Origin: Gemmatimonadota bacterium
GTDB lineage: Bacteria > Gemmatimonadota > Gemmatimonadetes > Gemmatimonadales > Gemmatimonadaceae
NCBI GenBank assembly: GCA_016200495.1
Contig: JACQES010000319.1
Span: 1 to 47,504 of the forward strand
Length of the DNA: 47,504 nucleotides
Direction of reading: 5' to 3'
Position numbers and translations under genes: made by a program. Of this stretch, positions 1 through 47,504 are shown piece by piece. A model generated the notes under the pieces. That model saw nothing but the letters and a program-made list of their open reading frames with translations. It searched no databases and was not told the origin of the DNA. Each line of letters starts with the position of its first letter. Position 1 is the first letter of the stretch.

Positions 1-27
1 ATGCTGCCGCGCGCGTCGGCCTGACGC

Positions 28-444
28 TCAGCCCAGCCAGTTGCGCTGCGAGCCCGTGCGGGCGAGCCACACCAGCGCCACCGCCACGACGAGCACGAAG
101 CCCTGGAGCCCGAGCGCCGTCGCGTCCGGCGCCGCGCCGCTCAGCATGAACAGCGACGCGTCCTGCACGAGGCAGCCGAGGAGCGAGATGACGAGCACGG
201 GCAGCGCCCAGCGCTTCTTGAGGATGAGCGCCACGCACCCGAGCGCGCCGAACCACACGGCGAACGCCGTCGCGCCGACCGACCAGGCGGGCCGGGCGTG
301 GTACATCGCCTGCTGCGCCGCGGTCATCTTCGCGATGTCCTCGGGCTTGAGCATCACGTCCGAGAGGTAGGCGAAGCAGCCGAGCAGGTTCCAGAGCAGG
401 GCGAGGATGGCGACGGGCATGAACCAGCGGGGCGGTGCTTGCAT
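28..444 (-). CDS. Hypothetical four-TM membrane protein
   Basis: ORF 28..534; likely start at MQAPPRWFMPVAILALLWNLLG. Hydrophobic helices; coding-like composition. Confidence 0.7.
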   Translation of the reverse strand: MQAPPRWFMPVAILALLWNLLGCFAYLSDVMLKPEDIAKMTAAQQAMYHARPAWSVGATAFAVWFGALGCVALILKKRWALPVLVISLLGCLVQDASLFMLSGAAPDATALGLQGFVLVVAVALVWLARTGSQRNWLG

Positions 445-559
445 GTCGGTGTCCTCGGCGGCGCGGGTGGGGGGAGCGAACGTCCGCGCGTGGACCGCCT
501 CGAGGCGTCGCGGGGCGCGCGGAACCCGCGACAAGAGTGCAGTGCGCCGGCCCTTCCGG

Positions 560-1117
560 CTAGCGTCCGCCCGTGTCCCGTCGCGCGGGCAGGTCCGCCA
601 GCAGGAGCCGCGAGGTGGTGTCGATCCCGTGCTGTGCCACGTACCCGGCGTTGAGCTCGAGCGCGTAGCGATACGGTACGCCCGGCGCGTACGACGGACA
701 GCCCTCGGGAATCGTCGTCGGGCACGGCGTCATGTTCCGGATCGCGCGCACGCGGCCGGTCGAGTCGAGGAAGGCGATGTCGAGGGGAATGCGCGTGCGG
801 TACATCCAGAAGCCCGCGTCGGGCCCCTCGTCGGCGGCATAGATGAAGAGCATGCCCGCGAGCGCGGGGAGCTGGTGCCGCTCCATGAGTCCGAGCCGCT
901 GCTGGTCGGTGCGGACGGCGAGCTCGAGGTGGAGCGCCTGCGTGTCACGTCCGTTGGTGAAGCGCACGACGGCCGAGTCGAGCACGAGGAGGCGCCGGTC
1001 GCCGGTCTCGGCCGGCGGCGGCGCGTCGCGGCAGGCGCCCGCCACGAGGATCACGGCGGAGGCAAGCCCGTGTCGGAGGCGGCGCAGGATGCGCGCGCGA
1101 GCATGGTTCATCGGCAA
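560..1117 (-). CDS. DUF192 family protein, lipoprotein-like signal
   Basis: LASAVILVAGACRD lipobox-like start; ELAVRTDQQRLGLMERHQLPALAGMLFIY...FWMYRTRIPLDIAFLDSTGRV is typical of DUF192. Confidence 0.85.
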   Translation of the reverse strand: MPMNHARARILRRLRHGLASAVILVAGACRDAPPPAETGDRRLLVLDSAVVRFTNGRDTQALHLELAVRTDQQRLGLMERHQLPALAGMLFIYAADEGPDAGFWMYRTRIPLDIAFLDSTGRVRAIRNMTPCPTTIPEGCPSYAPGVPYRYALELNAGYVAQHGIDTTSRLLLADLPARRDTGGR

Positions 1118-1184
1118 TGCGCTCCGGAGGCGCGGTGCGCAGCGCGGGCGACACGCATATGGAGCCGATGCACGACGCGCGGCC

Positions 1185-1559
1185 TCAGGTCGCCTCGGGA
1201 AACATCAACTCGTTCCCGTCCGGGTCGTCGAGCTGCAGCACGTCGTAGCCCCACCACGCCTCGCGACTCGGGATACCCCGCGCCGAGACCTCGCGCCGCC
1301 ACGCGTCGAGCGCCTCGGGCGTCAGCTCGATGAACAGCCGTCCGCGGCCCGCGCGACGCGCGTCCTCGCAAAGGATGACTTCGCACTCGCCATGGTTGAC
1401 CTGGCACACCGTGCCGGCGCCGTCCCCCGCGTGCCACGCCTTGGTGAAGCCCAGCTGGTCCACGTAGAAGCGCAGCGCGCGCTGCACGTCGGTCACGAAG
1501 AAGACGGGGCGCGCGTACCAGCGCGGCGTCGCGGGGGCCGACGGCTGGGGCGTGGACAT
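1185..1559 (-). CDS. VOC/glyoxalase-bleomycin resistance superfamily protein
   Basis: ARPVFFVTDVQRALRFYVDQLGFTKAW...LDDPDGNELMFPEAT; start set at MSTPQPSAP. Confidence 0.85.
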   Translation of the reverse strand: MSTPQPSAPATPRWYARPVFFVTDVQRALRFYVDQLGFTKAWHAGDGAGTVCQVNHGECEVILCEDARRAGRGRLFIELTPEALDAWRREVSARGIPSREAWWGYDVLQLDDPDGNELMFPEAT

Positions 1560-1803
1560 CGGAAGGCTCCTGGCAAAGGCACCGGGCGGCGGGCGACGCA
1601 TCACCGCGCCGTGCGCCGGTGCACGCGCCGCGAAGAATCTACTGTGCGCCGTACGCCCGTCCGCGTGGCGCCAAGCCGGGAGGTTCGCCTTGGCGCAGAT
1701 CGCATATCCATTATCAATATGCCACTTGCCGTTAAACGATACATCGCTTATTGTTTATCGGTAAGACCGATCCTGCCTGTCGCACCCCGTCACGGAGTTC
1801 CCC

Positions 1804-2328
1804 ATGGTCGCACCGCCGATCGACGCGCTCGCCCTCAGCCGACGCGCGTTGCGCGTGGTGATCGCGCTCAACCTGCTTGCCGGCGCGTTCATCCTCGCGC
1901 TCCTCCTCGCGAGCTTCGCGGCGCCCGACTGGGTCATGCGCGCGCTGGGCATCACCCCCGTGCCGGGTGACAGCGTCCGCGCGATCGGCGCGCGACTCAT
2001 CATGGGGCTCGGCCTCGTCGCGGTGCCGGTGGTGCACTACGTGCTCACGCGCCTGCGCACGATCGTGGAGTCGGTGCGGATCGGCGATCCGTTCGTCGTC
2101 GCCAACAGCGCGCGGCTGACGGAGATCGCCTGGGGTGTGCTCGGCCTCGAGCTGCTGCACGTGGCGATCGGGGCCGTGGGCACGAGCCTCGCGTCCGCGG
2201 GGGTGCCGCTCCGCATCGGGCTCGAGCTTTCGGTGACGCGCTGGCTCGCGGTGCTGCTGCTGTTCGTGCTCGCCCGCGTGTTCGAGCAGGGCGCGCTCAT
2301 GCGCGCCGACCTCGAGGGCACGGTCTGA
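1804..2328 (+). CDS. DUF2975 domain membrane protein
   Basis: Four-TM topology; directly followed by a YozG-like HTH gene, the usual DUF2975 partner. Confidence 0.75.
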   Translation: MVAPPIDALALSRRALRVVIALNLLAGAFILALLLASFAAPDWVMRALGITPVPGDSVRAIGARLIMGLGLVAVPVVHYVLTRLRTIVESVRIGDPFVVANSARLTEIAWGVLGLELLHVAIGAVGTSLASAGVPLRIGLELSVTRWLAVLLLFVLARVFEQGALMRADLEGTV

Positions 2329-2330
2329 CC

Positions 2331-2561
2331 ATGGCCATCCTCGTCAAGCTCGACGACCTGCTGCACGAGCGGCGGATGACGCTGACCGAACTCTCGGAGC
2401 AGGTGGGCATCACGCTCGCCAACCTGTCCGTCCTCAAGACCGGCAAGGCGCGCGCCGTGCGCTTCTCCACGCTCGAGGCCATCTGCGCGGCGCTCGACTG
2501 CCAGCCGGGCGACCTGCTCGCCTACGTGCCCGAGACGAACACGCGCCGGCGGTCCGCATGA
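2331..2561 (+). CDS. XRE-family HTH transcriptional regulator (YozG-like)
   Basis: LDDLLHERRMTLTELSEQVGITLANLSVLKTGKARAVRFSTLEAICAALDCQPGDLLAY. Confidence 0.9.
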   Translation: MAILVKLDDLLHERRMTLTELSEQVGITLANLSVLKTGKARAVRFSTLEAICAALDCQPGDLLAYVPETNTRRRSA

Positions 2562-3349
2562 CCAACCGCGCCGTGTCGCTGCCCACGCCGACGGCCGTCG
2601 CGCCGGGATCGCGCACCGATGCCGTCCGCGCCGGGCGATCGCCCAGCACCCTGGCGCGAAGCGCGGGCGCCCTCCTGCTCGTCACGATGATCGCCGGAGC
2701 GTTCGCGCAGGGCTACGTGGGCGCCCGGCTCATCGTGACCGGCGACGGCGCCGCGACCGCCGCGAACATCCTCACCCACGCCCCGCTCTACCGGCTGGGG
2801 TTCGCGGTTTACCTCGTGGAGATGGCCTGCCAGGTCGCGGTCGCCGTGCTCTTCTATGAACTCTTCCGCCCCGTGAGCCGGACGGGCTCGCTACTCGCCG
2901 CGACCCTCCTGCTCGTCGGGTGCGTGATCAAGGTGATGAGCCGCCTGTTCTTCCTGGCGCCGCTGCTCGTGCTGGGCGGCGGGGCGTGGCTCGCGGCCTT
3001 CGACGCGCGCCAGCTGCAGGCGCTCGCGCTGCTGTCGCTCCGCGCGAACTACACGGCGGAAACGATGGCGATGGTCTTCTTCGGGCTCGCCTCGGTCGTG
3101 AAGGGCGTGCTCGTGCTTCGCTCCACCTTCCTGCCACGGTTCCTCGGCGCGGTATCGGTGGCGGGCGGCGTGGGGTGGATGCTCTACCTCTACGAGCCGT
3201 TCGCGCGGCAGGTCGAGGGGCTGATCGTCGGCACGGGATTCGCCGGTGCGCTGGTGCTCGTGGCCTGGCTCCTGGTGAAGGGGGTGGACGACGCGCGCTG
3301 GTTCGCGCAGAGGAACGCCGCTACCGCTTCGGTCGAGGCTTCGGCGTAG
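2558..3349 (+). CDS. DUF4386 domain membrane protein
   Basis: ATGA overlap with the XRE gene; LARSAGALLLVTMIAGAFAQGYV... multi-TM, DUF4386-like. Confidence 0.75.
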   Translation: MTNRAVSLPTPTAVAPGSRTDAVRAGRSPSTLARSAGALLLVTMIAGAFAQGYVGARLIVTGDGAATAANILTHAPLYRLGFAVYLVEMACQVAVAVLFYELFRPVSRTGSLLAATLLLVGCVIKVMSRLFFLAPLLVLGGGAWLAAFDARQLQALALLSLRANYTAETMAMVFFGLASVVKGVLVLRSTFLPRFLGAVSVAGGVGWMLYLYEPFARQVEGLIVGTGFAGALVLVAWLLVKGVDDARWFAQRNAATASVEASA

Positions 3350-3938
3350 GCTTCGTCCGCTTCCGCGACGCTGCGGCCTTCGTCGGCGTCGCAGTCTTCG
3401 CAGTCTTCGCAGTCTTCGCAGTGTTCGCGACCTTCGCGACCCTCGCGGCCTTCGCGGCCTTCGCGGCCTTCGCGGCCTTCGCGGCCTTCGCGGCCTTCGC
3501 CGGCCTCCCGGCGGTCGCTCGCCTCGCCACCTGCGTCGCCCCGCCGCGGTTGAGCGCGATTGCCGCGCGCACGAGCGCCGTGAACGCCTCGGCGTCGAGC
3601 GCCTCGCCCTCGCGGATGTCGATCGCGCGGCGCGCATTGCCCTCGAGGCTCGAATTGAACAGCCGCGCCGGGTCGGGCAGGGACGCGCCCTTGTGGAAGG
3701 TCAGCTTGATCACCTGCTTGTACGACTCGCCCGTGCAGATGATGCCGTCGCACTCCCAGACGGGAGTGCCCATCCACTTCCACGTCTCGATGATCGCGGG
3801 GTCCGCGGCGGTGATGAGCTGGCGCATCCGCGCGAGCGTCTCGCCGCGCCAGTCGCCCAGTTCCGCGATCCGTTGCGAGATCCGCGCCGAAGCGGACGGG
3901 TCCTCGGACGCGCTGGATGTCGTGCCGGGGCGACTCAT
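3321..3938 (-). CDS. DUF1801 domain protein with Lys/Ala-rich H1-like C-terminal tail
   Basis: DPAIIETWKWMGTPVWECDGIICTGESYKQVIKLTFHKGASLPDPARLFNSSLEGNARRAIDIREGE; tail KAAKAAKAAKAAKAAKAARVAKVANTAKTAKTAK. Start at MSRPGTTSS. Confidence 0.88.
   Translation of the reverse strand: MSRPGTTSSASEDPSASARISQRIAELGDWRGETLARMRQLITAADPAIIETWKWMGTPVWECDGIICTGESYKQVIKLTFHKGASLPDPARLFNSSLEGNARRAIDIREGEALDAEAFTALVRAAIALNRGGATQVARRATAGRPAKAAKAAKAAKAAKAAKAARVAKVANTAKTAKTAKTATPTKAAASRKRTKPTPKPRPKR
3391..3498 (+). repeat. 9-bp tandem repeat inside the DUF1801 tail
   Basis: gcagtcttc x3 (3391-3417), degenerate units, then gcggccttc x6 perfect (3445-3498). Confidence 0.95.
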
Positions 3939-4531
3939 GCGCGCGGCTCCTGCGCGGCGTCCTTCGCCGCACCGGCCTTGGGGCCCCACGATGGCAGCTC
4001 GACGCCGAACTGCGCCGAGTACTCCCCGAGCAGTCGCTGCCACCCGCCGAACTTCATCGCGTCGGGGCCCACGATGCGCCCGATCGGGTCGTCGGCCAGG
4101 GCGTGCGCGAGCACGTCGAGGCAGAGGTGCCAGCCAGCCGCGCCCATCGCGATCCACGGCTTGGCGATGTTGTGCCAGAGCGTGAGCCGCGTGGCGGTCG
4201 CGCCGACGGGCTCGAGCTCCCAGCGGATCTCCTGCCCGCCCCAGCTGAACTCGAGGCGCGTGGGGAAGTCGGCGCGGGTGACCTTCGTTTCAGAGACCTG
4301 CGCCGTAGGCGCGTTCACGGTGGTGAGCGTCACCGGCCCAACGACGCCCATGTTGCGGTCGGCGTCGAAGGGGGCCCACGCGCTCAGGTGCTCGGGCTGG
4401 GTGAGCGCCTTCCACACCTTGGCGGGCGGATGGGGCAGCTCGCGCACGACGACGAGGGTCCAGGCGTCGCCGGACTTGTCCACGCGCGCGCCCTGCGCGG
4501 GGCCGGGCTCATACGAGGTACGTCGGGTCAT
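3935..4531 (-). CDS. SRPBCC / Aha1-like domain protein
   Basis: VVVRELPHPPAKVWKALTQPEHLSAWAPFDADRNMG...RLEFSWGGQEIRWELEP; ATGA overlap with the downstream DUF1801 gene. Confidence 0.88.
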   Translation of the reverse strand: MTRRTSYEPGPAQGARVDKSGDAWTLVVVRELPHPPAKVWKALTQPEHLSAWAPFDADRNMGVVGPVTLTTVNAPTAQVSETKVTRADFPTRLEFSWGGQEIRWELEPVGATATRLTLWHNIAKPWIAMGAAGWHLCLDVLAHALADDPIGRIVGPDAMKFGGWQRLLGEYSAQFGVELPSWGPKAGAAKDAAQEPRA

Positions 4532-4866
4532 CACGGCTTCTTCCTCCGCGCGCGGGGCGTGCGATCCATGGTGGCGAGGTGCCGTTCGAGGGCGTCGAGG
4601 TGCTTCGACCAGAAGCGCCGATAGGGCGCGAGCCAGGCATCGAGCTCCATGAGCGGCTCCGGCCGGAGGCGGTAGAGGCGGCGCTGTGCCTCGACGCGGG
4701 ACTCGACGAACCCCGCGTCGCGCAGCACGCGCAGGTGCTTGGACACCGACGGCTGCGACATCCGGAGCGACCGTTCGATGGCGCCGACGGACTGTTCCTG
4801 CTCGAGCAGGAGCCCGAGGATGGCCCGCCGGTTGGGCTCGGCGAGGATGGCAAAGGTGGATTCCAT
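4531..4866 (-). CDS. ArsR-family winged-helix regulator
   Basis: MESTFAILAEPNRRAILGLLLEQEQSVGAIERSLRMSQPSVSKHLRVLRDAGFVESRVEAQRRLYRL. Confidence 0.92.
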   Translation of the reverse strand: MESTFAILAEPNRRAILGLLLEQEQSVGAIERSLRMSQPSVSKHLRVLRDAGFVESRVEAQRRLYRLRPEPLMELDAWLAPYRRFWSKHLDALERHLATMDRTPRARRKKP

Positions 4867-4869
4867 GAC

Positions 4870-4895
4870 ACGTATATAACCTGATACGTATATAC
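4870..4895. promoter_or_regulatory. AT-rich operator candidate upstream of the ArsR operon
   Basis: Direct repeat ACGTATATA (4870-4878, 4886-4894) containing inverted repeat GTATATA (4872-4878) / TATATAC (4889-4895). Confidence 0.5.
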
Positions 4896-4926
4896 CTGTC
4901 AAGGCACCTTCGGCGCGGGCGATGGC

Positions 4927-5325
4927 TCAGCGCGCGCGCGCCGTGCGGACGTCGCGCCGTTTCACGCCGTCGGCCGAACGCAGCTCGCCCACGAGGCTGT
5001 CGCCGCGCACGGTGAAGCGCCACGTCCCGTTGGGCAGGGTGCAGGTGAGCTGCGCCGAGGCGGCGGCGAACTGGCAGGCGAGCGGGCCCATCTCGACCTC
5101 CTGCCCGTTCACCACCCGGCGGCCGTCGATCGAGATGCTGTCGGCCGCCCCCAGCCGGCTGATGCGGAACACGACCGTCTCGTCGTTGCACGCCGACGGG
5201 CGCACCATGCAGAGCGACGTGCCGCGCCAGACGCCGACGGGGCTCGGGGCGCTGGTGGCGGCTTGCGCGTGCGCCGCATTCGCGAGCGCGCAGGCGGCGA
5301 TGATGAAGGGGAGCGTGCGGCGCAT
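4927..5325 (-). CDS. Secreted hypothetical protein
   Basis: MRRTLPFIIAACALANAAHAQ signal peptide; GVWRGTSLCMVRPSACNDETVVFRIS. Confidence 0.75.
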   Translation of the reverse strand: MRRTLPFIIAACALANAAHAQAATSAPSPVGVWRGTSLCMVRPSACNDETVVFRISRLGAADSISIDGRRVVNGQEVEMGPLACQFAAASAQLTCTLPNGTWRFTVRGDSLVGELRSADGVKRRDVRTARAR

Positions 5326-5362
5326 GGGCACGAGGGACGAGGGTGAGATCGCGGCCGGCCGG

Positions 5363-5860
5363 CTACCGCTCGAACAGCTGGATGAGCGTCCCGGCGTTGT
5401 CGCGGAGGATGACGTTCGCCGCCTCGCGGCCGCGCCGCGGGAAGGGCCCGTAGGCGAACGTGACCCCGCGCGCGCGCAGCGCCGCGACCGTGCCGTCGAA
5501 GTCGGTGACCACCACGCCGACCTTGGCGATTCCCTGCACGGCGGTGATGCTGGTCCGCGCGCCGGGCACGACCGACGCGAGCGGCACGGCGTCGTCATGC
5601 TGGAGCAGCTCCACGATCAGGCCGCCGCCCTCGAGGATCACCACCTGCACGCGCGACGCGTCGGTGCGCGGCACGCGCTTGGTGACGGCGAGCCCGAACG
5701 TTTGCATGTACCAGCGGGCGCTGGCCTCGGCGTCGGGCACGGTGAGGGCGAAGAAGGCGCCGTTGGCGGCGAGGACGGGCGTGGTCGTCGCGGGCGCGGG
5801 CGCCTGGCCGAGCGCGGACGACGCGAGCGCGAGGGAGAGGGCGAGCGTGAGTCGGAGCAT
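5363..5860 (-). CDS. Secreted VOC/glyoxalase superfamily protein
   Basis: MLRLTLALSLALASSALGQ signal; FFALTVPDAEASARWYMQTFGLAVTKRV...ANVILRDNAGTLIQLFER. Confidence 0.85.
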   Translation of the reverse strand: MLRLTLALSLALASSALGQAPAPATTTPVLAANGAFFALTVPDAEASARWYMQTFGLAVTKRVPRTDASRVQVVILEGGGLIVELLQHDDAVPLASVVPGARTSITAVQGIAKVGVVVTDFDGTVAALRARGVTFAYGPFPRRGREAANVILRDNAGTLIQLFER

Positions 5861-6066
5861 GCGCAGCAATCTTGCATGTCCGGTGCGGGGCGCAATGCAC
5901 GCGGAGTCGGGGCGACCCGACCTGGGCACCGGTCGGCGACCGGCCGGCGCCCGTGCGCGAATCCCCCGCATGTCGTGCGCAACTCGGATGACGGGCGAGC
6001 CGCCTACCCATCTCGGCTGACTGCGCGGCGCCGCTCGAACCTCCATGCTGTGACGTACACGGCGGT

Positions 6067-6103
6067 GTCCGCCGGACCAGCGTCCGCTGCAGCGGACAGG
6101 AGG
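6067..6103 (+). promoter_or_regulatory. Paired palindromes adjacent to a Shine-Dalgarno sequence
   Basis: GTCCGCCGGAC (6067-6077) and 16-bp perfect palindrome GTCCGCTGCAGCGGAC (6082-6097), then AGGAGG (6098-6103). Confidence 0.5.
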
Positions 6104-6108
6104 CATGG

Positions 6109-7218
6109 ATGGCCACGCTCATTCGCACCAACCGCGACGTCGACGAAGCATTCCTGCCCACCGCCAGGACGATGAAGGCGCTCGTCTTTGCGAAGCCGGG
6201 CGTGGTCGAGCTCCGCGAGAAGCCCATTCCCGCCGTCGGTCCGACCGACGCGCTCATGCGCGTGACGCTCACGACGATCTGCGGCACCGACGTCCACATC
6301 CTCAAGGGCGAGTATCCCGTCCGCGAGGGGCTCACGATCGGCCACGAGCCCGTCGGCGTGATCGCCGCGCTCGGGTCCGCGGTCACCGGCTATCGCGTGG
6401 GGCAGCGCGTGATCGCTGGCGCCATCACGCCGTGCGGCCAGTGCGGTCCGTGCCTCGACGGCGTGCACTCGCAGTGCGGCGGGAAGGCGATGGGCGGCTG
6501 GCGGTTCGGCAACACGATCGACGGCTGCCAGGCGGAGTTCGTGCTCGTGCCCAGTGCGCAGGCCAACCTCGCACCGATTCCCGACACGCTGACCGACGAA
6601 CAGGTGCTGATGTGCCCCGACATCATGAGCACGGGGTTCGGCGGCGCGGAGAGCGGCAAGATCCGGATCGGGGACACGGTGGCGGTGTTCGCGCAGGGGC
6701 CGATCGGGCTGTGCGCCACCGCGGGCGCGCGGCTCCGCGGCGCGTCGCGCATCATCGTCGTGGACCGGCTCGCCGGGCGCCTGGCGGTGGCGCGCACGCT
6801 CGGGGCCGACGACGTCGTGGACGCGAGCACGACGGATCCCGTCGAGGCGATCATGACGCTCACCAAGGGGCGTGGCGTGGACGTGGCGATCGAGGCGCTC
6901 GGCCTGCCGCAGACGTTCGAGAGCGCGCTGCGCGTGCTCCGGCCGGGCGGGACGCTCTCGAGCCTCGGCGTCTACTCGGGCAAGCTGACGTTGCCGCTCG
7001 ACGCGTTCGCCGCGGGGCTGGGCGACCACACGATCGTCACGACGCTCTGCCCGGGGGGACACGAACGGATGCGTCGGCTGATGTCCACGCTCGAGCACGG
7101 ACGGGTGGACCTCCGGCCGCTCGTGACGCACCGGTATCCGCTCGACCGGATCGTCGAGGCGTACGACCTGTTCGGCGCGCAGCGGGACGGCGTGCTCAAG
7201 GTGGCGATCACGCCGTGA
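6109..7218 (+). CDS. Zinc-dependent alcohol dehydrogenase family protein
   Basis: ICGTDVHILKGEYP...GHEPVGVIAALGSAVTGYRVGQRVIAGAITPCGQCGPCLDGVHSQC; Zn-MDR motifs. Confidence 0.92.
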   Translation: MATLIRTNRDVDEAFLPTARTMKALVFAKPGVVELREKPIPAVGPTDALMRVTLTTICGTDVHILKGEYPVREGLTIGHEPVGVIAALGSAVTGYRVGQRVIAGAITPCGQCGPCLDGVHSQCGGKAMGGWRFGNTIDGCQAEFVLVPSAQANLAPIPDTLTDEQVLMCPDIMSTGFGGAESGKIRIGDTVAVFAQGPIGLCATAGARLRGASRIIVVDRLAGRLAVARTLGADDVVDASTTDPVEAIMTLTKGRGVDVAIEALGLPQTFESALRVLRPGGTLSSLGVYSGKLTLPLDAFAAGLGDHTIVTTLCPGGHERMRRLMSTLEHGRVDLRPLVTHRYPLDRIVEAYDLFGAQRDGVLKVAITP

Positions 7219-7241
7219 CGTCGCGATGACGCCAGGGTGAC

Positions 7242-7275
7242 GGGCGGTCGCGGCGCACGGGGGCCGCGACCGCCC
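7242..7275 (+). terminator. Strong hairpin downstream of the alcohol dehydrogenase
   Basis: GGGCGGTCGCGGC (7242-7254) / GCCGCGACCGCCC (7263-7275): perfect 13-bp stem, 8-nt loop; no clear U-tract. Confidence 0.5.
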
Positions 7276-7470
7276 GGCCGGGTGAGAAGGCCCCGGGCCC
7301 CCAACGCGTTGCGGGCGGCCGTCTTCGGCGCGCGGGTGCGGGGCGACTCCTCCCCAACACTCGCCCCGCCTCGGCCGTTTATTCTGGGCGAACCAACGAT
7401 TTCCCCGACCGCGCTGTCAGAGTCCGTGGGCGCGGCAGGCGATCGTGGCGACAGGCGTGTCGACATCATC

Positions 7471-7512
7471 GGGGCCGCTCGTCCGCGAGCTCGGCCCCTT
7501 CTCCTTTTTTTC
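7471..7512 (+). terminator. Intrinsic terminator-like hairpin with T-tract just 5' of the TonB-receptor start
   Basis: GGGGCCG-CTCG-TCCG-CGAG-CT-CGGCCCC (7471-7498) followed by TTCTCCTTTTTTT. Confidence 0.7.
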
Positions 7513-7521
7513 GTGGCGTTC

Positions 7522-10005
7522 ATGCTTGACCGTTCCCTTTCGTGGCGCGCGCCGTGCGCCGCGTTCCTGCTCGCGCTCGTCGCGCCGGCCGCCACGGCCC
7601 AGCGCGGCGGTGGTCCCGGCGAGATCCGCGGCCGCCTGGTCGGCGCCGGGGTGCCGAAGCCCATCGGCACCGGCACGGTCTCGGTGCGCCGCGGCAGCGA
7701 CACCGCGGTGGTCGCGCGGGTCCCCGTCCACGCCGACGGCAAGTTCGAGGTCACGGGCCTCGCCGTCGGCCGCTACGGCATCGCCGTGCGCGCGCTCGGC
7801 TTCGCCCCGCTCACGCGCCTCGCGATCGCGGTGACGGCGGAGCATCCGGTGGTGGAACTGGGCGACCTCGCCCTGACCGAGGTCGTGGTGCAGCTCGAGG
7901 GGCAGAAGGTCGTGGCCGAGAAGGAGGAGGTCGCGCTCTCGCCCGACCGGAACACGTACAGCGCGAAGAACATGACGTCCACGGCCGGCGGCACGGCGGT
8001 GGACGTGCTCCGCAACGTGCCGTCGGTGGAACTCGACGCCAACAACAACGTCTCGCTCCGCGGCAACACGAACGTCGTGGTGCAGATCAACGGGCGCCCG
8101 ACGCCGCTCAAGGGCGACCAGCTGGCGGCTTTCCTCGCGCAGCTGCCGGCCAGCATGGTCAAGCACGTGGAGGTGGCCACCAACCCGTCGGCCAAGAACG
8201 ATCCCGACGGCTCGGCGGGGCTCATCAACATCGTGCTCGACCAGGAGGCGGACATCGGCCTGTCGGGCGGGTTCAACTCGTCGGTCGGCACCACGGGGGC
8301 CGCGCAGCTCTCCGGCAACATCGCGTCGCAGACGGGCCCGTGGACCTGGTTCGTCTCGGCCAGCGGCTCGCTCGACGAGCGCCCGCTCGAGTCGTCGACG
8401 GACCGCAGCAACCATTTCACGACGTCGCCGGCGACGTCGTTCACCAACGGCGACGGCGCGAACCGGGGGCGCTCGGGCGGCCTGACGCTGCGCGGCGAGT
8501 ACCGGCTGACCAAGAAGGACGCCATCACCTTCGACGGGATGTCGTTCGTCGGCATGAACCGCAACGAGAACGGACTCACCCTCGCGAACGCCGACAACTC
8601 CGGCACGCCGACGGGGCTCGTGGACGAGTCGAACCTCGGGCAGTCGCACGGCTGGTCGCAGAACTACAACCTCGCGCTGCGCCACCTGGGCGACCCCAAG
8701 CAGACGGCGTGGTCCACGGAGCTCCGCTACAACGACAACGACAACACGAACGCGTCGGACCTCGCGAACCTGATCCTGCTCTCCGACCCGACCGTGTCGT
8801 CGCTCATCCCGTTCGAGCACGACCTCGCGGCCGGTCGGCAGACCTCGCTCTCGCTGCAGGGCGACTACACGCACCCGTTCGCGTGGGGCGGCAAGCTCGA
8901 GATCGGCGCGAAGGGGGTCGGACGCAACTCGGCCTACCAGTTCAACCCCGCGGTGGCGTCGGGCGTCGGCATGCCGCTCCTGCCCGACACTGCGCGCGCC
9001 ACGGCGTCGTCGTACCACGAGCGCACGGCATCGGCGTACGCGGTCTGGTCGCAGCCGCTCGGGCCGTTGGAGGTGCAGGCGGGGCTCCGGCTCGAGAAGG
9101 CCGACAACAACCTCGAGGTGCCGGCGACGGGGAAGCAGTACGACGTCAGCTACAGCAGCGCGTTCCCGAGCGCGATCCTCCGGTGGAACGCGACGCCGAT
9201 GCGCCAGTTCAAGCTGAGCTACGCGCGGCGCATCTCGCGCCCGGACGCGTTCCAGCTCTACCCGAGCGCCGTGCGGCAGGACGCGCGGAGCGTCTTCAAG
9301 GGCAATCCGTCGCTCCAGCCCGAGTACACCGACTCGTACGAGATGGGCTGGCAGGAAGCGCTGCCGTGGGGCTCGATCCAGGTGACGCCGTTCCTGCGCA
9401 AGTCGATCCAGTCGGTGCGCAACATCCAGACGATCGACTCGGCGGGCACGCTGATCAACACCTTCGACAACCTCGCGGGGACGACGACCTACGGCGCCGA
9501 CGTGAACGTCAACGTGCGCGCCGGTCCGCTCACCGTGAACGCGGGGGGCAGCGCGTACCACTACGCGAGCGACGCGTCGAACCTTCCCGGCAACCTGTCC
9601 ACGACGGCGAAGGTGTGGAACGTGCGCACGGGGATCACCTGGCAGGTGACGACCAAGGCCGACTTCCAGGCGTGGACGTCGTATCGCGGCCCGCAGGTGC
9701 GCGAGGGCGGCTCGAACGACGCCTTCATCTGGATGAACCTCTCGGCGCGCTACAAGCTGTGGGGCGACCAGGGGAGCATCACGCTGCGGGCGAGCGACCC
9801 GTTCGGGCTCACCTACTTCGGCTACCGCACCAACACGCCGCTCATCACCGAGAGCGGGGTGCGCTACTTCGGCGTGCGCGGCGTGTTCATCAGCGTCTCG
9901 CGCAGCTTCGGTCGGGCGCCGCAGTTCCGGCCGAAGGGGCGCGACTCGGGCGACGACACGAACACCGAGCGGCCGCCGACGGCGGGGCCGCCGGGGGCGA
10001 AGTAG
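7522..10005 (+). CDS. TonB-dependent receptor-like outer-membrane beta-barrel protein with N-terminal carboxypeptidase-regulatory-like domain
   Basis: Signal MLDRSLSWRAPCAAFLLALVAPAATAQ; plug-like AVDVLRNVPSVELDANNNVSLRGNTNVVVQINGRPTPLKG...VEVATNPSAKNDPDGSAGLINIVL; long barrel. Confidence 0.9.
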   Translation: MLDRSLSWRAPCAAFLLALVAPAATAQRGGGPGEIRGRLVGAGVPKPIGTGTVSVRRGSDTAVVARVPVHADGKFEVTGLAVGRYGIAVRALGFAPLTRLAIAVTAEHPVVELGDLALTEVVVQLEGQKVVAEKEEVALSPDRNTYSAKNMTSTAGGTAVDVLRNVPSVELDANNNVSLRGNTNVVVQINGRPTPLKGDQLAAFLAQLPASMVKHVEVATNPSAKNDPDGSAGLINIVLDQEADIGLSGGFNSSVGTTGAAQLSGNIASQTGPWTWFVSASGSLDERPLESSTDRSNHFTTSPATSFTNGDGANRGRSGGLTLRGEYRLTKKDAITFDGMSFVGMNRNENGLTLANADNSGTPTGLVDESNLGQSHGWSQNYNLALRHLGDPKQTAWSTELRYNDNDNTNASDLANLILLSDPTVSSLIPFEHDLAAGRQTSLSLQGDYTHPFAWGGKLEIGAKGVGRNSAYQFNPAVASGVGMPLLPDTARATASSYHERTASAYAVWSQPLGPLEVQAGLRLEKADNNLEVPATGKQYDVSYSSAFPSAILRWNATPMRQFKLSYARRISRPDAFQLYPSAVRQDARSVFKGNPSLQPEYTDSYEMGWQEALPWGSIQVTPFLRKSIQSVRNIQTIDSAGTLINTFDNLAGTTTYGADVNVNVRAGPLTVNAGGSAYHYASDASNLPGNLSTTAKVWNVRTGITWQVTTKADFQAWTSYRGPQVREGGSNDAFIWMNLSARYKLWGDQGSITLRASDPFGLTYFGYRTNTPLITESGVRYFGVRGVFISVSRSFGRAPQFRPKGRDSGDDTNTERPPTAGPPGAK

Positions 10006-10020
10006 CCGTCGGCGCGCGCG

Positions 10021-10070
10021 GTCGGGCGTGCGCCGTCGGGCGTGCGCCGTCGGGCGTGCGCCGTCGGGCG
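10021..10070. repeat. 14-bp tandem repeat (GTCGGGCGTGCGCC), 3 copies plus partial
   Basis: Copies at 10021, 10035, 10049; degenerate fourth at 10063. Confidence 0.92.
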
Positions 10071-10109
10071 CGAGCGGGTGCGCCCGGGCGATCGCGCGAC
10101 CGCCCGCGC

Positions 10110-11432
10110 CTACGCGCGGCGCAGGCGCGTCGCGAGGAGCACGAGCCCGGCGCCCGCGACCATGAACGCGGCAATCACGTAGAGGCCCGACGCCGCGTCG
10201 CCGGTCGCGTCCTTCGAGACGCCGACCACGTACGGCGCGAGGAAGCCGGCCAGGTTGCCCACCGAGTTGACGGCCGCGATCCCGGCGGCCGCCGACACGC
10301 CGCGCAGCGCCGCGGTGGGCAACGTCCAGAAGAGTGCGATGTTGGTGAGCGCGCCCGACATCGCGGCGGTGGTGGCCGTGAGGCCGATGACCAGGTCGCT
10401 GCCGAACAGGCCAGCCACGACCAAGGCCCCGGCGCAGAGCAGGCAGCCGCCGACCAGGTGCCAGCGCCGGTCGCCCGACCGGTCGGAACTCATGCCGGCG
10501 AGCACCATCACGATGGCGGCCACCCCCGAGGGAATCGCGCTCAGGAGCCCCAGCCGCCCCGTGTCGGCGACGCCCATCGTGCTGATGAGCTGCGGCAGCC
10601 AGAACGAGATGCCGTAGAGCCCCGTCACGAGGCAGAAGTCGCACGCGGCGAACAGCAGCACGGCCGGGTCGCGCAGCGTGCGGAGCACGCTCACGTGCTC
10701 GGCCCCATGCGCTTCGGCCGCGAGGTTGCGCTGGAGCACGGCCCGTTCGTCGTCGGGCAGCCAGCGCGCTCCGGCGATCGAGTCCTCGAGCGCGACGTAC
10801 ACGACCACGCCCATCACCACCGACGGGATCCCCTCGAGCAGGAAGAGCCACTGCCAGCCGGCGAGGCCGTTCACCCCCGAGAGGCGATGCAGGATCCAGC
10901 CCGAGAGCGGTCCGCCGATCACCCCCGACACCGCGACGCCGGTGAGGAAGATCGAGAGGATCCGCCCGCGCCGCGACGCGGGATACCAGTGCATCAGGTA
11001 GTACACGATGCCCGGGAAGAACCCCGCCTCGGCGACGCCGAGCAGGAAGCGCAGCACGAGGAACGACGGCGTGCCGCGCACGAACATCATGAGGGCCGAC
11101 AGCACCCCCCACGTGACCATGATGCGCGCAATCCACCGGCGCGCACCGGTGCGATGCAGGATCAGGTTGCTCGGCACCTCGAACAGGAAGTAGCCGATGA
11201 AGAAGATGCCGGCCCCGACGCCGTAGGCCGTGTCGCTCATGTGCAGGTCGGCGAGCATCTGCAGCTTGGCGAACCCGACGTTGACGCGGTCGAGGTAGGC
11301 CACGAGGTAGCAGACAAACAGGATCGGGACGAGGCGCCAGGTGATTCGGCGGTAGGCGCGGGCCTCGAGGGCGGACGCCGGCTTGGTCGCCTGCGCGATG
11401 GTGCGCGCTGGCTCGCCGGACGGAGCTGTCAC
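10110..11432 (-). CDS. MFS transporter (anion:cation symporter / phthalate-permease-like)
   Basis: 12-TM; AYRRITWRLVPILFVCYLVAYLDRVNVGFAKLQM signature. Confidence 0.9.
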   Translation of the reverse strand: MTAPSGEPARTIAQATKPASALEARAYRRITWRLVPILFVCYLVAYLDRVNVGFAKLQMLADLHMSDTAYGVGAGIFFIGYFLFEVPSNLILHRTGARRWIARIMVTWGVLSALMMFVRGTPSFLVLRFLLGVAEAGFFPGIVYYLMHWYPASRRGRILSIFLTGVAVSGVIGGPLSGWILHRLSGVNGLAGWQWLFLLEGIPSVVMGVVVYVALEDSIAGARWLPDDERAVLQRNLAAEAHGAEHVSVLRTLRDPAVLLFAACDFCLVTGLYGISFWLPQLISTMGVADTGRLGLLSAIPSGVAAIVMVLAGMSSDRSGDRRWHLVGGCLLCAGALVVAGLFGSDLVIGLTATTAAMSGALTNIALFWTLPTAALRGVSAAAGIAAVNSVGNLAGFLAPYVVGVSKDATGDAASGLYVIAAFMVAGAGLVLLATRLRRA

Positions 11433-11986
11433 TTGAGTCCCAGCCGGCGCCCGGCGCGCAGCCTCTCGAGCGATTCGCGGATGCGCCGGTCACGCGTCTC
11501 GTCCGTGCGCGCCGTGTGAATCCAGACGACGAAGTTGCGGCGCTCGCGCGACGGAAGGGAGCCGAAGAAGCGCCACGCCGGCGCATCGGCCCTGAACGCC
11601 CTCGCGATGTACGCCGGGAGCACGGGAACCACGGGCTTGGGTGCGGAGCGTCGCGCCGAGGGCGCGGTGGCCAAGCCCGCTGGCGCGAGGCGCCCCGCCG
11701 CCTTGAGCTCCGCCCAACGGCGTCGGTTGACGTCGGACCATCGGCTCCCGGGGCGGCGCGGGGTCATCTTCACGGCGTAGCGATGGTCATCGAGCCGCTT
11801 GATGAGGCTGTCGATCCAGCCGAAGCACAGCGCCTCGTGCGCTGCGTCGTGGCGCGAGAACCCGGTCGGTTCCGCGGGCGCCTTGCGGAACACGAGCCAG
11901 ACGCCGGTGCTCCGCGCGTGGTGCCGCGTGAGCCACGCGCGCCACGCCTGGCGCGTCGTGCTGTCGAGAAGCGGAAGGGACGTCAC
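11429..11986 (-). CDS. YdeI/OmpD-associated family protein
   Basis: RQAWRAWLTRHHARSTGVWLVFRK...ALCFGWIDSLIKRLDDHRYAVKMTPRRPGSRWSDVNRRRW; GTG start (TSLPLLD) preferred over ATG at 12058, which would overlap the upstream CDS. Confidence 0.85.
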   Translation of the reverse strand: MTSLPLLDSTTRQAWRAWLTRHHARSTGVWLVFRKAPAEPTGFSRHDAAHEALCFGWIDSLIKRLDDHRYAVKMTPRRPGSRWSDVNRRRWAELKAAGRLAPAGLATAPSARRSAPKPVVPVLPAYIARAFRADAPAWRFFGSLPSRERRNFVVWIHTARTDETRDRRIRESLERLRAGRRLGLK

Positions 11987-12029
11987 GCGGTGCGCCGCAT
12001 GACGTCCCGCATCGTGCGTCGGCCTCGCG

Positions 12030-12971
12030 TCACGGCGCCGCCGCGCGGGCGTCGGCACCGCGCCCGAGGCGCGGCAGGCCGAACCCCACCTTCATCGACA
12101 CGTTCGGCACGCGCGCCGCGACCACCTCGAACGCCACGCGCGCGCCCCACGCCTCGAGCACGGCGCCCACCGATGCCTGCGCGCCGAGCACGGTCTCGTC
12201 GTGCACGCTCACGAGCGCCGACTTCGCATGCGAGCGCGCCATCGTGCCCGACGCGGTGACGTACGGCGACAGGTGCGCGCGGTTCGAGAAGAACGCGAAC
12301 GACCGGCTCGCGAGCAGGTCCACGCCGCTCACCGAGAAATCGAGGTCGTCAGGACCGAACATGGAGACAAAGCTTACGCGCGCGGCCGCCGACCAGCCAC
12401 TCGTAGCGTCATCCACGAGGGCGTGCTGCACCTGCACGCCGTACACGCCGTAGTTCGCGTGCGAATTGCGGGTGAAGTAGACGCCGACGTCGGTGCGGTC
12501 GGTGACGCCGACGCGCGCGGTGATGCCCGGGACCTTGAGGCCGGGGCCCTCGTAGAGCCAGTGCGTGGAGTCGGGGTGGACCATCGTGTCGTTCCACGCC
12601 GCGTCGTTGTCGTTGATCCCCGACTGCCACTGCAGGAGCGAGAGTTCGACCGCGCCGCGCCCCATCGGGCGCGCGTCCACGAGCGGCCGGAAGTACGTGA
12701 CCACCGCCGCCTCGCCCGTGAACTGGCGCCACGCCGCCTGCGTGAGCGACGGGTCCAGCTGGAAGGAGCACTCCGTCCAGCGCTTGTTGACGTGTAGCGT
12801 GGGGCCCTCGTGGCTCATCACGGTCGTCGTCCGGACCTGGGCCCGTGCCGGCGTCGTGGCCAGGACGGTCGCCAGTCCCGTCGCCAGTCCGACCGCCAGG
12901 GCGCGCCGCAGGGGCTGCGCCGGGTACTGCCTGCCGATCTGTCGCATACGTCCCTCACTCGGTGTCTGCAC
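12030..12971 (-). CDS. Secreted/outer-membrane hypothetical protein
   Basis: Signal region LAVGLATGLATVLATTPARAQ; beta-rich C-terminal region. Confidence 0.75.
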   Translation of the reverse strand: MQTPSEGRMRQIGRQYPAQPLRRALAVGLATGLATVLATTPARAQVRTTTVMSHEGPTLHVNKRWTECSFQLDPSLTQAAWRQFTGEAAVVTYFRPLVDARPMGRGAVELSLLQWQSGINDNDAAWNDTMVHPDSTHWLYEGPGLKVPGITARVGVTDRTDVGVYFTRNSHANYGVYGVQVQHALVDDATSGWSAAARVSFVSMFGPDDLDFSVSGVDLLASRSFAFFSNRAHLSPYVTASGTMARSHAKSALVSVHDETVLGAQASVGAVLEAWGARVAFEVVAARVPNVSMKVGFGLPRLGRGADARAAAP

Positions 12972-13116
12972 GAGGACCGACCACCGGTCCCGCGTGAGCC
13001 GAGTGTACGAGGAACGAGGGGGCCGAGCGCTCGGACCGGTGGGCCGGGACGTCCAGTCCGGCCGGATCGGACGCCGGGCCGCGTGCCGCCGCGCGATGAG
13101 CGATGCGAACGACGGG

Positions 13117-13923
13117 CTACACTGACCGGGTCGCGGTCACCACCAGATCCGGATCGAGCACCGACACGGCCGTCGCGCGACCTCCCGCGACCGTGAAGCG
13201 GATGCGCACCGCCTCCGCGCCGATCGGGAAGAAGGTGAAGTCGCCGAGATGCCTCAGGTCCCTCGGAAAGGGCAGGCCGGGCCGGAAGATGGAGAGCGCG
13301 CCGGGTTGGGACGAGGTGATGTCGAGCCGATCGTTCGGGCTCGTACCGAAGGTGTAGGTCCCGACGCAGGCCGACACGGCGCCGGCGTCGACGGGCGCCA
13401 GCGGCGGCCCCGCGTCGGCGTCACCCAGCTGCTCGAGGAACTGGCGCACGCCGCGGGCGCGCTCGCCACCCACGCGCGCATGGTGCAGGAGCGTGAGGCT
13501 GTGGGGGCCGAGGATCCGCTGCGACCCTGGCGCGGCGGCGATGATGGCCTTCACGGTGTCGAGCTGCCCGAGCATGGTGGCCGAAAAGAGCGTGGGCCGT
13601 GCCCCGCGTGCGAGCAGGAGTTCGGCGATGTCGGCGCGTCCGACGTGCGATGCCGCGCCCAGCGCATCCTCCCAGTCACCGAAACCCCAGTCGATCGCCG
13701 CCTTGGCCAGCGCGGGATGTGCGTCCAGCAGCTGCTTCACGCGCGCGAATCCCCCGTGCGACACCTTGAGCATCTCCTCCACCATCTCCGCCTCCTGTCG
13801 CGGAAAGCCGGGGGTGATGCCCGCGACCGCACGCCGCTCCGCGCGACGGAGTCCGAGCGCCGCTCCCGCAACTCCGGTCATCGCAATGCCGAGGAAGGTC
13901 CGGCGTTCCGGCGTGTCCGCCAT
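13117..13923 (-). CDS. Tat-signal ankyrin-repeat protein with C-terminal DUF3471-like beta domain
   Basis: ERRTFLGIAMTGVAGAALG; ankyrin-like DALGAASHVGRADIAELLLARGARPTLFSATMLGQLDTVKAII; C-terminal CVGTYTFGTSPNDRLDIT. Confidence 0.75.
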   Translation of the reverse strand: MADTPERRTFLGIAMTGVAGAALGLRRAERRAVAGITPGFPRQEAEMVEEMLKVSHGGFARVKQLLDAHPALAKAAIDWGFGDWEDALGAASHVGRADIAELLLARGARPTLFSATMLGQLDTVKAIIAAAPGSQRILGPHSLTLLHHARVGGERARGVRQFLEQLGDADAGPPLAPVDAGAVSACVGTYTFGTSPNDRLDITSSQPGALSIFRPGLPFPRDLRHLGDFTFFPIGAEAVRIRFTVAGGRATAVSVLDPDLVVTATRSV

Positions 13924-14073
13924 GATCGTCTCCACGTGCTGAAGGTGAGTGCTGGCAAGATGCAGCGAGGCGGCCGCTCGAACACGCGCCTCGCCACAAA
14001 GGTTCCGTCACGCGTGCGCGACATCGAGCAACGACGTGGAAGCGGGCGCCGATGCGCCGTCCGAGGATCACGG

Positions 14074-15171
14074 ATGCGACGCTCCATCGCCGGGCCGACG
14101 ACGCGTTCCATTCGGCACCTCATCGTGCTCGTGATCATCGGCGCCCTGCTCGCGTCGAGCGCGTGCGCGGCGCGCTTCGCGGTCGCGGGCGCGAGCGTGG
14201 CCTATCCGAGCGACGACGTGCGCCTCGCGGGCGCGTTGTACGAGCCGCCAGGCGCGGGCCCGTTTCCGGCCGTCGTCATGGTGCACGGGGCCGGCCCGGC
14301 GATCCACGACGACCCGTGGTTTCGCGTGCACGCGAACGCGTTCGTGCGACGCGGATTCGCGGTGCTCCTCTATGACAAGCGCGGCAGCGGCCAGTCGACC
14401 GGCCGGCTCGAGGAGGCCGACTACGATGACCTGGCCCGCGACGCGCTCGCGGGCGTGCGCTTCCTGCGATCGCGCCCCGAGATCGCGCCGATGGAGATCG
14501 GCGTGCTCGGCCTGAGCGAGGGCGGGTGGGTCGGTCCGCTGGCGGCGCGACGCGACTCGACGCTGGCGTTCGTGATCATGTGCTCCGGTTCGACGGTCCG
14601 TCCACTCGAACAGGTGGAATACTGGACCCGGACCGGCATGCGCGCTCGCGGCGCGCCCGACAGCCTGATCGCGCGCGCCTGGTCGCTCAAGCGGGCGGTC
14701 TGGGACTACTATGCGGACGTGGCGCGCGACAGCATCGTCGCGCGCGGTCCCGCGGGCCTCGCGCGACACGACACGCTGGCGCGTGCGCTCCGGGCGTTCG
14801 AGGCGTACGCGCCGCACATGATGACCGGCCTGGCCAGTCCGGCGCGACGGCCGATCGGCTTCTTCCGGGCGAACGCCAACATGATGTCGCATGATCCGAT
14901 CGCGACGCTCGACGCGCTGCGGAGCCCCGTGCTGGAGTTGCTCGGCGCCGACGACGTCACCGTCGATCCGGCCACGTCCGCGGCGGTGCTCGAGCGCTAC
15001 CGGTCGCGGGGACGCGACGTGACGGTGCGGGTGTTCCCGGGCGTCGGGCACTCGCTCACGCGATTCTCGCGGATCGAGCCGCTCGGGGAGGGCCGCTTTC
15101 CGGAGGGATACATGTCCTTCGTGACCGACTGGGCCGTGGCGCGCGTCGGTCGCATTCGGGGCACGTCGTAG
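14074..15171 (+). CDS. Alpha/beta hydrolase (dienelactone-hydrolase-like), lipoprotein-like signal
   Basis: LIVLVIIGALLASSACA; VVMVHGAGP; GLSEGGWVGPLAA nucleophile elbow; GADDVTVD and GVGHSL for Asp/His. Confidence 0.9.
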   Translation: MRRSIAGPTTRSIRHLIVLVIIGALLASSACAARFAVAGASVAYPSDDVRLAGALYEPPGAGPFPAVVMVHGAGPAIHDDPWFRVHANAFVRRGFAVLLYDKRGSGQSTGRLEEADYDDLARDALAGVRFLRSRPEIAPMEIGVLGLSEGGWVGPLAARRDSTLAFVIMCSGSTVRPLEQVEYWTRTGMRARGAPDSLIARAWSLKRAVWDYYADVARDSIVARGPAGLARHDTLARALRAFEAYAPHMMTGLASPARRPIGFFRANANMMSHDPIATLDALRSPVLELLGADDVTVDPATSAAVLERYRSRGRDVTVRVFPGVGHSLTRFSRIEPLGEGRFPEGYMSFVTDWAVARVGRIRGTS

Positions 15172-15213
15172 CGCGCGCGAGATGGCCGCGTCGCCCGCCG
15201 CCGCCACGATCCA

Positions 15214-15245
15214 CGTCGTCCGCTTCCCGCGGCCACGCGACGACG
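15214..15245. terminator. Possible bidirectional terminator between convergent genes
   Basis: CGTCGTC (15214-15220) / GACGACG (15239-15245), 18-nt loop. Confidence 0.3.
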
Positions 15246-15246
15246 A

Positions 15247-16509
15247 CTAGCGATCGGCGGTCGCGCGGAACTCGGTCGGCGTGCGTCCCGTGTGCTTCTT
15301 GAACACCTGGTTGAAGGTGCTCTTGGAGGCGAAGCCGGCGTCGAGCGCCAGCGCGAGCAGCTTCCGCGAGTCGGCCTCGCCGGCGCTGATGCGGCGCTGG
15401 ACCTCGCGCACGCGGTACCCGTTCACGAAGTCGTAGAAGGTCTCGCCGACCTCGAGGTTGAGCACCTCGGAGAGCTTGTGCGGCGTGGTGCCGAGGGTGG
15501 CGGCCAGGTCGGCGAGGGTCAGCTCCGCATTGGTCCACGGACGCTGCTGTTCCATGGCCTCGAGCAGTCGCGCCTTGATGCGGCGCGCCTCGGGGGCGGA
15601 GAGGCCGGAGCGTTCGTAGCGGGCGGCGGCCGCGGGTTCGGGCGGCGACGCGGACGCCACGATATTCGCGGACTCGGCCATCGGCTCCGGCGCGGGCGCG
15701 GTGACGGCGACACTCGAGGCCGTGGCGCCCGGATCGGGCGGACTCGTGAACGCCACCGCGATCGGATACTCCGCCGTCTCGAAGCGGTAGACTTCGCCCT
15801 GCCGGAGCCCCATGTAGCCGATCGCATAGACGATCATCGCCACCGCGAGCGAGACCACGTCGTCGCCGCGCGCCGCACCCGGCCCACGCGGGATGACGTG
15901 GACGAAGACCGCGATGAGCCAGACGGCCGCCGCGCCCGCTCCCAGCCAGAGCAGCCACCGCAAGTTCACGTGCTCCGTGTGCGAGTAGCTCTCCTTCACC
16001 CGTTCGGCGTGCCGGCGCAGGAAGAGGATCGTGGCCACGCCGTAGCCGACGCCGAGGAGGTACCTGATGGGATCGGCCGCGCGCATGAGCAGCGTGCGCT
16101 CGCCCATGAGGATGCGCTCGTAGAACGCGCGCTTCCCCTCGGCGTCCATGAGGAAGACCGGCAGCGCGGCGACGACGACCGCGACGAAGGGCACGAAGTG
16201 GAGCGCGTCCACCGGCCGCAGCGTGCGTTGGCGATCGGCGGCGGCCTGCGCGTAGAGCAGCACGAGCGGCCCGAACAGGAAGGGGAGCGGATAGCCCAGC
16301 CCGAAGAGCTGCGGCCAGCGCACCTCGAGGCCGGCGGCGTAGTAGACGTTGGAGGCGAGGAACGCGGAGAACGCGAGCATGGCCACCGCCAGCAGCCGAT
16401 TGGCCGTGCGATTGCGGCGCCGCGTGGCGAGCGCGCCGGCGAGGACGACACCCTGGATCGCCCCGAGGAGGACGATCAGGTGGAGGGGGTCGAGGGTGAG
16501 GGAGGGCAT
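15247..16509 (-). CDS. Membrane-embedded AraC-family regulator
   Basis: Multi-TM N-terminus (HLIVLLGAIQGVVLAGAL...) and C-terminal HTH LALDAGFASKSTFNQVFKKHTGRTPTEFR. Confidence 0.88.
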   Translation of the reverse strand: MPSLTLDPLHLIVLLGAIQGVVLAGALATRRRNRTANRLLAVAMLAFSAFLASNVYYAAGLEVRWPQLFGLGYPLPFLFGPLVLLYAQAAADRQRTLRPVDALHFVPFVAVVVAALPVFLMDAEGKRAFYERILMGERTLLMRAADPIRYLLGVGYGVATILFLRRHAERVKESYSHTEHVNLRWLLWLGAGAAAVWLIAVFVHVIPRGPGAARGDDVVSLAVAMIVYAIGYMGLRQGEVYRFETAEYPIAVAFTSPPDPGATASSVAVTAPAPEPMAESANIVASASPPEPAAAARYERSGLSAPEARRIKARLLEAMEQQRPWTNAELTLADLAATLGTTPHKLSEVLNLEVGETFYDFVNGYRVREVQRRISAGEADSRKLLALALDAGFASKSTFNQVFKKHTGRTPTEFRATADR

Positions 16510-16594
16510 CGCGCGCAGGGAAGGTAGCGCGCACGGGGCCGAGGGCTCCAGCGGGGGGTGCGTCGAAGGCCGCCGACGCCGTCGGCCCGGGCCG

Positions 16595-16936
16595 TCAGGA
16601 CTGCGGGTCGAACATGAAGACGCGCAGCTCCTGCGCGCAGCGGCAGGCCGTCGCGATGCGCGCGGCCCACGTGATCGCTGCGTCGCGCGTCGGGACCTCG
16701 AGCACGCAGAAGCCGCCATCGAGCGTGGGCGCCCACGGGTATCCACCGTCGGTGACCTGGCCGTCGCCCGAGACGAGCACGGGCGGCACGGACTCGTCGA
16801 TGCCGCCACCGAAGACGTAGACGCCGGCGGCCTTGGCATCGTCGATGACCGCGTGTGCGTCGCGGCTGACGGCTTCCAGTTCGCCGGGGGCGACGTGCAT
16901 GGCGGCGCTGGGGAAGGAGATGAGGTACTTGGACAT
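16595..16936 (-). CDS. YCII-related (YciI/DGPF) family protein
   Basis: MSKYLISFPSAAMHVAPGELEAV...VTDGGYPWAPTLDGGFCVLEVPTRDAAITWAARIATACRCAQELRVF. Confidence 0.85.
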   Translation of the reverse strand: MSKYLISFPSAAMHVAPGELEAVSRDAHAVIDDAKAAGVYVFGGGIDESVPPVLVSGDGQVTDGGYPWAPTLDGGFCVLEVPTRDAAITWAARIATACRCAQELRVFMFDPQS

Positions 16937-17002
16937 CGGAGGTCGCGACTGGATGAGGATGCGCGCACGCTGCCGCGCGCCGGGTGACTCGTTCGCGTCG
17001 AG

Positions 17003-18565
17003 TTACGGCGTCAGGTACGCCGCCGCCGCGACTTCTCCCAACGCCTGCCCCACCACCTTCGTCACCTCGTCCGGCCCGCGCGCCACCGCGACGCGATTCA
17101 CGAAGATCGCGAGGATCAGGTGTCGGCCGCTGGCCGTCGTCGTGTAGCCGGCGAGTCCCTTGGCCGTGACGAGCGTGTTCTTGTTGAGCGGATCGCCCAC
17201 GGCGAACGTGCCGGTCTTCGCGTGCACCTGGCCCGCGGCGGGACTGTCCTTCTGGATCGGCGCGAGCGTGCCGTCGCGGCCCAGGATCGGGAGCGCCGCG
17301 TGGAAGGCGGCGAAGTCGGCGCGCTTCGACATCATCTGCAGGTAGCTCACCATGAAGGCCGGCGTGTAGTGCGCATCGCCGCCGGCGCCGTCGCCCTGCT
17401 GCGCGCCGCGCGTGTCGAGTCCCGCCTGCTGCAGCCACTCGCGCTCGATGTCGAAGCCGTTCTGCTTCTTCGCCTTGCCGTAGAGGGCGCCCATGAGCAT
17501 CGGCATGGCCGACGCGTGCATGTTCTGGCTGACCTTGAGGATCACCTTCACGAGCTCCGTGGCCGGCGCCGACACGTGCTCGGCCACCACGTTCGCGTCG
17601 GTGTAGGACGGCGCGAGCTTGGCGAAGTCGGGGACGCCGCCCTTGGATTCGGTCACGGCCACGCCCTGCGCACGCAGCGCGTCCACGAGCGCGGCGGTGG
17701 CGAAGCGCGTGGGCGACGGCACCGCGTAGGCGTAGAGGATGGCGGGGGTGCCGAGCGGCACGTCGCCGGTGATCGTCACGGTGATGAGGCTGTCCTTGTC
17801 GGCCTTCTCGTCGAAGTCGAGCGTCTTGGGTGCGTCGACGGCCACGGTGCGCGCCTTGTTCACGAAGCGAACGAGGCGCGTGGGCGGTGAGACGGTGAAC
17901 GCCGGCGCGTCGCCTGCCTTGGCGCCGGGCCCAACGGTCACGTCGAGCACGTTGTCGTTGACGCTGATGGGTGACACCACCACGCCGGTGCCGAGCTCGC
18001 GGGTCCCTTCATTGAACAAGGTCGCGTCCACCAGCACGCGGCCGGTGATGCGCTTGACCCCCTTGGCGGCCACCTGCTGCGCGAGCGCCTTGATGACCAC
18101 GAGCGGATCGCCCGGCACGGCGCGCGTCGTGACGTCGCCGCCGTAGGAGTGGTCGTGGTCCTCGAACGCGAGCGTGCCGTCGGGCTTGAGGCGCTGCGAC
18201 AGGTTGGGGTCGCCCGACGCGACGAGCACGAGGTCGCCGCGCAGCACGCCGCCGGTGACGGGACCCGTGCGATAGACCTTCGTGTGAAAGCGGTGATCGG
18301 CGCCCAGTGTCGCGAGCGCCGTGCCGGCCGTGAGGAGCTTGGTGGTCGAGCCGGGGAACATCAGCTTGTCGGCGTTCAGCGCGTAGATCGCCTTCCCCAG
18401 GTCGGCGTCGTACACCTCGATGCCCCAGATCGCGTGCTGGAACTCGGGCCGGTTGATGATGCGCTCGATGCGCGCGGACAGCGCGGGATCGTTCTGCGCG
18501 CCGACAGTGGCGGGGACGGCGAGCAGCGCGGCGGCGAGGAGTACCGAGAGGCGAGGCAGAGGCAT
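17003..18565 (-). CDS. dacB: D-alanyl-D-alanine carboxypeptidase/endopeptidase (PBP4 class C)
   Basis: Signal peptide; STTK (SxxK), SQN (SxN) and KTG motifs. Confidence 0.92.
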   Translation of the reverse strand: MPLPRLSVLLAAALLAVPATVGAQNDPALSARIERIINRPEFQHAIWGIEVYDADLGKAIYALNADKLMFPGSTTKLLTAGTALATLGADHRFHTKVYRTGPVTGGVLRGDLVLVASGDPNLSQRLKPDGTLAFEDHDHSYGGDVTTRAVPGDPLVVIKALAQQVAAKGVKRITGRVLVDATLFNEGTRELGTGVVVSPISVNDNVLDVTVGPGAKAGDAPAFTVSPPTRLVRFVNKARTVAVDAPKTLDFDEKADKDSLITVTITGDVPLGTPAILYAYAVPSPTRFATAALVDALRAQGVAVTESKGGVPDFAKLAPSYTDANVVAEHVSAPATELVKVILKVSQNMHASAMPMLMGALYGKAKKQNGFDIEREWLQQAGLDTRGAQQGDGAGGDAHYTPAFMVSYLQMMSKRADFAAFHAALPILGRDGTLAPIQKDSPAAGQVHAKTGTFAVGDPLNKNTLVTAKGLAGYTTTASGRHLILAIFVNRVAVARGPDEVTKVVGQALGEVAAAAYLTP

Positions 18566-18665
18566 GCGCGGGCGAGGCGGGAGGCGAGGCGGGGGTCCGG
18601 CAGGTCCGGAACCTTCACCCCGACGGCGCGGGGGCGCAACCAGCGCTCGCGCCACGGCCGCGCTC

Positions 18666-19361
18666 TCACCCGTGCAGCAGGTCCAGCGCGGCGTCCACGT
18701 GAATGGACGTGGTGTCGAGCAGCGGCAGATCGAGCGCGCCGGCGCCCGGCAGCGCGAGGGGGAGTTCGGTCCCGCCGAGAATCAGGGCCTCGAAGCCGGT
18801 GTTTCGCCGCCAGCGCTGCACCAGCTCCCACAACAGCGCGGCCGTCTCGGGACGGTAGACGCCATGCACGAATTCCTGCATGTAGCGCGCATGGATCAAC
18901 TCCTGGTCGGCCGGCGGGGGCACCACGCACGTGATGCCGGCGCGCGCAAGGCCGGCCTGGTAGTAGCCGCCCTGCATCGTGAATCGCGTCCCGATGAGCC
19001 CCACGTGCCGGAGTCCCAGCGCCCTGGTGGCCTCGACGGTCGCGGTCACGATGCTGATGAGCGGGACGGTGGTGGACGCCTCGAGCGCGTCGAACAGCAG
19101 GTGGGGCGTGTTGGAGGCGAACAGGGCGGCGTCCACGCCGGCGCGCTCGACCTTCCGGAGTTCACCGGCCAGCAACGTCGTCGCGTCGTCGTACCGGCCC
19201 GCGTGCATGAAGGCGAGCATCGGCGCGAGGTTCATGCTGTTGATCACGACCTGCGGATAGCTGCCGTCCGTCGCGCGGGCGCGATGACCGCTCACCAGCT
19301 TCCGGTAGTACTCGATCGTGGACGACGGAGCGATGCCGCCGACGATGCCGAGCGTCTTCAT
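18666..19361 (-). CDS. Aspartate/glutamate racemase-family protein with non-canonical active-site residues
   Basis: MKTLGIVGGIAPSSTIEYYRKLV; ASNTPH and ILGGTELPL motifs. Confidence 0.88.
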   Translation of the reverse strand: MKTLGIVGGIAPSSTIEYYRKLVSGHRARATDGSYPQVVINSMNLAPMLAFMHAGRYDDATTLLAGELRKVERAGVDAALFASNTPHLLFDALEASTTVPLISIVTATVEATRALGLRHVGLIGTRFTMQGGYYQAGLARAGITCVVPPPADQELIHARYMQEFVHGVYRPETAALLWELVQRWRRNTGFEALILGGTELPLALPGAGALDLPLLDTTSIHVDAALDLLHG

Positions 19362-19430
19362 GCGAGAACCGGTCCCGTGAGGTGGCGCCCGTGCACCCGC
19401 GGGCAGGGCGATACCGAACCGATTGAGCCA

Positions 19431-19457
19431 ATCACGCCGATCACCCCGATCACGCCG
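19431..19457. repeat. 9-bp tandem repeat (ATCACSCCG x3) spanning a LysR stop codon
   Basis: atcacgccg / atcaccccg / atcacgccg; stop of the minus-strand LysR at 19450-19452. Confidence 0.8.
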
Positions 19458-20415
19458 ACCGCGCCAGCTTGCCGCGCCGTCCCGGCGCCCGCCGCGTCGG
19501 CGGGCCGCCCGGCACGATCTCCAGCACGCTCGGGCCCGTCGCGAGCATGTCGACCAGGGCGCGCACCGCGGCGCGCGGCCTGGCGTGGCGCAGGGCGACG
19601 GCGAACCATTGGCGATGCACGCCGGCGCGCGTGAGCTTCACGGGCACCACGCGGCCGGTCGCGATGGCCGGCTGCACCGCCCAGCGCGCGAGGACGCTCA
19701 CGCCGACGCCGCCGGCGACGAGTTCGAGCGTCGCCTCCGTGAGCATGATCTGGGACACGCGCCGCGGCGCCAGCCCGGCCTCGCGCAGGAGCTGGCCGAG
19801 GAACGACGATCCGGCGGACAGGGACGAATACACCAGCAGGTGCTCACCGCACAGGTCACCGAGCTCCACGTGTCCGCGCTCCGCAAACGGGTGGTCCGGC
19901 GCGGTGACCACGACGAGCTCGTCGCGGAACAGGGGCCATGCCCGGAGGTGACGGCCCGCATGGCGATTCATCATGATGGCGACGTCCACGGAGCCCTCGG
20001 CGAGCGCCGCGAGCGGGTCCGACGTCGCCTCCGCCACGATGCGCAGCTCCACGCCGGCGTGCGTGCGCTCGAAATCGTGCATCACGCGGGGAAGCCAGTG
20101 ATAGGTGGTGTAGCACTCGGTGGCGATCTTCAGGCGATCAACCTCCCCCCGCACGACATTCGTGAGGTCGTCCTCGGCGGCGCGCAGCTCCTCGAGCGTG
20201 CGCTGCGCGGCCAGCAGCACGCGCTCGCCCGCCACCGTCAGGGTCATGCGCTTGCCCAGGCGACGGAAGAGGGGGGTGCCAAGCCGGCGCTCGAGGTTCC
20301 CGAGCATGTGACTGAGGGCCGACTGGCTCAGGTTGAGGTCGCGCGCGCTGCGGGTCATGGTGCCGTGCTGCGCGATGGCCGCAACGAGCTGGAGGTGTCG
20401 CGTTTCGAGGATCAT
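19450..20415 (-). CDS. LysR-family regulator, MetR-like
   Basis: LETRHLQLVAAIAQHGTMTRSARDLNLSQSALSHMLGNLERRLGTPLFRR; ATECYTTYHWLPRVM. Confidence 0.92.
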   Translation of the reverse strand: MILETRHLQLVAAIAQHGTMTRSARDLNLSQSALSHMLGNLERRLGTPLFRRLGKRMTLTVAGERVLLAAQRTLEELRAAEDDLTNVVRGEVDRLKIATECYTTYHWLPRVMHDFERTHAGVELRIVAEATSDPLAALAEGSVDVAIMMNRHAGRHLRAWPLFRDELVVVTAPDHPFAERGHVELGDLCGEHLLVYSSLSAGSSFLGQLLREAGLAPRRVSQIMLTEATLELVAGGVGVSVLARWAVQPAIATGRVVPVKLTRAGVHRQWFAVALRHARPRAAVRALVDMLATGPSVLEIVPGGPPTRRAPGRRGKLARSA

Positions 20416-20488
20416 GGCACGTCTCGACGGCTCGGGAATGTGCTGCAACTGGCGGGGCGGGCCGGGCGCACGCCCCGCGACGTCGGCC

Positions 20489-22905
20489 TCACGCGCGCAT
20501 GGCGATCGTGGGCGAGATGCGGATGGCGTGGCGCGCCGGAAGCCACGCCGCGATCAGGGCCAGGACGACAAAGACGATAACCACGAGCAGGACCACGGGT
20601 GCGTCGGACGGCCGCACCGGCTCGCGCACGTAGGCCTGCAGCCCGGCGACGGTCGGCACGGCGAGGACGACCCCGGCGCCGAGGCCGATGATGGCCGGAC
20701 GCACCGAGCCCACGAGCGTGTCGACGAGCAGCGAGCGCGGCGTCGCGCCAAGCGCGGAACGGATGCCGATTTCGCGCGTGCGGCGGACGACGGCATGCTG
20801 CGTGGTGGCGTGCACGCCGGTCAGCACGAGCAGCAAGCCGGACGCCCCGAACAGTCCGACGAGCATGGCGCGGAGCCTCGGCTCGGCCACCGAGCGCGCG
20901 ACGAGTGCCTCGAGCGGCAGGGTGCTCTCGATGGCCTGGTCGGGGTCCGCCCGCCAGATGGCCCGCCGCACGGGATCCGCGAGCGCGGCCGGATCGCCCG
21001 GGGTGCGGGCCACCACGGTCACGCGCGCGGTCGGCGTGTTCTGCTGGAGGTACGACACGTACAGCGTCGGACCGAGCGCCACGCCGGCGCCGGCGTCGGC
21101 CACGTCCTCGACGACGCCGACGATGTCCATCCACGGGGCGTCGGCGCGGTTGGCCCGCCGGATCCGTGCGCCGAGCGGCGGAGCCCCGGCGAGGAGCTGG
21201 CGGGCGAAGCTCTCGTTCACGACGGCGACGACGCGCGCGCCCTCGCGATCCGTCTCGTCGAAGGTCCGCCCCGCGACGAGCCGCGTCTTGAGCACGGCGA
21301 AGATCGCCGGGGACACGTGCCGGATGTTCGCGGTCAGCTGCGACCCCGCCTCGGCCGGCCGTCCATCGATGTCGATCGCCGACTGCATGTTCTCGTTGAG
21401 CACGAACCGCGTCTGGATCGTCGCGGCGTGCGCGACGCCGGGCACCTGCTGCACCTCCGCGAGGATGCGCTCGACGCGGCGGGCCCGGTCCTGCACGGTC
21501 TCGCGCGCGGCGCGCGACGGCGCCAGAGGCGCGACCACGACGCCTCGCTGCTCGAACCCCGGCCACCGATCGAGCAGGGCGCCGAGGTTGCGCGTCAGGA
21601 GCGTGGCCGCGACGAGCAGCACGACGGTGATCGCGACCTGCGCGCCCAGGATCACGTCGCGGCTGGCCCGCTCGCGCCGGGTGCCGGTGGCCTTGCTCGC
21701 GGCGCCGGCGAGCGACGCGATCTCGAGGCGCGCATCGGCGAGGGCGGCGGGCAGCATCGTCAGCACCCCCATCACGGCCACGGCGCCCACGGCGTAGGCG
21801 ATCACGGGCAGGTCGGCCAGCGCCTCCGGGCCGACGATCAGCCCCGGGTTGAGCGCGCGCGCGGCCGCGAGCAGGAGGGCCGCGCCCGCGAGCGCGGGCG
21901 GCAGCGCCAGCAGCGCCAGCACCGCGCCCTCGGCCACGCGGAGCGACATCACGTGGACGGGATGCGCGCCGAGCGCGAGGCGCATCATGGTGGTCGTCTG
22001 CTGCGCCACCGCGTCCGCCGCCGACAGGCCGGCGACGTTCATCGCGCCAATGCCGACGAGGAGGAGGACCGCGACCAGGAGGATGCTGATCGTGGCGCGC
22101 TGGTTGCCGAGCAGCGCCTCGCGCAGCGGCGTCGCCACCGGGGTGGCGCCACGATAGACGTCGGGCTCCTCCTGCACGAGCGTCGCTTCCAGCTGGGCGA
22201 GGTCGGTCGCGAGTTGAGCGGCGGACACGCCGGGGCGCAGGCGTCCGACGGCAGAGAAGGTCCGCACGGGTCCGCGCAGCCGGTCGGCGGAGAGCACCAT
22301 CGGGAGCCAGACGTCCGCGGGCTGGAAGAAGAGCGAGAATCGCGCCGGCATGACGCCGACGATCTGGCGCGCCTCGTTGTCCACCATGAGGGTGCGCTGC
22401 AGGACGGCGGGGTCGCGGGCGAATCGCGTGGCCCAGAGCCTCTCGCTGATGACCGCGACGGCGCTGGTGGCGACCTCCTCGTCGCGCCGGAACTCGCGCC
22501 CGAGCTGTGGCGAAGCGCCCACGAGTTCGAACAGTCCGGCCGAGACGAGCATGCCGGCGACGGCCTCGGCGGAGCCGTTCCCCGTGACCGCGACGGTGGT
22601 GGGCGCGTAGCCCCCGACGGCCGCGAGGGTCCGGGACGCGCCGCGCCACGCGACCAGCTCCCGCGCGGAGATCGCGCTGCGCTGTGCGACGCGCGCGGAC
22701 TGCCGCAGGTCCACCGCGAGGTCGTGCAGCGCCTCGGGCTGGCGATACGGGAGCGGGCGCAGCAGCGTGGCATGCGCGACGGCGAGGATCGCGGTCGCGG
22801 CCGCCGCCCCGACGGTCACCAGGGCGAGGGCGAAGCCGGCGAAGGCGGGACGCCGGCGCAGCATGCGTGCGGCGTGGACGAGCGTGGCCGCGCGGATGGG
22901 GCGCG

Positions 22906-22909
<4 letters not shown>
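20489..22909 (-). CDS. ABC transporter permease, ADOP/MacB-FtsX family
   Basis: N-terminal TM plus MacB-like periplasmic domain, two FtsX-like blocks; C-terminal LIAAWLPARHAIRISPTIAMRA. Confidence 0.92.
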
Positions 22910-23604
<695 letters not shown>

Positions 23605-23657
23605 GCCGGTCTCCGTCGGGGAGGAGCGAAGGGTTGAGGGGCGGATCGAGATGCCGC

Positions 23658-24989
23658 CTAGCGGATGCGCACGCGATCGGTGTTGTCCCACTGGCTCATG
23701 TCGGACAGGATCACGCGATCGCCCGCCTTGAGTCCCGCGAGCACCTGCACGGCATTGACCGAGCTCACGCCCAGCCGAACCGGCACGCGCTGCGCGGTGT
23801 GGCCGTCCTCGTCCAGCCGGAAGAGGCCGACGACGGCGCCGTCGGCACCGGTCGCGGGTCGGCCCGTGTAGAGCACGGCCGGCAGCTTCTGGACCTGGAT
23901 GACGCCATCCACGCCGAGGTCCGGCCGGGCGCCTGCGGGCAGTGGTCCGTCGAGCGCGATGTCGACGGTGACGGTGCCGCCCGAGGACGCGGGGTCGATG
24001 CGCGAGACGTGTCCGCTGACGACGCCGTTCCGCGTGTCCACCGTTGCCCCGAGGCCGATGGCGAGGTCCTTGGCCTGCGTCTCGGGAATGCGCACGACCG
24101 CCTTGAGCCGGCCGGGCTGCACCACCTTGGCGAGGGCCATGCCCGCATTCACCCACTGGCCGGGCTCGAGCAGGGGTCCGCCGGCGCCCGCGGAGAGCTC
24201 CTGCAGCGTGCCCGCGTCGCCGGCGCGCAGCACCATGGCGGCCTTGAGCGACTCGCGGAAGGCGGCGATCTGGCGCAACCGCTCGACGCTCTGCGTCTGC
24301 ACCGCGATCTGCGGCTCGATCGAGGCGCGCAGCAGTTCGAGCGTCCGCTGGGCGACGCGGAACCGGACCGCCGCCTCCTCGGCCGTCGCCTTGAGGCCGT
24401 CGCGCTCGGCGGCCGCCATGAGGCCGCGCGCGAAGATGGAGTCGGCCCCCCGGGCGCGGTGTGCGGCGACGACGTGCGCCGTGTTGGCGGCCGCGACCTC
24501 GGCTTCCTGCTCGAGGAGGCCGCGCTGCAGGCCGAGTTCCGAGGCGGCGAGCTGCGCGCGGGCGTCGTTGTAGGCCTGCTGGGCCTGCATCGCCTGGATG
24601 TCGACGTCGGGATTGGAGAGTTCGGCGATGACCGTGGTCGGGGTGACGGCCTGACCGACGTGCGCGACGAGGCGGTCGACGCGGGCGGAGACCACGGCGG
24701 GAATCCAGCGGATGTGCTCGGCCACGAGGGTGCCGGGGCCGCGCACCTCGCGCACCATGTCGCCGAAGCGGACGGAGTCGACGGTGACCGCGCCGCGGTC
24801 GAGCGTCGGGGCCGCGGGCCTCAGTCCCATGAGGAGGCCCGTGAACGCGACGGCGACGGTCAGTCCGGTCGCCACCAGCAGGTGACGACGGGTCCGGCGG
24901 GGGGGCGTGCGGGCAAGGTCGACCAAGGCGGCAGCGGCGGTTCGGGCACGGGCGATGTCGGGGCTGCCATGAAGCTGTTGCACGTACAT
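23658..24989 (-). CDS. HlyD/RND-type periplasmic adaptor (membrane fusion protein)
   Basis: N-terminal TM; VDRLVAHVGQAVTPTTVIAELSNPDVD; C-terminal VNAVQVLAGLKAGDRVILSDMSQWDNTDRVRIR. Confidence 0.92.
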   Translation of the reverse strand: MYVQQLHGSPDIARARTAAAALVDLARTPPRRTRRHLLVATGLTVAVAFTGLLMGLRPAAPTLDRGAVTVDSVRFGDMVREVRGPGTLVAEHIRWIPAVVSARVDRLVAHVGQAVTPTTVIAELSNPDVDIQAMQAQQAYNDARAQLAASELGLQRGLLEQEAEVAAANTAHVVAAHRARGADSIFARGLMAAAERDGLKATAEEAAVRFRVAQRTLELLRASIEPQIAVQTQSVERLRQIAAFRESLKAAMVLRAGDAGTLQELSAGAGGPLLEPGQWVNAGMALAKVVQPGRLKAVVRIPETQAKDLAIGLGATVDTRNGVVSGHVSRIDPASSGGTVTVDIALDGPLPAGARPDLGVDGVIQVQKLPAVLYTGRPATGADGAVVGLFRLDEDGHTAQRVPVRLGVSSVNAVQVLAGLKAGDRVILSDMSQWDNTDRVRIR

Positions 24990-25007
24990 CCGACATTCCA
25001 ATGAAAA

Positions 25008-25024
25008 GAACGCATGCTGCGTTC
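25008..25024 (-). promoter_or_regulatory. Inverted repeat upstream of the adaptor gene (operator or short terminator)
   Basis: GAACGCA-TGC-TGCGTTC; on the minus strand it is followed by TTTT. Confidence 0.5.
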
Positions 25025-25076
25025 TCGCACCGTTCATGCGCGCCCGGGCTGCGTGCCGACCGGCGCTCCGCCGGCC

Positions 25077-25161
25077 AGCCGGTCGGCCCGCGGCGCCGGA
25101 GCCGATCGACCCGCGGCGCCCTAGCCGGTCGGCCCGCGGCGCCCTAGCCGATCGACCCGCG
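25077..25161. repeat. 23-bp tandem repeat alternating two variants, ~3.7 copies, spanning a LysR stop codon
   Basis: Units at 25077, 25100, 25123, 25146: AGCCG(G/A)TCG(G/A)CCCGCGGCGCC(GG/CT). Confidence 0.92.
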
Positions 25162-26139
25162 CTGCGCGGACGTCCGCCCCGCCGTGGCGGGCACCGCTTG
25201 CGGTCGCACCACCGGCCCGCCCGCCAGCGACGTGCGCAGCAGGTCGCGCAGGTCGAGGAGGTAGGCTGGTGCCGGATCGTCGGCGCGCACGGCCATGAAC
25301 CAGGTGCGCGGACACCCGCGCGGCGTGAACCGCACGGCCGCGAGCGTGCCCGCGCGCACGAGCGGCGCCACCGCCCAGCGCGCGAGCACGCCGACGCCGA
25401 GCCCGGCGGCGACGAGCTCGGTGATCGCCTCGGTGAGCTGGATGCGCGTGAGACGCGCGGGCACGACTCCGGCCGCGTCCAGCACCTCCTGCACCATCGA
25501 CGGCGCGTCGGCGCTGCCGCCGTACAGGATGAGGTGCTCCCGCGCGAATTCCGACGCCGCGACGTGGGTGCGGCGGGCCAAGCGATGGTCGGGCGCCATG
25601 ATCACGACGAGTTCATCATCGAACAGGCGCTCGAGGCGGAGGCGCCGGTCGCGGGGATTCCGGTGGAGGAGCGCGACGTCGAGCAGGCCGTCGCGCAGGG
25701 CGAGGGCGGGATAGTTGGTGTGCTCGGGCGCGATCCGGACGTCGATGCCGGGCCACCGCTCGCGAAACACCTTCAGCACCCCCGGCAGCCAATGGAAGCT
25801 CGTGTAACACTCCGTGGCGAGGCGCACGGCGCCGGACACGTTGGCGAAGGCGCCTCCCGCCACCTGGCGTTCGAAGCTCTCGACCTCGGCGAGCACGCCG
25901 CGCGCGAGTCGCAAGATCCGCTCCCCGGCCGCCGTGGGCTCGAGGCGGCGCGGCGTGCGCACGAAGAGCGGCGTGCGGAGGCGCGTCTCGATGTCGCGCA
26001 GTTGGAGGCTGGCCGCCGGCTGCGTGATGTGGAGGGCGCGGGCCGCTGCGGTCAGGCTGCCATGCGCGGCGATGGCGGCCACGAGCCGCAGGTGCCGGAG
26101 CTCCACGGCGGCGGACCGATCGGCGGGGGACGGGGACAT
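25144..26139 (-). CDS. LysR-family regulator, MetR-like
   Basis: VELRHLRLVAAIAAHGSLTAAARALHITQPAASLQLRDIETRL; ATECYTSFHWLPGVLKVF; shares motifs with the LysR at 19450-20415. Confidence 0.92.
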   Translation of the reverse strand: MSPSPADRSAAVELRHLRLVAAIAAHGSLTAAARALHITQPAASLQLRDIETRLRTPLFVRTPRRLEPTAAGERILRLARGVLAEVESFERQVAGGAFANVSGAVRLATECYTSFHWLPGVLKVFRERWPGIDVRIAPEHTNYPALALRDGLLDVALLHRNPRDRRLRLERLFDDELVVIMAPDHRLARRTHVAASEFAREHLILYGGSADAPSMVQEVLDAAGVVPARLTRIQLTEAITELVAAGLGVGVLARWAVAPLVRAGTLAAVRFTPRGCPRTWFMAVRADDPAPAYLLDLRDLLRTSLAGGPVVRPQAVPATAGRTSAQRGSIG

Positions 26140-26201
26140 GGCGTTCTCGCGGGTGGAGGCGACGGGCGGGGCGCGACGGCGCCGGGCAGCGCGCCGACGA
26201 A

Positions 26202-26218
26202 CATAAGGCACAATTATG
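26202..26218. promoter_or_regulatory. LysR-box candidate in the divergent promoter
   Basis: CATAA-ggcacaa-TTATG inverted repeat (contains T-N11-A) in an AT-rich patch between divergent LysR and cupin genes. Confidence 0.5.
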
Positions 26219-26276
26219 GATAGTATCACGACCCATACAGTGCAAGGATGGCGTGCGGCCGGTGATCGTTGTCCGC

Positions 26277-26753
26277 ATGACCGAATACCGCCCGCACGCC
26301 CACGGCCTGCCGCCGGCCCACACCGAGCACGCCGCCTTTCCTCCGCTCCTCGTCGTGGACCTCGCCGCCACGGCCGCCGCCGTCCGCGTCGCCTATCGCA
26401 ACGACGTCCTGCTCGACGTCAACGACCACTGCCTCCGGCTGGCCGTGATGGTCGGGGGCGAGTCGCGATGGCACGCCCATCCACGGTCCGACGAGTGCTT
26501 CGTCGTGCTCGAGGGGGTCCTGCACGTTGAGCAGGCCGATGGGCGCGATGCGCGCGTGGGCCCTGGCCATGCGTACGCGGTGCCGGCCGGTGTCGTGCAC
26601 CGCACGCGCGCCGAGGGCCGCACGGTGCTGTTGTGCCTCGAGCACCGCGCGGCGTACACCGACGTCGAGTTCGCCACGGAGGACGCGTCCGGTGCTCGGC
26701 CTGCCGCTCTCCCGCCCGCCGAGGCGCCGCCACGGCAGGCGGGCGCGTCATGA
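26277..26753 (+). CDS. Cupin-domain protein
   Basis: SRWHAHPRSDECFVVLEGVLHVEQADGRDARVGPGHAYAVPAGVVHRTRA. Confidence 0.88.
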   Translation: MTEYRPHAHGLPPAHTEHAAFPPLLVVDLAATAAAVRVAYRNDVLLDVNDHCLRLAVMVGGESRWHAHPRSDECFVVLEGVLHVEQADGRDARVGPGHAYAVPAGVVHRTRAEGRTVLLCLEHRAAYTDVEFATEDASGARPAALPPAEAPPRQAGAS

Positions 26754-27382
26754 ACGTCGGCGTCATCGGCGGCGGCACGATGGGGTCGGCCCTCGCCGTG
26801 CGCCTGGCGCGCGCGGGGCACGAGGTCCACGTCGGCACGCGATCCGCCACCACCCCGTGGCCGCTCGCCGCGATCCCCCGCGTCACCTATCAGCAGGCCC
26901 TCGAGGGCCGCGACCTCACCATCATCGCGCTGCCGTGGCCCATCAGCGTCGACGTCCTGCGCGCGCTGGCCGTGCCGCGCGGGCGCGTGCTGGTCGACGT
27001 CGGCAACCCGGAGACGCCCGACGGCCGTGCGCTGGCCGTCGGACACGACACCTCCGGCGCGGAGGTGCTGGCCGCCGCCGTGCCGGGCGCGCGCGTGGTC
27101 AAGGCCTTCAGCCATTACTACGCCGAACTGCTGCGCGAGGACGTCGCGTTCGATGGCGGGCCGGCCAGCGTGCTCTACTGCGGCGACGATGCCGACGCGA
27201 AGGCCGGCGTGCACGCGCTGATCACGAGTTGTGCGCTCGATCCCGTGGATGCGGGACCGCTCGCGATCGCGCGTTTTCTCGAACCGATGGCCATGCTGAC
27301 CGTGGCCCTCGTGCGCGCGCAGGGCTGGGGACCGACCGGCGTGGCGTGGCGCCTGATGCGCCGGCGCGAGGTGGCGTCATGA
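26750..27382 (+). CDS. NADPH-dependent F420-reductase-like Rossmann oxidoreductase
   Basis: MNVGVIGGGTMGSALAVRLARAGHEVHVGTRS; KAFSHYYAELL; ATGA overlaps on both sides. Confidence 0.82.
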   Translation: MNVGVIGGGTMGSALAVRLARAGHEVHVGTRSATTPWPLAAIPRVTYQQALEGRDLTIIALPWPISVDVLRALAVPRGRVLVDVGNPETPDGRALAVGHDTSGAEVLAAAVPGARVVKAFSHYYAELLREDVAFDGGPASVLYCGDDADAKAGVHALITSCALDPVDAGPLAIARFLEPMAMLTVALVRAQGWGPTGVAWRLMRRREVAS

Positions 27383-28665
27383 GCGGCGCCCGCGCGCGGC
27401 GCCCTCGGCGCGCGCACGCCCCGCGCGCCCTTCCGATGCATGGCGATGGCGCAACGGCCACCATCGTCCGCACCGTTCACTCCGGCGTGGTGGGCCTGAC
27501 GGCCGCGGTCCCGGCGCCATTTGCCCGCCGGCTCGGTGGCGTGCGGTTCGTGCAGCGCGGCAGCGTCGAGGAAGCGGTGCACCTCGCGCAGGGGATGGCC
27601 GACAAGTGCGCCGCCAGTCGCGTGCCCCTCGGTGGGCAGAAGGCGCTCATCATCTGCGAGGCGGGGGTGAGCGCCGATCCGGCCGTGCGCGCGGACATGC
27701 TCGCCGCTCACATCCGCGCCACCCTCGCGCTCGAGGCCCGCGGATTGTACGGGCCGGACATGGGCTGCGGATCGGAGGTGCTCGACCGGCTGGCCGGCCA
27801 GCCCCCCTTCGCTGACCACGTCACGGGACTCTCCGAGTCGTGCTTCGGCGTGGACATCAACGGGCGCGCGCTGACGGCGCACGGCGTGGTGGCCGCCCTC
27901 GAGGCGTTCGAGCGCCTGGCGCGGCCGGTTGGTCGCTCGGCGGCGATCCAGGGCTTCGGGATGGTCGGCGCTCCGGTGGCGGCGGAACTCGTCGCGCGCG
28001 GATTCGCCGTGAAGGCGGTGTCGAACGCGCGGGGCGTCCTGCACGATCCGAACGGTCTCGACATCCCCGCCCTTCTCGAACTGTGGCGCGCGCATGGGGA
28101 TGGCTGCCTCGACGCATACCAGGCCCGGCCGGTTGCGGGCGCCCGTGCGTCGACCCTGCGTGCGGACCCCGATCTCCTGTTCGCCATTCCGGTGGATGTC
28201 CTCGTGCCCGCCGCCCGCACGACCGTGCTGGCCTGCCGGGACGAACTGACGTCGGCTCGGGACGAGAACCCGAACGTGGTCGCGATCGAGCGCTTTCTCG
28301 ACGACACGGGCTGCACCCTGATCGCGCAGGCGGCCAATCGTCCGTTGTCCCCCGCCGCGGAATCGGCCGCGGAAGCGCGCGGCGTGGCCCTCCTGCCCGA
28401 CGTGCTGATCAACCACGGCGGGATGGTCGGCTGCTACGCGGAATGGCGCTACCGCCACCTCCTCGCCGACGGGACGATCTCCGCGGATGAACTCGCGGCG
28501 CAGTGCCGCGCGTACTCGGCGCGCGTCGCGGAGGAGAACGTGCGCGCGCTGCTGGCACACGCGGGCCCGGCGCGTACCGCGACGGCCGACATCATCCAGG
28601 CCAACCGGCGCGCGATGGACTCGCTCGACTCGTACGACGACCTGTTCACCCTCGAGCCCACCTGA
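27379..28665 (+). CDS. Glu/Leu/Phe/Val dehydrogenase family protein (atypical)
   Basis: LGGVRFVQRGSVEEAVHLAQGMADKCAASRVPLGGQKALI; GPDMGCGSE; AAIQGFGMVGAPVA; LLPDVLINHGGMVGCYAEW. Confidence 0.88.
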   Translation: MSGARARRPRRAHAPRALPMHGDGATATIVRTVHSGVVGLTAAVPAPFARRLGGVRFVQRGSVEEAVHLAQGMADKCAASRVPLGGQKALIICEAGVSADPAVRADMLAAHIRATLALEARGLYGPDMGCGSEVLDRLAGQPPFADHVTGLSESCFGVDINGRALTAHGVVAALEAFERLARPVGRSAAIQGFGMVGAPVAAELVARGFAVKAVSNARGVLHDPNGLDIPALLELWRAHGDGCLDAYQARPVAGARASTLRADPDLLFAIPVDVLVPAARTTVLACRDELTSARDENPNVVAIERFLDDTGCTLIAQAANRPLSPAAESAAEARGVALLPDVLINHGGMVGCYAEWRYRHLLADGTISADELAAQCRAYSARVAEENVRALLAHAGPARTATADIIQANRRAMDSLDSYDDLFTLEPT

Positions 28666-28690
28666 CGGACCACCTACCGGGGATCCACCG

Positions 28691-29248
28691 ATGCAGCATC
28701 GAACGATAGCCTTTCCCGCGTACTCCGAATACTCGAACGCGACCCTCCTCGCCGCGTTCACGGCCGGTGCCGCGCGCCTGCGCGCCTCGCTCGCCGGGCT
28801 GTCCGACGCGCAGTGCCATACGCGGGTGCGCGGGCCCACGCGCTGGTCCATCCACGAGATCGTGCTGCACATTGCCGACTCGGAGACGCAGGGCACGTTC
28901 CGCATCCGCAAGGTGTGGTCCGATCCGCCCGCGACCTGGCCGATCTTCGACCAGGACGTGTGGGCCAAGGAGCTGGACTATGCGGCCTCGGGTGCACCGG
29001 CGCGCGAACGGGCCCTCACCCTGCTGGAACTGCTGCGCGAGCGCACGGCGCCGCTGTTCGCTCGCGCGACCGACGCGGACTGGGCCAAGTGGGGCACGCA
29101 CCCCGAGTTCGGCCGGATGACCCTGCGCAACCTGCTGGAGCTGTACGCCGACCACGTCGAGCGTCACATCGAGCAGGTCCTCGAGTCCCGGCGGCTGCTG
29201 GGTCACCCGCTGGAGATGGACGCCCCGTTGCCGCGCCGGCTCTACTGA
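28691..29248 (+). CDS. DinB-family protein
   Basis: [24 protein letters not shown]...[20 protein letters not shown]; DinB-like His positions. Confidence 0.85.
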
Positions 29249-29301
29249 TCCGTCGGCGCCGGTGCGGCCGCGGGCGCGTCGGCGAGGGCGGTCGGCGCGC
29301 C

Positions 29302-29318
29302 CGCGACGTTACGTCGCG
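29302..29318. promoter_or_regulatory. Perfect inverted repeat upstream of a CocE/NonD hydrolase
   Basis: CGCGACGT-T-ACGTCGCG, 52 bp before the ATG at 29371. Confidence 0.45.
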
Positions 29319-29370
29319 GAGTCCGCCGGGCGATATTCGGGGACGTCGTCGACCCGAGCCCCGCGTCGCC

Positions 29371-31341
29371 ATGAACTCCGCCGGCCGCCTCGCCCTCCTC
29401 GCCGCGACCCTGTTCGCGAGCGCCCCGTCCGCCCACGCGCAGCCGCAGGCGCCGACCGCCGAGGCGCAGGCGCGGCTCCGCGCACGGCGCGACTCCCTCG
29501 AAGCCGAGCTGCAGCGCGTGGCGGTCGTGGACCGCAAGCGCATGGTGGCCATGCGCGATGGCGTGCGCATGCAGGCGGACATCTACCGCCCGAAGAACGC
29601 GACCGACGGCGTGCCCGTCATCTTCAGCCGCACCCCGTACAACTTCAACTGGTGGGACGTGCGCCTCGGCGCGCCGTCGGACATGAGCACCGCGCTCGAG
29701 GCGGTGAAGCGCGGCTACGCGTACGTGATCATGAACGAGCGCGGCCACTTCTACTCCGAGGGGAACTACGACATCCTCGGCGCGCCGCTCTCCGACGGCA
29801 CCGACGCCATTCAGTGGATATCCGGACAGCCGTGGTCGAACGGCAAGGTGGGGCTGATCGGGTGCTCGAGCACGGCCGAGTGGCAGATGGCGGTGGCGGC
29901 GCAGGCGCCCAAGGGGCTGGCGACGATCATTCCGCAGGGCTTCGGTGCGGGGGTCGGGCGCGTGGCGCCCTATTTCGAGCAGGGGAACTGGTACCGGGGC
30001 GGCGCGGTGCAGATGCTGTTCATCGCGTGGCTGTATGGCGAGCAGAACCAGGTGCGGCCGATGTTCCCGCCCAACGCCACGCAGGCGCAGCTGATCCAGG
30101 CGTCCAAGCTGTTCGACCTGGCGCCGCAGATGCCGCCGGTGGACTGGGACAAGGCGCTGGCCAAGCTGCCGAGCATCAGCATCATGGAGGCGGTGGGGGG
30201 CCCCCGGGGGATCTTCGCCGACTCGATGGAGGGGATCGCGACCGGCGGCGCGATGATGAAGCGGAAGCCCAACGACCCGGCGTGGTACAAGGGCGGGCTC
30301 TTCCACGACGACATGGTGATCAACGTGCCGGGGCTCTGGTTCATGTCGTGGTACGACGTGAGCGTCGGGCCGAACCTCGCGACGTACAACCACGTGCGGA
30401 AGACGGCGCGCTCCGAGATCGCGAACCAGCAGTACGCGGTGATCGCGCCGGTGCTCCACTGCTCGTACAAGCGCGCGACGGAGAACACCATCGTGGGCGA
30501 GCGGAGCGTGGGTGACGCGCGCCTGGACTATGACGCGCTCACTTTCGGGTGGTTCGACCACTTCCTCAAGGGGGAGCAGAACGGGCTGCTCGACACGCTG
30601 CCCAGGATCCGCTACTTCACGATGGGCGCGAACAAGTGGCAGACCACGGACACGTGGCCGCCGCGCGGCGCGGAGACGCTCGCGTTCTATCTCTCGAGCG
30701 ACGGCGGCGCGAACACCAAGGACGGCAACGGGCAGCTCACGCTCACGCCCCCGAAGACGGACAAGCCCGACACCTTCGAGTACGATCCGATGCACCCGGT
30801 GCCGAGCTACGGCGGCAACGTCTGCTGCACGGGGAACGCGGTGAGGGGCGGCGCCTTCGACCAGCAGCAGATGGAGGCGCGGAAGGACATCCTCGTCTAC
30901 ACGAGCGAGCCGCTCAAGGAGGGGATGGAAGTGAGCGGCCCCGTGGAGCTCACCGTGTACGTGAGCACCAACGTCAAGGACACCGACTTCACGGTGAAGC
31001 TCATCGACGTGGGCCCCGACGGAAAGGCCTACAACCTGGACGAGTCCATCCAGCGCGCGCGCTACCGCGAGGGCTACGACAAGGAAGTGTTCATGGAGCC
31101 GGGCAAGGTGTACCCGGTCAAGATCGGGCCGCTCACCACGAGCAACTACTTCGCGCCGGGGCACCGCCTCCGGATCGAGGTGTCGAGCTCGAACTTCCCG
31201 CGCTTCGACCGGAACATGAACACTGGCGGCAGGAACTATGATGAAGTGACGGGGCCGGTGGCGACGAACGTGGTGCACCACTCGACCAGGTATCCCACCA
31301 AGCTCACGGTGACGGTTGTGAAGAAGGCGCCGCAGCCGTAG
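29371..31341 (+). CDS. CocE/NonD family hydrolase (X-Pro dipeptidyl-peptidase S15-like), secreted
   Basis: Signal [77 protein letters not shown]-terminal jelly roll. Confidence 0.92.
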
Positions 31342-31367
31342 GCCACCCGCACGCCGGAGGACGTCCC

Positions 31368-31829
31368 ATGCAGTCGCTCGAACACCGCATTCCGCCGCCG
31401 CTGGTCGCCCTCGTGACGGGGGTGCTGATGTGGCTCGCCGTGCGCGGCGGCGCCGCGGCGCCCTTCGCGTGGGACGCGCGTCACGTCGGCAGCCTCGTGC
31501 TCGCGGGCGCGGGGTTGCTGATCGCCGTGTCGGGCGCGCTCACCTTCCGCCTGGCCGGCACGACGCTCAATCCGCACACGATCGAGAAGGCGTCGTCGCT
31601 GGTGACGCACGGCATCTTCCGCGTCACGCGGAACCCGATGTACCTCGGGCTCACCGTGGTCCTCACCGCGTGGGCCGGCTGGCTGGGCTCCCCGTGGCTC
31701 CTCGCGGGGCCCGCGCTCTGCGCGCTCTTCCTGAACCGCTTCCAGGTCCTGCCCGAGGAGCGCGTGATGCGCGAGAAGTTCGGCCAGGCGTACATGGACT
31801 ACTGCGCGCGCGTCGGACGCTGGATCTGA
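31368..31829 (+). CDS. Isoprenylcysteine carboxyl methyltransferase / PEMT-like membrane protein
   Basis: THGIFRVTRNPMYLGLTVVLTAWA...EERVMREKFGQAYMDYCARVGRWI. Confidence 0.9.
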   Translation: MQSLEHRIPPPLVALVTGVLMWLAVRGGAAAPFAWDARHVGSLVLAGAGLLIAVSGALTFRLAGTTLNPHTIEKASSLVTHGIFRVTRNPMYLGLTVVLTAWAGWLGSPWLLAGPALCALFLNRFQVLPEERVMREKFGQAYMDYCARVGRWI

Positions 31830-31920
31830 CCGCGCGCTCGATCGGTGCGGGGGCCGGCCTCACGTGCGCGCGGGCGGCGCATACCATGCGGGCGCGCGTG
31901 CGCACCGAACCGGCGCGTCG

Positions 31921-32184
31921 TCACGGCACCCGCGCCGCCGCCTCCGGCGACGTGATCGCCGGGTGCACCTCGAACTCGACCAGGTCGGCCCAGTTGGCCA
32001 TCCACTGGTCGAGCAGCGCGCGATCGTCGCACGCCATCACCTGCCAGCACGTGGTCATGTCGTCGCTCACCCAGCTCGTGACGTAGGTGAGCCCGTCGGG
32101 GGCGAGGCGCCCCTGGGCGCGGAAGCGGTGGTAGACGGGGACGGGGTTCCCGCCCTTGAACCGCTCGATCACCATGTAGTGCAT
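31921..32184 (-). CDS. DUF3303 domain protein
   Basis: MHYMVIERFKGGNPVPVYHRFRAQGRLAPDGLTYVTSWVSDDMTTCWQVMACDDRALLDQWMANWADLVEFEVHPAITS. Confidence 0.88.
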   Translation of the reverse strand: MHYMVIERFKGGNPVPVYHRFRAQGRLAPDGLTYVTSWVSDDMTTCWQVMACDDRALLDQWMANWADLVEFEVHPAITSPEAAARVP

Positions 32185-32201
32185 CGGAGCCTCCGGGCGC
32201 G

Positions 32202-34037
32202 CTACGGCAGCACGCTCAGTTCGAGGTGCGACGGTGCGCTGGCCGAGTGGTGCACGCGGTGTTCCTGCGCGCGGTAGTCGCCCGGCTTCGCGCGGAAGAT
32301 GTTGGGGACGAAGGTCTGCGGGTTCCGGTCGTAGAGCGGGAACCAGGTGCTCTGCACCTGCACCATGAGCCGGTGCCCCGCCTTGACGGTGTACGCCTGC
32401 TGGTGCAGGTCCACCGTGTACGGGAGCACGGCGTTCGCCTTGATCGGGCGCGCGACGTCGAACCCCTCGCGGTAGCGCCCGCGCAGGATGTCGCTCGCGA
32501 TCATCAGTTCGTAGCCGCGCATCGGCGCGCGGTCCACGCCCGAGTCGGGGTACACGTCAATCAGCTTGACCACCCAGTCGGCGTCGGTGCCGGTGGTCGA
32601 GGCGAAGAGCCTGGCCACCACGCCGCCCGCGATCACGAGGTCGCGCTCCAGCGAGGCCGACTGCCAGGTGAGCACGTCGGGGCGCCCGTCCACGAACCGC
32701 TGGTCGCGCACGAGCCACGTTTCCCACTCGACGTACGAGGGGATCGGCCGCGGGCGATAGGGCACGGGTGACGCGGGATCGGAGGTGAAGCGCGTGAAGC
32801 CCGACGCGGCGGTGCCGGGCTCGAACGCCAGCGTGCCGTGCTCGCGGAGGTACAGCTTGCGCACCGCGGCCGCGCGCGGCGGCCACGCGTCGAAGGTGCG
32901 CCACTGGTTGGTGCCGGCGTCGAACACGGTCGCGACGGGGATCTCGCCGTCCACGCGATCGTGCAGCCACCGGCGGAAGAAGCGCGCCTGCAGCGCGCGG
33001 AAATCGTCGCCGGTGTTGCGGCCGAAGCGGATGGCGCCGAGCGAGTCGCCGGCCTCGTCGTACCACTCGCCGTGGAACCAGGGCCCGATGACGATGCGGC
33101 TCAGGCCGGCCGTGTCCGTCTTCGCGAGTGCCCTGAACGACGCCTGCGGCCCGTAGCCATCTTCCTGGTCCCAGAAGCCGCCGACGGTGAGCGTCGGGAT
33201 GGTGGTGTGCGTGAGGTAGCGGTCCACGGCGCGGTCGCGCCAGACGGCGTCGTACGCCGGGTGCTCGACGAAGCGCTGCCAGGTCGGCCACCTGGCCGCG
33301 CCCGTGAAGGCGGCGAGCGAGTCGAGCGTCGGGAACGCGCGATACCAGTCGTAGGTGTCCCAGCGGGTGATGCGGAGCGGCCCGGTGCCCGCGGCCTTCG
33401 CCTCGCGACCGTGCACCCACTCGATGCCGTACGACTGGCGGAACGCGCCTTGGTGGAAGAAGTCGTCGCCCATCCACGTGTCCACCATCGGCGCCTGCGG
33501 GCTCATGGCCTTGAGCGCGGGGTGCGGTTCGACCATCGCCGCGTTCACGAGGTAGCCGGGGTACGAGATGCCGAGCATCCCCACCTTGTGCGCGGCCTGC
33601 GGCACGTTGGCGAAGAGCCACTCGATCGTGTCCCACGTGTCGGTGGCCTCGTCGATGCTGCGCGGGTCCCTGCGGTCGCGCGGCGGGCGGTTCATCACGA
33701 ACGTCCCCTCGGACTGGTGCTGTCCGCGGATGTCCTGGAAGACGAACACGTAGCCGTCGGCGATCAGCTCCTTGAAGGCGACCGCGATGTTGACGGTGCC
33801 GCCCCATCCCGCCGTGCCGTACGGGGTGCGCGACAGCAGCACGGGAAGCGCCGCGGACGCACGCTTCGGCACGAGGACCACCGTGAACAGCTTCACCCCG
33901 TCCCGCATGGGGATCATCGCCTCGCGCCGCTCGAACAGCGCGTCGACGCGGGGATCGGCCGGGCGCTGCGCGCCGACGGCCTGCACCGATGCGGAGACGA
34001 ACGCGAGGGCGGCGAGCGGGGCAATCAACGAGCGCAT
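32202..34037 (-). CDS. CocE/NonD family hydrolase (S15-like), secreted
   Basis: Signal MRSLIAPLAALAFVSASVQAVGAQ; VGMLGISYPGYLVNAAMVEPHPALKAMSPQAP; C-terminal jelly roll. Confidence 0.92.
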   Translation of the reverse strand: MRSLIAPLAALAFVSASVQAVGAQRPADPRVDALFERREAMIPMRDGVKLFTVVLVPKRASAALPVLLSRTPYGTAGWGGTVNIAVAFKELIADGYVFVFQDIRGQHQSEGTFVMNRPPRDRRDPRSIDEATDTWDTIEWLFANVPQAAHKVGMLGISYPGYLVNAAMVEPHPALKAMSPQAPMVDTWMGDDFFHQGAFRQSYGIEWVHGREAKAAGTGPLRITRWDTYDWYRAFPTLDSLAAFTGAARWPTWQRFVEHPAYDAVWRDRAVDRYLTHTTIPTLTVGGFWDQEDGYGPQASFRALAKTDTAGLSRIVIGPWFHGEWYDEAGDSLGAIRFGRNTGDDFRALQARFFRRWLHDRVDGEIPVATVFDAGTNQWRTFDAWPPRAAAVRKLYLREHGTLAFEPGTAASGFTRFTSDPASPVPYRPRPIPSYVEWETWLVRDQRFVDGRPDVLTWQSASLERDLVIAGGVVARLFASTTGTDADWVVKLIDVYPDSGVDRAPMRGYELMIASDILRGRYREGFDVARPIKANAVLPYTVDLHQQAYTVKAGHRLMVQVQSTWFPLYDRNPQTFVPNIFRAKPGDYRAQEHRVHHSASAPSHLELSVLP

Positions 34038-34209
34038 GGCGGGTCCAGGTCGGTGAAAGGATGTCCCTGCGAGAACAACGGAGCCTCGATCTCGCCGAGC
34101 ACGCATCCCGGAAACGATACGTGCGCGACGCCGACGGCAAGGCGCGACGCCTCTTCGGCCCGTCGCACGCCCCCACCGAGGAGCGCGCGCCCGCCGCGCG
34201 CCGACCGCG

Positions 34210-34743
34210 TCAATCGAGCCAGCGTGCGAGCGCCGCGAGGTCCGGGAGCACGGTGAGCGCGTCGCGCTGCGACGCGCGCACGAGCCCGGCGCCGGCGGCG
34301 TGGGCGATGAACGCGAGCAGTCCGTCGTAGAAGCCGGCCACGTTCACGAGCGCGATCGGCTTGGCATGGAGCCCCAGGTGGCGCCAGGTCCAGACTTCCA
34401 TCAACTCGTCGAGCGTGCCGATGCCGCCCGGGATCGCCACGAACGCGTCGGCCAGTTCGGCCATGCGCGCCTTGCGCTCGTGCATCGAGTCCACGAGTTC
34501 GAGTCGCGTGAGGGCCCGGTGCCCCACCTCGCGGTCGGCGAGATGGCGCGGCAGCACGCCGACGACCTCGCCGCCGGCCGCGAGGGCGGCGTCGGCGACG
34601 ACCCCCATGAGCCCGACGCTGGCGCCGCCGTAGACGATCGCGATGCGGCGGGCCGCCGCCTCGCGACCCAGCGCGCCCGCGACCTCGGCGAAACGCGCAT
34701 CCGTCCCGAGGGCGGAGCCGCAGAACACGGCGAGGGCACGCAT
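34210..34743 (-). CDS. LOG-family protein (TIGR00730; cytokinin riboside 5'-monophosphate phosphoribohydrolase-like)
   Basis: MHERKARMAELADAFVAIPGGIGTLDELMEVWTWRHLGLHAKPIALVN (PGGxGTxxE). Confidence 0.93.
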   Translation of the reverse strand: MRALAVFCGSALGTDARFAEVAGALGREAAARRIAIVYGGASVGLMGVVADAALAAGGEVVGVLPRHLADREVGHRALTRLELVDSMHERKARMAELADAFVAIPGGIGTLDELMEVWTWRHLGLHAKPIALVNVAGFYDGLLAFIAHAAGAGLVRASQRDALTVLPDLAALARWLD

Positions 34744-34750
34744 CCGCGGG

Positions 34751-34918
34751 TCAGGTCGGAGTCACGCGATGCGTGGCGGCGACGACGCACGCCGCGTGTC
34801 CGAGCACGCGCTCGCCTTCCTTGAGCCGCGTCGGCGTCGGCTTCCACCCGCGCGCGAGCCGGTCGTGCAGCAGCGCGTCCGCATCGGGCATCACCGGCCA
34901 GACGGCGACCGCCGTCAC
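34751..34918 (-). CDS. Small hypothetical protein (GTG start)
   Basis: VTAVAVWPVMPDADALLHDRLARGWKPTPTRLKEGERVLGHAACVVAATHRVTPT*; protein-like composition, missing from the ORF track. Confidence 0.4.
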   Translation of the reverse strand: MTAVAVWPVMPDADALLHDRLARGWKPTPTRLKEGERVLGHAACVVAATHRVTPT

Positions 34919-34927
34919 GGAGCCGAG

Positions 34928-35197
34928 TCAGGTGGTGTCGAAGGCGAGCCAGCGCGCGGGACCGAGGGCGAGCACGACATCGTGCGTGTACTCGTCCTGC
35001 GTGATGATGGCCTCGGGGGCGCGGGGCGGGGTGAGCGCGCGTGCCCACGCGAGCACGTCGCCCAGGGTGTGCAGGCGGACGAGCGCCTCGCGCTCGGTCT
35101 CCGCGCAGGTGGCGGTGCCGACGGTGCGGATCGGGACGTCGCGACCCGACGGCGTGCGCGCATGGCGCCGGCCGTCGTGCTCGGGCTCATGACCCAG
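34928..35197 (-). CDS. Small hypothetical protein, start unresolved
   Basis: ...RDVPIRTVGTATCAETEREALVRLHTLGDVLAWARALTPPRAPEAIITQDEYTHDVVLALGPARWLAFDTT*; protein-like frame without an ATG near the expected start. Confidence 0.4.
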   Translation of the reverse strand: MGHEPEHDGRRHARTPSGRDVPIRTVGTATCAETEREALVRLHTLGDVLAWARALTPPRAPEAIITQDEYTHDVVLALGPARWLAFDTT

Positions 35198-37397
35198 GGT
35201 GGTAGCTCCGCTCGGCGTGGCCCACGAGCTGGTCGGGATAGAAGTAGACCTCGCGCAGCCCGCCCGTGGTGTAGCGCTGCGCCTGGTCGTTGAAGTGCTT
35301 CGAGGTGCGGTCGCCGCTCTCGCCGCCCGCGGTGATGGCGCGGGCGCGCACCTTGGGTCCGAACTCCACGATCGCGACGAACGAGTTGCCGCTCGTGCCA
35401 TACCACTTCTTCGTGCCGGGCCAGGGCCGCGAGCCGAACGCGGCGAGCGAGCCCCAGCGCGACGACGTGAACGCCACCGGGAGGCTCGGTGCCTTGTCGT
35501 CGAACGGATGCACGATGTCGTCGGTGAGGCGCTGGAAGCGGTTGATGTCGCCCCACGGCGTCTTCCAGGTGCCGAAGTCGCGGGTGAGCTGCTGGACCGC
35601 GGCCTGCAGCGACGCGATCGCCATCTCGGCCGGCGCCGCGGCGGGAATCTGCGAGCCGCGCTTGGGGCCCGTGGTCAGGAAGTCGGAGACGGCGAGGTCC
35701 TCGGACTCGGCGTCCGCACGCGCACGGCGCCAGACGTCCTCGCCCCAGAAGATGGCGACCGACGTGGCGATGGAGTTCGCACCGAAGCGCATGTCCCACT
35801 TGCGGAGCACTTCGATCGGCTCGGCGAGCTCGGCCTTGCGCTTGTCGCTCGCGGGGAGCGCGTCGTACGCCTTGAGGAGCGGCGGCAGCAGCTGCCAGAA
35901 GGCGGGGAGCTCCGAGTCGAACGCCGCATCGATCACGCCCTGCGGCGTGAACGCCTTGCCGGCGGAGAGGACCTTGATCGCGTGGAGGCCGCGCGGGCTC
36001 TCGGTGCCCATCTCCATGTACGAAGGAAATGCCCGCTTCTTCGGGCTCGCGTCGCCGGCGGCGGAGAATGGCCAGTTGTTGACGTTCTGGATCCAGCCGG
36101 TGGACGGGTTGATCACGTTGGGCGACTCGTCCACGGCATGGACGCCCTTCCACTCGGTGGCCGGGTTGCTGCCGTCCACGGGGCGGCGCCAGTTGAAGCT
36201 GGTGTCGCGCTTCGGGATGAAGTTGGCGTGGAAGTAGGCGATGTCGCCGTCGGCGTCGGCGAAGACGGTGTTGTTCGACGAGTTGGTGTGGAACTCGAGC
36301 GTCTGCCTGAACTCCTTGAGCGACCGCGCCTTGGTGCGCAGGAACGACTGCTGCAGCGCCTTGAGCGGCTCGTTCATCATCCGGATCGCGATCCACTTGC
36401 CGCCATCCTCGCGGACGACGGGGCCGTGGTGCGTGTGCCACGTGGTGACGGTGCGCGTGGCGAGCGAGCCGTCGGCGGCCTTGTAGCGGAGCGTGACCGG
36501 CTTCGCGGTCACGGCGCGCTGCTGCCCGCCGTAGGCGTAGGTCCAGCCGCTGCCCTTGGCGGTCACCGTTTCCACGTACTCGTCGATCGCGTCCACGCCG
36601 CTCGAGGTGTGCATCCACCCGGTCTTCTCGTTGAAGCCCTGATAGATGAAGAACTGGCCCCAGGTCGAGGCGCCGTAGGCGTTCAGTCCCTCGTCGCTCG
36701 TGACCTGCAGCTCCGAGCGGAAGAAGAACGACGTGTGCGGGTTGATCCAGAGCATCGCGTGCTTCGACGCCGAGCGCGACGGCGCGATGGCGAAGCCGTT
36801 GGAACCCGTGGGCTCCTCGGGGGGGCCGTCGCCGCGGCTCGCGGAGGCGGGGCGCGGACCGGTCACCTTGTACAGCGCCGCGAGGCGCCCCTCGTCGACG
36901 CGCTCGATGTCGCCGCCGATCGAGCCCTCGCTGAACGAGAGCGCCATCCACGGCTCGAAGCGCGCGAGCACGCGCGGCTTCACGGCCGGGTGGGTCGAGA
37001 GATAGAAGTTGAGGCCGTCGGCCCACGCATCCATCAGCGCCCTGAGCCACGCGGGCGCCTGGCCGTAGTAGCCCTTGAGCGTCGCCTCATCAATGAAGAG
37101 CCGCTGCCGCAGGTCGCGCGCGAGCAGCGCCTCGCCCTCGGCTTCGGCCATGCGGCCAAGCGCGTTGAGGTAGTTCACCTCGATCCGGTTGAAGTCGTCC
37201 TCGGCCTGGGCGTAGATCATGCCGAAGACGGCATCGGCGTCGCTGGGGCCCTTCACGTGGGCGATCCCCCAGTCGTCGCGCGTGATGGTGACCCTGGCGG
37301 CCCGCTGGGCCCAGCGCGCGCGCTCGGCGTCCTGGGCATGGGCGCGCGGGGCGGCGCAGGCGACGAGCAGGGCAAGGATGGCGACGGTTTTGTGCAT
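35187..37397 (-). CDS. Penicillin acylase family protein (Ntn hydrolase)
   Basis: MHKTVAILALLVACAAPRAHA signal; VTITRDDWGIAHVKGPSDADAVFGMIYAQAEDDFNRIE; PTGSNGFAIAPSRSASKHAMLWINPH self-cleavage region. Confidence 0.93.
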   Translation of the reverse strand: MHKTVAILALLVACAAPRAHAQDAERARWAQRAARVTITRDDWGIAHVKGPSDADAVFGMIYAQAEDDFNRIEVNYLNALGRMAEAEGEALLARDLRQRLFIDEATLKGYYGQAPAWLRALMDAWADGLNFYLSTHPAVKPRVLARFEPWMALSFSEGSIGGDIERVDEGRLAALYKVTGPRPASASRGDGPPEEPTGSNGFAIAPSRSASKHAMLWINPHTSFFFRSELQVTSDEGLNAYGASTWGQFFIYQGFNEKTGWMHTSSGVDAIDEYVETVTAKGSGWTYAYGGQQRAVTAKPVTLRYKAADGSLATRTVTTWHTHHGPVVREDGGKWIAIRMMNEPLKALQQSFLRTKARSLKEFRQTLEFHTNSSNNTVFADADGDIAYFHANFIPKRDTSFNWRRPVDGSNPATEWKGVHAVDESPNVINPSTGWIQNVNNWPFSAAGDASPKKRAFPSYMEMGTESPRGLHAIKVLSAGKAFTPQGVIDAAFDSELPAFWQLLPPLLKAYDALPASDKRKAELAEPIEVLRKWDMRFGANSIATSVAIFWGEDVWRRARADAESEDLAVSDFLTTGPKRGSQIPAAAPAEMAIASLQAAVQQLTRDFGTWKTPWGDINRFQRLTDDIVHPFDDKAPSLPVAFTSSRWGSLAAFGSRPWPGTKKWYGTSGNSFVAIVEFGPKVRARAITAGGESGDRTSKHFNDQAQRYTTGGLREVYFYPDQLVGHAERSYHPGS

Positions 37398-37460
37398 CCC
37401 GAATGGTCGCAGGGCGCCCGGATGCCCGCAACGCCCGCGCGACGGGCGACAGAATCCCGA

Positions 37461-37482
37461 CAGGCGCGGTGCCGGGCGCCTG
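37461..37482. promoter_or_regulatory. Inverted repeat in a divergent promoter region
   Basis: CAGGCGC-ggtgccgg-GCGCCTG between penicillin acylase and ABC exporter. Confidence 0.35.
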
Positions 37483-37553
37483 ACAGCGCGGCGGGCCGGG
37501 GCGGGGCATCGTGGACGGGGGCCGCGCGACCGGGTCCCGGCGGGGAGGAGGCC

Positions 37554-39335
37554 ATGGTTCGACCGCGCGTCCGGCTCGTGCAGCTGCTGCGCCCGCACGC
37601 GCCGCTCCTGGGCGTCGCGCTCGCGGCGATGCTGGTCGAGGGCGGGGCGAGCCTGCTCGAGCCGTGGCCGCTCAAGGTCGTGGTGGACAGCGTGCTTGGC
37701 ACGCGGCCGGCCCCCGCGTGGGTGCACGCGCTGGGGGTGCGCACGCCGTCGGCGCTGCTGGCGCTCTCGGCCGGCCTCGTGGTGGCGATCGCGCTCGTCG
37801 GCGCGGCGAGCGGCTACGCCGAGAAGTCGCTGGTGACGGTGGTGGGCAAGCGCGTGGGGTTCGACCTGCGGCAGCGACTGTATCACCACGTGCAGGGGCT
37901 CTCGCTCGCCTGGCACGAACGCCAGCGCGCCGGCGACCTGATGATGCGGCTCACGGCCGACGTGGACGCGGCCGAGTCGTTCGTGACGGGGGCGGTGCTG
38001 GGGATCGCGCTCGACGTGCTGACGGTGGGCGGCATGCTCGCCGTGATGTTCGCGCTTGCGTGGCGGCTCAGCCTGGTGGCGCTGCTCGTGACGCCGCTCC
38101 TGTTCGCGGTGGCGCTCGCGACGACGCGGCGCGTGAAGGCGGCGGCCGGGGCGCTCAAGGCGCGCGAGGCCGAGCTCGCCTCGGTGGCGGAGGAGGCGAT
38201 CGCGGCCGTGCGCGTGGTCCAGGCGTTCGGCCGTGAGGCGTTCGAGGAGGAACGACTCGCACGGGAGGGGCGCGACGTCGTGGCGCTGGGGCTCGCCGCG
38301 CGACGGGTGAAGGCGCTGCTCCCGGCGCTCGTGAACGTGCTGGTGGCCGTGGGCACGGCCGGCGTGCTCGTGGTGGGGGCGCAACAGGTGCTCGCCGAGC
38401 GCCTGAGCACCGGGGAGCTGCTGGTGTTCGTGCTCTACCTCGCGCAAACGTACAAGCCCGTCAAGGACCTCGCGAAGATGACCGACAGCTGGTCGCGCGC
38501 GGTGGCGAGCCTCGACCGGATCGGCGAGGTGCTCGGCGAGGCCACGCGCGTGCACGACGCGCCGGACGCGCGCGCGGCGCCGCGCTTCCGCGGGCGGATC
38601 GCGTTCGAGCGCGTGACCTTCGGGTACGACGACGGGCCGCCGGTGCTGCGCGACCTCGACCTCGTGATCGAGACGGGGCAGCGCGTCGCACTCGTCGGGC
38701 TCACGGGGAGCGGGAAGTCCACCTGCATCCGCCTGATCTCGCGCCTCTACGACCCGCTCGTGGGCCGGGTGACGATCGACGGCGAGGACGTCCGCCGGTT
38801 CACGCTCGCGTCGCTCCGCGGCCAGGTGAGCGTGGTGCTGCAGGACGCGGTGCTCTTCCACGCGACGGTGGCCGAGAACATCGCGTACGGCCGGCCGGAC
38901 GCGACGGCGGCGGAGATCGAGGCGGCGGCGCGGCTCGCGCACGCGCACGCGTTCATCGAGCGGCTGCCGCGCGGCTACGCGACCGTGCTGGGCGATCGCG
39001 GCGAGACGCTCTCGGGCGGACAGCGGCAGGCGATCGCGATCGCGCGCGCCCTCATCCGCGACGCGCCGATCCTGCTGCTCGACGAGCCCTCGGCCGCGCT
39101 CGACGCGGAGTCGGAGGCGCGGATCTTCGCGGGGATCGAGCGGCTGACGGCGGGGCGCACCTCGGTCACGATCGCGCACCGGCTCGCGACGGTGCGGCGC
39201 GCCGACCTGATCGTGGTGCTGGACGGGGGGCGGATCGTGGAGCGGGGCACGCACGCGTCGCTGCTCGCGCAGGGCGGCTTGTACGCCCGCCTGCACCAGA
39301 TCCAGTTCGCCGCGGAGCCCGCGCCGGTCGGCTGA
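37554..39335 (+). CDS. ABC exporter, fused TMD-NBD
   Basis: GLTGSGKSTCIRLISRLYDP Walker A; LSGGQRQAIAIARALIRDAPILLLDEPSAALDAESE; six-TM N-terminus. Confidence 0.94.
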   Translation: MVRPRVRLVQLLRPHAPLLGVALAAMLVEGGASLLEPWPLKVVVDSVLGTRPAPAWVHALGVRTPSALLALSAGLVVAIALVGAASGYAEKSLVTVVGKRVGFDLRQRLYHHVQGLSLAWHERQRAGDLMMRLTADVDAAESFVTGAVLGIALDVLTVGGMLAVMFALAWRLSLVALLVTPLLFAVALATTRRVKAAAGALKAREAELASVAEEAIAAVRVVQAFGREAFEEERLAREGRDVVALGLAARRVKALLPALVNVLVAVGTAGVLVVGAQQVLAERLSTGELLVFVLYLAQTYKPVKDLAKMTDSWSRAVASLDRIGEVLGEATRVHDAPDARAAPRFRGRIAFERVTFGYDDGPPVLRDLDLVIETGQRVALVGLTGSGKSTCIRLISRLYDPLVGRVTIDGEDVRRFTLASLRGQVSVVLQDAVLFHATVAENIAYGRPDATAAEIEAAARLAHAHAFIERLPRGYATVLGDRGETLSGGQRQAIAIARALIRDAPILLLDEPSAALDAESEARIFAGIERLTAGRTSVTIAHRLATVRRADLIVVLDGGRIVERGTHASLLAQGGLYARLHQIQFAAEPAPVG

Positions 39336-39406
39336 GGCGGCGGCCCGCGAGTCTCGACTTCGCCGCGCCGGGGCGCAATGTTCCACGGACCTCCGGCCCC
39401 GCTTCC

Positions 39407-41692
39407 GTGCCCGACGCCCGTCCCCTGTCCCTCCTCAATCGCGCGCTGGCCCTCGCCGTCGCGGGGAGCGTGCTGTCGGCGTGCGGCGGTGGCGGCACCG
39501 ACCCGCGCCCCGTGGCCGTGGCGTCGGTGTCGGTGAGCCCGCCGACGGCGACGCTCGCGGTCGGCGCGACGCAGCAACTGACGGCCGTGACGCGCGACGC
39601 GAACGGGAACGTGCTGAACGGGCGCGCGGTCACCTGGAGTTCGAGCGCGACGGCCGTCGCGACGGTGAGCGCGAGCGGGCTCGTGAGCGCGATCGGCAGC
39701 GGCAGCGCGACGATCACGGCGACGGCGGAGGGCGTGCCGGGCTCGGCGACGGTTTCCGCGCAGGGATTGCCCGTGATCAACTCGGTGACGCCGGCGGTGC
39801 TCGTGCCGGGACAGACCATGACCATCACCGGCAGCGGTTTCGAGCCGATCGCCGTCGACAACACGGTGACGGTGGCGGGGGTGCCGGCCGTGGTGCTCTC
39901 GCCCTCCCCCACGCAGCTGATCGTCTCGGTGCCGTGCGTGGTGTCGGGGCCGGTGGGGGTGCGCGTGACCTCCAAGGTGGGCGCGAGCGGGCTCACGAAC
40001 ACCACGGCGCAGGGCACGCCCCGCACGATCGCCACCGGGCAGATGTACGTGACGCCGGACGCGTCGAGCGCGCTCTGCACCGAGATCGCGACGGGGGGCG
40101 CGACGTCGCGCTATCTCGTGGCCGTGTTCAGCAACGCGCCGGGCCAGAACACCCTCGTGGACTTCGACCTGGCCGGCAACCCCGTGCCCGGGTCGGCGGA
40201 GCCCGCGCTCGTGCGTGCGCCGCAGCCGGCGCTGCCGCCGGCGAGCGCGCCGGGCGTGGCGGAGGCCCGGTTCGAGGCGGCGCACCTCGCGCAGCGCGAG
40301 CGCGACCGCGCGTGGTACGCGGCCACTCGCGCGCGGCTGCCCGTGCGCAACCTGCAGGCGCGCGTGGCGCCGGCGCGGCTCGCCGCCGTCGGCGACAAGC
40401 GCACCTTCTACTTCAACTTCAACAGCTGCAACGACAGCACGCAGCTGATCGGCGCCCGGGCGATCTACGTCGGGAGCAAGGCGGTGATCTGGGAGGACAC
40501 CACCAACGCGCTGCCGTCCACGTCCTCGGCGGCGCTCGCCACGTACTACCAGCGCATCGGGCAGATCTTCGACGCCGAACAGTACGGCGTCGTGGCGGCC
40601 AACTTCGGCGATCCGCTGCTCCGCGACGCGGTGACCGACAACGACGGCCATCTGCACATGGTGTTCACGCAGCGCCTGAACGGCACCGGCGCCGCGGCGT
40701 ACGTGACGGGATGCGACCAGTTCCCGCGCGGGCCCGGGTTCTACGGGAGCAACGGGGGCGAGTTCTTCTACGGCTTCGTGCCCACGCAGGCGGCGCTCGA
40801 CGTCAACTCGACGGCCGCGCCCGACGGCTGGTTCGCCTTCATGGGGCGCACGGTGGTGCACGAGGTCAAGCATATCGCGTCGGTGGCGGCGCGCGTCGCC
40901 AACAACGCGCCGGTGTTCGAGGAATCGTGGCTCGAGGAGGGGACGGCGCGCCACTCCGAGGAGCTGTGGGTGCGCGCCTTCCTGCACCACACCACGTTCA
41001 AGGGCAACGAGGGGTTCGGCACGGCGGCGTCGGGCGGCGTGTTCTGCGACTTCAGCCTCGCCGACGCGACCTGCCTCGCGAACGACGCGACGCACCGGCC
41101 GGGGTGGGGGGTGCGGCGCCAGCTCAACGAGATCCTCCCCAAGATGCAGCAGCCGTGGAACTGGTCGCCGTTCGGCGACGCCACGGGACAGAGCGGCAGC
41201 GTGTTCTACCAGACCACCTGGTCGCTCGTGCGCTACACGATCGACCGCTACGGCGCGAGCGACGCGGCCTTCCTCACGGCGCTCACCAGCGCCACGACGA
41301 GCGGCACGGTGAACCTGTCGGCGCGCGCCGGGGTGAGCTTCGACCAGCTGCTCGGCGGCTGGGGGCTCGCGCTCTACGCCGACGATTACCCGGGGCTCGC
41401 GGGCGCGAGCCCGGACATCCAGTTCGCGACGTGGAACCTCCGCAGCATCTACGCCGGGCTGAACGCGCAGGCGGCGTGGGTCGGCCGGTTCCCGACGCCG
41501 TATCCGCTCGCGCCGGCGCCGCTCGCCTTCGGGTCGTTCACGCAGCGCACGACGGGACTTCGCGGAGGCGCGCACATGCTCTTCGAGATCAGCGGCGCGT
41601 CGGGGGCGGCGCAGCTGGTGGCCCTCCGCTCCACGGCACCGGGCGCGCTCGCGTCCCCCTTCCTCCGCGTGGCGATCACGCGACTGCAGTGA
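39407..41692 (+). CDS. Lipoprotein with BIG2 and IPT/TIG domains and HExxH metalloprotease-like domain (M30-like)
   Basis: GTG start; VLSACGGGG lipobox; TPPTATLAVGATQQLTAVTRDANGNVLNG BIG2-like; INSVTPAVLVPGQTMTITGSGF IPT; VVHEVKHIASVAARV...ESWLEEGTARHSEEL. Confidence 0.85.
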   Translation: MPDARPLSLLNRALALAVAGSVLSACGGGGTDPRPVAVASVSVSPPTATLAVGATQQLTAVTRDANGNVLNGRAVTWSSSATAVATVSASGLVSAIGSGSATITATAEGVPGSATVSAQGLPVINSVTPAVLVPGQTMTITGSGFEPIAVDNTVTVAGVPAVVLSPSPTQLIVSVPCVVSGPVGVRVTSKVGASGLTNTTAQGTPRTIATGQMYVTPDASSALCTEIATGGATSRYLVAVFSNAPGQNTLVDFDLAGNPVPGSAEPALVRAPQPALPPASAPGVAEARFEAAHLAQRERDRAWYAATRARLPVRNLQARVAPARLAAVGDKRTFYFNFNSCNDSTQLIGARAIYVGSKAVIWEDTTNALPSTSSAALATYYQRIGQIFDAEQYGVVAANFGDPLLRDAVTDNDGHLHMVFTQRLNGTGAAAYVTGCDQFPRGPGFYGSNGGEFFYGFVPTQAALDVNSTAAPDGWFAFMGRTVVHEVKHIASVAARVANNAPVFEESWLEEGTARHSEELWVRAFLHHTTFKGNEGFGTAASGGVFCDFSLADATCLANDATHRPGWGVRRQLNEILPKMQQPWNWSPFGDATGQSGSVFYQTTWSLVRYTIDRYGASDAAFLTALTSATTSGTVNLSARAGVSFDQLLGGWGLALYADDYPGLAGASPDIQFATWNLRSIYAGLNAQAAWVGRFPTPYPLAPAPLAFGSFTQRTTGLRGGAHMLFEISGASGAAQLVALRSTAPGALASPFLRVAITRLQ

Positions 41693-42273
41693 GCGCGCGC
41701 GGCGGGGCATGCCAGCCCGTGAACGGTGGGCCGACCGGGCGACCGCGCTCGGCCCGGCGCGTGCTCACGGGCCTCGCGGGCGTGTCGTTCCTCGCGGCCC
41801 TGGCCGCCTGCGGCGGTGGCGCCGGCAACGCGCCCGCGCCGGTCATCGCGCGCGATTCGCTGCGCGGCGTCGTGCGCGTGACCGGCAGCGCGCCGCTCAC
41901 CGCGCTGCTCGTGGTGCCCGCAGGCGCCGATCCCGTGGTGCCGCGCGGCCCCGACTCGACGCGGCTGCGCAACCTTACCGGGCTCGAGGTCGTGCTCAAG
42001 GGTGCCTACTCGGAGGACTGCGCCGCGGACGCCGGGCCGCGCGGTGCGCGCTTCTTCGACGTCACGCGCTTCATCGTGCGCGGGCTCGACGGCCGTCCGG
42101 CGGTGGACGGGATCCTCGCGCAGGTGGACGGGCGCTGGCAGGTCACCGACACCGAGGGCACCGTGCACGCGCTGGCCGTGCTGCCGCCGCTCCTCGAGAG
42201 CATGGCGGGGGCGCGCGTGTACCTCGTGGGGCCGCTCACCAACCTGCCGATCGCGTACGGCGTGATTCGCTGA
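41689..42273 (+). CDS. Lipoprotein, hypothetical
   Basis: GTG overlapping the previous stop; LAALAACGGGAG lipobox; DSTRLRNLTGLEVVLKGAY...; end of ORF 39481..42273. Confidence 0.7.
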   Translation: MSARGGACQPVNGGPTGRPRSARRVLTGLAGVSFLAALAACGGGAGNAPAPVIARDSLRGVVRVTGSAPLTALLVVPAGADPVVPRGPDSTRLRNLTGLEVVLKGAYSEDCAADAGPRGARFFDVTRFIVRGLDGRPAVDGILAQVDGRWQVTDTEGTVHALAVLPPLLESMAGARVYLVGPLTNLPIAYGVIR

Positions 42274-42346
42274 CCGGCGAGCAGCGGCGCGCAGGCGCGC
42301 GGTGCCTCCCTCACCGACGCCGAACGCGCCGCGGGTTCGTTGCCCT

Positions 42347-43120
42347 TCAGGCGTAGAGCGCCGCCGGGTCCGCCGCCGCGAGCTCGACGAGAAACTCCCC
42401 CAGCTGCACCGCGACGGCCTCGAAGAACGCAGCGCCCTTCTCGCGCGTCGCCTGCGCCGGGTTGCCGACCCCCGTATCGTCGGTGACCGACACCCAGTGG
42501 CGCGGCGTCCACGCCCACCCCTCGCGGAAGCCGCGCACCACCGACGGCCGCGCGGCGCCGGGTCCCGCTTCCGACACAGGGCGCGTGATGTGAGGGGCCA
42601 GGTGCAGCATCACGCTCGTCTCGAGTTCGCCGGCATGGTCGCCCGGTTCCGCGAAGTGCCGTGCGGGCTGAGCGAGCGTCCACCAGTTCACCAACGCGAG
42701 CAGGAGTCCCGCCGTCGGCTGCAGCTCGCGGATGATCGGCTTGAACTCGTTGCCGCCGTGGCCGTTGATGATCACGAGCTTCCGCACGCCGTGCGCGGCC
42801 ACCGTGTGCACGATGTCGCGCAGCACCGCGAGCTGCGTGCTCGGGTTCATGTTGAGGCAGAACGGCACCTCGCGCTGCGTCGTCTGCACGCCGAACGGGA
42901 CGGCGGGCAGCACCAGCACCCGCGCGCCGTGCTCCCACGCGCGCCCCGCCCCCGCGATCGCCACCTGCTCGGCCTGGATCGTGTCCGTCGCGTACGGCAG
43001 GTGGCGGTTGTGCGCCTCGGTCGCCCCCCACGGCAGGAGCGCCACCTCGTAGCGCTGCGTGCGCAGCGCCTCCCATGTGCACTCGGCGAGGACGTACGGA
43101 CGCGCGCTCACGCGAACCAC
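42347..43120 (-). CDS. Creatininase family protein
   Basis: VALLPWGATEAHNRHLPYATDTIQAEQVA; RKLVIINGHGGNEFKPIIRE; GTG start likely. Confidence 0.9.
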   Translation of the reverse strand: MVRVSARPYVLAECTWEALRTQRYEVALLPWGATEAHNRHLPYATDTIQAEQVAIAGAGRAWEHGARVLVLPAVPFGVQTTQREVPFCLNMNPSTQLAVLRDIVHTVAAHGVRKLVIINGHGGNEFKPIIRELQPTAGLLLALVNWWTLAQPARHFAEPGDHAGELETSVMLHLAPHITRPVSEAGPGAARPSVVRGFREGWAWTPRHWVSVTDDTGVGNPAQATREKGAAFFEAVAVQLGEFLVELAAADPAALYA

Positions 43121-43184
43121 CCGCCTCGCACCACCGCGCGACCGTCCATGTGCACGCCCGGCTGCGCACGCCCGCGCGTGCCGC

Positions 43185-44912
43185 TCACGACTCGTACACC
43201 CAGCGCCCGCCCACCATGGTGCGCTCGATGGGGACGTTCACGATCTCGATCGCCGGCACGGTACGCGGGTCGCGGCCGAGCACCACGAGGTCGGCGAGCT
43301 TGCCGACGGTGAGCGATCCCTTGAGGTGCTCCTCGTACGACGCGTACGCGCCGTTCATCGTCAGCACGGTGAGCGCCTCGGCGAGGGTGATGCGCTGGTT
43401 CGCGCCCCAGGTCGTGCCCTTGAGGTCGGTGCGCGTGGTCATCGAGGTGAGCGCCATCATCGGCTCGAAGGGGCCGGGCGGATAGTCGCTCCCCATCGCC
43501 GCCCGGATGCCGGCATCGAGGAACCAGCGCATCGGGAACATCCGCCCGGTCCGCTTCGCGCCGTACTCGCCCATCTTCTCGCCGTGGAAGTACACGTAGC
43601 TCGCGAACGGCGTGGGGATCGCGCCGAGCGCCTTGATGCGCGCGATGAGCTCGGGGGTGAGCACCGTGCAGTGCTCGTAGCGGAGGCGGGGGTCCTTGCG
43701 CGGCATCGCCTTGATGAGCCGCTCGTACAGGCCGGTCACGATCTCGATCGCGGCATCGCCGTTCGCGTGCGTGCCGATCTGCCACCCGGCCGCGTGCACC
43801 TTGGTGAAGATCGTCCACAGCTCCTCGGCCTTCATGACCTCGATGCCGCGATCGCTCGGGCGGCCCACGTACGGCTCGGCCAGGAGCGCGGTGCGCTCGG
43901 AGATCGAGCCGTCACTGATGCACTTGACCGCGCCGACGCGCACCCACTCGTCGCCGAGCCCGGTGCGAACGCCGGCCGCGATCATGCGGTCGACGAAGGC
44001 GTAGTTGATGTGGCAGTACGCGCGATGGCGCAGTGTCCCAGCCTCGCGCGCGTCCTGGTAGGCGAGCAGCTCGGTGGGCGTCCCCTGCGCTTCGGTGGCC
44101 GATGTCACGCCGGTCGCCACGAGCCGCCGCGAGATTTCGGCCGCTCCCCTGGCGTAGTCGTCGCGCGTGTAGTCCTTGGCGTCGGCGGCGCGGATGACCC
44201 CCGCGGCCGTCTCGGCCACGCGCCCCGTGAGCTGCCCGTTGGCGTCGCGCTCGAAGCGGCCCCCGGCCGGGTTCGGGGTGTCGGCGGTGACGTGCGCGCG
44301 CGCGAACGCGAGCGAGTTCACGTAGCCCGTGTGTCCGCCGCGGTGCTCGACATAGATCGGATGCGTCGTGCTCACGGCGTCCAGGTCGGCGCGGGTGAGG
44401 AAGCGCCCTTCCTTCGTCTTCGTGTCGTCGTACTTGAAGCCGCGGATCCACTCACCGGCGGGGGTCCGGGCTGCGCGCTCGCGCAGCGCCGCCTGGATCG
44501 CGCCGATCGAGCGGAGGTCGCAGTCTACCTCGTAGAGGTGGCGAACGCCGGCGTACACCGGGTGGTTGTGCGCGTCGATCACGCCGGGAATCACGACCTT
44601 CCGTCCGAGATCGGTGATCGTGGTGCCGGCCCGGGCGAGCGCGCGCATGTCGGCGTTGGAGCCGATGGCCACGATCCGCCCCCGGGCGATCGCGAGAGCC
44701 TCGGCGCGAGGCAGGGCCGGGTCCTGCGTGAGGAGATCGCCGTTCACGAGCACGAGCTCGGGCGTCTCGAACGGCTGAGGCGGCAGCGTGGGCCGGAGCG
44801 GTGCGAGCGGCCCGTGCCCGCCGTCGCGCGGCACGGCGCCGAGGGCGCGGGCGGTCGCGGGAAGTGCCGCGAGCGCGGCGGTCTGTCCCAGGAAGGTACG
44901 GCGCGACGTCAT
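43185..44912 (-). CDS. Tat-signal amidohydrolase (YtcJ-like)
   Basis: MTSRRTFLGQTAALAALPATARA; VVIPGVIDAHNHPVYAG; VHAAGWQIGTHANGDAAIEIV; MALTSMTTRTDLKG. Confidence 0.92.
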   Translation of the reverse strand: MTSRRTFLGQTAALAALPATARALGAVPRDGGHGPLAPLRPTLPPQPFETPELVLVNGDLLTQDPALPRAEALAIARGRIVAIGSNADMRALARAGTTITDLGRKVVIPGVIDAHNHPVYAGVRHLYEVDCDLRSIGAIQAALRERAARTPAGEWIRGFKYDDTKTKEGRFLTRADLDAVSTTHPIYVEHRGGHTGYVNSLAFARAHVTADTPNPAGGRFERDANGQLTGRVAETAAGVIRAADAKDYTRDDYARGAAEISRRLVATGVTSATEAQGTPTELLAYQDAREAGTLRHRAYCHINYAFVDRMIAAGVRTGLGDEWVRVGAVKCISDGSISERTALLAEPYVGRPSDRGIEVMKAEELWTIFTKVHAAGWQIGTHANGDAAIEIVTGLYERLIKAMPRKDPRLRYEHCTVLTPELIARIKALGAIPTPFASYVYFHGEKMGEYGAKRTGRMFPMRWFLDAGIRAAMGSDYPPGPFEPMMALTSMTTRTDLKGTTWGANQRITLAEALTVLTMNGAYASYEEHLKGSLTVGKLADLVVLGRDPRTVPAIEIVNVPIERTMVGGRWVYES

Positions 44913-44928
44913 GGCACTCTCCGGAGGT

Positions 44929-45942
44929 TCAGGCGGCGCCGTACTGGAGGCCCAGCTGGCGCAGGTACTTGCGATAGGCGATCGCGACGCGATCCGACTT
45001 GAGGTGGAGTTCCGCCTGCAGGTCGAGCGGCAGCAGCTCGGGCCGCTGCCCCATGACGACGGCGCGATCCTCCTCGAAGATCGCGGTGATGCGCTTCGTG
45101 TAGTCCACCTGCAGCGCGGCCGGATCGGTCCAGGCGTCGGACGCGATCAGGAACCACACCGTGGAGTCCATGTCGCCGTGCGGCGTGATGGTGAGCATGA
45201 GCCCGTGCGACGCCGCGGGCGAGTCGGGGGCCCACCAGCCGGCGGGGACGCGCTTGTGCATGTGCGCGGTGTACGGCCGCTCGACGCGGTACGTGTAGCT
45301 CACCCGCCCGCCCGCCTCCGTGCCGTGCTGCACCGGCTGCCAGATGAGCACCGGGTCCGAGCGTACCCCGGTCGCGTCCACGTGGCACTCGTAGTCGCTC
45401 ATGTCGGCGTGCCGCTTGTCGCCGAGCACCCCCTCGTGCACGAACGGGAAGTGCGCGACGTCGAGGAAGTTCTCGATGAGGCGCGGACCGTGCGCCTGCA
45501 CGTGCTCAATCGGGTCGCACACGGCGCAGGCGTAGCCGACCTTGCCCCACTCGGGGAACGCGGGCACGTCGTGCCCTGGCTCGCCGAGCGAGACCCAGAG
45601 TAGCCCGTAGCGTTCGGTGATGCGATAGGCCGTGGCGCGCGCCTTGGCGGGCGGCACCTGGTCGGGGTGCGCCGGGATGCGCACGCATGCGCCGCCCGCG
45701 TCGTAGGTCCAGCCGTGGTACGGGCAGTGCAGGCAACCGTCGGCGATGGTGCCGCCCGAGAGCCGCGCGCCGCGATGGACGCAGAGGTCGCGCCACGCGC
45801 GATAGCCGTCGGGCGACTTCCAGAGGACGATCTCGACGCCGAGCAGCCGGGCCGCTAGGAGGCCGCGCGCGTCCACCTGCGCGGGGGTCGCGACGGGATG
45901 CCAGTCGTGGACGAGGACGGGGTCGGTGATCATCGAGGGCAT
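44929..45942 (-). CDS. Rieske non-heme iron oxygenase, terminal component
   Basis: CVHRGARLSGGTIADGCLHCPYHGWTYD (Rieske CxH...CxxH); ENFLDVAHFPFVHEG (DxxHxxxxH); EEDRAVVMGQRPE. Confidence 0.92.
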   Translation of the reverse strand: MPSMITDPVLVHDWHPVATPAQVDARGLLAARLLGVEIVLWKSPDGYRAWRDLCVHRGARLSGGTIADGCLHCPYHGWTYDAGGACVRIPAHPDQVPPAKARATAYRITERYGLLWVSLGEPGHDVPAFPEWGKVGYACAVCDPIEHVQAHGPRLIENFLDVAHFPFVHEGVLGDKRHADMSDYECHVDATGVRSDPVLIWQPVQHGTEAGGRVSYTYRVERPYTAHMHKRVPAGWWAPDSPAASHGLMLTITPHGDMDSTVWFLIASDAWTDPAALQVDYTKRITAIFEEDRAVVMGQRPELLPLDLQAELHLKSDRVAIAYRKYLRQLGLQYGAA

Positions 45943-46114
45943 CGAGTGCCCGTGGAGCCGCGCTTTGGGGTGAAGGCGAGTGCGTGGACAGTCCGTCAAA
46001 GGTGCCGCGCGCGCGGCGACGCGGACAGGGGCTTGTCTGGCGAATGCCGCGCGCCCCGCCGTATCGTTGGGGCGCGCCCCGCGTGGGGTGATTCCCCGAG
46101 CACGGAGTGGTGGC

Positions 46115-47329
46115 ATGCGGCAGGTGATGACGCTGGGCGTGCTCGCGCTGGTCGTGGCGGTTCCCGCGCGGGCGCAGCACTCGACGCGCGGCGCGGAAGC
46201 GGATGCGTACACGCGCTACGAGCTGCTCGCCCCCGGGAGCGCGAAGTTCAAGATCATCTATGAAGTCACCGCGGTGACGCCCGGTGCCGCCTACTACTTC
46301 AACCCGATCCGGCAGGGGAGCGTCGCGAGCGACGAGAGCGTGTTCGACCGTGCCACGGGGAAGCCGCTGCCGTTCACCGAGGTGGGCGCGGCGGAGGCGC
46401 GCGCGGCGGGGCTCCGCGTCGGCGACTCGACGCAGCGCTACATCCGCGTGACGCTGCCGCGCGCCGTGCCGGCCAACGGCGGCGAGTCGCGCGTGCTGAT
46501 CATCAAGACGTACTACGACACCACGAGCTACAAGACCAGCGGCGACACGGTGACCTTCACGCGGCCGCTCGGCATCAAGCGCAACGCGGTGGTGCTGCCG
46601 CCGGGGTACGAGCTCCTCACCTCCACGTACCCGGCGCAGGTGCTGCAGGAGGCCGACGGGCGCGTGGGGATCTCGTTCTGGAACACGACCCCCGGCGAGG
46701 CGCCCGTGACGCTGCGCGGCGTGCGACGCGACACGCGCGCGCTCGCGGCGAACGGTGCGTCGAGCCAGGCGAAGCGGCTTGGCGAGCGCGCGCACCAGGA
46801 CCGCGAGATCGTCTACGAACTGCGGCAGCCCGAGACGCACGCGTTCGACCTGTACCACGACTACACCGAGTCGCGGCCCGGCGTGGGCACTTACGTGAAC
46901 GTGGTGCGCACCGGCAGCACGGTGTCCAACCCGAGCGCGCGCAACCTCGACACGGGCGAGCCGCTCGTGACCGAGACGCTCAAGGGCGACGCGATCAAGC
47001 GGGCGAAGCTGGGCGACCCGGACGCCGAGAACGCGGCGGAGGTGGTGGTATTCCGCTTCCCGCCCGTCGCGGCCGGCGGCTCGACGCGCATCCGCATGAG
47101 CGAGACCTACACCGACACGGCGCGCTTCACCCTGCGCGGCGACGAGCTCGCGTGGGACCGGAGCTTCAGCCGGCCGATCAACACGGTGGTGCTGCCGCCG
47201 GGGTGGGTGCTCACCAACAGCTCGATTCCGGCGGTGGTGAGCACGCGGGCCGACGGGCGGGTGCAGCTCGACTTCGTGAACCCGCGGCCCGACGACATCG
47301 CGGTGCTGATCACGGCGCGGCGGCGGTAG
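46115..47329 (+). CDS. Secreted protein with two homologous halves
   Basis: MRQVMTLGVLALVVAVPARAQ signal; each half ends with VVLPPGYELLTSTYPAQVLQEADGRVGISFWN.. or VVLPPGWVLTNSSIPAVVSTRADGRVQLDFVN.. Confidence 0.8.
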   Translation: MRQVMTLGVLALVVAVPARAQHSTRGAEADAYTRYELLAPGSAKFKIIYEVTAVTPGAAYYFNPIRQGSVASDESVFDRATGKPLPFTEVGAAEARAAGLRVGDSTQRYIRVTLPRAVPANGGESRVLIIKTYYDTTSYKTSGDTVTFTRPLGIKRNAVVLPPGYELLTSTYPAQVLQEADGRVGISFWNTTPGEAPVTLRGVRRDTRALAANGASSQAKRLGERAHQDREIVYELRQPETHAFDLYHDYTESRPGVGTYVNVVRTGSTVSNPSARNLDTGEPLVTETLKGDAIKRAKLGDPDAENAAEVVVFRFPPVAAGGSTRIRMSETYTDTARFTLRGDELAWDRSFSRPINTVVLPPGWVLTNSSIPAVVSTRADGRVQLDFVNPRPDDIAVLITARRR

Positions 47330-47345
47330 CGGCGCGATCGCGGCA

Positions 47346-47381
47346 ATCACGGCGACCACGGCGATCACGGCGACCACGGCG
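47346..47381. repeat. 18-bp tandem repeat x2 (9-bp sub-period)
   Basis: atcacggcgaccacggcg at 47346-47363 and 47364-47381. Confidence 0.92.
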
Positions 47382-47504
47382 TTCACCGACGCCGCCGCCG
47401 ACGCCGCCGACGCCACCGACGGCAGGGGCGCCGGCGCGCCGCGCCGCCCGCGCCGTCAGGCCGAGAGCCGCACCGCGTACGGCACCGACGTGCCCGATCC
47501 CGCG

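Follow-up and report, generated by a model that had tools for sequence, protein, structure and literature searches.

A member of a rare and apparently undescribed branch of amino-acid dehydrogenases, probably controlled by a divergent LysR-type regulator

Does the gene cluster around an atypical ELFV dehydrogenase in a Gemmatimonadota bacterium encode a pathway, and on what kind of substrate does this enzyme act? The cluster lies on a stretch of 47,504 nucleotides (contig C33), which we refer to as the window. Its features are as follows.

25144..26139, minus strand: LysR-type regulator (Pfam HTH_1 and LysR_substrate), with a likely ATG start at 26139 and a longer GTG frame to 26229
26203..26217, no strand: T-N11-A operator-like palindrome ATAAGGCACAATTAT, between the LysR and cupin genes
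26277..26753, plus strand: small cupin (Pfam Cupin_2), both metal-ligand motifs intact (GGESRWHAHPRSDECFVVLEG, GHAYAVPAGVVHRTR)
26750..27382, plus strand: NpdG-like NAD(P)-binding reductase of the F420_oxidored family (Pfam 4e-12; PDB 1jax 1.8e-19)
27379..28665, plus strand: ELFV dehydrogenase of a rare subfamily (Pfam ELFV_dehydrog and N-terminal domain, tree, alignment, fold model)
28691..29248, plus strand: DinB_2 protein (Pfam 1e-18); H60, H155 and H159 form a probable three-His metal site

The five-gene layout, in which LysR diverges from the cupin, reductase, dehydrogenase and DinB genes, is as an earlier reading of this DNA (the sequence-only reading) had described it. ATGA overlaps join the cupin to the reductase (ATGAA at 26750) and the reductase to the dehydrogenase (ATGAG at 27379), again as proposed. 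The overlapping dehydrogenase start is supported by a Shine-Dalgarno-like GAGGTGG that precedes its ATG, and that is lacking at the next in-frame ATG (27436). The DinB gene starts 25 bases past the dehydrogenase stop, without overlap. A scan for sigma-70 promoters and terminators found nothing. GC3 is 0.87-0.91 across the cupin, reductase, dehydrogenase and DinB genes; the contig has 72% GC, distributed fairly evenly, and comes from an assembly of 4.1 Mb in 431 contigs (85.65% complete, 2.18% contamination).

The efflux operon reported next door is present and comprises a MacB/FtsX permease, an ABC ATPase and a HlyD-type adaptor. On its far side, another LysR gene (43% identity to the first) adjoins genes for an Asp/Glu racemase and an S13 D-Ala-D-Ala carboxypeptidase (19453-20448, 18669-19361). 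Two hydrolases of the S15 X-Pro dipeptidyl-peptidase family follow the cassette (29371-31341 and 32202-34106); together with a creatininase and an amidohydrolase at 42347-44912 they make the contig rich in peptide/amide hydrolases.

The sequence-only reading had named one outcome that would speak against its pathway, absence of the gene set beyond this genome, and as far as the check could be run the result went against a conserved pathway: no other genome that was checked yielded the four-gene set. At the nine other dehydrogenase loci, several of which end at contig ends, there is no cupin, NpdG-like or DinB gene nearby, and none of the remaining set genes was found in the 18 reductase-family neighbourhoods examined. 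The reductase family is common (53 of 118 genomes) and cupin relatives occur in 46 of the same 118; by the coordinates of the matches listed, the cupin relatives do not lie beside the reductase matches. In the two other genomes of the genus, none of the LysR, dehydrogenase, reductase and DinB proteins has a close relative at the thresholds used. We therefore reject a conserved four-gene cassette on the dehydrogenase loci, the reductase loci and the cupin and DinB surveys, in which LysR-DinB alone recurred. The cupin-reductase-dehydrogenase trio was found only at the window locus, so that the operon layout is the one line of evidence for a joint pathway. A search of the open-licence literature found no described pathway that combines these families.

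The recurring part of the locus is the pair formed by LysR (LysR_substrate 7.5e-44, HTH_1 9.8e-21) and DinB. In a survey of 394 genomes of the class, the DinB proteins most closely related to that of the window (43-54% identity) are those of G194, G290, G1074, G026 and G288, which with G1097 and the window protein form a clade of seven (support 100/100). A LysR that is 42-53% identical to the window LysR adjoins DinB in G288, G290 and G1074, and LysR-DinB adjacency is thus seen in four of the seven clade members, the window included. Beside the more distant DinB proteins (36-40%), for which mostly short flanks were examined, no such LysR was found. The clade DinB genes have a class-V aminotransferase nearby in G288 and a PhzF-like gene in G290. 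In G194 (L233 1-4340), a PLP decarboxylase gene overlaps that of the DinB relative (54%); a saccharopine-dehydrogenase-like gene follows downstream, and a PALP enzyme is encoded upstream. By association only, these neighbours point to amino-acid metabolism.

Recurrence of LysR-DinB adjacency without the trio, in a survey where the four-gene set was not found elsewhere, would also be expected if LysR and DinB were the real unit and the intervening trio had been assembled in this lineage without a common pathway. We consider such a chance arrangement unlikely, as two ATGA overlaps with a good ribosome site suggest that the trio is translationally coupled.

The LysR-DinB pairs also bear on regulation. 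The T-N11-A arrangement is the usual LysR-type site, and the palindrome between LysR and the cupin is the sole ATAA-N7-TTAT in the window, with 0.00 expected in shuffles. In G1074, ATAAATAGTATTTAT (read on the LysR strand) lies between LysR and the divergent DinB as a single copy, with 0.01 expected; since ATAA-N7-TTAT was picked after viewing the window, this occurrence is the cleanest test of the pattern. In G290, ATGAATGCCTTTCAT is located just upstream of LysR, and the search in G288 gave a weak palindrome only. A T-N11-A palindrome is thus found upstream of LysR in three of the four LysR-DinB pairs. The relaxed form ATRA-N7-TYAT gave p = 0.005, 0.014 and 0.044, values that are descriptive because this form was picked after viewing the other boxes. 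The palindrome, unique in the window, and the LysR-DinB adjacency in other genomes lend support to a divergent LysR regulation, and the dehydrogenase is probably under this control. The pairing and its candidate operator also provide a physiological handle on DinB proteins, the natural substrates of which are mostly unknown.

The dehydrogenase belongs to the ELFV superfamily, with matches to PF00208 (ELFV_dehydrog, 2.9e-26; 93.1 bits against a gathering threshold of 23.4) and to the N-terminal domain PF02812 (3.6e-7; 30.4 against 25.3). Its best score against the NCBIfam glutamate dehydrogenase equivalogs, 82.5 bits, is far below the cut-off of 620. At E <= 1e-30, just one other of 295 genomes of the class contains a relative (42% identity). 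Two short conserved stretches served as seeds for a scan of 84,980 species genomes, which located close relatives only in Gemmatimonadota, Planctomycetota, Myxococcota and one MAG labelled proteobacterium. Profile searches in two further phyla identified the subfamily in 3 genomes out of 331 and in 4 out of 343. Across three phyla, about 1% of the genomes sampled contain it. Members score above 300 bits and all other proteins at most 170; a gene that is divided between two contigs contributes pieces of 303.6 and 194.8 bits. A plasmid search returned distant ELFV relatives only (at most 31.7% identity among the 20 matches listed). In a quick tree the subfamily is monophyletic, forming one side of a branch with SH-aLRT 99. 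The nearest sequence to it is L181, the Leu/Trp-dehydrogenase-type enzyme of the same genome, in a placement (SH-aLRT 92, short branch of 0.063) that comes from a midpoint-rooted tree free of characterised references. We conclude that the dehydrogenase represents a rare, apparently undescribed branch of amino-acid dehydrogenases. Two Planctomycetota loci of the subfamily (L006 and L175) have common neighbours: a gene for a very large protein of secreted type lies beside the dehydrogenase gene, and both loci have a response regulator paired with a histidine kinase.

The motifs quoted earlier (MADKCA, GGQK, GPDMGCGSE and INHGGMVGCYAEW) are all present in the protein, and we aligned ten subfamily members with 22 other ELFV proteins. 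K76, K88 and D127 occupy the positions of the conserved lysines and Asp of ELFV enzymes and are invariant within the subfamily; with the GxGxxG motif (G192/G194/G197), the two active-site lysines and the catalytic Asp are the residues expected of an ELFV enzyme. Roles of both lysines and of the Asp have been described in leucine dehydrogenase (PMC6033044), so that the substrate is more likely to be an amino acid than an amine. An amine-dehydrogenase reading is further disfavoured by the invariance of K76, the alpha-carboxylate lysine, and by the retained Asn320. For the suggested multistep conversion of an amine or amino acid, a conserved four-gene pathway finds no support, and the amine alternative loses ground.

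Two positions that bind the side-chain carboxylate in glutamate dehydrogenase are changed. The K89 position is I, V or L in the subfamily (L52 in the window protein) and K in 18 of the 22 others; the S380 position is C in the subfamily (C352) and S in 16 of the 22. Lys89 and Ser380, which determine specificity, correspond to Leu40 and Val294 of leucine dehydrogenase (PMC2723916). The glutamate pair is therefore lost, and L52 is a hydrophobic residue of the kind found in Leu/Phe/Trp dehydrogenases. Departures from the usual ELFV segments had been taken to suggest an altered substrate. The enzyme is indeed atypical, and its specificity positions differ from glutamate dehydrogenase throughout the subfamily, but part of the departure reflects the comparison with GDH-type sequences; the K-A-L-I that follows the catalytic lysine and the LTAHG segment resemble L181.

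The AlphaFold2 model of the dehydrogenase (pLDDT 90.9, pTM 0.90) has a confident GDH-type fold, and the solved structures listed as matches comprise glutamate dehydrogenases plus one phosphinothricin dehydrogenase (TM 0.64-0.71, values that domain closure may have lowered). The fold and these best matches are what an ordinary glutamate dehydrogenase that had drifted would give. We regard this origin as very improbable, given that the side-chain lysine is replaced by L, I or V and S380 by C in the whole subfamily, and that the genome has a separate glutamate dehydrogenase gene, although that copy is damaged as assembled. About 33 residues around the catalytic Asp are missing from this gene (L180; G000:C222, 1970-3154), which has an early TAG stop. 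Both same-genus genomes are intact at the gap, and the gene may be broken or the assembly in error.

Other changes affect positions that are otherwise fixed. Directly ahead of the catalytic lysine, all 10 subfamily members have Q or E (Q87, preceding K88, in the window protein) and all 22 others G or A, and an insertion of about 19 residues after PAART is a subfamily signature. N216 occupies the place of the cofactor-fold Asp of 19 of the 22 other proteins, with N, A, V, Y or F in the other members, and position 346 is H in the window protein and C in the rest. These changes, together with the NCGG/NHGG loop and the long stem branch of 0.99 changes per column, could mean that the subfamily has moved off ordinary amino-acid dehydrogenation, and that the fold has been adapted to another substrate class or chemistry, such as a cyclic imino acid, a modified amino acid or a different 2-oxo acid reaction. 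We find this possible but doubtful, because the three catalytic residues and both carboxylate-side contacts (K76 and N320) are kept. With similarly low confidence, we speculate that the subfamily represents an NAD(P) enzyme of new function built on the ELFV fold, with Q/E by the catalytic lysine and a substrate outside those of the characterised amino-acid dehydrogenases, and that in the window lineage it acts in a LysR-controlled pathway with the cupin, the NpdG-like reductase and DinB.

On balance we lean towards a LysR-controlled, lineage-specific amino-acid utilisation operon, built around a non-glutamate L-alpha-amino-acid dehydrogenase. LysR would bind the T-N11-A palindrome of the divergent promoter and, in response to a small effector, switch on the presumably co-transcribed cupin, reductase, dehydrogenase and DinB genes. 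The dehydrogenase would use NAD(P) to deaminate oxidatively, or to form by reductive amination, an L-alpha-amino acid that is not glutamate. As in Leu/Phe dehydrogenase, the alpha-carboxylate would be held by K76 and the amino group by D127, with K88 activating water, and the side-chain pocket is predicted to be neutral (L52, C352) and not carboxylate-binding. Normal catalysis is not assured, since Q87 and N216 depart from the 22 other ELFV proteins, and the substrate cannot be read from the dehydrogenase sequence. The cupin, reductase and DinB protein may handle the substrate or the product. The cupin (Cupin_2, 4.5e-15) keeps both metal motifs, the reductase also aligns with STEAP domains, and the DinB_2 match (68.5 bits against a gathering threshold of 24.8) is well within its domain family. 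ELFV dehydrogenases are well studied and have been engineered for chiral amine synthesis; a deep three-phylum branch with an altered pocket and an altered neighbour of the catalytic lysine is therefore a ready test case for specificity.

Comparison with known systems relates the regulator, the reductase and the DinB protein to described families. The regulator shares with MetR and other LysR-type regulators the HTH_1 and LysR substrate domains and a T-N11-A palindrome in a divergent promoter. Its description as MetR-like stands as a best-family resemblance, but not as membership (129.8 bits against a cut-off of 382, NCBIfam NF011950), and the box in the window has the form ATAA-N7-TTAT, although TGAA-N5-TTCA does fit the box of G290. 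The alignment with NpdG/F420H2:NADP oxidoreductase (1jax) spans the whole reductase, which has the GxGxMG nucleotide motif. The label F420-reductase-like similarly holds for the nearest family, whereas the score of 65 bits lies below the NpdG cut-off of 149.8 (TIGR01915), and F420 use is putative for this protein. The DinB protein resembles the DinB/YfiT (S-transferase-like) superfamily, for example the bacillithiol transferase BstA, in its DinB_2 domain and probable three-His metal set; at 67 bits against the YfiT cut-off of 160 the relation is a predicted one. All eight B. subtilis members of this superfamily are metal-dependent bacillithiol transferases (PMC5815605).

The dehydrogenase combines features of two groups. 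With the hexameric glutamate dehydrogenases (8s38, 6yeh, 8owm) it shares the full-length predicted fold, a length of about 420 residues, both lysines, the Asp, and the GPDM-type and GG..EW segments. It differs from them in overall sequence (22-25% identity), in the replacements K89 to L, S380 to C, A/G to Q before the catalytic lysine and D to N on the cofactor side, and in the insertion after PAART. Compared with Leu/Phe/Trp dehydrogenases (1leh, 1c1d, 5b37; ScyB), in contrast, it has a full GDH-type C-terminus, so that the N-terminal half alone aligns well, and it scores 42 bits against the ScyB cut-off of 600. It nevertheless shares with this group the non-Lys residue at the K89 position, the LTAHG segment and the non-glycine residues after the catalytic lysine.
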